Shown here in pieces: positions 1 through 64,000 of a stretch of 64,000 nt of DNA. How positions within the stretch are numbered: the first letter of the stretch is position 1; each line of letters starts with the position of its first letter. Made by a program: the position numbers and the translations under genes. The notes under the pieces were generated by a model, which was not told where the DNA came from, did no database searches, and saw only the letters and a program-made list of their open reading frames with translations. The stretch comes from an uncultured Ferrovum sp. (GTDB lineage Bacteria; Pseudomonadota; Gammaproteobacteria; Burkholderiales; Ferrovaceae): positions 1 to 64,000 of the forward strand of contig CAITLJ010000013.1 in NCBI GenBank assembly GCA_903893215.1. Reading direction: 5' to 3'.

Positions 1-2
1 AT

Positions 3-2757
<2,755 letters not shown>

Positions 2758-2767
2758 GGAGAACATC

Positions 2768-3472
2768 ATGCCCAGTACCCTCACGTATCAGGAACGTCGC
2801 GGCCAACTGCTCGATTACTTCGATCGCACCGCTGTCGACGCATGGAAACGCCTGACCTCGGATGTGCCGGTCAGCGGTGTGCGCGCCACGGTGCGCGAAG
2901 GCCGTCTGCGCATGCGCAATACCCTGCTGTCCTGGCTGCCGGTCGACCTGCAGGGTGCGCGCATCCTTGATGCCGGCTGTGGCACCTGCGTGATGGCCGC
3001 TGAACTCGCCGACCGGGGTGCGGACGTGCTGGCCATCGACCTGTCGCCCAATCTCGTGCGACTGGGTGAGGAGCGCTTCGGAGCGCGACGCAGTCGCGGC
3101 CGGATGCGGTTCGCAGTCGGTGATTTTGCGGATCCTGCACTCGGCCAGTTCGATTACGTGATCGCGATGGATTCACTGATCCATTACAGCGCCCAGGACA
3201 CGGCACGCACGGTGGCTGAACTGGGCCACCGTACCCGTCAGACGATCTGCTTCACTTACACCCCAAGCAACCTGCTGCTGACCAGCATGTTGGCGGTAGG
3301 GCGACTGTTCCCTCGAAGTGACCGCTCACCCGCGGTGGTGCCGGTCGATCAGCGTCACCTGCATCGCCTGCTCACCGCCCCGGCGCTCGGTGGCCATCTG
3401 ATGCCGGCGCGCAGTGCCCGTGTTTCGCATTATTTCTACAAGTCGCAGGCCCTGGAGGTTGGCTGCGCATGA
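2768..3472 (+). CDS. bchM: Mg-protoporphyrin IX O-methyltransferase
   Basis: BchM uses S-adenosylmethionine to methylate the ring C propionate of Mg-protoporphyrin IX, giving the ester that AcsF cyclises. The protein is 234 aa, usual for the family, with SAM motif I at ILDAGCGTC (near residue 65) followed by an acidic residue region AIDLSP. The ATG at 2768 has AGGAG just upstream, 10 bp after the bchL stop. Its stop overlaps the lhaA start (ATGA), so the two are probably translationally coupled. The neighbours bchH and bchL make the assignment secure. Confidence 0.95.
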   Translation: MPSTLTYQERRGQLLDYFDRTAVDAWKRLTSDVPVSGVRATVREGRLRMRNTLLSWLPVDLQGARILDAGCGTCVMAAELADRGADVLAIDLSPNLVRLGEERFGARRSRGRMRFAVGDFADPALGQFDYVIAMDSLIHYSAQDTARTVAELGHRTRQTICFTYTPSNLLLTSMLAVGRLFPRSDRSPAVVPVDQRHLHRLLTAPALGGHLMPARSARVSHYFYKSQALEVGCA

Positions 3473-4914
3473 TCGCCCTCCGCTCACTCGTCCGTGACCG
3501 CATGCTGCGCCAGTGGGCGCAGATCGGTGCCCGCTACCTGCCGTTTGCCGATGCAGCCTCCAGCGAGTTCGGGCTGGGCCGCATGCTGCGCCTGTCGCTG
3601 TTCCAGTGCACGGTGGGCATGGCGCTGGTGCTGCTCAACGGCACCCTCAACCGCATCCTGATCGTCGAGATGGGCGCCTCGGCCAGCGCCGTGGCGCTGC
3701 TGGTTTCGCTGCCGCTGGTGTTTGCCCCGTTCCGTGCGTTGCTTGGGCACAAGTCCGACCATTACCGCAGTGCACTGGGCTGGCGCCGGGTACCGTACAT
3801 CTGGATGGGCACCCTGGTGCAGTTTGGCGGCCTTGCAATCATGCCGTTCGCCTTGATCCTGCTCTCCGGTGACACCCATGGGCCGGCCTGGATCGGCAAG
3901 GCTGGTGCCGCCTTTGCCTTCCTGCTGGTCGGCGCCGGCATGCACACCGTGCAGACCGCCGGGCTGGCGCTGGCTACCGACCTGGCCCCCGAAGACAAGC
4001 GGCCGCGCGTGGTGTGCCTGCTTTACGTGATGTTGCTGCTCGGCATGGTGGTGAGCAGCCTGGTGTATGGCGTGCTGCTCACCGACTACCAGCCGGTCAA
4101 GTTGATCCGGGTGCTGCAGGGCAGCGGTGTGGTGGTGATGGTGCTCAACTGTGTGGCGCTGTGGAAGCAGGAGGCACGCAACCCGGCCCGGCAGGAGCAG
4201 CAGGCGCCGGCCCCGGCGTTCGAAGAAAGCTGGCGCAACTATCGTGCCCAGCCCGGCGTGCTGCGCAGCCTGCTGGCCGTGGCCCTCGGTACCGCCGCCT
4301 TCAGCATGCAGGACATACTGCTCGAACCCTACGGTGGCGAGGTGCTGGGACTGCCAGTGTCGGCCACCACTTCACTCACCGCCCTCACCGCGATGGGCAC
4401 CCTGCTGGCATTCACGCTGGCCGCCCGCTGGCTGGAGCAACGCGCCGACCCCTGGCGTCTGGCTGCGTATGGCGCACTGGCCGGCACTGTGGCGTTTGCG
4501 CTGGTCATCCTGTCGGCACCGTTCGGTTCGCCTGGCCTGTTTCGCCTGGGCGCCTTCGTGATCGGCTTTGGCAGCGGTCTGTTCGGGCTGGGTTCCCTGA
4601 CCGCAGCCATGGCCAACCGCGAGCAGGCCGACAGTGGCATGGCGCTGGGCGCCTGGGGTGCTGTGCAGGCCACCGCCGCCGGACTGGCCGTGGCCTTTGG
4701 TGCCGGCCTCAAGGATCTGGTGGCGAACTGGGTGGCGCACGGCTGGCTGGGTTCGGCCATGCAGGGGCGTGACAGTGCCTATGGCGTGGTCTACCACGTG
4801 GAGATTGCCATGCTGTTTGCCGTGCTGGTGGTGATCGGTCCGCTGGTCCGCCGCACGCGGCTGGACCGCAACACCAAGAAGCCCACTTTCGGATTGGCGG
4901 AATTTCCCGGCTGA
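3469..4914 (+). CDS. lhaA: LhaA/PucC-family light-harvesting 1 assembly protein (BCD family, MFS fold)
   Basis: A 481-aa protein with about 12 hydrophobic segments that belongs to the bacteriochlorophyll-delivery branch of the major facilitator superfamily. Family members assist LH1 (LhaA) or LH2 (PucC) assembly in the membrane. Sequence hallmarks include the early LGRMLRLSLFQ segment, VPYIWMGTLVQFGG and a central ALGTAAFSMQDILLEPYGGEVL. The position between bchM and puhA is the classical place of lhaA, which favours this name over pucC; no pucBA genes are seen. It starts inside the bchM stop (4-nt overlap). Confidence 0.93.
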   Translation: MIALRSLVRDRMLRQWAQIGARYLPFADAASSEFGLGRMLRLSLFQCTVGMALVLLNGTLNRILIVEMGASASAVALLVSLPLVFAPFRALLGHKSDHYRSALGWRRVPYIWMGTLVQFGGLAIMPFALILLSGDTHGPAWIGKAGAAFAFLLVGAGMHTVQTAGLALATDLAPEDKRPRVVCLLYVMLLLGMVVSSLVYGVLLTDYQPVKLIRVLQGSGVVVMVLNCVALWKQEARNPARQEQQAPAPAFEESWRNYRAQPGVLRSLLAVALGTAAFSMQDILLEPYGGEVLGLPVSATTSLTALTAMGTLLAFTLAARWLEQRADPWRLAAYGALAGTVAFALVILSAPFGSPGLFRLGAFVIGFGSGLFGLGSLTAAMANREQADSGMALGAWGAVQATAAGLAVAFGAGLKDLVANWVAHGWLGSAMQGRDSAYGVVYHVEIAMLFAVLVVIGPLVRRTRLDRNTKKPTFGLAEFPG

Positions 4915-4981
4915 GCAGGCCGCACGCAGTTCAACACACCAACAGCGATCGCACCGCATCGCAAGCAACGGAGGACTCACC

Positions 4982-5752
4982 ATGGAACAAGGCGCCATTA
5001 CCGGCTACATCGATGTTGCACAGATCGTGCTCTACATGTTCTGGATTTTCTTTTTCAGCCTGGTGATCTACCTGCATCGCGAAGGCAAGCGTGAAGGGTA
5101 TCCCACCATTTCGGACGATGGTTTGCCGGTCTTCAATCCGGAGGGGCTGTGGGGCATGCCCACCCCCAAGACCTATCTGCTGCCGCATGGCGGTTCGCGC
5201 CTTTCACCCCCGGGAGCTGGGGAGGACGACCGTGCAATCGCGGCAGTGGCGATTGCCGGTGGACCGGGATCGCCGCTCGAACCTACCGGCGATCCGCTGG
5301 TGGATGGTGTCGGACCGGCCGCCTGGGCGATGCGTGCACCCGAACCGGATCTTGCCACCGACGGTCGGCCAAAGATCGTGCCGCTGCGGGTGGCGGCCGA
5401 CTTCAACATTGCGGCAGAAGACGATGACCCGCGCGGCATGCCGGTCGTGGCTGCCTGCGGCTCGGTGGTCGGCAAGGTGACCGAGTGCTGGATCGACCGC
5501 GCCGAATCGCTGGTGCGTTATCTGGAAGTGGAGCCGGCCGCCGGTGGCAGCCGCCTGTTGCTGCCGGTACCGTTCAGCACGATTTCTGGCGGGCGGGTGC
5601 GCGTGGTGTCACTGTTTGCCCAGCACTTTGCCAAGGTGCCACGCACGGCGCATGCCGATCAGGTCACCCTGCGCGAGGAAGATCAGATCAGCGGATATTT
5701 TGGCGGCGGCCACCTCTACGGTCACCCCGATCGCCTGGGGCCGCTGCTGTGA
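4982..5752 (+). CDS. puhA: Photosynthetic reaction centre H subunit
   Basis: PuhA caps the cytoplasmic face of the type II reaction centre and helps proton delivery to QB. The 256-aa product has one N-terminal membrane helix (about residues 10-31), the conserved LHREGKREGYP just after it, and a soluble C-terminal domain with conserved FNIAAEDDDPRG. The ATG at 4982 is preceded by GGAGG. The stop overlaps the GTG start of puhB. The 67-bp gap before the gene separates it from lhaA. Confidence 0.97.
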   Translation: MEQGAITGYIDVAQIVLYMFWIFFFSLVIYLHREGKREGYPTISDDGLPVFNPEGLWGMPTPKTYLLPHGGSRLSPPGAGEDDRAIAAVAIAGGPGSPLEPTGDPLVDGVGPAAWAMRAPEPDLATDGRPKIVPLRVAADFNIAAEDDDPRGMPVVAACGSVVGKVTECWIDRAESLVRYLEVEPAAGGSRLLLPVPFSTISGGRVRVVSLFAQHFAKVPRTAHADQVTLREEDQISGYFGGGHLYGHPDRLGPLL

Positions 5753-6447
5753 CCCGCGTCGTCCGCGACCGTATCGACGGCATCGCCGAGCCGTTGCCCG
5801 CAGGCGAGCGCGTGGTCTGGTCGGAGCGCCCTGAGCAGTGGGCGTTTGCCTTCCGCTTGCTGCGCCTGCGCTGGGTGGCTGGCTGGTTTCTGCTGCTGGC
5901 AATCTGGCGCGGTCTGCAGGCATGGCAGGCCACTGGTGACGTGGGCGAAGTCTTGTCGCGGGCCACCAGCATCCTGCCGCTGGCGATTCCCGGTCTGGGC
6001 CTGTTGGCCGCCTTGGGCTGGCTGATGGCACGCAACAGTACCTATGCGCTGACTGGCGAACGGCTGGTGGTGCAGACTGGCGTGGCCCTGCCGATCACCG
6101 TGAACCTGCCGCTGCGCCTGATCGACGGCGTGGCCCTGCGCGCCCTGCCCAAAGGCCGCGCTGACCTTGTCATTACGTTGGCCGCCGGTTCACGGCTCAA
6201 GCCTTTTGCCTTGTGGCCGCATGTGCAGGGTTGGCAGAACGACCGGGTGCAGCCGGTGCTGCGTGACCTGTCACCGCAGGCGCAGGCCAACCTGTTGCCC
6301 TTGCTGACCCGGGCGCTGCAGGGTACCGACCTGGCGCAGGCCAGCGTGGTGTCCGTCAACCGTGGGCTGTCCGGTCTGGCATCGGTGCCGCCATCCGCTG
6401 TCGCGCACACGCAGCATCACTCCTGGATTGCAGGGCAGCCGTCATGA
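5749..6447 (+). CDS. puhB: Photosynthetic complex assembly protein PuhB
   Basis: PuhB is a membrane protein needed for efficient reaction centre assembly in purple bacteria. From the GTG at 5749 it is 232 aa, with an N-terminal ERVVWSERPEQW segment, two or three hydrophobic helices (about residues 40-60 and 75-100) and a PH-like region containing NSTYALTGERLVV. The GTG is chosen because it overlaps the puhA stop by 4 nt and gives the family length; the open frame upstream only shadows puhA. Its own stop overlaps the puhC ATG. Confidence 0.92.
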   Translation: MTRVVRDRIDGIAEPLPAGERVVWSERPEQWAFAFRLLRLRWVAGWFLLLAIWRGLQAWQATGDVGEVLSRATSILPLAIPGLGLLAALGWLMARNSTYALTGERLVVQTGVALPITVNLPLRLIDGVALRALPKGRADLVITLAAGSRLKPFALWPHVQGWQNDRVQPVLRDLSPQAQANLLPLLTRALQGTDLAQASVVSVNRGLSGLASVPPSAVAHTQHHSWIAGQPS

Positions 6448-6926
6448 AGATCGCCAGTGTGTCGCGCAGCCTGCCAATGCCCCCGCGCATGCGCAGCGCA
6501 CGTCCGCAGGTCCGGCTCGGTGCGCTGCTGTTTTGTGCCGGTGCGCTGATGGCTGCGCCGTCACAAGCGGCCGCCATGGAGCGCCTGCTGCAGTTCGTGC
6601 CCCTCGATGACGGCCGCGAGGCCGTGCTTGACGCGCAATCGCTTGGTCTGGTGCGCATGTTTGGCACCGAAGAAAACACGTTCCTGCGCATTACGGTGCG
6701 TGGCTTGCAGCACTACCGTCTGACTCACCACCTTGATCGCGAACAGCCCTTCCGCTTGTGGGTGGATCGCGACACCGGCCTCAACCTGGAAGATCCGCTG
6801 ACCCATCATTCGATGGCCCTGCGTGCTTTTGGTGTGGCCGCCGTGGCCGCGGCAGCCCCCTTGCTGACCAACCCGGCAACACCCCTCGCCACCCCGCCGG
6901 TGCGCTGCACCCGGCGCGATTGCTGA
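6444..6926 (+). CDS. puhC: Photosynthetic complex assembly protein PuhC
   Basis: A 160-aa membrane-anchored periplasmic protein. Hydrophobic residues near 29-45 form a signal anchor, followed by a domain with RLLQFVPLDDGREAVLD. PuhC-family proteins support LH1-reaction centre organisation. The C-terminal 30 residues are rich in Ala, Pro and Thr and look poorly conserved. Assignment rests on the puhA-puhB-puhC-acsF order plus the membrane anchor and the domain start; overall sequence similarity in this family is low. Confidence 0.85.
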   Translation: MKIASVSRSLPMPPRMRSARPQVRLGALLFCAGALMAAPSQAAAMERLLQFVPLDDGREAVLDAQSLGLVRMFGTEENTFLRITVRGLQHYRLTHHLDREQPFRLWVDRDTGLNLEDPLTHHSMALRAFGVAAVAAAAPLLTNPATPLATPPVRCTRRDC

Positions 6927-6952
6927 TGCCTGCCTGACCTGGAGATTGCACC

Positions 6953-8017
6953 ATGGATGACCTGTTCGATTTCGCACCCCCCCTTGATGCCACCGAAACT
7001 GCCCGTCAGGACAGCCTGCTGGCACCGCGCTTTTACACCACCGATTTCGCTGCCATGGACCGCATCGACGTAAGCTCCGTGCGCAAGGACTGGGACGCGC
7101 TGATGGGTGAGTTCCGTGCCGACATCAACAAGGGCCACTTCGAACGTGCCGGCAGTTTCAAGGAGGCGGTGGACCTGCTGCAGGAACCGCTACGCTCCGA
7201 ATTTCTGGATTTCCTGATCAGTTCTGTCACGGCCGAATATTCCGGCTGCGTGCTCTACAACGAGATTGCCAAGAATGTCAGTAACCCGGACATCAAGGAA
7301 CTGATGCGCAGCATGGCGCGCGATGAAGCCCGTCATGCCAGCTTCATCAATCACTCGCTGCGCGACTTTGACCTCGCGGTGGATCTTGGCCGACTGAAGC
7401 GCGAAAAAAAGCAGACCTACTTCGCACCCAAGTTCATCTTCTACGCCACCTACCTGTCAGAAAAGATCGGCTACGCCCGGTACATCTCGATTTTCCGTCA
7501 GCTGGAGGCCCACCCGGAGTTTCGCTTCCACCCGATCTTCCTGTGGTTCGAACGCTGGTGCAACGATGAATTCCGGCACGGTGAAGCCTTCGCCTTGCTG
7601 ATGCGTGCCAACCCGGATCTGCTGGTCGGGCGCAACCGCCTGTGGATCCGTTTCTTCCTGGTGGCGGTCTACGCCACCATGTATGTGCGTGACCAGCGCC
7701 GGGTGGTGTTACACGACGCCTTCGGGCTCGATCCGCAACAATACGATTTCCGTGTGTTCGATATCACGTCCGCGATCAGCAGGCAGGTCTTCCCGTTCAC
7801 CCTCGATACCAATCATCCGGCATTTCGCGCGCTGCTGGGCCGGTTGCGCCAGGTGATGGATGCAAACGAGGCGGCCAGGAAACGCGGTGGTCTCGGGGGG
7901 CTGATCGGCAAGGTCGTCACCAGCGTGCAGGCCGTCGGCCTGTTCGTGCGTCTTTACCTGCACCCGGTGGTGCCAAATGAACTGCCAGCGGATATCCGTC
8001 TGGCGCCGAGCTGGTAA
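6953..8017 (+). CDS. acsF: Mg-protoporphyrin IX monomethyl ester oxidative (aerobic) cyclase
   Basis: AcsF is the diiron monooxygenase that forms the isocyclic ring E using O2. The 354-aa protein has the expected carboxylate/histidine iron ligands: E95 in TAEYSG, E125-x-x-H128 in DEARHASF and E206-x-x-H209 in [10 protein letters not shown] 6953 follows a weak GGAG. It lies in the puh operon between puhC and puhE, as in several betaproteobacterial clusters. No anaerobic BchE cyclase is in the window, so at least this route needs oxygen. Confidence 0.97.
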
Positions 8018-8029
8018 GGCAGCGCGGCA

Positions 8030-9814
8030 ATGCTGACCCTACTTCAGCCGGTCGGGTTCGCTCTGGTGGCCTGGTGGTTCAGCACTGGGCTGATCATCTT
8101 CCTTGATGGTCTGCCTGTGCGCACCTTCCGCTACACCCTCGCGGGTGCCACCGCGCTGGCCATCGGTGGCTTGTGGGGACTGCAGGAAGTGGCCCAGGTG
8201 ACCACCAGCGGCGGGGCCTACTGCGGCTTCGCCTGTGGCCTGCTGGTTTGGAGCTGGCTGGAGGTCAGCTTCTACACCGGCCTCGTCACCGGTCCACGCA
8301 AGACACGCTGTGCCGAGGACTGCTCGGGTTGGACCCATCTGGGCCACGCTGTGGCCGCAAGCCTGTGGCACGAACTGGCCATCCTGGGGTTGGCCGCGAT
8401 CGTCTGGAAACTCAGCTGGGGTCAGCCCAATGCGGTCGGTGCGTGGACTTTTCTCACCTTGTGGTGGATGCACCAGAGTGCCAAGCTGAATGTGTTTCTT
8501 GGGGTGCGCAACCTGAACGCCCATTTCCTGCCCGACCATCTGGCATTCCTGCGCAGCTTCCTGCGTGAGGCGCCGATCAATCTGCTGTTTCCCGTATCGA
8601 TCACCGTCTCTACCGTGATCTGTGCAGCCATGGTGGGCGAAGCCCGTGCCTCCGCCGCTGGCAGCTTCATGCAGCTGGCCTGGGTGTTCGTCTGCACCCT
8701 GATGGTGCTGGCGATCATCGAGCACTGGGTGCTGGTGCTGCCGCTACCGTTTGCCCGACTGTGGGACTGGAGTCTGACTGGACGTCCGGTCAATGCGCCG
8801 CTGACCGTCGATGTCGTGGCAGGCTTCCTCGGTGCCGGCAAGACCACCGTGATGCGCCGGCTGCTCGAAACGGTCGATCCGTCGCAGCGCACCCTGGTGC
8901 TGGCCAATGATTTTTCCAGTCTGGGCATCGATGGTGCGCTTTTGTCCGGTCGGGGAGCCGAGGTGGTCGAACTGGCCAATGGCTGCATCTGCTGTACCCT
9001 GCGCGACGATCTGGCCAGCCAGCTCACCCGGCTTGCGGCCCGCCACGCCGTGCAGCGCGTGCTGGTCGAGCCGTCCGGTGTGGCCGACCTCGCCGTGTTG
9101 TTGAATGCCTTGCGCAGCCCGGCGCTGGCCCGGGTGGTAGGGCGCCTGAGCGTGCTGACTGTGATCGATGCCGGCGCCTTCCTGGCCGACTATGCGCGCC
9201 GGCCTACCTGGTTCGAAGCCCAGGTGCGCGTCTCGCAGCGCATCCTGGTGAACAAGGTGGATCTGGTGCAGGAGGGCTCACTGGAGGTGATCCGCCACAC
9301 CTTGCAGGCCATCCAGCCCGGGGTGCGCATGGTACTGGGGCGGCACGGCCTGCCCGACGACGGTGCGGCTGTCGCGGATTTGCTTGCGGTGGTGTCCGCC
9401 GTTGCGCCGGCAAGCGTCGCCGCAAGACCGGCTGTTGCGGCGGCAGTGTCCGGCCCGGCCTATCGCGAAGTGCGGCAGCCATCGTCTGCTGACGCTCTCG
9501 AACTGGCCACGCTGGGTCTTGAGAGCTGGAGTAGCCCACTGACCGGCAGCTGCGACGCCTTGCAGTTGCGCATGCTGCTCAATGGCCTTGGAAACGGGGA
9601 ATTCGGCCGGCTTGAGCGCGTGAAAGGCATCGCCCGCGCCGGGGCCGGCTGGGTGCGCTTCGATCTGGCGGGCGGCAATGCCGCGATCGCCGCGCATGCA
9701 CCCCAACAGGAAGAAAAACCGCGGGTGCTGGTGATTGGCCAGCACATCGATCGTTCCGGATTATTGCGTGCCTTTCAGGCGTGCATCCTCCCAGGAGTAA
9801 TGCAACATGGATGA
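8030..9814 (+). CDS. PuhE-type photosynthetic complex assembly protein fused to a CobW/G3E-family GTPase domain
   Basis: This is a two-domain protein of 594 aa. Residues 1 to about 250 are a polytopic membrane domain of the PuhE type (DUF3623, putative photosynthetic complex assembly protein 2), with about seven hydrophobic segments and a conserved RKTRCAEDC loop. Residues about 258-585 are a COG0523 (CobW, HypB/UreG-like) domain with Walker A GFLGAGKTT (265-273), NDFSSLGID, the metal-binding GCICC motif (C319, C321, C322), EPSG and NKVD (408-411). The frame is uninterrupted and no start codon with a good ribosome site is evident at the junction. COG0523 proteins are GTP-dependent metal chaperones (Zn, Co, Fe); a membrane-tethered chaperone serving cyclase or chelatase is my inference. 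The 3' end overlaps bchI by 8 nt. Normal PuhE is only about 250-270 aa. Confidence 0.92.
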   Translation: MLTLLQPVGFALVAWWFSTGLIIFLDGLPVRTFRYTLAGATALAIGGLWGLQEVAQVTTSGGAYCGFACGLLVWSWLEVSFYTGLVTGPRKTRCAEDCSGWTHLGHAVAASLWHELAILGLAAIVWKLSWGQPNAVGAWTFLTLWWMHQSAKLNVFLGVRNLNAHFLPDHLAFLRSFLREAPINLLFPVSITVSTVICAAMVGEARASAAGSFMQLAWVFVCTLMVLAIIEHWVLVLPLPFARLWDWSLTGRPVNAPLTVDVVAGFLGAGKTTVMRRLLETVDPSQRTLVLANDFSSLGIDGALLSGRGAEVVELANGCICCTLRDDLASQLTRLAARHAVQRVLVEPSGVADLAVLLNALRSPALARVVGRLSVLTVIDAGAFLADYARRPTWFEAQVRVSQRILVNKVDLVQEGSLEVIRHTLQAIQPGVRMVLGRHGLPDDGAAVADLLAVVSAVAPASVAARPAVAAAVSGPAYREVRQPSSADALELATLGLESWSSPLTGSCDALQLRMLLNGLGNGEFGRLERVKGIARAGAGWVRFDLAGGNAAIAAHAPQQEEKPRVLVIGQHIDRSGLLRAFQACILPGVMQHG

Positions 9815-10946
9815 TTCCTTGGCCACTGCATCGGCCCTTGCGGGTAATTTTGCTGCTGACCTGCACCCGTTAACCACGCCCGCCGGCAATCGGCCCGCCG
9901 CGGCGCGCACGCCCGCGCGCCGCAGCGTCTTTCCGTTCACTGCCCTCGTCGGCCAGGACGGCATGCGCGACGCGCTGCTGCTGGCGGTGGTGGATGCCGG
10001 CCTGGGCGGCGTGTTGGTGACCGGTGACCGCGGCACTGGCAAGTCCACGGCGGTGCGCGCATTGGCGGCCCTGCTGCCGGACATGCCGGTCGTGCAGGGC
10101 TGTGCCTATCATTGCCATCCGCTGCAACCTTCGCCGGATTGCCCGCACTGCAGTGCGCTGCAGGCGCGCGGGGTGGCTCTGCTGGCCGGGGCCCGCCCCG
10201 TGCCGGTAGTCGATCTGCCGTTGGGTGCCAGCGAGGATCGCGTGGTCGGTGCACTGGACCTCGAGCGCGCCCTGGTGCACGGCGAGAAGGCGTTTGAGCC
10301 GGGCCTGCTGGCGCGTGCCCATCGCGGTTTTCTGTATATCGACGAAATCAACCTGCTTGAAGATCACCTGGTCGATGTCTTGCTGGATGCAGCGTCCTCC
10401 GGCGAAAACGTGGTCGAGCGCGATGGCCTGAGTGTGCGTCATGCCGCCCGCTTTGTGCTGGTCGGCAGTGGTAACCCGGAAGAAGGCGAGTTGCGTCCCC
10501 AGCTGCTCGATCGCTTCGGGTTGGCGGTCGATGTACGCACGCCGACCGACTTAGCCGTGCGCGTCGAGGTGGTGCGCCGGCGTGCCGCCTTCGAGCAGGA
10601 TCCAGCGGCCTTTGTGGCGACTTATGAGCAGGCAGAACAGGCCCTGCGTGATCGCTTGGCCATGGCACAGCAGCGTCTGCAGCAGGTGGATGTGCCGGAC
10701 GCCATGGTGGAAGCGGCCGCCCGGCTGTGCATCGCGCTTGGTACCGATGGGCTGCGGGGCGAGCTTACCCTGGTCCGGGCAGCGCGCGCTGCCGCTGCCC
10801 TCGATGGCAGCGCTGCCGTGACGCTGGAGCACCTGCGCGACTGGGCGATTCCGGCGCTGCGTCATCGCCTGCGGCGCAATCCGCTGGATGAGGGCGGGTC
10901 GGACGTACGCATCGAACGCGCACTGACCGAAGTGTTTGGGGCGTGA
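9807..10946 (+). CDS. bchI: Magnesium chelatase ATPase subunit I
   Basis: BchI is the AAA+ ATPase that, as a ring with BchD, powers Mg2+ insertion by BchH. The 379-aa product has Walker A GDRGTGKST (73-81), Walker B FLYIDE (175-180) and sensor GSGNPEEGELRPQLLDRFG. Between strands it carries four cysteines, C99, C103, C112 and C115, with interspersed histidines, a possible metal site found in some but not all BchI proteins. The ATG at 9807 overlaps the 3' end of the puhE-cobW gene by 8 nt, so coupled translation is likely. Confidence 0.97.
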   Translation: MDDSLATASALAGNFAADLHPLTTPAGNRPAAARTPARRSVFPFTALVGQDGMRDALLLAVVDAGLGGVLVTGDRGTGKSTAVRALAALLPDMPVVQGCAYHCHPLQPSPDCPHCSALQARGVALLAGARPVPVVDLPLGASEDRVVGALDLERALVHGEKAFEPGLLARAHRGFLYIDEINLLEDHLVDVLLDAASSGENVVERDGLSVRHAARFVLVGSGNPEEGELRPQLLDRFGLAVDVRTPTDLAVRVEVVRRRAAFEQDPAAFVATYEQAEQALRDRLAMAQQRLQQVDVPDAMVEAAARLCIALGTDGLRGELTLVRAARAAAALDGSAAVTLEHLRDWAIPALRHRLRRNPLDEGGSDVRIERALTEVFGA

Positions 10947-10948
10947 AC

Positions 10949-12988
10949 ATGCTGCCGGCCGCCGCCAGCGTGATCGACCTGCTGCAGCAGCAGCCGGCGC
11001 GGCTGGGTGGTGTGCACGTGCGCGCACCTGCAGATGCAGCCCGCGCTGCCTGGCTGGATGCCTTGCGAGCCGCCTTGCCGGCCGGCATTCCCTGGGTGCG
11101 TATTCCGGCCAATGTCACGCAGGATGCCCTGCTCGGTGGACTCGATCTGCCGGCCACCCTGGCCACGGGACGTCCCGTGGCGCGGCCGGGACTGTTGGCG
11201 CGGGCACATGGCGGTGTGCTGGTGCTGCCGATGGCCGAACGTGCTGCGCCGCTCACGTTGGCCTGCCTGCAGCAAGCGATGGATGACCACAGCGTGCAGC
11301 TGGCGCGTGATGGTCTGGTCAGTCACTATCCGGCGAGCTTTGATCTGATCGTGCTGGAAGAGGAAGACGGCTGGGAAGACCCGGGTCAGCCTGGTACCGT
11401 CAGCGGCGTGGGTTCCGGCATCCGCGACCGTCTGGCCTTCACGCTCGATGGTACGCAGCTGCGCGAATGGTGGCAGGCCGGTGCGGGTGCCCTGGCCGGA
11501 CAACGTGCAATCCTCGATGCCCTGGCGGAGGCCTGCAATGCGCTGGATGCGGCAGACGACGACGATGCGCCGGATGCCGGAACTGCGCTTGGGTCGGTCG
11601 CGACATCGGCCACTCAGGCCCCATCCACGGCACCGCTCGACGGGCTGGCCGTGCTCTGTCTGAGTGCATGGCAGCTGGGGATCAGCTCGCTGCGTGCGCC
11701 GGTGCAGGCCTGGGCGGTGGCGCAGGCGTTGGCCCTGCAGGCAGGCCGTGTGCAGCCGGTTGCCGAGGACCTGCAGGTTGCCGCCAGCCTGGTGTATGCC
11801 GCCCGAGCCACGCGCGTGCCGACCGAAGCGCCAGCGGCGGAGGCTGCCCAGCAGCCGCAGCCATCCGCCGCTTCACCGGACCAGACGCCGGACCCGGCGC
11901 AGGAGGATGCGCCAGCGGTCCAGACCCAGGCGTCCGGGTCCACGACGCCGCCCGAACCACCGCCGTCAGCCGAGGCTGGTGACCCGGACCCACAAGCGGC
12001 GGCCGCCCAGCCGCAGCCGCCGTCACCTCCGCCCGGCAGCGATCCGGGCGCAATGCCACCCGCCCAGCCGCCAGCTTCGGTGGATAGCAGCGATGCCGCC
12101 TTGGCGCTCAGTGCCGTTGTGGCCAACCAGCTTCCGAAAAACCTGCTCGCACGCCTGCAACTGTCCGCGCCCGGGGTCGGCAGTGGTCGGGTGAACGCCA
12201 GTCCGGCGCGTCGCACGGCACCTGTGCGGCATGGCCGACCCGTTGGCAGCCAGCCCGGCGATCCCCGTCAGGGACGTTCGCTTGACCTGCTCGCTACGCT
12301 GCGCGCCGCGCTGCCGTGGCAAAAACTGCGTTCCGCGCCAGTAGTCGGCGGTGCGCGCCTGGCTGTGCGTGCCAGCGACTTCCGCGTGCGCACGCTCAAG
12401 CCGCGCACGCGCAGCACCGCGGTGTTTGCAGTCGACGCTTCCGGTTCGGCCGCCATGCAGCGGCTTGGCGAGGCGAAGGGCGCCATCGAATCGCTGCTGG
12501 CGCAATGTTATGTGCGGCGCGATCAGGTGGCGCTGGTCAGTTTTCGTGGCAGCAGCGCCGAAGTGCTGTTGCCACCGACCCGGTCGCTGTCGCGCGTCCG
12601 CCGCGAATTGTCCGCGCTGCCCGGCGGCGGCGGCACACCATTGGCTAACGGCATCGCGCTGGCGGCGCAGGTGGCCAATGAGGTGCGGCGACGTGGTGAC
12701 GCGCCTCTGCTGGTGCTGCTCACCGATGGCCGTGCCAATGTCAGCATGGCTGGCATCGGTGGCCGCGCACAGGCTGATCAGGATGCCCTGGCGGCAGCGC
12801 AGGCAGTCCGTCAGCAGCGCCTGCCGTGCCTGCTGATCGATATTGCCCGCCAGGTGCAGCCGCGCGCGGACGCGCTGGCGCGCGCGCTCGGCGCGGAATA
12901 CCTGCTTCTGCCCGGTGGCAAATCCGGTGCATTGTCTGCAGTCGTGCAAGCGCGGATGGGATCGGGCAAGGGAGTCGTGCGTGCGTGA
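10949..12988 (+). CDS. bchD: Magnesium chelatase subunit D
   Basis: BchD pairs with BchI in the chelatase motor. The 679-aa protein has an inactive AAA+-like N-terminal half, a Pro/Ala/Gln-rich acidic linker (about residues 290-380) and a C-terminal integrin-I/von Willebrand A domain with the MIDAS motif DASGS near residue 495. I chose ATG 10949, which has GGGG 7 nt upstream; a GTG at 10943 overlapping the bchI stop is an alternative that adds two residues. The 3' end overlaps the bchO GTG by 8 nt. Confidence 0.95.
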   Translation: MLPAAASVIDLLQQQPARLGGVHVRAPADAARAAWLDALRAALPAGIPWVRIPANVTQDALLGGLDLPATLATGRPVARPGLLARAHGGVLVLPMAERAAPLTLACLQQAMDDHSVQLARDGLVSHYPASFDLIVLEEEDGWEDPGQPGTVSGVGSGIRDRLAFTLDGTQLREWWQAGAGALAGQRAILDALAEACNALDAADDDDAPDAGTALGSVATSATQAPSTAPLDGLAVLCLSAWQLGISSLRAPVQAWAVAQALALQAGRVQPVAEDLQVAASLVYAARATRVPTEAPAAEAAQQPQPSAASPDQTPDPAQEDAPAVQTQASGSTTPPEPPPSAEAGDPDPQAAAAQPQPPSPPPGSDPGAMPPAQPPASVDSSDAALALSAVVANQLPKNLLARLQLSAPGVGSGRVNASPARRTAPVRHGRPVGSQPGDPRQGRSLDLLATLRAALPWQKLRSAPVVGGARLAVRASDFRVRTLKPRTRSTAVFAVDASGSAAMQRLGEAKGAIESLLAQCYVRRDQVALVSFRGSSAEVLLPPTRSLSRVRRELSALPGGGGTPLANGIALAAQVANEVRRRGDAPLLVLLTDGRANVSMAGIGGRAQADQDALAAAQAVRQQRLPCLLIDIARQVQPRADALARALGAEYLLLPGGKSGALSAVVQARMGSGKGVVRA

Positions 12989-13859
12989 TCATGCTGACTC
13001 CGGGCCGTTGTTCACTGCGTTCAGCCAGTTTGCGCAGGCTGGTGGCATGCGTTGGCATGTGCAGCGCGCAGGATCCGGTCCGGTGCTGCTGCTTCTGCAT
13101 GGCACCGCCTCGGCCAGCCATTCGTGGCGTCATCTGCTGCCCACGCTGGCCCGGCAGTACACCGTGATTGCACCCGATCTGCCCGGGCATGGTCTGAGCA
13201 GCGATCCCGGTACCCACGGACTGAGTCTGCCCGGCATGTCCCGCCTGCTGGCACGCCTGCTTCGTCATCTGGGGGTGCAACCTGCCTTCATCGTTGGCCA
13301 TTCAGCGGGAGCCGCGTTGGCCGTGCGTTTGTGCCTGGATGGCGCAGTGGCTCCGCAGCGGTTGATTGCGCTCAATGGCGCCCTGCTGCCGCCGCTTGGC
13401 ATGCCGCTGCATCTGTTTTCGCCGCTGGCCAAGTTGCTGGCGGTCACGCCGCTGGTGCCGCAACTGTTTTCCCTGCGGGCGCGCGGCCCGCAGGCCGTGG
13501 AGCGCCTGCTCGACGGCACCGGCTCACGGCGGGATCCGGTCATGCTCGATTTCTACCGACGGCTGCTCGGCGAGTCTGCGCATGTGGCGGGGGCGCTGCG
13601 CATGATGGCCTGGTGGGATTTGCCCGCGCTGGCGCACCACCTGCCAAAGTTGCAGGTTCCGCTCGATCTGCTGGTGGCGGACGGAGATCGCATCATTCCA
13701 CCCGCCGAAGCTGTACGGATTCAGGCACTGCTGCCGCAAGCGCGCACAGTGGTGCTGCCAGGCCTGGGGCATCTGGCACATGAGGAAGACCCCGCAACAT
13801 GCCTGCGCGTCTTGCAGGCCTGTCTGACCCACAAAGAGCCACAGGAGTGCATGCCATGA
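12981..13859 (+). CDS. bchO: Alpha/beta hydrolase, BchO family
   Basis: The 292-aa alpha/beta-hydrolase fold protein shows [14 protein letters not shown] near the N-terminus, the nucleophile elbow GHSAG, a late acidic residue in VADGD and a catalytic-type histidine in [11 protein letters not shown]. BchO accompanies bchI-bchD in many purple bacteria and is thought to act in Mg chelation; its exact reaction is not settled. GTG 12981 is preferred: GGAG lies upstream, it overlaps the bchD stop and gives the family length. The stop overlaps the dxs ATG (ATGA). Confidence 0.9.
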
Positions 13860-15820
13860 ATCATGAACTGGTCTGGCCGCGCTGGCCCGCAGCGCAATCC
13901 ACGGAAGCGGGCCTGACGCCGTCGACCGCCCTGGGTGACGCTGCACACGCCATTCCGCAAATCGATGATCCGGTCACTTTGCGTGGCCTGCCACTGAGCG
14001 ACCTGCCGGCCGTGGCGCAGGAGCTGCGTACCACGGTGCTCAACTCGGTGGCTTCCACCGGAGGTCACCTGGCCTCCAATCTTGGCACCATCGAACTGGC
14101 GGTGGCACTGCACTATGTCTTTGACACGCCGGAAGACCGCATCGTTTGGGATGTGGGGCATCAGACCTATGCGCACAAGGTGCTCACCGGTCGCCGCGCA
14201 GCCATGGCAGGACTGCGCCAGGCGGGAGGTTTGTCCGGCTTTCCACGCCGCGACGAATCCGTCTACGACACCTTTGGCACGGCACATTCCAGCACCTCGA
14301 TCAGCGCTGCGCTCGGCATGGCGGTGGCCGCACGCGCGCAAGGTTCGCGACGCAGGGTGGTGGCCGTGATTGGCGACGGTGCCATGTCTGCCGGCATGGC
14401 CTTCGAAGCGCTCAACAATGCCGGCGCCATCGATACCGACCTGCTGGTGATCCTCAACGACAACGACATGTCGATCTCGCCGGCCGTGGGCGCGCTTAAC
14501 CGTTACCTGGCCCAGTTGGTGGCGGGGCGCTTTTACCAGCAGGCGCGCGAGCTGACCAAACAGGTGCTGGCCGGTGTGCCGCCCCTGCGCCGCATGGCGC
14601 GTCGCATGGAAGTGGCGGCCAAAGGCATGATGATGCCGTCCACCATGTTCGAGCAGTTCGGCTTCAATTACACCGGCCCGATCGATGGCCACGATCTGGG
14701 TACGCTGGTGCCGATGCTGCAACAGCTGCGCAATGCGCCGGGGCCGCGCCTGCTGCATGTCGTGACCCGCAAGGGTCATGGCTATGCGCCGGCCGAAGCC
14801 GATCCGGTGCGCTATCACGGCGTGGGGCGTTTTCATCCTGCGGTGGGCCTGAAGACTGCCGCGCCGGCGGTACGCCCCACGTTCACCCAGGTGTTCGGCG
14901 ACTGGCTGTGCGATGCCGCCGATCGCGATCCGCGCGTGGTGGGCATTACCCCGGCGATGCGCGAAGGATCCGGTCTGGTCGAGTTTGCCGAACGCCATCC
15001 GTCGCGGTATTTCGATGTGGGCATTGCCGAGCAACATGCCGTCACTTTCGCGGCTGGAATGGCCTGCGAGGGCATGCGGCCAGTGGTGGCGGTGTATTCC
15101 ACCTTCCTGCAGCGCGGTTACGATCAGTGTCTGCATGACGTGGCGCTGCAGGGCTTGCCGGTGATCTTTGCCCTTGACCGGGCCGGTCTGGTCGGGGCGG
15201 ATGGCCCCACCCATCATGGGGCCTTCGATATTGCCTTTCTGCGCTGTCTGCCTGGCATGCACCTGGTGGCGCCAGCGACCGGCACCGAACTACGCCAGAT
15301 GCTCGAAACGGCGCTGCAGCTAGGGGTGCCGATGGCAGTGCGTTACCCGCGCGGCACGGCACCGGACATTCCGGACCGGAATGCCCACTTTGCCTTGCCG
15401 GTGGGACGTGCACAGCGGGTCCGTACTGGCCGTCGGGTGGCATTGCTGGCGTTCGGACCCCTGCTTGCTGCAGCGCAGGCGGCCGCGGAGCAACTTGATG
15501 CCACCGTGATCAACATGCGCTGGATCAAGCCGCTGGACGAAGCGATGCTGGTCGAACTGGCCGCCAGCCATGACCTGCTGGTCACCGTGGAGGATCACGT
15601 GATCCAGGGCGGTGCCGGTAGCGCCGTGGCAGAAGCGCTGCAGGCCCGTCACCTGTCCTGTTCGCTCCTGCAACTGGGGCATCCTGACGCATGGACCACG
15701 CATGGCGAGCAGGGCGAATTATTGCAGGACCTGGGGCTGGATATGGCCGGCATCGTTTCAAGCGTGCAGGCACATCCGGCGTTCAATGATTCCTTTCAAC
15801 ATGCACAGGTGCTGTCATGA
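13856..15820 (+). CDS. dxs: 1-deoxy-D-xylulose-5-phosphate synthase
   Basis: Dxs condenses pyruvate and glyceraldehyde 3-phosphate with thiamine diphosphate, opening the MEP pathway that feeds carotenoids and the BChl tail. The 654-aa protein shows [11 protein letters not shown], the ThDP-binding [36 protein letters not shown] and the transketolase C-terminal domain. Unlike most Dxs it has an extra 30 or so N-terminal residues before the usual start of homology. It sits between bchO and crtI with 4-nt overlaps on both sides, so it should be co-expressed with pigment genes. It may be a PGC-specific copy; whether another dxs exists elsewhere cannot be seen. Confidence 0.96.
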
Positions 15821-17316
15821 GAGCTCCCCGCAAACCCAATGCCGTGGTGATTGGTGCCGGATTTGGCGGCCTTGCAGCAGCGATCCGGCTGGCAGCACGT
15901 GGCTATCAGGTCACCATGGTCGATCGTCTCGACAAGGCCGGTGGCCGCGCATACGTCTACGAGCAGGACGGCTTCCGCTTCGATGCCGGCCCCACCATCA
16001 TCACGGTGCCGCACCTGCTGGAAGAGTTGTGGGCACTTTGCGGCAAGCGCATGGACGACCATGTCCAGCTGAAGTCGCTGGATCCCTTTTATCGGATCCG
16101 CTTTGATGACGGCGAGACCTTCACCTATTACTCCGATCCGGCCGCGATGCGTGCCGAAGTGGCTCGGTTGGCTCCGCAGGACCTGCCGGGCCTGGAACGT
16201 TTCATGCAGCACGCCGATGCGGCTTGCCGTACCGGTTTCGAGGGACTCTCCACCACCCCGTTCACGCGCGTCAGCGACATGCTGCGCGCGCTGCCGGGAC
16301 TCGCCAGGCTGGGAGCGTGGAACAGTGTGGCCGGCAAGGTGGCCAGTTGCTTCAGCGATGAACGGCTGCGTTCCGTGTTCAGCTTTCATCCTCTGCTGGT
16401 GGGTGGCAATCCCTTCAATGTGACCGCCATCTACACGCTGATTAACGCGCTGGAACGCCGTTGGGGCGTGCACTTTGCGATGGGCGGCACCGGCGCACTG
16501 GTGCAGGGGTTGGTCGATCTGGTGGAGGGGCAGGGCAGCACCCTGCGCCTGCAGACCGAGGTAAAGCGCATCCTGCTGGATGAGGGGCGGGCCTGTGGCG
16601 TGGAGTTGGCCGATGGCGAGATGCTGCCGGCCGACGTGGTGGTGTCGAATGCTGATGCCGCCTGGACCTACCGCATGATGTTGCCCGAACATGCGCGCCA
16701 GCACTGGACCAACCGGCGTGTCGAGCGTGCCAACCATTCGATGGGGCTGTTCGTCTGGTATTTCGGCACCAAAAAGCGCTTCAACGATGTCGGTCATCAC
16801 ACCATGGTGCTGGGGCCGCGCTATCAGCCGTTGCTGACGGACATCTTCAAGCGCAAGGTGCTGGCCAAGGACTTCAGCCTCTACCTGCATCGGCCGACAG
16901 CCACCGATCCCAGCCTGGCACCGGAGGGTTGCGACACTTTTTATGCCTTGTCGCCGGTGCCTCATCTGGGTGGCAACGTGGACTGGGCAGTGGAAGCCGA
17001 GCCCTACCGCCAGCGTATCCAGCGACGACTGGAGGACACCCTGCTGCCGGGGCTGGGGGCCGAGGTGGTTACCTCGCATTACATCCACCCGGGCGACTTC
17101 CGCAACCGCTATCTGTCCTGGCAGGGGGCCGGCTTTGGCATGGAACCCAGCATGTTGCAGAGCGCCTGGTTCCGGCCGCACAACGTGAGTGAAGACGTGC
17201 CGGGACTGTATCTGGTCGGTGCCGGCACCCATCCGGGCGCCGGTGTGCCGGGTGTACTGTGTTCCGCCAAGATCCTGGATGAGGTGGTTCCCCATGCCCA
17301 TACCTTCATCCTCTGA
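15817..17316 (+). CDS. crtI: Phytoene desaturase
   Basis: CrtI is an FAD-dependent desaturase that converts phytoene to neurosporene or lycopene. The 499-aa protein begins with the dinucleotide fold [19 protein letters not shown] and ends with the CrtI signature region [17 protein letters not shown]. It overlaps dxs by 4 nt and crtB by 23 nt. Whether it performs three or four desaturations cannot be read from sequence, but the crtC, crtD and crtF genes nearby fit a spirilloxanthin-type pathway. Confidence 0.96.
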
Positions 17317-18397
17317 CCTGGCGGCCGCGCAGGCCGCCCTGCAGACCGGGTCGCGCAGCTTTCATCTTGCCTCGCGCCTGCTGCCACGCCGGGTGCGTCA
17401 TCCGGCCGCCGTACTGTATGCCTTCTGTCGGGAGGCGGATGATCTGGTCGATGAAGGCGGTGGCTTTGCTGCGCTTACCTACCTGCATGAGCGGGTTGGA
17501 CGCCTGCAGGTCACCGACATCGCGCGCGACCAGTTGCTGGCACAGGTGATGCGGCAGCACGAAATTCCGCAGGACGTGCTGCTGGGATTGCTCGAAGGCT
17601 TTGCGATGGATGTTGCGCATCGACAGCCGCAGAACCTCGATGCGCTGGTGGACTATGCGGTGCGCGTGGCCGGTACGGTCGGCGTTGCGATGGCGTTGGT
17701 GATGGGGGTGCGTGATCGTGCGGCGTTGCAGGCAGCATTGGCGCTGGGCGTGGCGATGCAGTTCACCAACATCTGTCGCGATGTCGGCGAGGACGCATCC
17801 ATCGGCCGGCTGTATCTGCCGCGCACGTGGATGATCGAGGCTGGCATTGATCCGGACCAATGGCGCACCACGCCAGAGGCGAATGCCGCGCTGAAACAGG
17901 TGGTGGCGCGATTGTTGGCGCTGGCGGACCAGTTTTATGTGTGTGCGGATCAAGGGTTGGGCAGGCTGCCTGCCGACTGCCGGCCGGGGATTACTGCAGC
18001 CCGCCGACTGTATGCCGGTATCGGCCATCGCCTGCGCATCGAAGGATGTGATGCGGTCAGCAGGCGCACTGTGCTGGGGCCTCTCGCCAAAATCGCTTGT
18101 CTGGTGCGCCCTGCACGGGTGGCTGCCACGCCGGTGCAGCTTGCTTGGTGCGTCGCGGCGCTGGAGCGTTCGGCCGGCTTTTTGTTGCAGGCTTGTCCGC
18201 CGCCGGGTCTGCAGTCAGCTTTGCGTCTGCCGCGCCGGCGGCAGACCAACGAGGGCAGGACCGCTGTCGCGCCAGCAGATCGCTGGATTGTCGGGGTGAT
18301 TGACCTGTTCGAACGGCTGGAGTTACGTGCGGCTGAACACCGCGCGACGGCAAGGTCTGGCGCGGCGGGGGATGCCCGGCTGGATTGGCACACATGA
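17294..18397 (+). CDS. crtB: Phytoene synthase
   Basis: CrtB couples two geranylgeranyl diphosphate molecules to phytoene. The 367-aa protein has both Asp-rich motifs of squalene/phytoene synthases, DDLVDE and DVGEDA (in FTNICRDVGEDA), and LYLPRTW. The C-terminal 50 residues, Arg-rich, extend beyond the core. ATG 17294 (MPIPSSSD) lies within the end of crtI; the frame is open upstream but only shadows crtI. The stop overlaps the start of a small membrane protein gene. Confidence 0.94.
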   Translation: MPIPSSSDLAAAQAALQTGSRSFHLASRLLPRRVRHPAAVLYAFCREADDLVDEGGGFAALTYLHERVGRLQVTDIARDQLLAQVMRQHEIPQDVLLGLLEGFAMDVAHRQPQNLDALVDYAVRVAGTVGVAMALVMGVRDRAALQAALALGVAMQFTNICRDVGEDASIGRLYLPRTWMIEAGIDPDQWRTTPEANAALKQVVARLLALADQFYVCADQGLGRLPADCRPGITAARRLYAGIGHRLRIEGCDAVSRRTVLGPLAKIACLVRPARVAATPVQLAWCVAALERSAGFLLQACPPPGLQSALRLPRRRQTNEGRTAVAPADRWIVGVIDLFERLELRAAEHRATARSGAAGDARLDWHT

Positions 18398-18582
18398 GTC
18401 CATTTTTTGCCCGCAACGCCGGCTTGATCGAGCTCACGCTGGTGGAAGGTATCGTGCTGCTGGTGGCTGTGCGTGAACTTTGGTCGGTGCGGCGCAGCCT
18501 GCGCAAGCCGCGCCCGGGGGAGCAGTCCCGGTCGCCCGACGCCCCCGGGCCGCCTGGGGACGATCAGCGACCGGACAGATAG
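18394..18582 (+). CDS. Small single-pass membrane protein of unknown function, coupled to crtB
   Basis: A 62-aa ORF whose ATG overlaps the crtB stop by 4 nt. Residues about 9-28 are hydrophobic (one membrane helix with acidic residues inside), followed by a basic, proline-rich polar tail. I do not recognise the family. The overlap with crtB argues that it is translated. It is the last plus-strand gene of this block and occupies the place where tspO is found in some other clusters, but it is far too short to be TspO. Function unknown. Confidence 0.6.
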   Translation: MSPFFARNAGLIELTLVEGIVLLVAVRELWSVRRSLRKPRPGEQSRSPDAPGPPGDDQRPDR

Positions 18583-18648
18583 CTTGCCAGGCGGTCAGTT
18601 GCCTTTTCGGTGTTGTTGAACCAGCCCATGGTGGGGCCGATCGTTGGC

Positions 18649-19614
18649 TTAGCGGCTGCCGAAGCCGCGCAGCAGGCGCGCCGGCCATTCGCCTGAAGCC
18701 ACGCGTGGCATGCGGAATGGCAACAGGCATTGCACCCAGCGCTGCCTGAAGCGGTCCAGATCGAGGCTTTCGTGCATGACCAGGGTGGCGGGTCCGGTCT
18801 GCAGCAGTGACCGTGCGTAAAACGGCGTGTCCTCAAGCGTGCGTACCACCCGGGTTGGTGTCGTTCCGAAACGACTGGCGCGTGTCACCTGCCATCCGGT
18901 GCTGGGCAAGGCTTCCCGTTGGCTGGCTGGCAGGCCAAGCGCGGGACCCTGGTTGGGTATGCGCAGGGCAAGCAGGGTTTGCCCGCCATCACGCAGATCC
19001 ACGTCGTAGTGCACCTCGGTGCTGCCATCCGGCGCCGGATGGCGCGACCAGTGCCAGCGCCGGAAGGCCTTTTCCAGCGGTTCGTCGCCCGCATTGCTGT
19101 CCAGATAGGCCGAACCGGACCAGCGCACGTCCGGCATGTCGAGGTTCAGATGCGCCCGGGTTGCGGGCGCAATCGGACCCCATTGATGCCGGCCGGCCGG
19201 GTCGAGCGCAAAGCACAGGTCCTCCCTGAACGGTCCGTCCAGGCGGAGCGTGCCGCGCAGCCGGCGTGGCCAGGGCGCGCAGCGCTCATCGATATCCACC
19301 ACCAGTTGGTCCTGCTCCCAACGTAACGACGACGTGGCGATTCGCAAATGGTCCGCACTGGTATGCAGGTCCTCACGGCCGCGCTCAGTCAGCGCCCAGC
19401 GACCGCGATGACGCTGGTAAAGCGCTACATTCAGAGCGCAATGATTGCGCGGATCGGTGCTTGCCCTGCGACGCGCGTGGGCGTAATACGGCGAGAACAC
19501 GCTGCCGATCATGGCGATGATGGTCAGCCCATGCTGGCCATCGTCACTCACCACATCGATATACCACCAACGGTAACCGTCATGCGGTATCGGGCTGTCA
19601 AAGGCGCGCAGCAT
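18649..19614 (-). CDS. crtC: Carotenoid 1,2-hydratase (hydroxyneurosporene synthase)
   Basis: CrtC adds water across the C1-C2 double bond of acyclic carotenoids. The 321-aa protein begins with DSPIPHDGYRWWYIDVVSDDG, typical of the family, and includes GSVFSPYY and WHWSRHP. It starts 19 bp after the crtD stop, on the minus strand, so crtD-crtC form an operon. The 66-bp region between its stop and the end of the opposing small gene shows no clear terminator. Confidence 0.94.
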   Translation of the reverse strand: MLRAFDSPIPHDGYRWWYIDVVSDDGQHGLTIIAMIGSVFSPYYAHARRRASTDPRNHCALNVALYQRHRGRWALTERGREDLHTSADHLRIATSSLRWEQDQLVVDIDERCAPWPRRLRGTLRLDGPFREDLCFALDPAGRHQWGPIAPATRAHLNLDMPDVRWSGSAYLDSNAGDEPLEKAFRRWHWSRHPAPDGSTEVHYDVDLRDGGQTLLALRIPNQGPALGLPASQREALPSTGWQVTRASRFGTTPTRVVRTLEDTPFYARSLLQTGPATLVMHESLDLDRFRQRWVQCLLPFRMPRVASGEWPARLLRGFGSR

Positions 19615-19633
19615 CAGACGGCTAACCTGATGT

Positions 19634-21247
19634 TCAGTTGGACAGGGCGCCGCTGTCGCGACCCCGGTACGGGCTGCCGGAAGGCTGCGGGTGTGTCATG
19701 CGCCGGGTGGCCGTTGTGTGTTGACTGCCTTGGAGATCGGCGACTACGGCAGCGGCGGCGAGTCGACCTGAAATGGCCACCATCGGTACGCCTGGTCCCG
19801 GATGTACGCCGCCACCTGCAAGGTAAAGGCCGGGGAGGGCGCTGCGTGAGCCGGGACGCCGGAACGGGGCGGACCAGCCATGGCAGGCGGCCCCGTAAAT
19901 CGAACCGCCACTGCCGGGAAAGCGGTTGGCAAAATCGCCGGGCCGGGTCTCGACTTCGGCTTCGATGTCCAGTCGCAGCCCACAGGTGTCGAGCAGGCGC
20001 AGCGCGGCATCGCGCGCGGCGGCGCAGGCGCCACCGTGCAGCCCTCGGCTTGGCTGGCCAGTTGCGTCCGTGCCCGGTGCAGGCGCATTGATGATGGCGA
20101 ACAGTCGTTCGGCGGATGTGCTCCCCGCATCCAGCCGGCTGCCGCGATCCTGCGCGCACACATAGACGCTGGGGGCTTCCGGCAGACGTCCTTGATCAAA
20201 GATCTGGGTAAACTCGCGTCGGTAATTGTCGGAGAAAAATACCGTGTGGTGCGCGAGTTCGAAACCGGTCGGCCGCGCATGCCACGCATAGGTCAGTGCC
20301 GAAAGTGAGCCCTGGCGCGGTCGCCGGGCTGGCAGTGCCGACCGCACCGCAGGACCCAGCTGACCCAGTTCGAGGGCGCCTGGGTCGCCATTGAAGATGA
20401 CCGATGCGGCTGGATGACGGGTACCGTCCTGACAGATCACCGCACTGGCGCGGCCATGCTGCACTTCAATTTCGCGGACCGCCTGGCCGTATTCGATATG
20501 CACGCCGTGACGCTGGGCGAGCGCGGCCAGCACGTGCGCCAGTTGTGTCATGCCGCCGCGGATCGCGCTCACCCCGGCCATCTCGACCTGGGCGATCAGC
20601 ATCAGCACGGCAGGTGAGGCATAGGGCGAGGAGCCTACGTAAGTGGCATAACGCGCAAACAACTGTCGCAGGCGTGGATCTGCAAAATAATCGCCGAGCG
20701 CCGACCAGAGTGAACGCGTCGGGGTGCCGGCGCGCAGTCGCCAGGCCTGCAGCGGGCCCAACTGGGCAGCAAAGCGGAGCAGGCCCGGACGTTGCGCTTC
20801 CATGAAGCGCGCGCCCAAGCCCTCATGCAGTGCGCGCGCGGTCTGCACAAAACGGGCGAACTGGTCGCCGGCGCGCACGCCTGCGAACTCGGCAATTGCC
20901 TGACGTGAGCGCTCCGGGTCGGCGTGCAGGTCCAGACGGCTGCCGTCTGCCCAGGCATGGCGCGCCAGCACATCGAGCGGGTCAAGGGTGAGGTGTTGGT
21001 CCATGCGCTCGCCCAGCGCCTCGAACAGCCCCTCGAACACATGCGGCAGGGTCATCACGGTGGGGCCAGCGTCCACTGCATGGCCGCCCGGGGTTGCCAC
21101 CCGCATCCGGCCGCCGGGCACGTCTGCCGCTTCCAGCACGGTGACCGCCTGACCGGCGGCGGCCAGCGACAAGGCGGCCGCCAGGCCGCCGATGCCCGCG
21201 CCAACCACAATGACAGGATGTTCGCGGCGTGTGGCGCTGATCTTCAT
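19634..21247 (-). CDS. crtD: Methoxyneurosporene (hydroxycarotenoid 3,4-) dehydrogenase
   Basis: CrtD is a CrtI-like FAD enzyme that introduces the 3,4 double bond into hydroxylated or methoxylated acyclic carotenoids. The 537-aa product has the Rossmann motif VVGAGIGGLAAALSLAAAG and the C-terminal LYLAGGGVHPGPGVPM. The pairing crtD-crtC, opposite crtE-crtF, is the classical arrangement. The last 30 residues are low in conservation. The start codon lies at the edge of the divergent regulatory region shared with crtE. Confidence 0.94.
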   Translation of the reverse strand: MKISATRREHPVIVVGAGIGGLAAALSLAAAGQAVTVLEAADVPGGRMRVATPGGHAVDAGPTVMTLPHVFEGLFEALGERMDQHLTLDPLDVLARHAWADGSRLDLHADPERSRQAIAEFAGVRAGDQFARFVQTARALHEGLGARFMEAQRPGLLRFAAQLGPLQAWRLRAGTPTRSLWSALGDYFADPRLRQLFARYATYVGSSPYASPAVLMLIAQVEMAGVSAIRGGMTQLAHVLAALAQRHGVHIEYGQAVREIEVQHGRASAVICQDGTRHPAASVIFNGDPGALELGQLGPAVRSALPARRPRQGSLSALTYAWHARPTGFELAHHTVFFSDNYRREFTQIFDQGRLPEAPSVYVCAQDRGSRLDAGSTSAERLFAIINAPAPGTDATGQPSRGLHGGACAAARDAALRLLDTCGLRLDIEAEVETRPGDFANRFPGSGGSIYGAACHGWSAPFRRPGSRSALPGLYLAGGGVHPGPGVPMVAISGRLAAAAVVADLQGSQHTTATRRMTHPQPSGSPYRGRDSGALSN

Positions 21248-21253
21248 GTCGTG

Positions 21254-21283
21254 TTGACCTGACGGTTAAGTGGTGTCTATATT
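21254..21283 (+). promoter_or_regulatory. Putative sigma-70 promoter of crtE
   Basis: TTGACC (21254-21259) and TATATT (21278-21283) are separated by 18 bp, 48 bp before the crtE ATG. The -10 element lies inside the TGT-N12-ACA palindrome, as expected for a PpsR/CrtJ-repressed promoter. A degenerate second site, TGT-N12-ACG at 21247-21264, covers the -35. No start-site data exist; prediction only. Confidence 0.5.
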
Positions 21284-21291
21284 ACATGACA
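21274..21291. promoter_or_regulatory. PpsR/CrtJ-type operator (TGT-N12-ACA) between crtD and crtE
   Basis: The sequence TGTCTATATTACATGACA matches the palindromic consensus TGT-N12-ACA exactly, with outer TGTC/GACA symmetry. It lies in the 84-bp divergent region between crtD and crtE, the classical place for the aerobic repressor of photosynthesis genes. The regulator gene itself is not in the window. Confidence 0.75.
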
Positions 21292-21331
21292 CAAACCCTG
21301 TCGTCATCCATCACTTTCGGAGAGAGCTGCC

Positions 21332-22201
21332 ATGGAAGCTGCCGCACTGGTTGAACGTTCCCTGCTCAACGCGCTGGCCTTTGCCGAGTCTGGCAATCCG
21401 CCGTCGGGTCTTGCCGACGCCATGCGCTGCGCGGTGCTGCCTGGTGGGGCATGGGTGCGCCCGCGCCTGTGTCTTGCGGTGGCGCGTGCCTGTGGTGCGC
21501 CCGAGCTTGCGGTGGCGGAGGGCGCGGCGGCGGCGGTCGAACTGCTGCACTGTGCCTCGCTGGTCCATGACGACCTGCCGTGCTTTGATGATGCCAGCCT
21601 GCGCCGAGGTCGACCCTCCGTGCACCGTCTGTATGGTGAGCGTCTGGCGGTCCTGGCTGGCGATGCCTTGATCGTGCTCGCCTTTCAGCATCTGGCGCGC
21701 AGCGCAGCCACCCGGCCAGCCTTGTTGCCCGGGTTGATCCTTACCCTCGGGCGTGCTGTGGGCATGCCAAGCGGCATCGTTGCGGGGCAGGCCTGGGAAT
21801 GCGAGCCGGCCATTGATACTGCGGAATATCAGCGTTGCAAGACCGGCGCCCTGTTTGCCGGTGCCGCAGAACTTGGTGCCGCTGCGGCCGGCGCCGACCC
21901 GGCGCCCTGGCGTCGCATGGGCGAATTGCTCGGGGCCTGTTATCAGGTGGCGGATGACATTGCCGATGCGGCCGGTGATCTGGCGCAGATCGGCAAGCCG
22001 ACCGGGCGAGATGCAGCGCTCGGGCGGCCGAGTATGGTCGGCGATCATGGGCTGAACGGCGCTCTCGCGCATTTCCGCGAACTGCTCGAGGACTGTGCCA
22101 GCGCGGTGCCGCAGTGTCCGGGGCGGGCTCCGCTGCAGGCGCAGTTGCGTGTGGAAGCGATGCGTCTGATGCCGGAAACGCTGCGCTCGGTGGCAGCCTG
22201 A
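21332..22201 (+). CDS. crtE: Geranylgeranyl diphosphate synthase
   Basis: CrtE makes GGPP, substrate for CrtB and for the BChl tail. The 289-aa trans-prenyltransferase has the first Asp-rich motif DDLPCFDD (DDxxxxD type) followed by LRRGRPSVH, the second motif DDIAD, and GxKTG-like RCKTGALFAGA. ATG 21332 is preceded by CGGAGAGA. crtF follows after 13 bp. Confidence 0.94.
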   Translation: MEAAALVERSLLNALAFAESGNPPSGLADAMRCAVLPGGAWVRPRLCLAVARACGAPELAVAEGAAAAVELLHCASLVHDDLPCFDDASLRRGRPSVHRLYGERLAVLAGDALIVLAFQHLARSAATRPALLPGLILTLGRAVGMPSGIVAGQAWECEPAIDTAEYQRCKTGALFAGAAELGAAAAGADPAPWRRMGELLGACYQVADDIADAAGDLAQIGKPTGRDAALGRPSMVGDHGLNGALAHFRELLEDCASAVPQCPGRAPLQAQLRVEAMRLMPETLRSVAA

Positions 22202-22214
22202 GCGGAGCGCCGGC

Positions 22215-23363
22215 GTGCGCCTGGCCCCGGTCCTGAGTTCGGCGTATCTGGGCTGGCGCGACCGTCTTGCCGGCAATGCCGCCTTCCGGCGCTGGGCGGG
22301 CCGCTTTCCGCTGACCCGCTGGATTGCACGACGGCACGCGCGCGCACTGTTCGACCTGAACGCAGGTTTTGTTTACAGCCAGGTGCTGCAGGCCTGCGTG
22401 CAACTGGATCTCTTCGCGCCGCTCGCCAAGGGCGCGCAGGGCACCGCGGCGCTCGCCCTGCATTGCCGTCTTTCGCCTGAGCGCGTTCTGGTGCTGTTGC
22501 GCGCCGCGGCCGCACTGCGCCTGATCGCTCCGGCGGGTCCGGATCGCTTCCGGCTGGGAGCGCTAGGCGCGGCCTTGCTCGATAACCCCGCCGTGCTTGG
22601 CATGGTGCGCCACCACGCGCTGTTCTACCGGGACCTGCTGGACCCGGTGCAGCTGCTGGCTTCCGGCGGGCCTGGGCAACTGGCGGAATATTGGGCGTAT
22701 GTCGGCACGTCACCGGATAACGCGGGACCGGCGGCGGCCCGGGTAGCCGACTATTCCGCCTTGATGAGTGCATCGCAGTCGCTGGTGGCGGATCAGATCC
22801 TCGATGCGTATTCCATGGCCCCACACCGGATGCTGCTCGATGTCGGTGGCGGCGAAGGTGTGTTCGCGCGCGCTGCCTTGCAGCGTCACCCACGCTTGCA
22901 GGCGAGCGTGTTTGACCTGCCCGCCGTGGCGGCGCGGGTGGCGATGGCGCCCGGCGCCGCTGCGCTCGCAACGCGCCTGCGCGGCATCGGTGGCGACTTC
23001 CGTGCCGGGCCACTGCCGGCCGGTGCCGACCTGATCACCCTGGTGCGCGTGTTGCATGACCATGACGACGACGTGGTGCGCGCCGTGTTGCGCGCCGCCC
23101 GGCAGGCCTTGCCGCCAGGTGGCGTGTTGCTTGTAGCCGAGCCGTTGGCCGAAACGCCGGGTGCCGAACCGATGGGCCATGCCTACTTCGGGCTGTATTT
23201 TCTGGCGATGGGGAGTGGTCGGCCGCGCAGTTTCGCCGTGTATCGCGACCTGCTCGCCGAGGCCGGTTTCACCCGCGTGCGGCAGCGCCGTACGGCAATC
23301 CCGTTGCAGTGTTCGCTGATCGAGGCGCACGTGGGTGATCGGGGTGATGTCACCTTTGGCTGA
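22215..23363 (+). CDS. crtF: Hydroxyneurosporene (demethylspheroidene) O-methyltransferase
   Basis: CrtF methylates the C1 hydroxyl made by CrtC. The 382-aa product has an N-terminal winged-helix dimerisation region and a class I SAM domain with LLDVGGGEGVFARA and later LITLVRVLHDHDD. GTG 22215 is used as start, 13 bp after crtE with GGAGCG upstream. The presence of crtC, crtD and crtF without crtA in the window predicts methoxylated spirilloxanthin-series carotenoids. Confidence 0.93.
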   Translation: MRLAPVLSSAYLGWRDRLAGNAAFRRWAGRFPLTRWIARRHARALFDLNAGFVYSQVLQACVQLDLFAPLAKGAQGTAALALHCRLSPERVLVLLRAAAALRLIAPAGPDRFRLGALGAALLDNPAVLGMVRHHALFYRDLLDPVQLLASGGPGQLAEYWAYVGTSPDNAGPAAARVADYSALMSASQSLVADQILDAYSMAPHRMLLDVGGGEGVFARAALQRHPRLQASVFDLPAVAARVAMAPGAAALATRLRGIGGDFRAGPLPAGADLITLVRVLHDHDDDVVRAVLRAARQALPPGGVLLVAEPLAETPGAEPMGHAYFGLYFLAMGSGRPRSFAVYRDLLAEAGFTRVRQRRTAIPLQCSLIEAHVGDRGDVTFG

Positions 23364-23376
23364 CAATATATGTCAG
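23360..23376. promoter_or_regulatory. Perfect palindrome at the crtF stop, upstream of bchC
   Basis: CTGACA-ATATA-TGTCAG is a 6-bp inverted repeat with a 5-bp AT spacer that overlaps the crtF stop. Its right arm begins a degenerate TGT-N12-ACT copy of the PpsR motif (23371-23388), next to the perfect site at 23405. It may be an auxiliary operator; that is inference. Confidence 0.4.
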
Positions 23377-23404
23377 AAGAAAATGACTTTCGCGTTAAAA
23401 AAAG

Positions 23405-23422
23405 TGTCTTTCGAGATTGACA
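23405..23422. promoter_or_regulatory. PpsR/CrtJ-type operator (TGT-N12-ACA) upstream of bchC
   Basis: TGTCTTTCGAGATTGACA matches TGT-N12-ACA exactly. Its right half is also the -35 hexamer TTGACA of the predicted bchC promoter, so binding would block RNA polymerase. Tandem PpsR/CrtJ sites upstream of bchC are known in other purple bacteria. Confidence 0.78.
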
Positions 23423-23444
23423 CTTGCTTGCGTCCGAGTAAACT
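23417..23444 (+). promoter_or_regulatory. Putative sigma-70 promoter of the bchCXYZ-puf operon
   Basis: TTGACA (23417-23422), a 16-bp spacer and TAAACT (23439-23444) resemble a sigma-70 promoter about 95 bp before the bchC ATG. The -35 is shared with the operator. Read-through from here could carry into puf, forming a superoperon. Confidence 0.55.
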
Positions 23445-23538
23445 AAAAGTATGGAGTGATCGGGAGAGCGGCAAACGCCACCGGACAACAAGGGGCAGTC
23501 TGCAACAAGCGGACAACCCAACTGGGGAGAGAGAGTTG

Positions 23539-24492
23539 ATGCATACCTTGGCGGTCGTGATCGAGGCACCCGAAGCGCTGACCTTGCAGTACCTGCCGCT
23601 CAACGAGGCCGGCGAGGATGACCTGCTGGTTCAGGTGGCATATAGCGGCATCAGCACCGGCACCGAGCGTCTGCTATGGTCCGGGCGCATGCCCCCATTC
23701 CCTGGTCTGGCGTATCCGCTGGTTCCCGGCTACGAGTCGGTCGGTACCGTGCTGCGTGCCGGCCCCGCCACCAGTTTCAAGGCAGGTGAGCAGGTATTTG
23801 TACCCGGCGCACGTTGCTTCGGCGAAGTGCGCGGCCTGTTCGGCGGGGCAGCCAGTCATCTGGTCACGGCGGCCGCCCGGGTGGCGCGCATCCCCACCTC
23901 GCTGGAACAGCAGGGTCAACAGGAACAGGGCGTGTTGCTAGCGCTGGCTGCCACTGCCTGGCATGCCGTGATGGTGGGCGCTCCCGGACTGCCCGACCTG
24001 GTGATCGGGCATGGTGTGCTCGGTCGGTTGGTGGCGCGCGTCATTCAGGCTTTGGGCGGCGAACCTACCGTGTGGGAGAGCAACCCGCAGCGCAGCGATG
24101 CCGGAGGGGCCTACCGGGTTACCACCCCGGAGGAGGATGCGCGCAAGGATTACCGCTGCATCGTCGATGTCAGCGGCGATGACCAGATACTGGACAGTCT
24201 CGTGATGCGTCTTGGTCGCGGTGGCTCGGTGGTGCTGGCCGGTTTTTATGCAGGACGGCTCGGTTTCAGCTTTCCGCCAGCGTTCATGCGCGAGGTCAAT
24301 TTGCGGATTGCCGCCGAATGGGTGCAGTCGGACCTGCAGGCGGTACTGGATCTGGTGGCCGATGGTCGCCTGTCGCTCGACGGTCTGATCACCCACCGTG
24401 AACCGGCACAGCACGCCGGCAATGCCTATCGCACCGCATTCAGCGATCCCCGCTGTCTGAAAATGATCCTTGATTGGAGAGCCGCCGCATGA
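23539..24492 (+). CDS. bchC: 3-hydroxyethyl bacteriochlorophyllide a dehydrogenase
   Basis: BchC oxidises the 3-hydroxyethyl side chain to 3-acetyl in BChl a synthesis. The 317-aa protein is a medium-chain dehydrogenase-like enzyme with STGTERLLWSG and PLVPGYESVG. ATG 23539 (MHTLAV) follows GGGGAGAGAGAG; the frame is open for about 68 codons upstream, but that stretch covers the promoter and operator. The stop overlaps the bchX ATG. Confidence 0.95.
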   Translation: MHTLAVVIEAPEALTLQYLPLNEAGEDDLLVQVAYSGISTGTERLLWSGRMPPFPGLAYPLVPGYESVGTVLRAGPATSFKAGEQVFVPGARCFGEVRGLFGGAASHLVTAAARVARIPTSLEQQGQQEQGVLLALAATAWHAVMVGAPGLPDLVIGHGVLGRLVARVIQALGGEPTVWESNPQRSDAGGAYRVTTPEEDARKDYRCIVDVSGDDQILDSLVMRLGRGGSVVLAGFYAGRLGFSFPPAFMREVNLRIAAEWVQSDLQAVLDLVADGRLSLDGLITHREPAQHAGNAYRTAFSDPRCLKMILDWRAAA

Positions 24493-25538
24493 GCACCAAT
24501 GTGATGACGCAAGTGAAGTCGCCCCAGACCCAGACGACCGGGCAGGCCCAGCCTGTGCTGCAGGTGATGAAGCAGGTGTTGCGCGACGAAGCGGCAGTCG
24601 ACCCCGATCTGCCTTCCACTGGCGAAGTCGCCAGCAAGACCCAGGTGATCGCGATTTACGGCAAGGGAGGCATTGGCAAGAGTTTCACGCTGGCCAACCT
24701 CTCCTACATGATGGCGCAGCAGGGTAAGCGGGTGCTGCTGATCGGTTGCGACCCCAAATCTGACACCACCTCGCTGCTGTTCGGCGGGCGGGCCTGTCCC
24801 ACGATCATCGAAACGTCGGCACGCAAGAAGCTGGAAGGCGCAGCGGTGGAAATCGGCGACGTGTGCTTCATCCGCGACGGCGTGTTCGCCATGGAATTGG
24901 GTGGGCCCGAAGTGGGGCGCGGCTGCGGTGGTCGCGGCATCATCCACGGCTTTGAACTGCTCGAAAAGCTGGGCTTTCACGAGTGGGGTTTTGACTACGT
25001 GCTGCTCGACTTCCTTGGTGACGTGGTCTGCGGCGGTTTTGGATTGCCGATCGCGCGTGACATGTGCCAGAAGGTGATCGTGGTGGGGTCGAACGACCTG
25101 CAGTCGCTTTACGTGGCCAATAACGTGTGCTCGGCGGTGGAGTATTTCCGCAAGCTCGGCGGTAACGTTGGGGTGGCTGGTCTGGTGATCAACAAGGACG
25201 ACGGCACCGGCGAGGCCCAGGCCTTTGCTGACGCAGCGGGCATTCCGGTGCTGGCGGCCATTCCGTCCGACGAGGATATCCGCCGCAAGAGTGCCAACTA
25301 CGAAATCGTTGGCACGCAGGACAGTGTCTGGGGCCCGCTGTTTGCCGGCCTGGCCCAGCAGGTGGCCGACGCGCCGCCCCTGCGGCCCACCCCGCTTAGC
25401 CAGGACGGTCTGCTTGGCCTGTTCAAGGGAGAGGCGGTCGGGCGCGGCGTGGTGCTGCAACCGGCGACGCCTGCGGACATGCGCGGCAAGGACGTGGTCG
25501 AGACGCCCTCGCTCGAAGTCATCTACGACGACGCCTGA
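24489..25538 (+). CDS. bchX: Chlorophyllide a reductase, iron protein
   Basis: BchX is the NifH-like ATPase of chlorophyllide a oxidoreductase, supplying electrons for ring B reduction. The 349-aa product has Walker [18 protein letters not shown], and cluster-ligand regions GRGCGGRG and [11 protein letters not shown] 24489 overlaps the bchC stop and has GGAG upstream; a TTG at 24474 is possible but less likely. It is longer than BchL because of an N-terminal extension of about 50 residues, usual for BchX. Confidence 0.96.
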   Translation: MSTNVMTQVKSPQTQTTGQAQPVLQVMKQVLRDEAAVDPDLPSTGEVASKTQVIAIYGKGGIGKSFTLANLSYMMAQQGKRVLLIGCDPKSDTTSLLFGGRACPTIIETSARKKLEGAAVEIGDVCFIRDGVFAMELGGPEVGRGCGGRGIIHGFELLEKLGFHEWGFDYVLLDFLGDVVCGGFGLPIARDMCQKVIVVGSNDLQSLYVANNVCSAVEYFRKLGGNVGVAGLVINKDDGTGEAQAFADAAGIPVLAAIPSDEDIRRKSANYEIVGTQDSVWGPLFAGLAQQVADAPPLRPTPLSQDGLLGLFKGEAVGRGVVLQPATPADMRGKDVVETPSLEVIYDDA

Positions 25539-25548
25539 GGATCCGCCC

Positions 25549-27087
25549 ATGGACAAGTCCTTGCAGCCTTTCCATCCGGACCTGCCAGCAGTCAATACGG
25601 CTGTGGCAGACGGCGAAGGTGCCTGTCACTCCACCGACCAGCGTCTGCACGCCGCAGCGATTGCGTCCGGCAAGGGCGAGGTGCTGGAACGGTATGCCGC
25701 CGACTACCCGGTCGGGCCGCATGATCAGCCACAAAGCATGTGTCCTGCCTTTGGTTCCCTGCGCGTCGGTCTGCGCATGCGTCGCACGGCGACGGTTCTT
25801 TCCGGTTCGGCCTGCTGTGTTTATGGCCTGACCTTCACTTCGCACTTTTACGGCGCCAAGCGCAGCGTGGGCTATGTGCCCTTCAATTCGGAGACCCTGG
25901 TCACCGGCAAGCTGTTCGAGGACATTCGTGACGCCGTGTTTGCCTTGGCCGACCCGGTCAAGTATGACACCGTGGTGGTGACCAACCTGTGCGTGCCCAC
26001 CGCATCTGGCGTACCCCTGCAACTGTTGCCGCGCGAGATCAACGGGGTGCGCATCATCGGGATTGACGTGCCAGGTTTCGGCATTCCCACCCACGCCGAG
26101 GCCAAGGATGTGCTGGCCGGTGCCATGCTGCGCTATGCACGCAACGAAGCCGCCGCGGGGCCGGTGCCGGCGCCGCGCAGCGGTGTCAGCGAGCGTCCGA
26201 CCGTGACGCTGCTGGGCGAAATGTTCCCGGCGGACCCGGTTGGTATCGGCATGCTGCTCGAGCCGATGGGGCTTGCGGCCGGTCCGGTGGTGCCCACCCG
26301 CGAATGGCGCGAGTTGTATGCCGCGCTGGATTGCGCCACGGTGGCAGCGATCCATCCCTTTTATACCGCTTCGGTACGCGAGTTCACCTCTGCCGGACGG
26401 AGCGTGGTCGGTTCGGCACCTGTCGGCATATCCGGCACCCGCGACTGGCTGGCAGCTATCGGGCAGGCCTGCAATGTGCCGGCCGAACAGGTGGCGCAGG
26501 CCCAGCAGCGCTTTGTGCCCTTGATCCAGGCTGCGCTGGAGCGTAACCCGATCCGTGGACGGATCACGCTGTCGGGTTACGAAGGCTCCGAACTGCTGGT
26601 CGCCCGGTTGCTGGTCGAAAGTGGTGCCGATGTGCGCTACGTAGGCACGGCCTGCCCGCGCACGCCCTGGTCGGACACCGACCGTGAATGGCTGGAGGCG
26701 CGCGGCGTGCACGTGCAGTTCCGCGCATCACTGCAGCAGGACCTGGCGGCGATGGACGAATGGAAGCCCCAGCTGGCGATCGGCACCACGCCCGTGGTGC
26801 AGGAAGCCAAGCAGCGCGCCATTCCGGCGCTGTACTTCACCAACCTGATCTCGGCGCGTCCGCTGATGGGGATTGCCGGCGCTGGCTCGCTGGCCCAGGT
26901 GGTCAATGCCGCCATGGCCAATCAGTCGCGCTTCGATACCATGCGCGACTTTTTTGAAGGGGTGGGTCAGGGCGATCAGGCAGGCATCTGGTCGGCCAAG
27001 CCGGTGGAGCGACCCGAATTCCGCGCCAACTACCGGCGCCTGCTCGACAAGAAGATCAAGGCGCGCAAGGCTGAGGAGATGATCTGA
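25549..27087 (+). CDS. bchY: Chlorophyllide a reductase subunit Y
   Basis: BchY with BchZ forms the NifDK-like catalytic component of chlorophyllide a reductase. The 512-aa protein contains cysteines in [16 protein letters not shown] and NLCVPT that fit the bridging iron-sulfur cluster region, plus the C-terminal nitrogenase-like fold around [11 protein letters not shown] 25549 lies 10 bp after bchX; the frame is open upstream only as a shadow of bchX. The last base of its stop is the first of the bchZ ATG. Confidence 0.95.
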
Positions 27088-28520
27088 TGTATGTGATCGA
27101 TCATGACCGCGCTGGCGGCTACTGGGGGGCGGTGTACGTGTTCACCGCGATCAAGGGCCTGCAGGTAATCATCGACGGTCCGGTGGGCTGCGAGAACCTG
27201 CCGGTCACGTCCGTCCTGCATTACACCGATGCGCTGCCGCCACATGAGTTGCCGATCGTGGTCACCGGTCTGGCGGAAGAAGAACTGGGTCAGCATGGTA
27301 CCGAAGGTGCGATGAAGCGCGCACATGCCACGCTCGATCCCTGCCTGCCAGCCGTGGTGGTGACCGGCTCGATTGCCGAGATGATCGGGGGCGGTGTCAC
27401 GCCCGAAGGCACCAATATCCAGCGCTTCCTGCCGCGCACCATCGACGAGGACCAGTGGCAAAGCGCCAACCGTGCGCTCAACTGGTTGTGGACCGAGTAC
27501 GGCACGCGGCGTATCCCGGTGCCACCCAAACGCGAAGACGGGCAAAAGCCCCGCGTCAATCTGATCGGTGCCTGCTATGGCATGTTCAATACCTGGTCTG
27601 ACCTGGCCGAGATCCGTCGCCTGGTGGAAGGTATCGGCGCAGAGGTCAACCTGAGTTTTCCACTGGGCAGTCACCTGGCCGAGGTGGCCAACCTGAACAA
27701 TGCCGAAGTCAACATCTGCATGTACCGCGAATATGGTCGTCTGCTTTGCGAAACCCTGGGGCGACCCTGGCTGCAGGCACCCATCGGCCTGCACAGCACC
27801 ACGCGTTTTCTGCGCGCATTGGGCGAGTTGCTGGGACTGGATCCGGAGCCGTTCATCGAACGCGAGAAGCACACCACCATCAAGCCCTTGTGGGACCTCT
27901 GGCGTTCGGTGACACAGGACTTTTTTGCCACGGCCAGCTTTGGCATTCACGCCACCGAAACCCATACCCGCGGTATCCGGCATTTTCTGGAAGACGAAAT
28001 GGGTCTGCCCTGCCAGTTCGCCTTTTCGCGCAAACCCGGCATCAAGCCTGACAACGAGGCGGTGCGCGAGGCGATCCGCACCAAGCCGCCGCTGATCTTG
28101 TTCGGTAGTTTCAACGAGCGCATGTACATGGCCGAAGCGGGGGGGCGAGGCGTCTTTCTGCCGGCTTCCTTTCCGGGCGCAATCATCCGTCGTCATACCG
28201 GCACGCCGTTCATGGGCTACTCCGGGGCCACGTACCTGGTGCAGGAAGTCTGCAATGCGCTGTTTGATGCGCTGTTCCACATCATCCCGCTCGGTACCGA
28301 CCTGGATCGGGTGGAAGCCACGCCCGGCCGGCTGCATCGCGAGCTGCTCTGGGATGCCGCCGCCAAGGAGGCACTGGACCATCACCTGGAGCAACAACCG
28401 GTGCTGGTGCGGATTTCCGCGGCCAAGACCTTGCGCGATGCGATCGAGGCCAGGGCGCGCGCGCAGGGGCTCGAGCGCGTACGAATTGAAGAAGCAGAGA
28501 GCGCGCTGGCGCTGGCCTGA
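27087..28520 (+). CDS. bchZ: Chlorophyllide a reductase subunit Z
   Basis: BchZ is the NifK-like partner of BchY. The 477-aa protein starts with [19 protein letters not shown] and carries the cluster-region cysteine in [27 protein letters not shown], and the C-terminal [17 protein letters not shown]. It completes the bchXYZ set. It is followed by a 206-bp leader region and pufB. Confidence 0.96.
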
Positions 28521-28642
28521 AGGGGCAGCGCTGCGCAGTCTGAAATTGGGTTCGCACAGCGACTGACGCTGGCGGAGATAGGGTTTCACCGGGCCAGGCT
28601 GGCCGGAGAAAGGCGCCACCACCACGAGGGGGGGCGAGGGAA

Positions 28643-28668
28643 GGGGAGCCGGTTGCACCCGGCTCCCC
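28643..28668 (+). other. Hairpin in the pufB leader
   Basis: A perfect 10-bp stem GGGGAGCCGG / CCGGCTCCCC with a TTGCAC loop lies 58 bp before pufB in the 206-bp bchZ-pufB gap. No T-run follows, so it is more likely an mRNA 5' stabiliser or processing element than a terminator. No TGT-N12-ACA site was found in this gap. Confidence 0.6.
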
Positions 28669-28726
28669 TGATGAACCCGCGTTGAGAGGCGCGGAAACAG
28701 CCTTACGGCAAAAGGAGTCTATCACC

Positions 28727-28957
28727 ATGGCACAGGAAAGAGGTTCTGGGTCCATTTCGGGCCTGCGGGAAGAGGAGGCGAAGGAATTTCATGCCTTCTT
28801 CGTCACCAGCTTCATCGTGTTCACCCTGATCGCGATCGTTGCACACGTGTTGGTCTGGCAATGGCGGCCCTGGCTGCCCGGCGCCGAGGGTTACACCTCG
28901 ATGCTCGACGGGGTGAAGGCCGCGGCCAACACCATCACCCCATACATGATGTCCTGA
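28727..28957 (+). CDS. pufB: Light-harvesting 1 beta subunit
   Basis: LH1 beta is a single-helix BChl-binding peptide of the core antenna. The 76-aa product has the cytoplasmic [12 protein letters not shown] segment, a membrane helix (about 24-44), the BChl-ligating H40 and the WQWRPWLPG motif. ATG 28727 follows AAAAGGAG; upstream in-frame codons are leader. Residues 52-76 (from AEGYTSML) extend well past the usual end of short LH1 beta chains. pufA follows after 12 bp. Confidence 0.95.
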
Positions 28958-28969
28958 GGAGGGAAGACT

Positions 28970-29152
28970 ATGTGGCGCATCTGGTTGCTTTTCGATCCGC
29001 GCAGGGTTCTGGTGGCACTGGCGATTTTCCTGTTCTCGCTGGCCATCCTGATCCATTTCATCCTGCTCAGCACCGACCGTTTCAACTGGCTGGAGGGATC
29101 CCACAAGGGTCACCCGGTGGCGGTCCAGGCAGCACCCACCCCGGGCAAGTAA
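28970..29152 (+). CDS. pufA: Light-harvesting 1 alpha subunit
   Basis: The 60-aa LH1 alpha peptide begins [20 protein letters not shown] and contains the ligand H29 in [25 protein letters not shown] precedes the ATG. With PufB it builds the ring around the reaction centre. No pufX or pufQ gene was seen nearby. Confidence 0.97.
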
Positions 29153-29167
29153 AGCCCAACCGGGTCA

Positions 29168-29213
29168 CCGGGCTCCGGAAGGTTACGGCGTGTCCGTAAC
29201 TCCCGGAGTCCGG
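29168..29213 (+). other. pufA-pufL intercistronic hairpin (large)
   Basis: An 11-bp outer stem (29168-29178 with 29203-29213, one G-U pair) encloses a 7-bp inner stem GTTACGG / CCGTAAC and loop CGTGT. In other purple bacteria similar hairpins downstream of pufA stabilise pufBA mRNA and set the antenna-to-reaction-centre ratio; the same role is inferred here. Confidence 0.8.
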
Positions 29214-29234
29214 GTTGACCTCAAGATTTTTGTA

Positions 29235-29257
29235 AGCCGGTGCCCACGGCACCGGTT
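29235..29257 (+). other. Second pufA-pufL intercistronic hairpin
   Basis: A perfect 8-bp stem CCGGTGCC / GGCACCGG with a CAC loop, extendable by two pairs, ends about 20 nt before the pufL ATG. It may halt 3' decay or modulate pufL translation; inferred. Confidence 0.65.
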
Positions 29258-29277
29258 GCATCCTGCAGGAGACGCAG

Positions 29278-30102
29278 ATGTCGATGCTCAGTTTTGAGAG
29301 GAAATACCGCGTTCGAGGGGGAACGCTGCTGGGGGGCGATCTCTTCGATTTCTGGGTCGGTCCCTTTTTTGTCGGTTTTTTCGGCGTGACCACCATCTTC
29401 TTTGCCGCCCTCGGCACAGCCCTGCTGATCTATGGGGCCTCGCTGGGCAGCACCTGGAATATCTGGCAGATCAGCATTGCGCCGCCTGACCTGCATTACG
29501 GCCTGGCGCTGGCACCACTCAAGGAAGGCGGCATCTGGCAGGTGGTGACGGTCTGCGCGCTGGGAGCCTTCATTTCCTGGGCGCTGCGCGAGGTGGAAAT
29601 CTGCAACAAGCTGGGGATGGGCTATCACGTGCCCGTGGCGTTCGGTTTTGCCATCTTTGCCTTCACCAGCCTGAACGTGATCCGCCCCATGTTGCTGGGC
29701 GCCTGGGGACACGGTTTTCCTTACGGCATCCTGAGTCATCTCGACTGGGTCTCGAACACCGGTTACCAGTACCTGCACTTCCATTACAACCCGGCGCACA
29801 TGCTGGCGATCACCTTCTTCTTCACCACCTGTCTGGCGCTTGCGCTGCATGGATCGTTGGTGCTGTCGTCAACCAATCCCGGGGAAGGCGAAGTGGTGAA
29901 AACCCCGGAGCACGAAGACACCTACTTCCGCGACTTTGTCGGCTACTCGATCGGCACGCTGGGCATCCATCGCCTGGGTCTGGTGCTCGCGTTGAATGCC
30001 GTGTTCTGGAGCGCGGTGTGCATCATCCTCAGTGGACCGTTCTGGACGCGTGGCTGGCCCGAGTGGTGGAACTGGTGGCTTGACCTGCCGATCTGGCGCT
30101 AA
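29278..30102 (+). CDS. pufL: Photosynthetic reaction centre L subunit
   Basis: PufL holds the active-branch cofactors of the type II reaction centre. The 274-aa protein begins [25 protein letters not shown] and has five membrane helices, with the conserved [20 protein letters not shown] (BChl ligand histidine) and GIHRLG (iron ligand) stretches. CAGGAG precedes ATG 29278. Length and order pufL-pufM-pufC are standard. Confidence 0.98.
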
Positions 30103-30116
30103 GGGAGATACGGACC

Positions 30117-31094
30117 ATGGAATATCAGAACATCTTCACGCGCACGCAGGTTCGCAGTCATCCGCACCATGGGGTGCCGATGCGTGGCAACAGCCTGTTC
30201 GAGCGGCAGGGCGAGGGCTTCTTCAATTACTGGGCCGGCAAGATCGGCAATGCCCAGATTGGCCCGATTTATCTGGGGGCTACCGGGATCGCCTCGATCA
30301 TCTGCTTTTTCATTGCCTTCGAGATCATGGGTCTCAACATGTGGGCGTCGGTCAACTGGGACCCCGTGCAGTTCATCCGCCAGTTGCCCTGGCTGGCACT
30401 CGATCCGCCGTCGCCGGCCTATGGCCTGCACATCCCGCCGCTCAATGAGGGAGGCTGGTGGCTGATCGCAGGTTTCTTCCTGACTGCCTCGATCCTGTTG
30501 TGGTGGGTGCGTACCTACCGGCGTGCCCTGGCACTCGGTATGGGCATGCATGTATCGCAAGCCTTTGCAGCGTCGATCTGGCTGTATCTGGTACTGGGTT
30601 TTTTCCGACCGCTGGCCATGGGCAGCTGGGGCGAGGCGGTGCCGTTTGGCTTCTTTCCTCACCTGGACTGGACGGCCGCCCTGTCGCTGCGTTACGGCAA
30701 TCTGTTCTACAACCCGTTCCACATGCTGTCGATCGCCTTCCTGTATGGGTCCGCACTGCTGTTTGCCATGCACGGCGCCACCATTCTGGCGGTGGGGCGT
30801 TATGGTGGTGAGCGCGAGATCGAGCAGATCACCGACCGTGGCACGGCATCGGAACGCGCCGCCCTGTTCTGGCGCTGGACGATGGGCTTCAACGCCACCA
30901 TGGAATCGGTGCATCGCTGGGCCTGGTGGTTTGCCATCCTGACCCCGATCACTGGCGGCATCGGCATCCTGCTCACCGGTACCGCGGTGGACAACTGGTA
31001 TCTGTGGGCGGTCAAGCACCATATTGCGCCGATCTATCCCACGCCGTGGCCGACCGTGGTCGACCCCGCCACCCTGCCGGGAGCTCCGCAATGA
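30117..31094 (+). CDS. pufM: Photosynthetic reaction centre M subunit
   Basis: The 325-aa M subunit begins [13 protein letters not shown]. It has five helices, the [14 protein letters not shown] and MHGATIL stretches and the C-terminal [26 protein letters not shown] with the iron-ligand histidine. It starts 14 bp after pufL with GGGAGAT upstream. Its stop overlaps an in-frame ATG of pufC at 31091, though the preferred pufC start lies further on. Confidence 0.98.
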
Positions 31095-31132
31095 ACGCCC
31101 GACCTGACTCTCCCGTCACCAGGAGTTCCACC

Positions 31133-32194
31133 ATGAAACAACCCGTGCCCTGGGCGCGTGCTGCGGCCATGCTGGCCGCGCTGCTCCTGCTCACTGCCTG
31201 TGAACGTCCCCCCGCGTACTACACGCAGGGTGGCTATCGCGGCACCGCCATGGCCGATGTGCAGAATCCGCGCACCTTCCAGGCCAAGGTCGATGCGAAC
31301 GTGGTACCCGACCCGAGTCCGGCCGCGGATCCCGGCGGACCGAAGGCCACCGAGGTGTACAAGAACGTGCAGGTGCTGGGTGACCTGTCGGCGGGCCAGT
31401 TCACCCGCGTGATGGTGGCCATCACCGGTTGGGTGGCGCCACAACAGGGTTGCCTTTACTGCCACAATCCGGCCAATTTTGCCGATGACAGCCTCTATAC
31501 CAAGAAGGTGGCGCGACGGATGCTGCAGATGACGCGGCGGGTGAACAGCGACTGGCAGTCGCACGTGCAGAAAACCGGCGTGACCTGCTACACCTGCCAC
31601 CGCGGTAATCCTGTGCCGGCGCGGATCTGGTTTAAGGATCCGGGACCACGCACGGCCCAGGGTCTGGCAGGCAACAAATTTGGCCAGAACACCCCGGCCA
31701 GGGAAATCGGCCTGACCTCGCTGCCCTTCGATCCGTTCACCAACTATCTGGATCAGCACGAGCAGATCCGTATGGCCAGCACCACGGCCCTGCCGTCCGG
31801 TGACCACCAATCGATCAAGCAGACCGAGTGGACCTATGCCCTGATGATTCATTTTTCCAAGTCGCTGGGCGTCAACTGCACGTATTGCCACAACTCACGT
31901 GCCTTCGCGAGCTGGGCGCAGAGTCCGCCGCAGCGTTCCACCGCCTGGTACGGCATCCGCATGGTGCGCGACATCAACAACGTGTACATGAATTCGCTGG
32001 TGGATGTGTTCCCGGACTACCGGAAGGGTGTCACCGGGGATGTCGCGAAAACCTACTGTGCCACCTGTCATCAGGGTGTGTACAAGCCGCTGCTGGGGGT
32101 GAGCATGGCGAAGGATTATCCGGAACTGCAGGGCCCGTCACCGGAGGCGGCTGAAGCACCAGCCGCCAAGCCGGCGGAAGTCGCGGCCCGATAG
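31133..32194 (+). CDS. pufC: Reaction-centre-bound tetraheme cytochrome c subunit
   Basis: PufC re-reduces the oxidised special pair from soluble carriers. The 353-aa lipoprotein has a signal with lipobox LTAC (C23) and four CxxCH heme sites: CLYCH (107), CYTCH (152), CTYCH (249) and CATCH (309). ATG 31133 is favoured by AGGAG 7 nt upstream and by giving a compact signal peptide; an ATG at 31091 overlapping the pufM stop would add 14 residues. The Ala/Pro-rich C-terminus is not conserved. A strong terminator follows. Confidence 0.96.
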   Translation: MKQPVPWARAAAMLAALLLLTACERPPAYYTQGGYRGTAMADVQNPRTFQAKVDANVVPDPSPAADPGGPKATEVYKNVQVLGDLSAGQFTRVMVAITGWVAPQQGCLYCHNPANFADDSLYTKKVARRMLQMTRRVNSDWQSHVQKTGVTCYTCHRGNPVPARIWFKDPGPRTAQGLAGNKFGQNTPAREIGLTSLPFDPFTNYLDQHEQIRMASTTALPSGDHQSIKQTEWTYALMIHFSKSLGVNCTYCHNSRAFASWAQSPPQRSTAWYGIRMVRDINNVYMNSLVDVFPDYRKGVTGDVAKTYCATCHQGVYKPLLGVSMAKDYPELQGPSPEAAEAPAAKPAEVAAR

Positions 32195-32255
32195 TGGCTC
32201 ACGGCGGGGTCCCCTGGCCCTGCCGTTTTTCGCGTGCAACTCCCCTGGCGCGCGG

Positions 32256-32284
32256 CCCCGCCCCCTCAGGCGGGGTTCTTTTTT
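32256..32284 (+). terminator. Intrinsic terminator after pufC
   Basis: A 7-bp GC stem CCCCGCC / GGCGGGG with loop CCCTCA is followed directly by TTCTTTTTT. It closes the bchCXYZ-puf transcript and marks the right end of the canonical PGC. Confidence 0.88.
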
Positions 32285-32303
32285 CACAAGCGGAGCGCGC
32301 GCG

Positions 32304-33008
32304 ATGTGGCCCTTCAAGCTGTTCCTGATCCTGCATGTGGTGGCTGGCGCCAGCGGATTGCTGCTGTTCTGGGTACCGGTGCTCAGTCGCAAGGGGGCGC
32401 AGGTCCATCGGTTTTATGGCCGGCTGTTCTGTTCCCTGATGCTGGTCACCGCCAGCATGGCGATCTGCATGGGGACATGCACCCTGCTGGCGCCGCGCGA
32501 CACCCATCCCTTCCTGTTGATGCCCGATGAACTGGTGGCGGGGGTGTTCGGCTGGATGATGATCTACCTTGCTGCGCTGACCATCAGTCTGGTCTGGCAT
32601 GGTCAGCGCAGCACGCGCACCCGACACGCGCCGCAGCAACGTCGTGCGCCCGCCGATGTGCTGGTGCAGATCGTCGTGTTGCTGCTCGCATTGCAATGTG
32701 CCCGGCAGGGCTGGCAACTGCACATGCCGCTGATGATGATGATGCCGCTGATCGGCGTGGCCTCGGTGGCCACCAATCTCTGGTACATGCTGCGTCCACC
32801 GGCCCACGGCAAGGCCTGGATGATGGAGCACGTCAAGGCCTTGGTCGGGGCCGGTATTTCGGTCTACACAGCCTTCACCGCATTCGGCGCCGTGCATCTG
32901 CTGCCTGCGGCAGCGCTCAATCCCGTCACCTGGTCGTTTCCGCTGGTTGCGGGGGTCAGCCTGATCCTGTGGCACTGGGCGGCCATCCGCCGCAGCGTGT
33001 TGCAGTGA
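32304..33008 (+). CDS. Polytopic membrane protein (DUF2306-like), unknown function
   Basis: The 234-aa protein has about six to seven hydrophobic segments and starts MWPFKLFLILHVVAGASG. The LHVxxGxxGL start, with HRFYGRLF soon after, recalls DUF2306-type membrane proteins, but I cannot confirm the family. A Met-rich run (LMMMMPL) lies near the middle. GGAG stands upstream of ATG 32304. Its stop overlaps the GTG of a cytochrome P450 gene, so the two are probably co-translated. It starts 20 bp after the puf terminator and may have its own promoter or rely on read-through. Confidence 0.75.
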   Translation: MWPFKLFLILHVVAGASGLLLFWVPVLSRKGAQVHRFYGRLFCSLMLVTASMAICMGTCTLLAPRDTHPFLLMPDELVAGVFGWMMIYLAALTISLVWHGQRSTRTRHAPQQRRAPADVLVQIVVLLLALQCARQGWQLHMPLMMMMPLIGVASVATNLWYMLRPPAHGKAWMMEHVKALVGAGISVYTAFTAFGAVHLLPAAALNPVTWSFPLVAGVSLILWHWAAIRRSVLQ

Positions 33009-34462
33009 CCCTCTACCGGCCGCCGGCACCCTGGCCAAGCGGTCCGTTGCGCTCGCTGTTACGGGTGGTGCTGCGGGGTGAACGCAACCTGCTCAGCCTG
33101 CTGCCCTTGCCCGCCTATCGCATGCGTATCGGCAGGCTGGGCTGGTCACGCCGCGGTATCGTGATGGTCAATGATCCGGCGCTGGTCAGCGAAGTGCTGC
33201 GCGATCCGCAGCAGATGTATCCCAAGAACGACCTGATGGTGGACGCGCTGCAGGCGCTGGTAGGCGACTCGATGTTCGTCTGCAGTGGTGCCAACTGGCA
33301 ACGTCAGCGCGCCATGATCGAACCCGCCTTCGCCCTGATGCGCATCGACCGCGTGTTCGACGGGATGGCGCAGGCAGTGGATGAGCAGGTCGCGCGGCTG
33401 GAGCTTGCAGCCTGTGATGGCACCCTGCTGTCGCTGGACGCCATGTTGAGCCGGCTCACTGCCGACATCGTGTGTCGCGCCATCTTTTCGGTGCCTTTGG
33501 CAAGCGCCACCGCGTATCGGGTGTTCGAGGATTTTCTGGTGTTCGAACGCTCATGCGCCAATGTGGACATTGGCCGGATGATCTTTGCACGCCCATGGAC
33601 GGCCACGTCGCAGACCGCTGCCGTGCAGTCGGCCTGCCAGCGCATCCGTGCGCAGATCGGATGCCTGCTTGACCAGCATCAACAGACGCGCGCGCAGCAG
33701 CCTGCCAGCGCAGCGGTGCCGCCAGATCTGGCGCAAATGCTGGTCGAGGCGCGTGACCCCGCAAGTGGGCAGGGCTTCACTCGGGAGGAACTGATTGACC
33801 AGTTGGGTGTGTTTTTTCTGGCCGGGCACGAAACCACGGCGAGTGCACTCACCTGGGCCTTTTTCGTGCTGGCGATGCAACCCGCCCTGGCGTCGCGGCT
33901 GCGCGCAGAGGTGGCGGCACAGCGTTTGCTGACTGGCGGGGTGCTCGACCCTGCTGCGCTGCGCCAGCTGTCCTTCACACGCAATGTGTTCCGCGAGGCA
34001 TTGCGCCTGTATCCGCCCATCACTTTCCTGCCGCGGGTGGCATTGCGCGATGGTCAGCTCGGACCCTGCCGCATCCGCCGCGGCAACATGATCATGATTG
34101 CGCCGTGGACCCTGCATCGGCATGCCGATTTTTGGGATAACCCGGATTGCTTCGACCCGGATCGCTTTGTCAGCGGGCTGGATCGCGCCCATGCCGCTGG
34201 TGCCTACATCCCGTTTGGGCAGGGGCCCCGCGTTTGCGTGGGCGCAGCTTTTGCCAGCCTGGAGGCCACCCTGATCCTGGCGCGTCTGGGCGAGTGCTTC
34301 AGCTTTACCGTGCAGGCACCGGAGCGGGTGCGGCCGGCGGCGCGTCTGACGACCCGGCCGGAGCAGGAAATCCTGATCTCGGTCGGATTACTGGAACGCG
34401 CAGCGGCCGGGCCTTCAGTGCGCCCGGAATCACTGCGCTGGTCACAGATGAAAGCGTCCTGA
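33005..34462 (+). CDS. Cytochrome P450
   Basis: The 485-aa heme monooxygenase has the I-helix motif AGHETT (273-278), the ExxR pair E331/R334 in REALRLYPP, and the cysteine-ligand loop FGQGPRVCVG with C411. No membrane anchor is obvious. GTG 33005 overlaps the stop of the membrane protein before it (GTGA). The 3' end overlaps the opposing phzF-like gene by 21 bp. The substrate is unknown; closeness to carotenoid and BChl genes makes a lipid or pigment substrate conceivable but this is only inference. No ferredoxin or ferredoxin reductase gene is adjacent. Confidence 0.95.
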   Translation: MTLYRPPAPWPSGPLRSLLRVVLRGERNLLSLLPLPAYRMRIGRLGWSRRGIVMVNDPALVSEVLRDPQQMYPKNDLMVDALQALVGDSMFVCSGANWQRQRAMIEPAFALMRIDRVFDGMAQAVDEQVARLELAACDGTLLSLDAMLSRLTADIVCRAIFSVPLASATAYRVFEDFLVFERSCANVDIGRMIFARPWTATSQTAAVQSACQRIRAQIGCLLDQHQQTRAQQPASAAVPPDLAQMLVEARDPASGQGFTREELIDQLGVFFLAGHETTASALTWAFFVLAMQPALASRLRAEVAAQRLLTGGVLDPAALRQLSFTRNVFREALRLYPPITFLPRVALRDGQLGPCRIRRGNMIMIAPWTLHRHADFWDNPDCFDPDRFVSGLDRAHAAGAYIPFGQGPRVCVGAAFASLEATLILARLGECFSFTVQAPERVRPAARLTTRPEQEILISVGLLERAAAGPSVRPESLRWSQMKAS

Positions 34463-35284
34463 CGACAAGGTGCGGGTGCGGCCGCCAATCCAGAGCTGGC
34501 CGTCTTCTCCCTTGCGCACGAACACGCGCCCGTCGCGCTGCAGGCAGCTGCCTTGTGCAGCCACATAGGGCGGGTGAGCGATTCCGCTGCGGGTGAGCCA
34601 CTGGGCGAGCCCGGCATTCAGGCTGCCAGTGACCGGGTCCTCGACCACGCCCCCTTGGGCGTCGCTGAAGAAGGCACGCACCTCGAACTGACTGTCACTG
34701 CCGGATGCCTGCGCCCCGATCACGCCGATCGTGATCGGATGGGGTGACTGGCGTGCCGGCTGCAGCGCGCGCACGGCGGCTGCGTCGGGCAGCAGCACGC
34801 CGATCCACTGCGGGCCGTTGGCCACCCATTCCATGGCCAGCCAGTCACCCCGACGCAGGCCCAGGAATGCTGCCACCTGCATCTGTTCGGCGCCTTCGAC
34901 GGGACCGCTGCGGGTCAGTGGCGGGGCGGCAAATGCCAGCATGTTGGCGCCTTGCTCAATCTCGATCAGTCCGGCGGCGCATTCCTGCACGATGGTCAGG
35001 CCGCGGCGGGGTTGGCCGCCATCTTCCATCCAGGCGTGGCAGCTGCCCAGGGTGGGGTGACCGGCGAAAGGCAGTTCGTGGCTGGGCGTGAAAATGCGCA
35101 CCCGATAGTCCGCCTCGGCCCGCATCGCTTTGAGCAGGAAGGTGGTCTCGCTGAAATTCAGCCAGCGTGCAATGGCCAGCATTTCCGCGTCGTCCATGCC
35201 GTCGGCATCCAGCACGACAGCCAGAGGATTGCCGCGGAGCGGCGTCTGGAAAAACACATCCACCAGCTGGAAGGGATACGCCAT
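34442..35284 (-). CDS. PhzF-family isomerase/epimerase
   Basis: The 280-aa protein starts MAYPFQLVDVF and shows the PhzF-family regions GNPLAVVLD, LNFSETTFLL (catalytic-type glutamate), FTPSHELPFAGHPTLGS and EDPVTGSLNAGL. The family includes PhzF and various uncharacterised isomerases with a diaminopimelate-epimerase fold. ATG 35284 is chosen over an upstream GTG or other codon because homology starts there. It faces the P450 gene; the substrate is unknown. Confidence 0.9.
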   Translation of the reverse strand: MAYPFQLVDVFFQTPLRGNPLAVVLDADGMDDAEMLAIARWLNFSETTFLLKAMRAEADYRVRIFTPSHELPFAGHPTLGSCHAWMEDGGQPRRGLTIVQECAAGLIEIEQGANMLAFAAPPLTRSGPVEGAEQMQVAAFLGLRRGDWLAMEWVANGPQWIGVLLPDAAAVRALQPARQSPHPITIGVIGAQASGSDSQFEVRAFFSDAQGGVVEDPVTGSLNAGLAQWLTRSGIAHPPYVAAQGSCLQRDGRVFVRKGEDGQLWIGGRTRTLSSGRFHL

Positions 35285-35361
35285 ACAGGCCTCGTGCAGA
35301 TCAGCGATATTGATGCGCAGGGAAGGCGCACCAGCAGGTGCAAGCGGGTGCAAGCCCGATC

Positions 35362-36441
35362 TTAAAACGTCTGCAGCTGGTCGGCCAACCGGCCGCGTTC
35401 CACCAGGTCATGCAAGGCGTCGCCCAGCCGCGCACTTTCGGCCACCACCCGCTGCCACGCGCGCTGGCGAGCGGCGGGATCAAGACGACTGAAGTCGCGC
35501 CGGTCGGGAATCCGCCCGCCAGGCAGGCTGGCGACCCATTCGGCAGCGGGGGCGATCAACAGGGTGCGGTCCAGGGCAGCTGCAGGCGAGTGGCGCCAGC
35601 GCAACAGCTTGTCGAACCACCCCGGCACCAGATGCCCGTAAAAATGCGGATAAAGGATCAGCCCCTGCGCGTTGGCAGCAGGCATGGGCAAGGGGTGGTA
35701 ATCAATGATGCCGCCGTCATACCAGGCCCATGGTGATGGCCCGCCCGAGGCCGGCAGCAGCGGACGGACTGGCTCGAGCAGCAAGGGGATGGATCCGGAG
35801 GCGAGCAGGGCAGTCTCCAGATTGGTGCCGTCGAGCAGCGCGTCACGCGTCGGCACCGGTTGCCAGAAGTTACTGCAGCGGGAGGCGGCGCCAGTGTGCA
35901 GCACCACGCGCCGCATGGTGGACGCGAGTCCTGTCGGACTGGCCAGATTGCGCAGCGCGGTGCCCGCCAGTCCGAGCGCGATGCGCTTGCGTTGATTGCT
36001 GGCGATGCGTCCGTGTGCCTCAGCCACCAGCACGTGCAGCTGGCGCTGCGGGTTGTGCAGGATCGCCTGCTGATTGGCCGGTGTGAGCAGGGTGCGCAGC
36101 ACGCTCAGGCAGACCGCACTGACCTGCGCCGCGCTTGGGTGGTCAGGGTAGGTCTGGGCAAGATAGGCCTGCAGCAGCTGCGCCTGTGCCTCCAGCGGTT
36201 GTGCGCTGGCAAAGCAGGCCATGCGCCAGCTGCCAATCGAGGAGCCCACCAAAGGCAGGGGAGCGCTGCGCGTGCGGGCGGGCAGGAACGTACCCAGCAG
36301 CCAGCGGTCGATGCCGATCAGCGACAACCATTTGGGGCCGCCAGAAGCGCCTACCAGCAAGTCGATATCATCGGCACGCAGTCCGCGCGCGCGCAGCAGC
36401 GCAGCGGCAGAGCGGCCGGCACGAATGTCCAGGAGTCTCAT
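35362..36441 (-). CDS. Patatin-like phospholipase family protein
   Basis: The 359-aa protein has GASGG (31-35) and the nucleophile elbow GSSIGSWR with S68, followed much later by the DGG motif (in WYDGGIIDYHP), the serine-aspartate dyad layout of patatin-like acyl hydrolases. No signal peptide is evident. It lies 77 bp upstream of the phzF-like gene in the same direction and is divergent from the POT transporter across 41 bp. Its lipid substrate cannot be inferred. Confidence 0.85.
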   Translation of the reverse strand: MRLLDIRAGRSAAALLRARGLRADDIDLLVGASGGPKWLSLIGIDRWLLGTFLPARTRSAPLPLVGSSIGSWRMACFASAQPLEAQAQLLQAYLAQTYPDHPSAAQVSAVCLSVLRTLLTPANQQAILHNPQRQLHVLVAEAHGRIASNQRKRIALGLAGTALRNLASPTGLASTMRRVVLHTGAASRCSNFWQPVPTRDALLDGTNLETALLASGSIPLLLEPVRPLLPASGGPSPWAWYDGGIIDYHPLPMPAANAQGLILYPHFYGHLVPGWFDKLLRWRHSPAAALDRTLLIAPAAEWVASLPGGRIPDRRDFSRLDPAARQRAWQRVVAESARLGDALHDLVERGRLADQLQTF

Positions 36442-36482
36442 GGTCAGGCATCATACCGGCTGCCCTTCACCTGAGCATTCCC

Positions 36483-38255
36483 GTGGCTGATTTGTCCGTT
36501 CCTGCAACGCCCCCTGTTCCTACCGCCAGTACCGACGATCTGGTTGGCCACCCGCGCGGCCTGATGGTCTGCTTTTTCACTGAAATGTGGGAACGCTTTT
36601 CCTTTTACGGCATGAAGGCCTTGCTGCTGCTGTTCCTGCTCAAACATCACCTGTTCTCTGACCAGGAAGGGTATTTGCTGCTGGGTGCATACGCCGGGCT
36701 GGTCTATGCCGTTCCACTGCTCGGCGGTTACATCGCGGACCGTGTGCTTGGCATGCGTAAGGCGGTAGTGCTGGGCGCATTGCTGTTGTGTGCGGGTCAC
36801 CTCGGTATGGCGATCGAGGGGCGGAGCGCTACCCGGGATGCCATGGGGGTGGTGCAGCGTGACAGCGTCGGCATGGTTGCCTTGTACCTGTCGCTGGCGG
36901 CGATCATCATCGGGGTCGGCTTTTTGAAGCCCAATATCGCCAGCATGGTGGGCCGGCTTTACGCGCCCGGCGATCCGCGCCGCGATGCCGGATTCACGCT
37001 TTACTATGCCGGCATCAACCTGGGCGCCCTGTTTTCCAGTCTTATCTGCGGTTACCTCGGCGAGGTCTATGGCTGGCGTTACGGGTTTGGCGCCGCCGGT
37101 ATCGGCATGCTGGCAGGCTTGCTGGTGTTCCTGTCGGGGCAGGTCCACCTGCGTGGGATTGCCGAGCCGCCGGACCCCGCCGCCCTGCGTCGGGTCACTC
37201 GCAGCGGATTGTCGGTGGAGGTGCTGATCTACGTCGGTGCCGTACTGGCGGTGCCGCTGGTGGCTGCCCTGCTGCACTGGCCCACGGCGGTTGCCGGCCT
37301 GCAGGGGCTGGCCTTGCTGCTCTGGGGGGCGTGGTTTGCCTGGTATCTGACCGTGCACTGCTCGCCGGTGCAGCGGCGCCGTATGGCCAGCATCCTGTTC
37401 TTCATCGGTTTCGTGCTGTTGTTCTTTTCGCTTTACGAGCAGACCTATGGTGCGTGGATCACGTTCACGGACCGCATGCTCGATCACGACCTGTTTCCGT
37501 CGCTGGTGATCCGCAACGGCAATCCGCTGCCCTGGTCGGTGGTGCCGCTGGCGCTTTCGGCGCCTGTGGTGGCGTGGGCCCTGGCGGCACGTACCGCGCG
37601 TCAGGCCATTCTGGCACTGGCGGGGCTTGCGCTGCTCTCGGCGATACTGATCGTACGCGACAGCCTGGTGCTGCCGCAGACGGCGGGTTCGCTGACCTAT
37701 CTGGGCGGCCTTTGGATTGTGCTGCTTGCACCGTTCACTTCCTGGCTGTGGCCGGCGCTGGCGCGCCGTCGCATCAATCCGGGCAAGGTGAGCAAATGCG
37801 CAATTGGCCTGTTGCTGTGTGGCCTGGCCTTCCTGCCGCTGGTGGCGGCCAACCGCATTGCTGCGCAGGGCGGTCTTGCCAGCGTATGGTGGCTGGTGCT
37901 GGCCTATGGTGTGCTCGAACTGGGCGAGGTGTGCCTGTCGCCAATCACGCTTGCGGCGGTGTCCGAGCTGAGCCTGCCCGAGGTGTCGTCGCTGATGATG
38001 GGGGCTTGGCTGCTGGCCACGTCGTTCTCCGAGCAGGTGGCGGCCATGCTGTCGAGCCTGGCGTCGCTGGATTTACAGGACGGTGCACAGGTGGATCATC
38101 TGCAGGCAGCGCTCAAGTACGGCAGCCTGTTCGAGCGCATGGTGTATGTCGGGGCGGGTTCGGCGCTGCTGGCCGTGCTGTGCATTCCGCTGCTGCGCCG
38201 CTGGACAGCAGACCCCGCTGGGTCGACGGCCGGCCAGCAAGGTCGGGCAGGGTGA
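36483..38255 (+). CDS. POT-family proton-dependent oligopeptide transporter
   Basis: The product of 590 aa (from GTG 36483) is an integral membrane transporter with about 12-14 helices. POT/PTR2 features are EMWERFSFYGM near the N-terminus (ExxERFxYYG type), GGYIADRVLG, GVGFLKPNIASMVG and LYYAGINLGALFSS. The family imports di- and tripeptides with protons. The start is uncertain because no ATG with a clear ribosome site precedes the first helix; ATG 36564 would cut into conserved sequence. It converges on the response regulator gene. Confidence 0.88.
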   Translation: MADLSVPATPPVPTASTDDLVGHPRGLMVCFFTEMWERFSFYGMKALLLLFLLKHHLFSDQEGYLLLGAYAGLVYAVPLLGGYIADRVLGMRKAVVLGALLLCAGHLGMAIEGRSATRDAMGVVQRDSVGMVALYLSLAAIIIGVGFLKPNIASMVGRLYAPGDPRRDAGFTLYYAGINLGALFSSLICGYLGEVYGWRYGFGAAGIGMLAGLLVFLSGQVHLRGIAEPPDPAALRRVTRSGLSVEVLIYVGAVLAVPLVAALLHWPTAVAGLQGLALLLWGAWFAWYLTVHCSPVQRRRMASILFFIGFVLLFFSLYEQTYGAWITFTDRMLDHDLFPSLVIRNGNPLPWSVVPLALSAPVVAWALAARTARQAILALAGLALLSAILIVRDSLVLPQTAGSLTYLGGLWIVLLAPFTSWLWPALARRRINPGKVSKCAIGLLLCGLAFLPLVAANRIAAQGGLASVWWLVLAYGVLELGEVCLSPITLAAVSELSLPEVSSLMMGAWLLATSFSEQVAAMLSSLASLDLQDGAQVDHLQAALKYGSLFERMVYVGAGSALLAVLCIPLLRRWTADPAGSTAGQQGRAG

Positions 38256-38259
38256 GCGG

Positions 38260-38949
38260 TCAGGGCGAGACGCGCTCCAGCCGGTAGCCGTAAAAATAGA
38301 CCGAGGACAGCCGCAGCCCGCTCTCGGGGCTCAGCCCAAGCTTGTTGCGGATGCGGCTGACATGCGTGTCCACGGTCCGCGTGTTGAGATCGGGATTGCG
38401 GCCCCAGATGCTCTCGAGGATGTGACCGCGCGAGAGCAATTGCCCCATGTGACGGAACAGGAACAGCGTCAGGTCGAATTCTTTCAGGGTCATTTCCACG
38501 TCGCGATCACCACATTTGATGCGGCGCTGCGCCACATCAATGCGGATCTGATCGACCTCAAGGATTTCCTTCTGCTGATATTCGAGGCGTGAACGACGTT
38601 CCAGAGCATTCACCCGCGCCACCAATTCGAACTTGCGCAGCGGCTTGGTCAGATAATCGTCTGCGCCTTTTTGCAGCGCGGTGACGATGTCCTCTTCGTC
38701 GGTACGCGCCGTCATGAACATCACCGGCACCGGCGCCTGAATGTTTTCGCGCACCCATTCCAGCACCTGGGCTCCGGAAAGCGACGGCGTATTCCAGTCC
38801 AGCAGGAACAGGTCGTAACTCTCGCGCGCCACATGCTTAAGAAAGGCCTTGCCGTCAGACAGGTGCGTGACGAGGTGATGGGCCTCTTCCAGCCACAGTC
38901 TGACCAGCGCAGCCTGGTCCGGATCATCTTCGAGTAGGGCGATTCGCAT
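38260..38949 (-). CDS. OmpR-family response regulator (orphan)
   Basis: The 229-aa regulator has a receiver domain with the acidic pocket EDD (8-10), phosphoacceptor D51, T80 and K102, then an OmpR/PhoB winged-helix domain (about 130-225) with the recognition-helix region NTRTVDTHVSRIRNKL. No histidine kinase gene is adjacent. It lies 24 bp downstream of the AI-2E-family gene and may be co-transcribed with it. Targets are unknown. Confidence 0.93.
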   Translation of the reverse strand: MRIALLEDDPDQAALVRLWLEEAHHLVTHLSDGKAFLKHVARESYDLFLLDWNTPSLSGAQVLEWVRENIQAPVPVMFMTARTDEEDIVTALQKGADDYLTKPLRKFELVARVNALERRSRLEYQQKEILEVDQIRIDVAQRRIKCGDRDVEMTLKEFDLTLFLFRHMGQLLSRGHILESIWGRNPDLNTRTVDTHVSRIRNKLGLSPESGLRLSSVYFYGYRLERVSP

Positions 38950-38973
38950 TGGTCGATTATGTCGGAAACGAAA

Positions 38974-40185
38974 TTACACTTGAAGGGTTTTCTTCAGGAA
39001 TGGGTGGCGGCTGGTGAAATACGGCTTGCTTTCCACTTTCGCCCAGCTGTAAAGGATCGGTCCGGCAATCACGCCACTGACGCCAAACAGGCTTTCCCCG
39101 ATCAGCATCACGCAAAGCAGTTCCCAGGCCTTGCATTCCACTTCGTTACCGACCAGGCGTGCATTCAGGAAATATTCGAATTGGTGAATCACCAGCAGGA
39201 AGACCACGGCACTGGCCGCCACCTGCAGGTTCACCGTGCAGGCCAGCACCACAATGGCGCCGTTCGACAGCAGGTTGCCAACTACCGGAATGAAGGCCGC
39301 AAAGAAGGTGACAATCACCAGCAGGCCGGAATGCGGCAGGGTGACACCAGCCAGCGGCAGGGCGGCCAAAAGGTAGACTGCGGTGAGCAGGGTATTGATT
39401 GCCGAAATCTTGGCTTGCGCGCCAAGGATCTTGCGGAAGGCCGTCCACAGCCGGAAAATGCGCCGCCCCATGGCTGCGCCCAATGCGCCCTGCGCCATTC
39501 CGGCGCCTTCGACGGCCAGCATGCTGGCGATGATGCCGGTGATCAGGCACAGCGTGCTGGCACGGATACCGGCGATGCCGAATTCAGACAGCGCGCTGGC
39601 GTTGCCCTGCGCGAGGCCGGCCAGGCGGCTCACCATGTCGCTGGTGTCATCTGGCAGGGCACTGCTCAGGGTGGGCGGAAGGGTGCTGCGCAGCGTGGTG
39701 AGCGAAAGCCGCAGGCGCTCCAGCAGGGCCCCCCAGTCCGCCTGCAGCAGCGCTTTCTCAGCGCTGGTCACGCCGGCCACAAGTACCGTCACCACCAGGC
39801 CGGCAATCATTGTCAGGGCTATCAGGCGTGACCAGCCGGCCGACAGCCGTGCCTCGATCGGCCGCGCCGCCAGCCGCACGATGGTGTAGACCAGCATGCC
39901 GAAAAAGCACGCCGGGACGAGGCCATGCGTGAGGATGATCCCCAACAGGACCAGCATCAGCAGATGGCTGGCCAACTCGGCGCGCCAGAACGGCGCCTCG
40001 TGCGACGCCAGTTCTGGTGTGTCGGCCTCGGTGCCGACTTCGTCGATGCTGGTCAGCGGCGGGAGGTCGGCGCAGGGATGGTCGGCGCTGGCGCTGCCTG
40101 CTGCAGGGGGGGCGTGGGCGGGGGTCGGCAAGGCGTCAGTGGTCATGGCGGGCAGGGGTGGGGGCGAAGCCGGATTATTACTCAT
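38974..40185 (-). CDS. AI-2E-family (PerM-like) transporter
   Basis: A membrane protein of about 403 aa with a Pro/Ala-rich polar N-terminus (about 70 residues) and then eight or so hydrophobic segments, including the family C-terminal region around FIPVVGNLLSNGAIVVLA and GPILYSWAKVE. Family members transport autoinducer-2 or ions, so substrate cannot be stated. Candidate starts are ATG 40185 (overlaps the upstream acyltransferase stop by 8 nt), 40197 and 40146; none has a strong ribosome site. Confidence 0.87.
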   Translation of the reverse strand: MSNNPASPPPLPAMTTDALPTPAHAPPAAGSASADHPCADLPPLTSIDEVGTEADTPELASHEAPFWRAELASHLLMLVLLGIILTHGLVPACFFGMLVYTIVRLAARPIEARLSAGWSRLIALTMIAGLVVTVLVAGVTSAEKALLQADWGALLERLRLSLTTLRSTLPPTLSSALPDDTSDMVSRLAGLAQGNASALSEFGIAGIRASTLCLITGIIASMLAVEGAGMAQGALGAAMGRRIFRLWTAFRKILGAQAKISAINTLLTAVYLLAALPLAGVTLPHSGLLVIVTFFAAFIPVVGNLLSNGAIVVLACTVNLQVAASAVVFLLVIHQFEYFLNARLVGNEVECKAWELLCVMLIGESLFGVSGVIAGPILYSWAKVESKPYFTSRHPFLKKTLQV

Positions 40186-41416
40186 TCTCGCGCTCATCCG
40201 TTTCCGCCCTCTCCGGGGCGGGCTTGCGAAAGGGCGCATGTTCCTCAAGTTCGTTCACGTAGTGCGCGATTCCCTCGCCTTCGCGTTCGAGGAAATCGCC
40301 GATCGCCTCGGCAAAGCGCGGGTCGGCGATTTGATGGGTGGACCATGTGGTCACTGGCATGAAGCCACGCGCCAGCTTGTGCTCGCCCTGCGCGCCGCCC
40401 TCGAAGGTGGCGATGCCGCGTTCGATGCAAAACTCCAGCCCCTGGTAGTAACAAGCCTCGAAGTGCAGTGCAGGCACGTGCTCGATCGCGCCCCAGTGAC
40501 GTCCCCACAGATGGTCGCGGTCATACAGGTCGAGCGCTGCGGCAATCGGCTCACCATTCCGTTCGGCGATCACCAGCAGCACGTGTTCGGCCAGATGGGT
40601 ACCCAGATGACGGAAGAACGCTGCATTCAGATACGGCGTGGAGCCATGCTGTCGATAGGTGGTGCGATAACAGCGGCTGAAGAACTGCCATTGTTCCGGC
40701 GTGATGTCAGGGCCGCAGATCCGTCGCATCACCACGCCGGCATCGCTGACCCGGCGACGCTCCTGACGGATTTTCTTGCGCTTGTCGCGTGACAGGGTGG
40801 CCAGAAAAGCCTCGAAATCGGCGTAGCCTGCGTTGTGCCAGTGAAACTGCACCCCCTGACGCAACATGGCACCGCCGCTGGCCAGCGCACTGCGCTGGTC
40901 TTCCGGGGGAAACAGCACATGCACGCTGGACGACTCCAGCGTTTGCTGCACCTGCTGCAGGGCGGCCACCAGGGCGGGCAGCCATTGGCTGGACGCTACC
41001 AGCAGACGGGGGCCGGCGACCGGGGTGAAGGGAATCGCACACAGCAGCTTGGGGTAGTACGCCAGCCCATGCTGCTGATAGGCACGTGCCCACGCCCAGT
41101 CAAAGACAAATTCGCCGAAGGAGTGGTGCTTTTCATACAACGGAGCGGCCGCCACCCACTGATCATTGGCCCGGATCGCCACATGGCGTGGAATCCAGCC
41201 GGTACCCGGACCGACACAAGCGGTCAGTTCAAGGCCGTGCAGAAACGCATGGCGCAGGAAAGGTTGGTCACCCGCCAGACGATTCCAGTCCTCGGGGGCA
41301 ATCTCGGCCAGACTGTCGAGAACGTGAATTTCATGGTGCGGCACGTGATGACGATGATTTTCATCACCTTGGTCTTCATCACGCTGATTTTGATCACGCT
41401 GATTTTGATCACTCAA
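40178..41416 (-). CDS. COG3146-like acyl-CoA N-acyltransferase (GNAT/FemAB fold), unknown substrate
   Basis: The protein resembles the COG3146 (DUF482) family of predicted acyltransferases: LAGDQPFLRHAFLHGLE near the start, a YEKHHSFGEFVFDWAWA segment, RDKRKKIRQERRRV, YDRDHLWGRHWG and a FEGGAQGEHKLARGFMPV region. The start is doubtful. TTG 41416 has AGGAA 9 nt upstream and gives 412 aa with an N-terminal run of five-residue repeats. GTG 41344 gives 388 aa and starts at the point where family homology usually begins, but lacks a ribosome site. It is divergent from the P-II gene. Confidence 0.85.
   Translation of the reverse strand: MSDQNQRDQNQRDEDQGDENHRHHVPHHEIHVLDSLAEIAPEDWNRLAGDQPFLRHAFLHGLELTACVGPGTGWIPRHVAIRANDQWVAAAPLYEKHHSFGEFVFDWAWARAYQQHGLAYYPKLLCAIPFTPVAGPRLLVASSQWLPALVAALQQVQQTLESSSVHVLFPPEDQRSALASGGAMLRQGVQFHWHNAGYADFEAFLATLSRDKRKKIRQERRRVSDAGVVMRRICGPDITPEQWQFFSRCYRTTYRQHGSTPYLNAAFFRHLGTHLAEHVLLVIAERNGEPIAAALDLYDRDHLWGRHWGAIEHVPALHFEACYYQGLEFCIERGIATFEGGAQGEHKLARGFMPVTTWSTHQIADPRFAEAIGDFLEREGEGIAHYVNELEEHAPFRKPAPERAETDERENE
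41348..41407. repeat. Four 15-bp tandem repeats at the acyltransferase 5' end
   Basis: Two identical copies of ATCACGCTGATTTTG (41378-41407) follow two degenerate copies (41348-41377). Read on the minus strand they encode DQNQR, DQNQR, DEDQG and DENHR. The unit is a multiple of three, so copy-number change would keep frame. Confidence 0.8.
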
Positions 41417-41461
41417 GCGGGCAATTCCTGTGGCAAGTGCGCAACACGCAGATACGGTTAG

Positions 41462-41857
<396 letters not shown>

Positions 41858-41862
41858 GTTCA

Positions 41863-41885
41863 GTGCTGGCGCAGCGCGCCAGCAC
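41863..41885 (+). terminator. Hairpin between the P-II gene and purK
   Basis: A perfect 10-bp stem GTGCTGGCGC / GCGCCAGCAC with an AGC loop starts 5 bp after the P-II stop, between convergent genes. No T-run follows on either strand, so it may act as a weak bidirectional terminator or 3' stabiliser. Confidence 0.55.
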
Positions 41886-41932
41886 GCGCTCCTGCCGTCA
41901 CTCGCGACCGCGGCAGCGGGATGGGCGGGATA

Positions 41933-43087
41933 TCAGTCGCCCACCCCCAGATGACTGCGCAACTTCAGCGCCTGCGGCAGCGCGTCCGACAGGCTGGCAC
42001 CGGTGACGGTGAAATGACCCATTTTACGTCCGGGGCGAGCGTCTTCCTTGCCATACAGGTGCAGGTGGCAATGCGGATTGGCCAGCAGGGCGGCCCAGTC
42101 CGGCGGGCCGTCGCGCCAGATGTCGCCCAGCAGGTTGACCATCACTGCGGCACTGCCTGGCTTCGGGTCGAGGGGCGCGAAGCCGCACACCAGCCGTACC
42201 TGCTGCTCGAACTGGCTGCAGGCGCCGGCGTCAATCGTGTAATGCCCGCTATTGTGTGGTCGCGGTGCCATCTCGTTGAGTACCAGGCGACCGCCGGCCA
42301 CAACAAAGAACTCCACGCCCAGCACCCCCACGTAATCGAGCTGGTCGGCAATCTGCATGGCAATCCTGCGCGCCTCGCTGGCCAGCGCCGGCGGAATGTC
42401 CGCAGGCGCCATGCTTACGTCCAGGATGCCGCCCGTGTGGCGATTCTCGGCCACCGGAAAACATTGCATCTGGCCGTCCACGCTGCGTCCAAGCACCACG
42501 GAAATCTCGCGCTCCAGATCCAGTTGCTGCTCGACCACGCAGGGCAACAGGCCGGGATTGGCGCGTAGTTCGTTAGCGGCCTGCACCGCATTGGCCACGC
42601 GGACCTGCCCTTTGCCGTCGTAACCAAAGCGCGCTGTCTTGATGATCGCAGGGTATTGCACTGCGGCCACTGCGGCGTCGATGCCGTCGGCGTCGTGGAT
42701 GGCGGCAAAAGGACCCACCGGCAGTCCGCAGTCGCGGAAAAACTGCTTCTCGAGGATGCGGTGCTGGGCCACGCCTACCGCCGCTGCTGGTGGTCGCACC
42801 GGCACGCCGTGGTCGTTGGCCAGCGCCTGCAGCGCTGCTGCCGGCGCATTCTCGAATTCGGTGGTGACCACGGCACAGCCCGCGCCCAATTCGGCCAGGG
42901 CTGGAGGATCGTCATAGGCCGCACACAGATGACGGGTGGCAAAGGCCGCTGCCGGCGCACTTGGGTCGGGGTCCAGTACCCAGACACCGTAACCCGCGTT
43001 ACGTGCCGCAATCGTGAAGTAGCGTCCGAGTTGGCCGCCACCCAGCAAGCCCAGGGTTGCGCCGGGCAGGATCACTGGCGCAGTCAC
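41933..43087 (-). CDS. purK: N5-carboxyaminoimidazole ribonucleotide synthase
   Basis: PurK uses ATP and bicarbonate to carboxylate AIR in purine synthesis. The 384-aa ATP-grasp protein begins with GATLGLLGGGQLGRYF and has KTARFGYDGKGQ, EREISVV and NEMAPRPHNSGH. The start is GTG 43087, 1 bp after the purE stop, so the two form a coupled unit. The gene converges on the P-II gene. Confidence 0.95.
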   Translation of the reverse strand: MTAPVILPGATLGLLGGGQLGRYFTIAARNAGYGVWVLDPDPSAPAAAFATRHLCAAYDDPPALAELGAGCAVVTTEFENAPAAALQALANDHGVPVRPPAAAVGVAQHRILEKQFFRDCGLPVGPFAAIHDADGIDAAVAAVQYPAIIKTARFGYDGKGQVRVANAVQAANELRANPGLLPCVVEQQLDLEREISVVLGRSVDGQMQCFPVAENRHTGGILDVSMAPADIPPALASEARRIAMQIADQLDYVGVLGVEFFVVAGGRLVLNEMAPRPHNSGHYTIDAGACSQFEQQVRLVCGFAPLDPKPGSAAVMVNLLGDIWRDGPPDWAALLANPHCHLHLYGKEDARPGRKMGHFTVTGASLSDALPQALKLRSHLGVGD

Positions 43088-43088
43088 G

Positions 43089-43598
43089 TCAGTTGGTCGT
43101 CAGCGGCGGAAGGTGCATGGCCTCGACCATGCGGGCAAGGCCAGCACGGTAGTCGACCAGTCTTTGCGCCAAGGCAGGGTCGCTGACCGCCAGCAGTGCC
43201 ACGGCGAACAGCGCCGCGTTTGCGGCACCGGCTTCGCCAATGGCGAACGTGGCTACCGGAATCCCTTTGGGCATCTGCACGATCGACAGCAGCGAGTCCT
43301 GACCCTGCAGGTGGCGCGAAGCGACCGGCACGCCAAGCACCGGCACCGTGGTCTTTGCAGCCACCATGCCAGGCAGGTGGGCAGCCCCGCCGGCACCGGC
43401 AATGATGCAGGCCAGACCGCGTCCACGCGCCTGCTCGGCGTAGGTGAACATGGCATCCGGTGTGCGGTGTGCCGAAATCACCCGGGCCTCGAACGGGATG
43501 CCGAATTCTTCCAGCATGCGGGCGGCGGCCGCCATGGTGTCCCAGTCACTCTGACTGCCCATGATCAGGCCGACCTGCGGCGCTTTGGCGTGTTGCAC
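43089..43598 (-). CDS. purE: N5-carboxyaminoimidazole ribonucleotide mutase
   Basis: PurE isomerises N5-CAIR to CAIR. The 169-aa protein has the family motifs [29 protein letters not shown] and PVLGVPV. GTG 43598 is the start, with GGGGAC upstream. It lies 23 bp downstream of the arn decarboxylase-like gene in the same direction, so it may be transcribed from the same operon. Confidence 0.95.
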
Positions 43599-43621
43599 GA
43601 GCGTGTCCCCGGCCAGCGTGA

Positions 43622-44665
43622 TCAGTCGACCAGGCCGCGTGCCTCGGCCACCTGGCCGCGGTAGGCGTCAAAAATGTGGCGGAGTGCGTCGGCCATCACC
43701 ACCTTTGGCGACCAGTCCAGCTCTTCGCAGGTGTTGGTGATCTTCGGCACGCGGTTCTGCACGTCCTGGTAGCCCTTGCCATAGTAGGCTTCCGAGGTGG
43801 TCTCGATCAGCTGCACCTTGGCGGCGGTTTCGGCGTACTCCGGGTATTCCCTGGCCAGGGTCAACATCATTTCGGCCAGTTCCCGCACCGAGAAGTTGTT
43901 GCTGGGGTTACCCACGTTGTAGATCTTGCCGCTGGCCACGCCGTCCTTGTTCTCGATCATCTTCATCAGCGCCGAGACGCCGTCGTCGATGTACGTGAAG
44001 GCGCGCTTCTGCTGACCACCGTCCACCAGCTTGATGTTCTCGCCGCGCACGATATGGCCGAAGAACTGGGTGATCACGCGCGAGCTGCCTTCCTTGGGCG
44101 TGTGGATGCTGTCCAGGCCAGAACCGATCCAGTTGAACGGACGGAACAGGGTGAAGTCCAGGCCTTCCTGCGCCCCATAAGCCCAGATCACGCGGTCCAT
44201 CAGCTGCTTGCTGCAGGAGTAGATCCAGCGCTGCTTGTCGATCGGACCGAGCACCAGTTCCGAACCGTAGGGATCGAACTCGGCATCACGCGACATGCCG
44301 TACACCTCGGAGGTGGACGGGAACAGGATGCGCTTCTTGTACTTCACCGCGCTGCGCACGATGGGCAGGTTGGCTTCGAAATCGAGCTCGAACACGCGCA
44401 GCGGCTGTTGCACATAGGTGGCCGGCGTGGCAATGGCGACCAGCGGCAGCACCACGTCGCACTTCTTGACGTGGTATTCGATCCACTCACGGTTGATCGT
44501 GATGTCACCCTCGAAGAAGTGGAAGCGCGGGTGGTCAACCAGATCTGCGACGCGCTCGCTCTGCATGTCCATGCCATAGACTTCCCAGTCGGTGGTGGCG
44601 AGGATGCGCTGGCTCAGATGATGGCCGATGAAGCCATTGACGCCGAGGATGAGGACTTTTTTCAT
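43622..44665 (-). CDS. UDP-glucuronate decarboxylase-type protein (stand-alone ArnA C-terminal domain)
   Basis: The 347-aa short-chain dehydrogenase-fold protein begins [22 protein letters not shown] and carries the catalytic STSEVYG and the YSCSK (YxxxK) motifs. It corresponds to the C-terminal half of enterobacterial ArnA, which oxidatively decarboxylates UDP-glucuronic acid to UDP-Ara4O. In this genome the two ArnA halves are separate genes. ATG 44665 is the family start; codons upstream in frame are not conserved. It is downstream of arnT-arnE-arnB-arnC and the formyltransferase gene. Confidence 0.88.
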
Positions 44666-44717
44666 TGGTGAGCGGTCTGCCGAAGCGGAAAACCAAGGAG
44701 TATAACGCGAGCCGGGG

Positions 44718-45692
44718 TCAGCTCGGTAGCAGGTAGCTGCCGCCCAGCCTTGCCCGCACATCGGCTGGTGTCACCGCCACCCCGTCGAGTTCCATCGACA
44801 GGATGCGCAGCCGCACCGCTTCACCGGTTTCCACCCAAAGTCCGCGACGGCCGTCGGCGATCAGTTCCGGGCGACGCATGACTGCGCCCGAGGCTTGCGC
44901 GGGATTGCCGGGAATCAGCTGGGTGCGCAGGATGCGCGCAGTCAATCCGCCCAGTTCGGTGAAAGCCCCCGGATAGGGCGGCGCCACGCCGCGCACCAGA
45001 TTGTGGATCTCGGGCAGCGGTCGGGACCAGTCGATGCGGCCGTCGGCCGGCTTGCGGCCGGCGCAATAATTGCCCTCGGCCAGGTTTTGCGCCTGCGCCA
45101 CATTGCTGCCGTCGAGCAGGCCGGGCAGGGTTTGCTCCAGCACCAGTTCGGCGGCCCAGGTGACTTTCTGGAACACCTCATAGGCGGTGTCATCGGGCAG
45201 GATCGGAACCCGTTGACGCCCGGCGATCGCTCCCTGATCGGGCTTGGCGGTCATGTAATGCAGGCTGGCGCCGGTTTCGTGCTCGCCGCGGATCACGGCC
45301 CAGTTCACCGGCACCCGGCCGCGATATCTGGGCAGCAGCGAGCCATGCATGTTCAGTGCACCGCGGGTGACGGAACCGAGCAGCGCTTCACCCAGCATGC
45401 GCCGGTAGTAAAACGAGAACAGGAAATCGGCACGCAGGGCACTGACCTGCGCCACCACGTCAGGGCTGTTCGGGTCTTCCGGGGTGATCACCGGAATGCC
45501 ATGCATGCGCGCCAGTTCGGCCACGCTGCCAAACCACACCTGCTCGCCGGGATCATCCTCATGCGTCACCACCAGCGCCACCTGCACCCCGGCTGCCAGC
45601 AGCACCGACAGGCAGCGCACCCCCACATTGTGGTACGCAAACACCACGGCGCGCGCCGGGGTGGCGGAGGGCAGGAGGGAAGGCATGCTCAT
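44718..45692 (-). CDS. Formyltransferase (stand-alone ArnA N-terminal domain)
   Basis: The 324-aa protein resembles the N-terminal, N10-formyltetrahydrofolate-dependent half of ArnA that formylates UDP-L-Ara4N. It shows VFAYHNVGVRCL near the start, LNMHGSLLPRYRGRVPVNWAVI (catalytic N and H) and a C-terminal formyltransferase domain with NLVRGVAPPYPGAF. ATG 45692 or 45686 may be the start. The 76-bp gap to arnC and 52-bp gap to the decarboxylase gene keep the operon spacing. It is clearly not Fmt. Confidence 0.88.
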   Translation of the reverse strand: MSMPSLLPSATPARAVVFAYHNVGVRCLSVLLAAGVQVALVVTHEDDPGEQVWFGSVAELARMHGIPVITPEDPNSPDVVAQVSALRADFLFSFYYRRMLGEALLGSVTRGALNMHGSLLPRYRGRVPVNWAVIRGEHETGASLHYMTAKPDQGAIAGRQRVPILPDDTAYEVFQKVTWAAELVLEQTLPGLLDGSNVAQAQNLAEGNYCAGRKPADGRIDWSRPLPEIHNLVRGVAPPYPGAFTELGGLTARILRTQLIPGNPAQASGAVMRRPELIADGRRGLWVETGEAVRLRILSMELDGVAVTPADVRARLGGSYLLPS

Positions 45693-45768
45693 CGGACAGT
45701 GGTCTCGCGGTTTGGGCAGTGAGGAGGACGGCGGTTTGGCAATGCAGCGCGTGCCGGGCGGGTCGGAC

Positions 45769-46797
45769 TCAGGCTGCGTCGTGGCCGCCGGGCCGGCCGG
45801 TTGGGTTGGCCTGCAGCACGGCCTGGATCAGGTAACGCGGACGCATGCGCACCTGCTGGTAGATGCGGCCGATGTACTCACCCAGGAGGCCGATGCCAAA
45901 CAGCAGGATGCCGATCAGCAGGAAGGTGATTGCGAACAGGGTGAACACGCCTTCGGCCTCGGGGCCCAACACCAGCCGGCGGACCAGAAGGTAAACCACG
46001 AACAGCGCGGAAAGCAGCGACAGCAGGATGCCGAACAGGCTGAACAACTGCAGCGGCACGATCGAAAAGCCGGTGACCAGATCGAAGTTGAGCCGGATCA
46101 GACTATACAGCGAGTACTTCGATTCCCCGGCGGCGCGGTCTTCATGCGCCACAATGATTTCGGTCGGGTTGGCGGCAAAGGTGTAGGCCAGCGCCGGGAT
46201 ATAGGTGCTGACCTCGGTGGACTGGGCAATGGCATCTATGATGCGCCGGTCGTAGGCACGCAGCATGCAGCCCTGGTCGGTCATGCGGATGCGGGTCAGG
46301 CGCTCACGCAGGCGGTTCATGGCGCGCGAAGCGATCTTGCGCCACGCCACATCGTGCCGCTTGCGGCGGATGGTGCCGACATAGTCGTGGCCTGCATCCA
46401 TCGCTGTCAGCAGGTTGCCGATTTCTTCCGGCGGGTTCTGCAGGTCGGCATCCAGCGTCACCACGCGCTGGCCGCGCACATGGGCGAAGCCTGCCATGAT
46501 CGCCATGTGCTGGCCGTAGTTGCCATTGAAGTAGATCACCCGGGTCACGTCCGGACGGCGCTCGAACTGCTGCCGCAGCAGGGCGCCGGAGCGGTCGCGG
46601 CTGCCGTCGTTGATGAACACGATCTCGTAGGCGCAGCCGAGCGCATCCAGTGAAGGATAGAGCCTGTCGAACAGCGTCTGCAGGCCGTCTTCCTCGTTGT
46701 AGACCGGGATCACCACGGACACCAGACCGGGCGTGCCCGGCGAGGCGCCCGGCGTTGGCATTTCGTCGGCAGAAAAGGTCATCGGATCGACAGTCAT
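45769..46797 (-). CDS. arnC: Undecaprenyl-phosphate Ara4FN transferase (ArnC type, glycosyltransferase family 2)
   Basis: ArnC moves formylated L-Ara4N from UDP to undecaprenyl phosphate. The 342-aa protein has an N-terminal GT-A domain with SVVIPVYNEEDGL, the DADLQNPPEEI motif and QGCMLRAYDRR, then two C-terminal membrane helices (about 240-320). The N-terminal 25 residues are polar and variable. It overlaps the arnB stop by 4 nt. Related family-2 dolichyl-type transferases exist, but the neighbours support ArnC. Confidence 0.88.
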   Translation of the reverse strand: MTVDPMTFSADEMPTPGASPGTPGLVSVVIPVYNEEDGLQTLFDRLYPSLDALGCAYEIVFINDGSRDRSGALLRQQFERRPDVTRVIYFNGNYGQHMAIMAGFAHVRGQRVVTLDADLQNPPEEIGNLLTAMDAGHDYVGTIRRKRHDVAWRKIASRAMNRLRERLTRIRMTDQGCMLRAYDRRIIDAIAQSTEVSTYIPALAYTFAANPTEIIVAHEDRAAGESKYSLYSLIRLNFDLVTGFSIVPLQLFSLFGILLSLLSALFVVYLLVRRLVLGPEAEGVFTLFAITFLLIGILLFGIGLLGEYIGRIYQQVRMRPRYLIQAVLQANPTGRPGGHDAA

Positions 46798-47939
46798 GCG
46801 GCAAGGATCTCCAGCAGGGCGTCACACACCCGGTCCACCTGATCCAGTCGCATCAGTGGAAAGAGCGGCAAGGTCAGTGTTTCGCGGGCAATCCGCTCGC
46901 TGTTCGGAAAGGCGCCCTCGCCGCCGGCCAGATGGCGATACGCGCTGGTCAGATGGATCGCCTCATACGAGATGCCGCTGCCGATACCGCGCGCGGCCAG
47001 TTCGTCCATCACGTGCTTGCGGGTGCGGCCGAGCCGTTGCAGCGGCAGCAGCGGGGCAAACATGTTCCAGGAATGCCCCTCGTCGCCGCGCGGCGGCAGC
47101 ACGTCGGTGGGCAGATGGCCCAGGCGTTCGAAGTAGCGCGCCACCAGCAGATGGCGGCGGGCGTTGAACTCGTCCAGTCGCGCCAGTTGCAGCAGGCCGA
47201 GGCGCGCGTGCACGTCGGGCATGTTGTACTTGGCTCCACCGGCCTCGACGTCGCGCGTGCCGTCTGGCAGGCGGCGGATCCCGTGAAAGCGCAGGCGCTC
47301 CACGTGTGCGGCCTCAACCGGATTGCTGAACACCAGCGCGCCGCCTTCGATGGTGGTCATGTTCTTGTTCGGGTGGAAGCTGAAACTCACGATGTCGCCA
47401 AAGCTGCCGATGCGCTGACCCTGCCAGCGGGTTCCGATGGCCAGCGCAGCGTCCTCGATCACCCGCAACTGATGGTGCCTGGCGAGATCGTACAATGCGT
47501 CCATTGGCAGCGGCAGGCCGGCAAAATGGGTGGGCATCAAGGCCTTGGTGCGCGGGGTGATGGCCGCCTCGGCAGCCGCCAGCGACATGTTGCGCGTGTG
47601 CAGATCCACGTCCACGAACACGGGTGTCGCGCCGGTGCGGGCAATGGCGTTCGCGCAGGCAAAAAATGTTTGCGAGGGCAGGATCACTTCATCGCCGGCA
47701 CCGATACCGCAGGCCACCAGCGCAAGCTCCAACCCTGCCGTGGCGGACGTCAGCACGCGGACCGGGCGCCCGCCATGGTAGTCGGACAGGGCGCGCTCGA
47801 AGGCCAGCACCTGCGGACCACTGGTGAGTTGCAGGCTGCGCACCGTGTCGCTGATCGCCTCGATCATGGTCTCGTCGATGGTGGGGCGTGCAAAAGGCAG
47901 GAAGGGCAGCGCGCTGCCGGTGGCGACGGACTTGTCCAT
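46794..47939 (-). CDS. arnB: UDP-4-amino-4-deoxy-L-arabinose aminotransferase
   Basis: ArnB is a PLP-dependent DegT/DnrJ-type aminotransferase that makes UDP-L-Ara4N. The 381-aa protein has TSATAGLELAL, DEVILPSQTFFA, IEDAALAIG and the Schiff-base lysine in FHPNKNMTT. ATG 47939 (MDKSVATG) is preferred to codons upstream in frame because homology begins soon after. The gene overlaps arnC by 4 nt. Confidence 0.9.
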   Translation of the reverse strand: MDKSVATGSALPFLPFARPTIDETMIEAISDTVRSLQLTSGPQVLAFERALSDYHGGRPVRVLTSATAGLELALVACGIGAGDEVILPSQTFFACANAIARTGATPVFVDVDLHTRNMSLAAAEAAITPRTKALMPTHFAGLPLPMDALYDLARHHQLRVIEDAALAIGTRWQGQRIGSFGDIVSFSFHPNKNMTTIEGGALVFSNPVEAAHVERLRFHGIRRLPDGTRDVEAGGAKYNMPDVHARLGLLQLARLDEFNARRHLLVARYFERLGHLPTDVLPPRGDEGHSWNMFAPLLPLQRLGRTRKHVMDELAARGIGSGISYEAIHLTSAYRHLAGGEGAFPNSERIARETLTLPLFPLMRLDQVDRVCDALLEILAA

Positions 47940-47964
47940 GGGTTCAGACCTGAGTAAGGCGCGA

Positions 47965-48336
47965 TCAGCCGCGCGTGATGATGACCACGCCGGCAATGAT
48001 CAGCGCGATGCCGGACACCTTGCCGGCGTTGAGGGTTTCGCCGAACAGCCACCAGGCTGCCAGAGCATTGACCACATAGCCGATCGACAGCAGCGGGTAG
48101 GCCTGCGAGACGGGTACGCGCGAAAGGGCAAGGATCCACACCACCACGCTGATGGCATAGCAGCCAAGGCCGCCCAGGATGGGCAGGTTGGTGGCAATGC
48201 GCAGGCCGATCGGCACGATCTGCTGGGTGCTGAATTCGAAATGGCCGAGGATGTTGGTGCCGGCCTTCAGCAGCAGTTGGGCGGCGGCGTTGAGCAGCAC
48301 CCCGGTGAGGATTAGCATGAAACTGAGGGCATTCAT
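47965..48336 (-). CDS. ArnE-like small membrane protein (EamA/SMR type)
   Basis: The 123-aa protein has four membrane helices and the EamA/SMR look: MLILTGVLLNAAAQLLLKAGT at the start and SQAYPLLSIGYVVNALAAWWLFGE near the middle. It resembles the ArnE/ArnF subunits that flip undecaprenyl-phosphate-Ara4N. Only one such gene is seen, whereas the enterobacterial flippase has two subunits, so it may work as a homodimer or have a distant partner. It overlaps arnT by 4 nt. Confidence 0.78.
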   Translation of the reverse strand: MNALSFMLILTGVLLNAAAQLLLKAGTNILGHFEFSTQQIVPIGLRIATNLPILGGLGCYAISVVVWILALSRVPVSQAYPLLSIGYVVNALAAWWLFGETLNAGKVSGIALIIAGVVIITRG

Positions 48337-50024
48337 GGCGCAGAAACTAACACATGACGGCTGTCGCGGGCCACCAGCCGCATGGGCAGGCCGGTGCTGA
48401 GCAGGTGCGCGTAGCGCGCGGGTTCCATCACCGCATGGTCGCCCGGCTGGCTGCCCCATGTGGCACGGAAAGCCGCTTCGGAAGGAATCGACAGCGCCGG
48501 TTCCTGCTGCAGGCCAAATTCCAGCTCATCAAGAAAATCGACCAGGATCACGGTGCGATCCAGATAAAAATCGAGTGTCTGGTCGTACGTGCCCACGCTG
48601 AACAGGCGCGCGTCGGCGGGGATGCGGGTGCGCAGGGCGTTGGCTTCCACCCATGGCCGGCTCGAGTTGAATTCTGCCAGTGCGCTGGCGCCGTGCAGGC
48701 TGGCCTGCGCTGCCAGCAGGGTGCTCAGTCCCAACAGCAAACACGCCAGCAGGCGCCGTTGCGCGGGCAACAGGCGCAGCGCGATTACCCCGAGCGCCAC
48801 CGCGAATGACCCGATCAGCAACCAGGGCGCCAGTTGGGCATACGGCGTGATCATGTCGGCATCCATGTCGAGCGAAATGCCCAGCGCGCGGTCCAGCCCG
48901 CGGCCGAGCAGCAACAGTCCGGCCAGTCCGAGCACGCCGCTCAGCGCCAGTCCACCGAGGGTGAGCAGGCGCCGCGGCAGCGCCGGACCCTGCTGCAAGG
49001 CGTGCGTCAGCAGCACGGCCAGCGGCGGAAAGGCAGGATAGATGTAACTTGGCAGTTTCGATCCGGATGCGCTGAAAAACGCCACCACCCCCAGCGCATA
49101 ACAGAGCAGGAAGCGTTGCGGCCGGAAACCTTCCGGATTGACCGGGCCGGTGGACCAGGCGCGCACCAGCGCGGCCGGCAGCAACAGCGTCCAGGGCAGC
49201 AGTCCGCACAGCAGCAGCGGCAGGAAATACCAGCCTGGTTCCACCCGGCGGTGCACCGTGCTGGCAAAACGTTCGAAGTGCTCGTGAATGAAAAAGAAGT
49301 GCGGAAAAGCCGGATTGCGCCAGCTCACCAGCACGAACCACGGACCTGCCACCAGCAGCAGGGTGAGCAGCACCTGCGGCAGATGCAGGCGGCGCCAGCC
49401 CGACAGGCTGAGTGTGCAAACGGTATATAGCGCCAACCCGACGCCGGGCAGCACCAGTGCGATCAGCCCTTTGCTCAGCATGGCCAAGCCGGCACTGGCT
49501 CCTGCCAGCGCCATCCAGCGCGGACTGGCGGCCGAGCGCTGCGCCTGCAGGTAACAGGCCACGGTGGCGGTCAAAAAGGCCGTTACCCCGGCGTCCAGGG
49601 TATTCACGTGACCAAGCAACGCAGGGTAGAGAGCGCCCGCCATCACCACGGCGGCCAGAAGTCCGCCTGCCGCATTGAGTCCGGCCAGACGGGCCATCCA
49701 GGCCGTCAGCACGATACTCAGGAAGCCACAGGCGGTGGCCCACAGCCGCGCTGTCTGTTCGTTAACACCAAACGACTGGTAGGCGATGGCGGTGGCCCAA
49801 TATTGCAGGGGGGGCTTCTCGAAGTACTGGATGCCGTTCAGCCGGGGTGTCACAAAATCACCGCCCTTTGCCATTTCGCGGGCAATCTCGCCGTAGCGGC
49901 CTTCGTCGGGCCGGCCCAGCGGCCGGTGGTCAAGCGTGCTGCACCAGAGTGCGCCCAGCACCAGCCAGACGGCGACCAGCAACAGCCACGGCAACGGCGC
50001 TTCTTTTCGATACTGCAGCTTCAC
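48333..50024 (-). CDS. arnT: Ara4N lipid A glycosyltransferase (ArnT type, GT83)
   Basis: ArnT moves L-Ara4N from undecaprenyl phosphate to lipid A in the periplasm, lowering negative charge and polymyxin sensitivity. The 563-aa protein has about 12 hydrophobic segments and the conserved RPDEGRYGEIAREM near the first loop, with FEKPPLQYW following. Its ATG overlaps the smr stop by 4 nt, and its stop overlaps the arnE-like gene. Confidence 0.9.
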   Translation of the reverse strand: MKLQYRKEAPLPWLLLVAVWLVLGALWCSTLDHRPLGRPDEGRYGEIAREMAKGGDFVTPRLNGIQYFEKPPLQYWATAIAYQSFGVNEQTARLWATACGFLSIVLTAWMARLAGLNAAGGLLAAVVMAGALYPALLGHVNTLDAGVTAFLTATVACYLQAQRSAASPRWMALAGASAGLAMLSKGLIALVLPGVGLALYTVCTLSLSGWRRLHLPQVLLTLLLVAGPWFVLVSWRNPAFPHFFFIHEHFERFASTVHRRVEPGWYFLPLLLCGLLPWTLLLPAALVRAWSTGPVNPEGFRPQRFLLCYALGVVAFFSASGSKLPSYIYPAFPPLAVLLTHALQQGPALPRRLLTLGGLALSGVLGLAGLLLLGRGLDRALGISLDMDADMITPYAQLAPWLLIGSFAVALGVIALRLLPAQRRLLACLLLGLSTLLAAQASLHGASALAEFNSSRPWVEANALRTRIPADARLFSVGTYDQTLDFYLDRTVILVDFLDELEFGLQQEPALSIPSEAAFRATWGSQPGDHAVMEPARYAHLLSTGLPMRLVARDSRHVLVSAP

Positions 50025-50704
50025 GAGGCTTTCAGCAGCACGGTCACCGCGCCGGCGCCACCCTGGCCGGCGGCCGCATCGCAGAAGGCCAGCACTTCAT
50101 CCTTCTGCATCAGCCAGCCACGGGTGCGGTCGCGCAGCACGGGTTCGCCGGTGCTGCTTCCATACCCCTTGCCATGGATGATCAGTACGCAGCGCAGACC
50201 GCGCTTGCGCGACCGCGCAAGGAACACCACCACTGCCGCGCGCGCCTCCTCCAGGCGAAGTCCATGCAGGTCGAGCGCGTCCTGCACGGCCCAGCGCCCC
50301 TGCACCAGGTCGCGCAGCACCTTGCCGGGCAGCCCATGTGCCAGGTAATTTTCGGCATCGCCGATTTCGATGGCATCCGACAGGAAATCCGGCCCCGCCA
50401 GCGCTTCCTCCAGTGCGGCATCCTCGTCCCGCATGCTGTGGATCGGCACCGGCGCCGGTTTGGGGCGCTCCGGGATCACGTGCCCGGAGTCGCGCACTGG
50501 CCGCGCGTCCGCCACTTCGGCTCGGAACAGGTTGGCTTCGTCCTCGTCCTCGTCTTGGTCCATGGCAGTTTGGTTCTCGATGGCAGGCTCGGGAGGGGCG
50601 CTGGCAGCAGCCTCAATGGCCTGCTGGTGCCAGCGCAGCAGCAGGCGGCGGAACGGGGTGGCATCCCGCTGGCGCAGTTTGCGGCGCGGACGCAGGACCG
50701 CCAT
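50021..50704 (-). CDS. Smr-domain protein (predicted nuclease)
   Basis: The 227-aa protein has a variable acidic N-terminal half and a C-terminal Smr domain with LDLHGLRLEEAR and LIIHGKGYGS (HGxG motif), as in the C-terminus of MutS2 and stand-alone SmrA/SmrB proteins. Some Smr proteins nick DNA or cleave RNA on collided ribosomes; the substrate here is unknown. It lies 39 bp downstream of trxB and overlaps arnT by 4 nt. Confidence 0.88.
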   Translation of the reverse strand: MAVLRPRRKLRQRDATPFRRLLLRWHQQAIEAAASAPPEPAIENQTAMDQDEDEDEANLFRAEVADARPVRDSGHVIPERPKPAPVPIHSMRDEDAALEEALAGPDFLSDAIEIGDAENYLAHGLPGKVLRDLVQGRWAVQDALDLHGLRLEEARAAVVVFLARSRKRGLRCVLIIHGKGYGSSTGEPVLRDRTRGWLMQKDEVLAFCDAAAGQGGAGAVTVLLKAS

Positions 50705-50743
50705 GCCGTGTTGACTCCCGCGATCCGCTATGCCGCCAGCGCG

Positions 50744-51739
<996 letters not shown>

Positions 51740-51740
51740 C

Positions 51741-51746
51741 TATAAT
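51741..51746 (+). promoter_or_regulatory. Probable -10 element of the ftsK promoter
   Basis: A perfect TATAAT stands 40 bp before the ftsK ATG in the trxB-ftsK divergent region. The best -35 match upstream is poor (TTCCTG, spacing 15), so activator use or a weak promoter is likely. Confidence 0.45.
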
Positions 51747-51786
51747 CTCACGAGCCGTCCAGACCGCGCACCTGCTGCGCCACCGC

Positions 51787-54282
51787 ATGATCTCCTTATT
51801 TCAGCGTTCCCCAGCAAAACCAGAGCCTGCGCCTGCGCCCAAGCGTCGGCGGGGCTCGCCACGGCAGGTCGAACCGCTCGACCTGGACGAGGAAGACGTG
51901 CTCGACCTGCTGGAAGACGACGCCACCGATCCACAGGTCAGCAAACTGCCGCCGCGCCGACGTGTTCGCGACCGTGCGGCTGCAAACACGTCGGCCGTCA
52001 ACGCGACTGGCACTGGCGACCCGCGCCTGATGCGGCTGCTGCATGAAGCCTGGTGGACGGCGCGGATGGTGATGGCTTTGTTCCTGGTGGTGGCCCTGGC
52101 CACTTACCATCGCACCGATTCCGGTTGGAGCACCCGCAGTGCCGATGGCGTGGTGGCCAATCTGGCCGGCCATCTGGGGGCCTGGATGGCGGATGTGCTG
52201 TTCCTGCTGTTCGGATTTTCGGCGTGGTGGTGTGTGATGGCACTGGTGTTCACGGCGTGGCGCAGCTGGCGCGCGCAGGCTCCGCACAGTGCGGCCAGCC
52301 GATGGTGGCTGCTGGCGGTGCCGCTGGGCTTCGGCCTGATGATGGCGGGTAGTGCTACGCTGGAATACCTGCGGCTGGCGCGTCACCCGCTAGCCCTGCC
52401 CGGAACGGCCGGTGGCGTGCTGGGCGCTGTGCTTGGCCAACTGGCCGCGCAGCAGACCGGTGTGCTGGGGGCCTTGCTCGGCGCCCTCTCGGCCATGGCC
52501 GTGGGATTCAGCCTGTACACCGGCATATCATGGCTCACCGTGGCCGAGCGGCTCGGTCACGCCAGCGAACAGGGCGTGCGCAGCGCCGTCCGTGGTGTGC
52601 AGGATTGGCAGGACCGTCAGGCCGGCAAGCAGGCCGCCGAGGCGCGCACTGCAGCAGTCAGCGAGGTGCGGGTCAAGCTGAACGTGGAGACGGCCGAGCC
52701 GGTGGTGATTGCGCCGCCGGTGATGGAAATCGTCAAGTCCGAGCGGGCCGTGCGCGAAAAACAGGTGCCACTGTTCGAAGAATTGCCGGATTCCAACCTG
52801 CCGGCGCTGTCCCTGCTGGATGTGGCCGATGTGCTGAAGGAGTCGGTGAGTCCCGAAACCCTCGATTTCACGTCGCGCCTGATCGAACGCAAGCTGCTCG
52901 ACTTCAATGTCGAGGTGAAGGTGCTGGCGGCTTACCCTGGTCCGGTGATCACGCGCTACGAGATCGAGCCTGCCACCGGCGTCAAGGGTAGCCAGATCGT
53001 CAACCTGATCAAGGATCTGGCGCGTGCCCTGTCGGTGGTCAGCATCCGTGTGGTCGAAACCATTCCTGGCAAGACCTGCATGGGCCTGGAGATTCCCAAT
53101 CCGCGCCGCCAGATCGTGCGCCTGTCCGAAATCGTGTCCAGCAAGGCCTACGCCGATCTGGCTTCGCCCCTCACCATGGCGCTCGGCAAGGATATTGCCG
53201 GCCATCCGGTGGTGGCCGACCTCGCCCGCATGCCGCACCTGCTGGTGGCGGGTACCACCGGCTCGGGCAAGTCGGTGGCGATCAACGCCATGATCCTGTC
53301 GCTGCTCTACAAGGCGACTGCGGCCGAGGTGCGCCTGATCCTGATCGACCCCAAGATGCTGGAGCTGTCGATTTACGATGGCATTCCCCACCTGCTGGCG
53401 CCGGTGGTGACCGACATGAAGCAGGCCTCCACGGCCCTGAACTGGTGTGTGGGCGAGATGGACCGTCGCTACAAGGTGATGTCGGCGCTGGGAGTGCGCA
53501 ACCTCGCCGGCTACAACCAGAAGATTGCCGACGCCCAGCGCGACGGCACACCGATCACCAATCCCTTCTCGCTCACGCCGGACGCGCCCGAGCCGCTCAA
53601 TCATTTTCCGCTGATCGTGGTGGTGATCGACGAACTGGCCGACCTGATGATGGTGGTGGGCAAGAAGGTGGAGGAGCTGATTGCCCGACTGGCGCAGAAA
53701 GCGCGGGCTGCCGGCATCCATCTGATCGTGGCTACCCAGCGTCCATCGGTGGACGTGATCACGGGCTTGATCAAGGCCAATATTCCCACCCGGATTGCCT
53801 TTCAGGTGTCGAGTCGGATCGACTCGCGCACGATCCTGGATCAGATGGGGGCCGAAGCCTTGCTCGGGCAGGGCGACATGCTCTACCTGCCACCGGGCAC
53901 CGGCTATCCGCTGCGTGTGCACGGCGCCTTTGTCGCCGATGCCGAGGTGCACCGGGTGGCCGAGGCGCTCAAGGCGCAAGGTCCTCCGGATTACATCGAA
54001 GGGCTGCTGGATGATCCCGCTGAGGGCGGGCTGGATGGCATGCCTGCCGCCGGCGCAGAGACCGACGGCGAAGCCGATCCCATGTATGACGAGGCGGTGG
54101 CGCTGGTGCTGAAAACCCGGCGTGCCTCGATCTCGCTGGTGCAGCGCCACTTGCGCATCGGCTATAACCGGGCGGCACGCCTGATCGAACAGATGGAGCG
54201 CGCCGGACTGGTGTCGTCAATGGCCACCAACGGCAACCGCGATGTGCTGGTACCCAATAGCGGCGGGGGAGGGGACGAATGA
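51787..54282 (+). CDS. ftsK: DNA translocase FtsK
   Basis: FtsK links division to chromosome dimer resolution by pumping DNA at the septum. The 831-aa protein has an acidic N-terminal tail, four membrane helices (about residues 90-260), a short linker (much shorter than in E. coli), the motor domain with Walker [10 protein letters not shown] and Walker B-like [11 protein letters not shown], and a C-terminal gamma winged helix ([20 protein letters not shown]) for KOPS reading. The short linker is common outside enterobacteria. The stop overlaps lolA by 4 nt. Confidence 0.97.
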
Positions 54283-54974
54283 TTCATCCGGTTAACAGGG
54301 GCACAGTGCACGCAGGCGCGCGCCAGTCGCCGCGAAATGTTTGCCAGCTGGTGTTGGCCCGGTTGCCCGCCGCAGCCGGACTGGCCGGCCTGTTGCTGAC
54401 TTCCGTCGCTCATGCGGACGGCCTGACACGCCTGCGCGCCTTCATGGAGGGCGCGCGCTCCGGTCAGGCCGAATTCACCCAGCAACTTACGTCGCGCGAT
54501 GGCAAGGTGCAGCCGGTGGTGTCCGGCAGCCTGGCCTTTCAGCGCCCCGGCCATTTTCGCTGGGACATCCAGAAGCCATACAAACAGTTGATCGTGGCGG
54601 ACGGTGAAAAAATCTGGCTGTGGGATCCCGACCTCAACCAGGCCACCGTGAAGGGGCAGGACAAGGCCCTCGGTGCCAGTCCTGCCGCCTTGCTGGCGGG
54701 CGACGACACCCGTCTGGAGCGCGATTTTGCGCTCAAATCGCGCCCTGACGCCGAGGGCTTGGAGTGGGTGGAGGCCATCCCGCGATCCAGCGACGCTGGC
54801 TTTGACAGTATCCTGATCGGCTTTGCTGGCAGCGAACTGGCACGCATGGACCTGAAGGACAGCTTTGGTCAGCGCACGCGCATTGCCTTCAGCCACTTTC
54901 AGGGTGCGGTCGCCAGGGGGGGCGAGGCATTCCACTTCAAGCCGCCGGCGGGGGCCGACGTGGTGCGCGAATAG
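54279..54974 (+). CDS. lolA: Outer-membrane lipoprotein carrier protein
   Basis: LolA ferries lipoproteins through the periplasm to LolB. The 231-aa precursor has a long N-region and a signal peptide whose hydrophobic core lies near residues 30-44, ending at AHADG. The mature part has [48 protein letters not shown], typical of LolA. ATG 54279 overlaps the ftsK stop; a later start is possible because the N-region is unusually long. rarA follows. Confidence 0.94.
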
Positions 54975-54976
54975 AC

Positions 54977-56287
54977 TTGGCCGCCGATCTGTTCGACGTC
55001 GAACCCACCCGGCCGCTGGCCGAGGCGCTGCGTCCCGCCACGCTGGATGAAGTGATCGGCCAATCGCACCTGCTGGGCCCGGGCAAACCGCTGCGCCTGG
55101 CGTTTCAGTCAGGCAAGCCACACTCGATGATCCTGTGGGGCCCGCCCGGTGTCGGCAAGACCACCCTGGCGCGCCTTACGGCGCGTGCCTTCGCCTGCGA
55201 GTTCATTGCCCTCTCGGCGGTGTTTTCTGGCGTCAAGGACATTCGCGCCGCCATGGAGCAGGCCGGACAATTCCTGCAGCAGGGCAGGCAAACCATCCTG
55301 TTTGTGGACGAAATCCACCGCTTCAACAAGTCACAGCAGGATGCGCTGTTGCCCTACGCCGAGTCGGGGCTGATCACGCTGATCGGGGCCACCACCGAGA
55401 ATCCCTCCTTTGAGGTGAACTCGGCCCTGCTGTCACGAGCGCAGGTGTATGTGCTGAAGTCGCTCACCGACGAGGAACTGCTGTTGTTACTGGCGCGGGC
55501 GCGCGCCACGGCACTGGCCCATCTGACCTTTGATGACGATGCCGTGGCTACCCTTATAGGCTACGCCGACGGCGATGCACGTCGCTTTCTCAACCTGCTC
55601 GAACAGTGCAGCACGGCGGCGGGGGCCTCCGGCATTGCGCAGGTGAGTGGTGAATTCATCCAGAACGCGCTTACCCTGAACGCCCGACGCTTTGACAAGG
55701 GGGGCGATAATTTCTATGACCAGATTTCGGCCCTGCACAAGTCGGTACGCGGTTCTCATCCCGATGCCGCCCTGTACTGGCTGTGCCGCATGCTCGACGG
55801 CGGCGCCGACCCGCGCTATCTGGCGCGGCGCATTGTGCGCATGGCGTGGGAAGACATCGGCATTGCCGATCCGCGCGCCATGCAGATCGCCAACGATGCC
55901 GCACTGACCTTCGAGCGGCTGGGTTCACCCGAAGGTGAACTGGCACTCGGACAGGCGGTGATCTACCTGGCGTCGGCTGCCAAGAGCAACGCCGGTTACA
56001 ACGCCTACAACCGTGCGCGCGCCTTTGTGGCGCAGGACAAGAGCCGCGAAGTGCCGGTGCACCTGCGTAATGCGCCGACCAAGCTGATGAAGGAACTCGG
56101 TCATGGTCATGCCTATCGCTATGCGCATGACGAACCCAATGCCTATGCGGCTGGCGAAACTTACCTGCCTGACGGCATGCCAGAACCGCAGTGGTACCAA
56201 CCCGTGCCGCGCGGCCTGGAAGTGAAGATTGCCGAAAAGCTGGCCTGGCTGCGCAATCTTGACCGCGAGGCCGGGCAGGGCAGTTAG
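54977..56287 (+). CDS. rarA: Replication-associated recombination protein A (MgsA/RarA AAA+ ATPase)
   Basis: RarA is a clamp-loader-like ATPase acting at stalled replication forks. The 436-aa protein starts with [16 protein letters not shown] and has LGPGKPL, Walker [10 protein letters not shown], Walker [11 protein letters not shown], the sensor [10 protein letters not shown] and the C-terminal tetramerisation region with [15 protein letters not shown]. The start appears to be TTG 54977, 2 bp after lolA; no in-frame ATG precedes the conserved N-terminus. The order ftsK-lolA-rarA-serS is conserved widely. Confidence 0.95.
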
Positions 56288-56305
56288 TGGCAACCTTGCG
56301 TCAGA

Positions 56306-56677
56306 TCATGTTCCGGGACGCAGCACCCAGGCGGCCGCCAGGATCAGGCCGCAAAATCCGGCACATACATGCAGCGACAGCACGATGGTCAGCCCCTGGC
56401 GGGCGTAGCGCGCGACCACCCAGCCCAGCAGCCCGAGCACCAGGGCACAGGCCATGAATCCGGCGGGCAACTGGCCAGTTGGCCCCGGTAGTGGCGGAAT
56501 TGCTGCTGCCGCCTGCGCCACCGCCCGCAGCAGGGCCAGCAGCGCGGCAGCGCCCGCTGCCAGATGGGCGCGGCGCAGCAGCACCGGGCTGCGCACTTCG
56601 CGCAACACGTAGCCGACCAGTGTGATGCCAAGCAGGCCGGTGGTGCCCAGCAGGGTGAGGGTCAGGATATTCGACAC
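56306..56677 (-). CDS. Small polytopic membrane protein, unknown
   Basis: The 123-aa protein has four predicted membrane helices (about residues 5-25, 37-58, 70-90, 97-118) and short loops. GTG 56677 has GGAG about 9 nt upstream on the minus strand. I do not recognise a family. A longer frame on the same strand at 56301-56702 is Arg/Pro/Gly-rich and looks like a shadow. It converges on rarA, 18 bp apart. Confidence 0.6.
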   Translation of the reverse strand: MSNILTLTLLGTTGLLGITLVGYVLREVRSPVLLRRAHLAAGAAALLALLRAVAQAAAAIPPLPGPTGQLPAGFMACALVLGLLGWVVARYARQGLTIVLSLHVCAGFCGLILAAAWVLRPGT

Positions 56678-56777
56678 GCGTCAGATTCTCCGGTGGGTGC
56701 AAAGCAGTGTGGGCCGCCGCCCGGACAGCTTCAGGGCCAGGCGCGAGAGTGTGGTTTTACCGTATTGGAGCATTCTC

Positions 56778-56984
56778 ATGAACAAGATCCAGTCAGTCGG
56801 CACGCTTCTGATGATTGCCAGTCTTGCCGCTTGCGGCAGCATGTCCCAACGTGGCGCAGACACTGCGGTCGGCGCCGGCGTCGGCGGTGTTGCCGGTGCT
56901 GTGCTTACCGGCGGCAGTGCCGTTGGTACCGTGGGTGGTGCCGTGGTGGGCGGGGTGATTGGCAACAGCGTCGAGAAAAAATGA
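56778..56984 (+). CDS. Glycine-zipper lipoprotein (OsmB-like)
   Basis: The 68-aa lipoprotein has a signal peptide with lipobox LAAC (C20), then a short polar piece and a glycine-zipper 2TM-like repeat rich in GxxxG (AGVGGVAGAV, GGAVVGGVIG), ending SVEKK. Such proteins are outer-membrane lipoproteins often induced by osmotic stress. ATG 56778 has GGAG upstream and gives the lipobox in the right place; upstream in-frame codons are not coding-like. Confidence 0.85.
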   Translation: MNKIQSVGTLLMIASLAACGSMSQRGADTAVGAGVGGVAGAVLTGGSAVGTVGGAVVGGVIGNSVEKK

Positions 56985-57116
56985 TCCGCCGACTTTAAAA
57001 CTCCCATCCTGGTCCCCATCGGTTTTGCTCTGGCTAAAAAAACGGTAAGGCAAATTTTGCCGCATCCGGCCGCCAGTCGGTGAATCCGCGTGACTGCGCA
57101 TGCTGCTCCGCGATAA

Positions 57117-58433
<1,317 letters not shown>

Positions 58434-58517
58434 GCGCGCACCGAGCCGGCAAGGACCCGGTCGCGCCGCGCACGGATAAGGCGCGCACGTCGCGCGCCGC
58501 AGCCAGTGCAATCTGGC

Positions 58518-60053
58518 TCAGCGTGACCGCAGCGGCAGGCTGCCCAGACTGGCCGAAAAGGGCGGCTGATAGTCTGCTTCAAAGCGCTTGAGGATGTCGT
58601 AGTAGCCGCGCACGCTGTCCACGAAGTTGACCGGCTCGCCGCCGCGGGCGTAACCCGCCTTCAGGTCCTGAAACACGGCCGGGTCGGCCAGGCTGGGCAG
58701 CATGCGCTTGACGTCCACCCAGCTCGATGGATTCAGGCCCTGGCGCTGCGCCAGCATGCGGGCATCTTCCAGATGGCCACCCCCCACGTTGTAGGCCGCC
58801 AGCGCCAGCCACAGGCGGTCCGGCATCTGGATCCGCGCAGGCAGGCCGTCGATCAGCTGTCCCAGATAGCGCGCTGCGGCGGGAATCGCCTCGGCCGGGT
58901 CGAGCCGGTTGGCCACCCCCAGCGAATCGGCTGTGTCGGCAGTCAGCATCATGATGCCGCGCACACCGGTCGGGCTGGTCGCCTGCGGATTCCATTTTGA
59001 TTCCTGGTAGGCAAGAGCAGCCAGCAGGCGCCAGTCCAGTCCGGTGCCGGACTGTGCATGCTTGAACAGCGGCACAAAGCGTGGCAAAACGCTCAGGCGG
59101 CGCTGCAGCAGACCCTCCACGTCCTGATAACCCAGCATGCCCAGGTGGCCGAAATAGTGCTCGGTCAACTCGGTCAGCTCGCCGTTGTTGGAGATACGGT
59201 TGAAGAAACTGGTGGCGCGCCGGAACAGCGCGTCCTCGCGGCCCAGTGGAAACGCCCAGCACTGATGTTGCGGTTGTCCGAGCGCAAACGCCACGCCCAG
59301 CGACGGATAGTACTGCTGGGCCAATTGCACCTGGTCAGAATCGGCCACGGCATAGGCAATCTCGCCCGCCTCCACCTTGGCGAGCAGGTCGACCGGGTCG
59401 ATATGCATGTTGACGCGCTGCAGTTGCAGCGAGCGATGTCCGTGCCTGCGCTTTTCTTCCAGCATGTCAGCATGTGCGCTATCGGCCTGAACTGCCACGG
59501 CCTCGCCATCCAGATCATCGAGATCATCCGGCCGGCTGCGGTGACGGGCGCTGTATACCAGTTGCGGGGTCACCCGGCGATAGGGGCCGGTGAACCGTGC
59601 GTCGCGGGTCCAGTGCGGGTCTTCGAGCAGGCCGGCAGCCGCGAAATGCGCGCGACGCGAGTACAGCGCCCAGCGGATCTCGCTCAGCGATTCAAGCACC
59701 AGGAAGCGCACCGCCTTCTTCTGTTCCTTGGCAAAGCGCCGCGCCAGTTCCACCTCCAGGCCACTCAGGCTGCCGTCCGGGTTGACGTGATAGATCGCGG
59801 TTCCCGGGCGGGTGGCCACCACCAGTTCGCTGCTTTCGTCGGAGGGCATCACCTGCGGTGGCGGGCTGATTGCATGAATCCGCGTGGCCACCACGCCAGT
59901 CTGCTTGCAGCTTGCCAGCAAGGCAGCGGCACCTGGCAGCAGGCCTGCTGTTGCCCCGCGCAGCAACCCGCCGGTCGCGGCGGACAAAGAGGGCGTGAGC
60001 AGTATCCCAGCAGGCAGACGCGCAAGCCAGCGGCGCCGACCCTGCGCTATCAT
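58518..60053 (-). CDS. MltF-like membrane-bound lytic transglycosylase
   Basis: The 511-aa protein joins a periplasmic solute-binding-like domain (about residues 75-300, starting ELVVATRPGTAIYHVNPDGSLSGLEVEL) to a lytic transglycosylase domain (about 330-480, with LAALAYQESKWNPQATSPTGVRGIMML, holding the catalytic glutamate). This is the MltF layout. The N-terminus has a twin-arginine-like RRRW and a lipobox-like LASC near residue 50. ATG 60053 has AGGG upstream; ATG 60092 would overlap the divergent ispD. Function is peptidoglycan turnover. Confidence 0.88.
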   Translation of the reverse strand: MIAQGRRRWLARLPAGILLTPSLSAATGGLLRGATAGLLPGAAALLASCKQTGVVATRIHAISPPPQVMPSDESSELVVATRPGTAIYHVNPDGSLSGLEVELARRFAKEQKKAVRFLVLESLSEIRWALYSRRAHFAAAGLLEDPHWTRDARFTGPYRRVTPQLVYSARHRSRPDDLDDLDGEAVAVQADSAHADMLEEKRRHGHRSLQLQRVNMHIDPVDLLAKVEAGEIAYAVADSDQVQLAQQYYPSLGVAFALGQPQHQCWAFPLGREDALFRRATSFFNRISNNGELTELTEHYFGHLGMLGYQDVEGLLQRRLSVLPRFVPLFKHAQSGTGLDWRLLAALAYQESKWNPQATSPTGVRGIMMLTADTADSLGVANRLDPAEAIPAAARYLGQLIDGLPARIQMPDRLWLALAAYNVGGGHLEDARMLAQRQGLNPSSWVDVKRMLPSLADPAVFQDLKAGYARGGEPVNFVDSVRGYYDILKRFEADYQPPFSASLGSLPLRSR

Positions 60054-60080
60054 CGCGCTCTGCCCTTTTTTGGACGTGTC

Positions 60081-60809
60081 GTGTCGATTCATGTGCTGAT
60101 ACCTGCCGGCGGGTCCGGCAGCCGGTTTGGCGCCAGCGTACCCAAGCAGTTCCTTGCCTTGCAAGGCAGGCTGGTGCTGGAGTGGAGCCTTGCGCCGTTT
60201 CTGGCCGAGCCGGCCATAAACCATATCTGGGTGGCGCTCACCGACCAGGTGCCGGAGGATGCCGAACAGATGTTGGCCCGGTTGCGTCGCCGCCATCCCG
60301 GACGCCTGCATTGTCTGGACTGTGCCGGGGCATCGCGCGCGATCACGGTGGCCAACGCGCTCGAACTGATCGCCGAGCATAGTGAACACGACGACCCCTG
60401 GGTGCTGGTGCACGATGCTGCGCGCCCTGGGCTCGGGCGCGCAGCGCTCGATCGCTTGCTGGCGGCCCTGCAAACCGAGCCGGTGGGCGCCTTGCTGGCG
60501 GTGCCGCTGGCCGACACCCTCAAGCAGGCGGAGGCTCGCGCAGATGGCGCCGCGCAGGTGGCTGCTACCGTGCCACGCGCCGGATTGTGGCAAGCCCAGA
60601 CACCGCAGGCTTTCCGTTTGGGGCTGCTGCAGCGCGCACTGCGCGCGGCCGGCGACAGCGTGACCGATGAAGCCAGCGCCGTCGAGGCGCTGGGACTGGC
60701 ACCCCTGCTGGTGGAAGGCGACCCCCGCAATCTCAAACTGACACGCCCCAGCGATGCGTTGCTGCTCGATGCACTGCTGGCAGCACAAGAGGAGCACCCA
60801 TGCGGATAG
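60081..60809 (+). CDS. ispD: 2-C-methyl-D-erythritol 4-phosphate cytidylyltransferase
   Basis: IspD makes CDP-ME, the third MEP-pathway step. The 242-aa protein has the nucleotide-binding [11 protein letters not shown]-x-PKQ region, [11 protein letters not shown] and a late TQTPQAF-like [14 protein letters not shown] 60081 is chosen because codons upstream run into the opposing gene. It overlaps ispF by 10 nt. Confidence 0.95.
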
Positions 60810-61297
60810 GCCACGGTTTTGATGTGCATGCCCTGGTGGAAGGGCGCGACCTGATCATCGGTGGCGTGAAGATCGACCACCCACGGGGCTTGCTGGGTCA
60901 TTCGGACGCGGACGTGCTGCTGCACGCGATCAGTGACGCCATTCTCGGTGCGGCTGCCCTGGGCGACATCGGTCGCCATTTTCCGGATACGGACGCCCGC
61001 TGGCGCGGTGCCGACAGTCGCATGCTGCTGCGCGAGGTGGTGCGACTGGCTGGCGAGCGCGGCTGGCAGGTGGGCAACGTGGATGCCACCATCATCGCCC
61101 AGGCACCGCGCATGGCGCCGCACATTGCGCAGATGCGTCAGCATCTGGTCGCCGATCTTGGTGTGGTCGAAGACGCGGTGAACGTGAAGGCCACCACCAC
61201 CGAAAAACTGGGTTTTACCGGGCGCGGTGAAGGCATCGCCGCCGAAGCCGTGTGCCTGCTCATCGCGCGCATGCCATCAGGTCGCGCGCCAAACTGA
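60800..61297 (+). CDS. ispF: 2-C-methyl-D-erythritol 2,4-cyclodiphosphate synthase
   Basis: IspF cyclises CDP-ME 2-phosphate. The 165-aa protein begins [11 protein letters not shown] with the metal ligands D8 and H10, and has [18 protein letters not shown] and the family C-terminal [20 protein letters not shown]. It follows ispD in the usual order. Its 3' end overlaps the opposing kinase gene by 38 bp. Confidence 0.97.
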
Positions 61298-62090
61298 AAC
61301 AGTCCGGGTAACGCTCGGCCGGATCGCGTGCCATGGCCCGTTGCACCAGCCCGATCAGCGCCGGGCTGGCATCGGGTGCCAGTTGCTGCAGCGGCGCCGG
61401 CGCTTCGTGCAGGATGCGCTGGATGGTGCCCGGGCCACCATCACCGGGAAACGGATGCTGTCCGGCCAGCAGTTCGTATAGCACCACGCCCAGCGCATAG
61501 ACGTCGGTGGCCCGGCTGGGGGCGCGTTCCAGCAACTGTTCCGGCGCCATGTAAGCGGGTGAGCCCAGAAAGCCACCCAGCTGGGTCCGCTCTGCCCAGC
61601 CGATCTGCGCTGCGCCGAAGTCGATGATTTTTACCTCACCGGTTTCCGCCAGCAGGATGTTGGCGGGTTTCAGGTCGCGGTGCAGCACCTGGCAGCTGTG
61701 GACGTAGTCGAGCGCGCGCGCGCACCGGAACATCAGCGCCAGTACCTGCGCCTGCGGCAGCCGGTGTTCCGGCCGGCAGTAGTGGCGCAACGCCACCCCT
61801 GGCACGTATTCCATGACGATGAACTGGCGCGGGCCATCCAGCTGTGCCTCGATCATGCGCACGATGTTGGGATGGTCGAGTTTGCCCACCAGCGAGGCCT
61901 CGTTGGCGAACAGTCGCTGCAACCGTTCCACTTCTGGCGCGCCGTACTGGTCTTCGAAGTCGGCAATCTTGAGTGCCACCAGCTTGCCATCGCGGCCGTC
62001 CTCGGCCAGGTACACCACCGCCGACGTGCCCCGCGCCAGCACCCGCAGCAGCAGGTATTCACCCAGCCGTTCCTGCAGGTCGCTGAACAT
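61260..62090 (-). CDS. Eukaryotic-like serine/threonine protein kinase
   Basis: The 276-aa protein is a complete kinase domain without transmembrane or sensor extension. It shows [21 protein letters not shown], the lysine in VALKIADF, the catalytic [10 protein letters not shown], the DFG of IIDFGAAQ, and the activation-end SPAYMAPEQ. It follows mnmH by 2 bp and may be co-expressed. No substrate or phosphatase is visible nearby. Confidence 0.92.
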
Positions 62091-62092
62091 GC

Positions 62093-63241
62093 TCAGGCGC
62101 CTGCGCTCAACACAGCCTGATCGATCGGCGCTGGCACAGGGGTGGCCGTATTGTCATTGACCTTATCTGCCGCTGGAAGTGAAGGTGGATTGTCGATCAG
62201 GGCCTGCGCCATGCGGCCGAAATCGTCGTCTGCCAGTGCGCCGCCGTCGAGCACCAGCGCATGACCCAGGTGCGTGTAGTTGCCATTGCTGGAGCGCCGG
62301 TACAGGGCGTCATAGTGCTTGCGCAGCAGCGCCTCGACCAGTTGGGCAAAACGGCCCTGTCGGACCAGGTCGGTCCAGGCAGCGATCTGTTCGTTGCCAT
62401 GCAGTTCGCGCAGACGCAACAGCATGTCGACCAGCTGTTCCGGAGACTGCAGGAAGTGCGCGTAATCCGCCAGCAGGAGTTCGACCCGCGCCATTTCGTT
62501 GGCCACAATTCGCGCACAGGCGCTTGCCCGCATTGCCACCATCAGGGCCTCGGGCACATGCAGCAGGCCGATCCTTCGGCTCTCGGCTTCGACGAATACC
62601 GGGCGCGCCGGATCGAGCTTGCCCAGCGCTGCGTGCAGATGATTTTCGAACAGACGCTGGCTGGGTTGCGGCTGGTCGGGCAGGGCACCCAGCACCGACC
62701 CGCGATGCGCTGCCAGCACTTCCAGGTCGAGCACCTGGGCACCGGCGGCCTGCAGGGCCAACAGCAGGCGACTCTTGCCCGATCCGGTCGGGCCGCAAAC
62801 CACACAAAACCGGAACCGCGCTGGCAGTTCGTTCAGCTTTTGCACCACATGGGCGCGCCAGCGCTTGTAGCCGCCCGGCAGCTGCAGGGCATCCCAGCCC
62901 ACGGCGCGCAGCACGGTGGTCATCGACCCGCTGCGCATGCCGCCCCGCCAACACACCACCAGCGGGCGCCAGGTCTTCGGCCTGTCCGCAAAGGCCGAGT
63001 TCAGATGGTTGGCGATATTGGCGCTGACCATGGCCGCCCCCAGCCGACGTGCGGCGAAAGGGTCGACCTGCTTGTAGAGGGTGCCAACCTCGGCTCGCTG
63101 GGCATCATCGAGCACCGGGTGGTTGACACTGCCAGGCAGGTGGTCGAGCGCGAACTCGGCTGGCGAACGCACGTCGATGATGGTGTCGAACGCGCTGAAG
63201 TCATCCAGGTCAACCGCCCCTGCGCGCTCGTGGGGTCGCAT
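62093..63241 (-). CDS. mnmH: tRNA 2-selenouridine synthase
   Basis: MnmH (SelU) replaces sulfur by selenium at wobble 2-thiouridine via a geranylated intermediate. The 382-aa protein has an N-terminal rhodanese domain with active C97 in VVCWRGGMRSGS and a P-loop GPTGSGKSR in the second domain. The last base of the upstream phosphomannomutase stop overlaps its ATG. selD is not in the window, so selenophosphate supply is assumed. Confidence 0.94.
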   Translation of the reverse strand: MRPHERAGAVDLDDFSAFDTIIDVRSPAEFALDHLPGSVNHPVLDDAQRAEVGTLYKQVDPFAARRLGAAMVSANIANHLNSAFADRPKTWRPLVVCWRGGMRSGSMTTVLRAVGWDALQLPGGYKRWRAHVVQKLNELPARFRFCVVCGPTGSGKSRLLLALQAAGAQVLDLEVLAAHRGSVLGALPDQPQPSQRLFENHLHAALGKLDPARPVFVEAESRRIGLLHVPEALMVAMRASACARIVANEMARVELLLADYAHFLQSPEQLVDMLLRLRELHGNEQIAAWTDLVRQGRFAQLVEALLRKHYDALYRRSSNGNYTHLGHALVLDGGALADDDFGRMAQALIDNPPSLPAADKVNDNTATPVPAPIDQAVLSAGA

Positions 63242-64000
63242 CAGAAGGGCAGACGGGCGTCGGGACGTACGGCCAGGATCGCGCGGCGGAAGTCCTCCTG
63301 GATCCGCGTCAGAGCCTGCGTACTGTCGGCTTCAAAGCGCAGCACCACCACTGGCGTGGTGTTGCTGGAGCGCGCCAGGCCAAAACCGTCGGCGTATTCC
63401 ACGCGCACGCCATCGATATCGATGATCTCGCGTGCCTGCGTAAAGCCACCCGCCTGGCGCAGCGCGTTGATCAGCGTGACGTTCTCGCCCTCAGCCAGCG
63501 GAATCTGCAATTCCGGCGTGCTCACCGCATCCGGCAGGGCGGCCAGTGCCGCATCCAGGTCGGGTACCTTGCTGAGGATTTCCAGCAGTCGCGCGCCGGC
63601 ATACAGGCCGTCATCAAAACCATACCAGCGCTCCTTGAAGAAGAAATGACCGCTCATTTCGCCGGCCAGCAACGCGCCGGTCTCGCGCATGCGTGTCTTG
63701 ATCAGCGAGTGGCCGGTCTTCCACATGGTGGGCTGGCCCCCGTGGCTGCGCACCCAGTCGAACAGGTGGCGGGTACATTTCACGTCGAAGATGATCTCGG
63801 CGCCGGCGTTGCGCGACAGCACGTCGGCGGCAAACAGCATCAGCTGGCGGTCTGGATAAATGATCTGGCCGCTGCGCGTGACCACACCGAGGCGATCGCC
63901 GTCACCGTCAAAGGCCAGGCCGATTTCGCCATCGCCCTGCGCCAGCGCACGGATCAGATCCTGCAGGTTTTCCGGCTGGGAAGGGTCGGGGTGATGATTG
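63241..64000 (-). CDS. Phosphomannomutase/phosphoglucomutase, C-terminal part (partial at right edge)
   Basis: The visible 252 codons belong to an alpha-D-phosphohexomutase. The metal-binding DGDGDR motif lies near the right edge, followed by the sugar-binding GEMSGHFFFKERWYGFDDG loop and the C-terminal phosphate-binding domain with RFEADST. The 5' end lies beyond 64000, as the frame remains open. Bacterial PMM/PGM (AlgC-type) proteins have about 450-465 residues, so over half is present. It links sugar phosphates to LPS and exopolysaccharide precursors. Confidence 0.93.
   Translation of the reverse strand, partial: NHHPDPSQPENLQDLIRALAQGDGEIGLAFDGDGDRLGVVTRSGQIIYPDRQLMLFAADVLSRNAGAEIIFDVKCTRHLFDWVRSHGGQPTMWKTGHSLIKTRMRETGALLAGEMSGHFFFKERWYGFDDGLYAGARLLEILSKVPDLDAALAALPDAVSTPELQIPLAEGENVTLINALRQAGGFTQAREIIDIDGVRVEYADGFGLARSSNTTPVVVLRFEADSTQALTRIQEDFRRAILAVRPDARLPF

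Follow-up and report, generated by a model that had tools for sequence, protein, structure and literature searches.

A PuhE membrane domain fused to a COG0523 GTPase in the photosynthesis gene cluster of an uncultured Ferrovum bacterium and in several other bacterial families

The Fusion Gene and its Surroundings

The stretch of DNA analyzed here, called the window in the following, comprises positions 1 to 64,000 of contig CAITLJ010000013.1 from an uncultured Ferrovum sp. (assembly GCA_903893215.1) and contains a photosynthesis gene cluster, in which puhA, puhB, puhC and acsF lie upstream and bchI downstream of a single open frame that links a membrane domain of the PuhE type to a GTPase of the COG0523 family (Table 1). 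Further genes of the cluster are bchM, bchC, bchY, bchZ and pufM. The bchM frame (2735-3472) can be read starting at a TTG located within the final part of the frame before it, which we take to be bchL; an ATG further in may be the true start of bchM.

Table 1. Coordinates of the fusion gene, its domains and motifs, and its two neighbors in the window.
Feature	Residues	Position	Strand	Basis or remark
acsF (oxidative cyclase), upstream neighbor		6953..8017	+	TIGR02029
PuhE-CobW fusion	594 aa	8030..9814	+	one open frame, stop codon counted in the coordinates
PuhE/DUF3623 membrane domain	1-252	8030..8785	+	PF12291, TIGR03055; AlphaFold: seven long helices
C94-x3-C98-x4-H103-x2-H106	94-106	8309..8347	+	putative metal site; loop before PuhE TM4 and start of TM4
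CobW/COG0523 G3E GTPase domain	261-434	8810..9331	+	PF02492; Foldseek best match YjiA
Walker A, GFLGAGKTT	265-273	8822..8848	+	sequence motif
CxCC metal motif, C319-I-C-C322, within GCICC 318-322	319-322	8984..8995	+	sequence motif
EPSG	347-350	9068..9079	+	motif typical of the fused clade
NKVD, guanine specificity	408-411	9251..9262	+	sequence motif
Linker, GTPase to CobW_C		9332..9520	+	His-rich in most relatives, not in the window
CobW_C domain	498-585	9521..9784	+	PF07683
bchI, downstream neighbor		9807..10946	+	TIGR02030; 8-base overlap with the end of the fusion frame

The initial annotation, made from the letters of the window, had described a single frame joining PuhE to a full COG0523 domain, and translation as well as the Pfam and TIGR03055 profiles bear this description out. 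The terminal stop is the only stop among the codons of the 594-residue frame. Its N-terminal part matches PF12291 (DUF3623) with an E value of 6.5e-96, above the Pfam cut-off, and the protein scores 281.3 bits against the PuhE profile TIGR03055, well over the equivalog cut-off of 164.05, so that it belongs to PuhE by profile as well as by its position after acsF in the cluster. The GTPase part matches PF02492 (cobW) with an E value of 2.9e-42, likewise above the Pfam cut-off, and the CobW_C domain (PF07683), for which 43 of 50 fused proteins gave a match, is found with an E value of 1.5e-6 and 28.4 bits versus a cut-off of 22. Walker A, GCICC, EPSG and NKVD, all four named in the initial annotation, are present at the residues given in Table 1, and the P-loop, CxCC and NKxD motifs (GFLGAGKTT, GCICC and NKVD) place the C-terminal half in COG0523. 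Within COG0523 the protein stays below the equivalog cut-offs of CobW (TIGR02475, 98.9 versus 332.1 bits) and of the zinc-related ZigA (NF038288, 96.7 versus 600 bits), and none of three fused proteins tested passes any COG0523 equivalog cut-off of NCBIfam.

Could the frame have arisen by an assembly slip, a frameshift or a mis-join near residue 250? A stop or frameshift at this place had been named as the observation that would speak against the fusion, and none was found. The frame is free of stops in three further metagenome-assembled genomes (MAGs) of the genus, with whole-protein identities of 79% (G001), 56% (G004) and 55% (G003), and it is open in isolates of other families. As the same frame recurs in MAGs of the genus and in named isolates, such an artifact is very unlikely and was rejected. 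The PuhE-CobW fusion is a genuine joining of two known families, found in several bacterial families.

Four of five genomes of the window's genus carry the full fusion; in the remaining one, G002, PuhE gave no match. The window genome contains one other match above the PF02492 cut-off, which from its sequence we take to be UreG, leaving the fusion as the sole COG0523 protein found in this genome. The fused domain of a further uncultured Ferrovum sp. MAG, CAIVHB01, is identical to that of G004. CAIVHB01 is the placeholder of a genus named Candidatus Solisferrum, phototrophic Ferrovaceae of high-latitude stratified lakes with a pH of 4.4-5.6 where data exist (PMC13390463); the word CobW is absent from the main text of that paper. 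In addition, a word search of the main text of the 2009 survey of COG0523 proteins retrieved neither photosynth nor chlorophyll, fusion or fused (PMC2770081). The initial annotation knew of no described case, and in the open-licence literature no description of a PuhE-CobW fusion was found; the fusion is thus apparently undescribed so far, although public genomes hold many such proteins.

Distribution of the Fusion

Family searches with PF12291, that is without a fused bait and with the window genome counted in each sample, found PuhE in 47 of 399 genomes of an order sample, 8 of 369 of a class sample and 31 of 398 of a phylum sample. The fusion occurs in one, one and three of these PuhE-bearing genomes, respectively, the window genome included each time, with the length of the frame as sole criterion wherever no locus was fetched, since frames of less than 500 residues are too short for both parts. 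The 47 PuhE genomes of the order sample comprise 45 with unfused PuhE, the window's own and one undecidable genome with PuhE in two pieces (G352). Other long frames (L033, L052, L057, L058, G803 and G896) are due to upstream read-through and were rejected as fusions.

The initial annotation had advised searching for other proteins with DUF3623 and CobW parts, and a scan with fused-protein PuhE domains as query, over one genome from each of 84,980 species, yielded them in number. It returned 101 relatives, the best 80 of which were analyzed; since a fused bait favors fused relatives, counts among these best 80 of 101 loci are not a prevalence. They consist of 47 fusions with CxCC, including three whose frame is cut or broken (L134, L161 and L163), five fusions without CxCC, two loci with CobW_C only, two remnants, 21 unfused and three unknown loci. 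L156, L165 and L181, in which the contig ends after PuhE, were excluded from the fused and unfused counts. Among these best 80 loci, CxCC fusions are found in Acidiphilium rubrum (L138), Acidocella, Lichenicoccus, Pararhizobium mangrovi, Lichenibacterium, Caenispirillum and Rhodovibrio, and also in 14 loci of Aurantimonadaceae, namely eight of Jiella (one with a broken frame), three of Aurantimonas and three of Fulvimarina. A restriction of the fusion to the window's genus was rejected on account of its presence in Acidiphilium, Jiella, Fulvimarina, Rhodovibrio and others. Plasmid and phage collections held no match that covers 80% of the fusion protein. Apart from the broken L161, no separate cobW gene was found in the best 80 of 101 loci, which span 3.6 to 20.8 kb each and were searched in open reading frames of at least 80 residues at an E value of 1e-8.

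A few loci deserve separate mention. Two fusions lie on contigs of 13.7 and 6.9 kb labelled Kouleothrix (Chloroflexota), from a MAG (L148) and from strain COM-B (L163), which may reflect contamination or transfer. A locus labelled Acidobacteria (L126) carries a photosynthesis cluster; in the CobW tree its fusion falls with Acetobacteraceae, and the locus is possibly mis-binned. One MAG (JABBOH01, isolate G5_19) has two different fusion genes on two contigs (L128 and L129) with a dS of about 0.7, pointing to a mixed bin or a duplication. Jiella pelagia, whose genome is complete, has a fusion frame (L161:9950-12149) that is broken at the CxCC region and continues in another frame, either through a sequencing error or as a fresh pseudogene.

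Linker, Putative Metal Ligands and Predicted Fold

The linker between the GTPase and CobW_C is His-rich, with 9-18 His within 30 residues, in 35 of 45 CxCC fusion proteins. The window protein and three Ferrovum relatives are not of this kind and have 2-3 His per 30 residues, the window protein no more than 2, and the linker of A. rubrum contains His and Cys. The Lichenibacterium protein (L179) lacks a His-rich linker but has a C-terminal tail with Cys and His (GCGCTDHAPGMSCDG).

Within the PuhE domain, C94, C98, H103 and H106 (CCHH in the following) are present in 48 of 48 CxCC fusions versus 18 of 67 unfused rows of the PuhE set, and also in all five CxCC-less fusions and in two of four rows with the GTPase lost. 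The baited scan (best 80 of 101), with its 21 unfused loci, accounts for 16 of these 18 unfused rows, and the 46 other unfused rows account for two. A comparison of CCHH with fusion on independent pairs, from which one unfused row without letters at CCHH (L108) was omitted, yielded only two pairs, both on starred branches. The link between CCHH and the fusion may therefore be due to common descent and is a clade-level association. H148 shows a similar distribution (48/48 CxCC fusions versus 10/67 unfused rows) and is not counted as evidence, since one of the two scan patterns contains it.

On which side of the membrane would these elements lie? In 50 fused proteins the mean number of Lys and Arg is 1.42, 2.40, 4.04 and 3.44 in PuhE loops 1, 3, 5 and the tail, and 0.20, 0.12 and 0.08 in loops 2, 4 and 6. 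By the positive-inside rule this distribution predicts a cytoplasmic position for both the CCHH loop and the GTPase. The AlphaFold model of PuhE alone contains seven long helices (pLDDT 88, pTM 0.86), in agreement with the number stated for DUF3623 (PMC12423673). DUF3623 was taken out of its former Pfam clan, the TmAT acyltransferase superfamily, according to the same source (PMC12423673), and a check against the ten-helix TmAT fold found the seven long helices of the PuhE model and HGSNAT with a Z of 4.9 among unrelated rows. A Foldseek search of PuhE against the PDB gave no match at E values up to 0.001, the best being 0.62, and the best Z of PuhE (VIA), 7.1 to a designed helical barrel, is of a size that is also reported for unrelated helical models. 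The best PDB fold match of the modelled C-terminal half (pLDDT 81, pTM 0.64) is YjiA.

Origin, Losses and Selection

A quick tree sets the fused GTPase domains apart from 61 stand-alone COG0523 rows as a single clade, with an SH-aLRT support of 99 and a stem of 0.94 changes per column; five rows labelled stand-alone turned out to be partial copies of fused genes. The EPSG motif occurs in 48 of 50 fused rows versus two of the 61 true stand-alone rows, 54 of which have ETTG or ESTG instead. No pattern emerged among the neighbors of L231-L233, the nearest stand-alone proteins with EPSG. In 240 alphaproteobacterial genomes, with up to eight candidates scored per genome, the two fused matches reached 477 and 401 bits, compared with 192 for the highest-scoring stand-alone protein.

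On the PuhE tree the fused and unfused states need seven changes if L156, L165 and L181 are counted as unfused, and presence of the GTPase needs five changes if the contig-end rows are left out. The branch that gathers the fused rows has a support of 86 in this quick tree and is not starred. Apparently, a single fusion event followed by losses or transfers would fit both counts.

Among the best 80 of 101 loci, five have lost CxCC and four the GTPase, and PuhE was kept in all of them, which suggests that a metal step would be dispensable in these lineages. In the two Roseospira fusions (L144 and L168) GHVCF replaces GCICC while Walker A and NKxD are kept; both proteins contain a run of nine His. 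Two Acetobacteraceae MAGs (L178 and L180) have no cysteine at the CxCC position. In a Pelagibius and a Geminicoccaceae MAG (L176 and L183) the GTPase is gone, and PuhE is followed by a shortened linker and CobW_C.

For the CobW half, which in this comparison takes in the variable linker, dN/dS ratios are 0.08-0.25 in eight CxCC pairs; the two pairs that lack CxCC have 0.25 and 0.35. For the PuhE half the ratios are 0.03-0.15 across all ten pairs, whereby several synonymous distances are near or above 1 and the ratios concerned are rough. Judged by these ratios, the fused GTPase with CxCC is under purifying selection.

Possible Function of the Fusion

We know of no transporter role and no biochemical activity of PuhE, and of no metallochaperone for bacteriochlorophyll (BChl) synthesis or type II reaction centers. 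The fusion protein contains by profile a full PuhE in the usual acsF-puhE order and, unlike the usual PuhE, adds a 340-residue GTPase and has CCHH, which is missing from most unfused PuhE. With CobW, YjiA and ZigA of COG0523 it shares Walker A, CxCC, NKxD and CobW_C, and most fused relatives have a His-rich linker, whereas the fused proteins differ from this family by forming their own clade, by EPSG in place of ETTG or ESTG and by the seven-helix membrane anchor. CobW of aerobic cobalamin synthesis is also a GTPase tied to tetrapyrrole metal chemistry, but the fusion is not in a cob operon and is membrane-bound. FeoB likewise combines a GTPase and a membrane domain in one metal-linked chain, but its GTPase family and its membrane part are different ones.

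The initial annotation had placed the fusion between acsF and bchI and had taken these neighbors as a pointer to metal allocation. The arrangement is as described in the window and is not that of most fused loci, and the argument from it does not hold. Among the best 80 of 101 loci, acsF immediately precedes puhE in 40 of 47 fused loci, some of the other seven being contig ends, and in 20 of 21 unfused loci; being equally upstream of unfused puhE, its position says nothing special about the fusion. In the same set bchI is directly downstream in five of 47 fused loci, and the commonest identified downstream gene encodes a 5-aminolevulinate synthase homolog (21/47 fused and 13/21 unfused loci; two members were checked by profile). 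AcsF as the sole client of the GTPase is unsupported. AcsF is present in four fused genomes with CxCC and absent from both Roseospira genomes, which also lost CxCC; acsF nevertheless adjoins puhE in three loci that lost CxCC (L150, L178 and L180) and in four MAGs, three of Pelagibius and one of Geminicoccaceae, that lost the GTPase.

The conservation of the fusion in several bacterial families suggests, by the Rosetta-stone argument, that PuhE and a metal GTPase are partners both physically and functionally. Considering the COG0523 motifs, selection, the His-rich linkers and CCHH together, metal handling tied to PuhE is the most economical reading. The dedicated metal step in BChl synthesis or reaction-center assembly proposed in the initial annotation thus keeps the membrane-tethered COG0523 domain, selection, the His-rich linkers of most relatives and CCHH on its side and loses the argument from the neighbors. 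We consider it about as likely as not that the fusion is a metallochaperone or metal-gated module which is tethered to the membrane and acts via PuhE on one of these two processes. For COG0523 proteins in general, Nha3, YeiR and ZigA are reported to require CxCC in order to handle metal, GTP hydrolysis is predicted to free the metal from CobW, and the variable C-terminal domain is thought to contact the client (PMC7689651). Rhodobacter capsulatus PuhE was described as a putative negative modulator of BChl production (Aklujkar et al., 2005). CobW relatives prefer zinc (PMC7895991), and this precedent within the family makes Zn(II) the most likely metal, followed by Fe(II).

How might such a protein work? 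A distinct COG0523 clade would have been fused to PuhE, apparently once, and both parts would have been inherited or transferred together since. In the GTP state CxCC would bind a transition metal ion, which in most relatives may be taken up via the His-rich linker, and upon GTP hydrolysis the ion would be released at the cytoplasmic face of the membrane, where the CCHH site of PuhE itself or a partner of PuhE could accept it. By this means the effect of PuhE on BChl production or reaction-center assembly would become dependent on metal and GTP. A more specific version is a GTP-driven relay in which CxCC would pass the transition metal to the acceptor C-x3-C-x4-H-x2-H in PuhE's cytoplasmic loop. 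The supply of metal would thereby license or brake BChl synthesis or load the reaction center. Having arisen a single time, this relay would have been carried into several families along with photosynthesis gene clusters and been dismantled stepwise elsewhere, with CxCC lost, the GTPase lost, or CobW_C alone left. This version is tentative and on balance doubtful.

Other functions have to be weighed against the metallochaperone acting through PuhE. The non-heme iron site of PufL/PufM lies on the cytoplasmic side, beneath PuhA, and the fusion could load this site or exclude zinc from it. Such a role would suit the encoding of puhE with puhA, puhB and puhC, the predicted cytoplasmic position of the GTPase and the fact that some COG0523 proteins serve iron enzymes, as Nha3 and the nitrile hydratase activator do (PMC7689651, PMC2770081). 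However, the same kind of reaction center occurs with unfused PuhE in 45 of the 47 PuhE genomes of the order sample, which indicates that the fusion is not generally needed for reaction-center iron and makes an inserter of this kind improbable. Alternatively, the fused domain might by analogy serve the Mg chelatase BchHID as CobW serves CobNST, or bar Zn and Co from it, a function we consider quite unlikely because Mg is abundant in cells, bchI directly follows the fusion in only the five of 47 fused loci (best 80 of 101) mentioned above and the fused domain scores far under the CobW equivalog cut-off. The overlap of bchI with the fusion gene in the window would be in line with it, as would the homology of CobNST, the anticipated client that CobW supplies, to the Mg chelatase BchHID (PMC7689651).

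A supply of Zn for the Zn-BChl of acidophiles is very unlikely, as the fusion is absent from the acidophilic Rhodopila globiformis (L160). It is present, moreover, in the 14 Aurantimonadaceae loci and in Rhodovibrio, and we know of no Zn-BChl organisms among Jiella, Aurantimonas, Fulvimarina and Rhodovibrio. The idea draws on the fusion in A. rubrum, a Zn-BChl organism (PMC12654162) whose linker bears both His and Cys, and in other bacteria of acid waters, Acidocella and the window's relatives from lakes of pH 4.4-5.6 (PMC13390463). Finally, the C-terminal half might deliver nothing and act as a metal or GTP sensor that gates the brake of PuhE on BChl synthesis. The CxCC-less fusions retain Walker A and NKxD under a weaker purifying selection (two pairs), and CobW_C alone was kept in two lineages (L176 and L183); their persistence suggests that parts of the protein are functional without metal transfer. 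Yet CxCC is kept in 47 of the 52 loci with a fused GTPase (best 80 of 101, with the frame of L161 broken there) and most fused proteins have a His-rich linker, so that a mere sensor appears unlikely.

A membrane-tethered metallochaperone acting through PuhE would add a metal-handling step to bacterial photosynthesis, in a lake bacterium as well as in a range of purple bacteria. Questions on PuhE and the metal GTPase can be addressed in cultured A. rubrum, Jiella, Aurantimonas, Fulvimarina and Caenispirillum, and the graded losses of CxCC and of the GTPase constitute natural mutants. L176 and L183 show the two parts of CobW separated in nature, and in L183 the shortened linker is His-rich.
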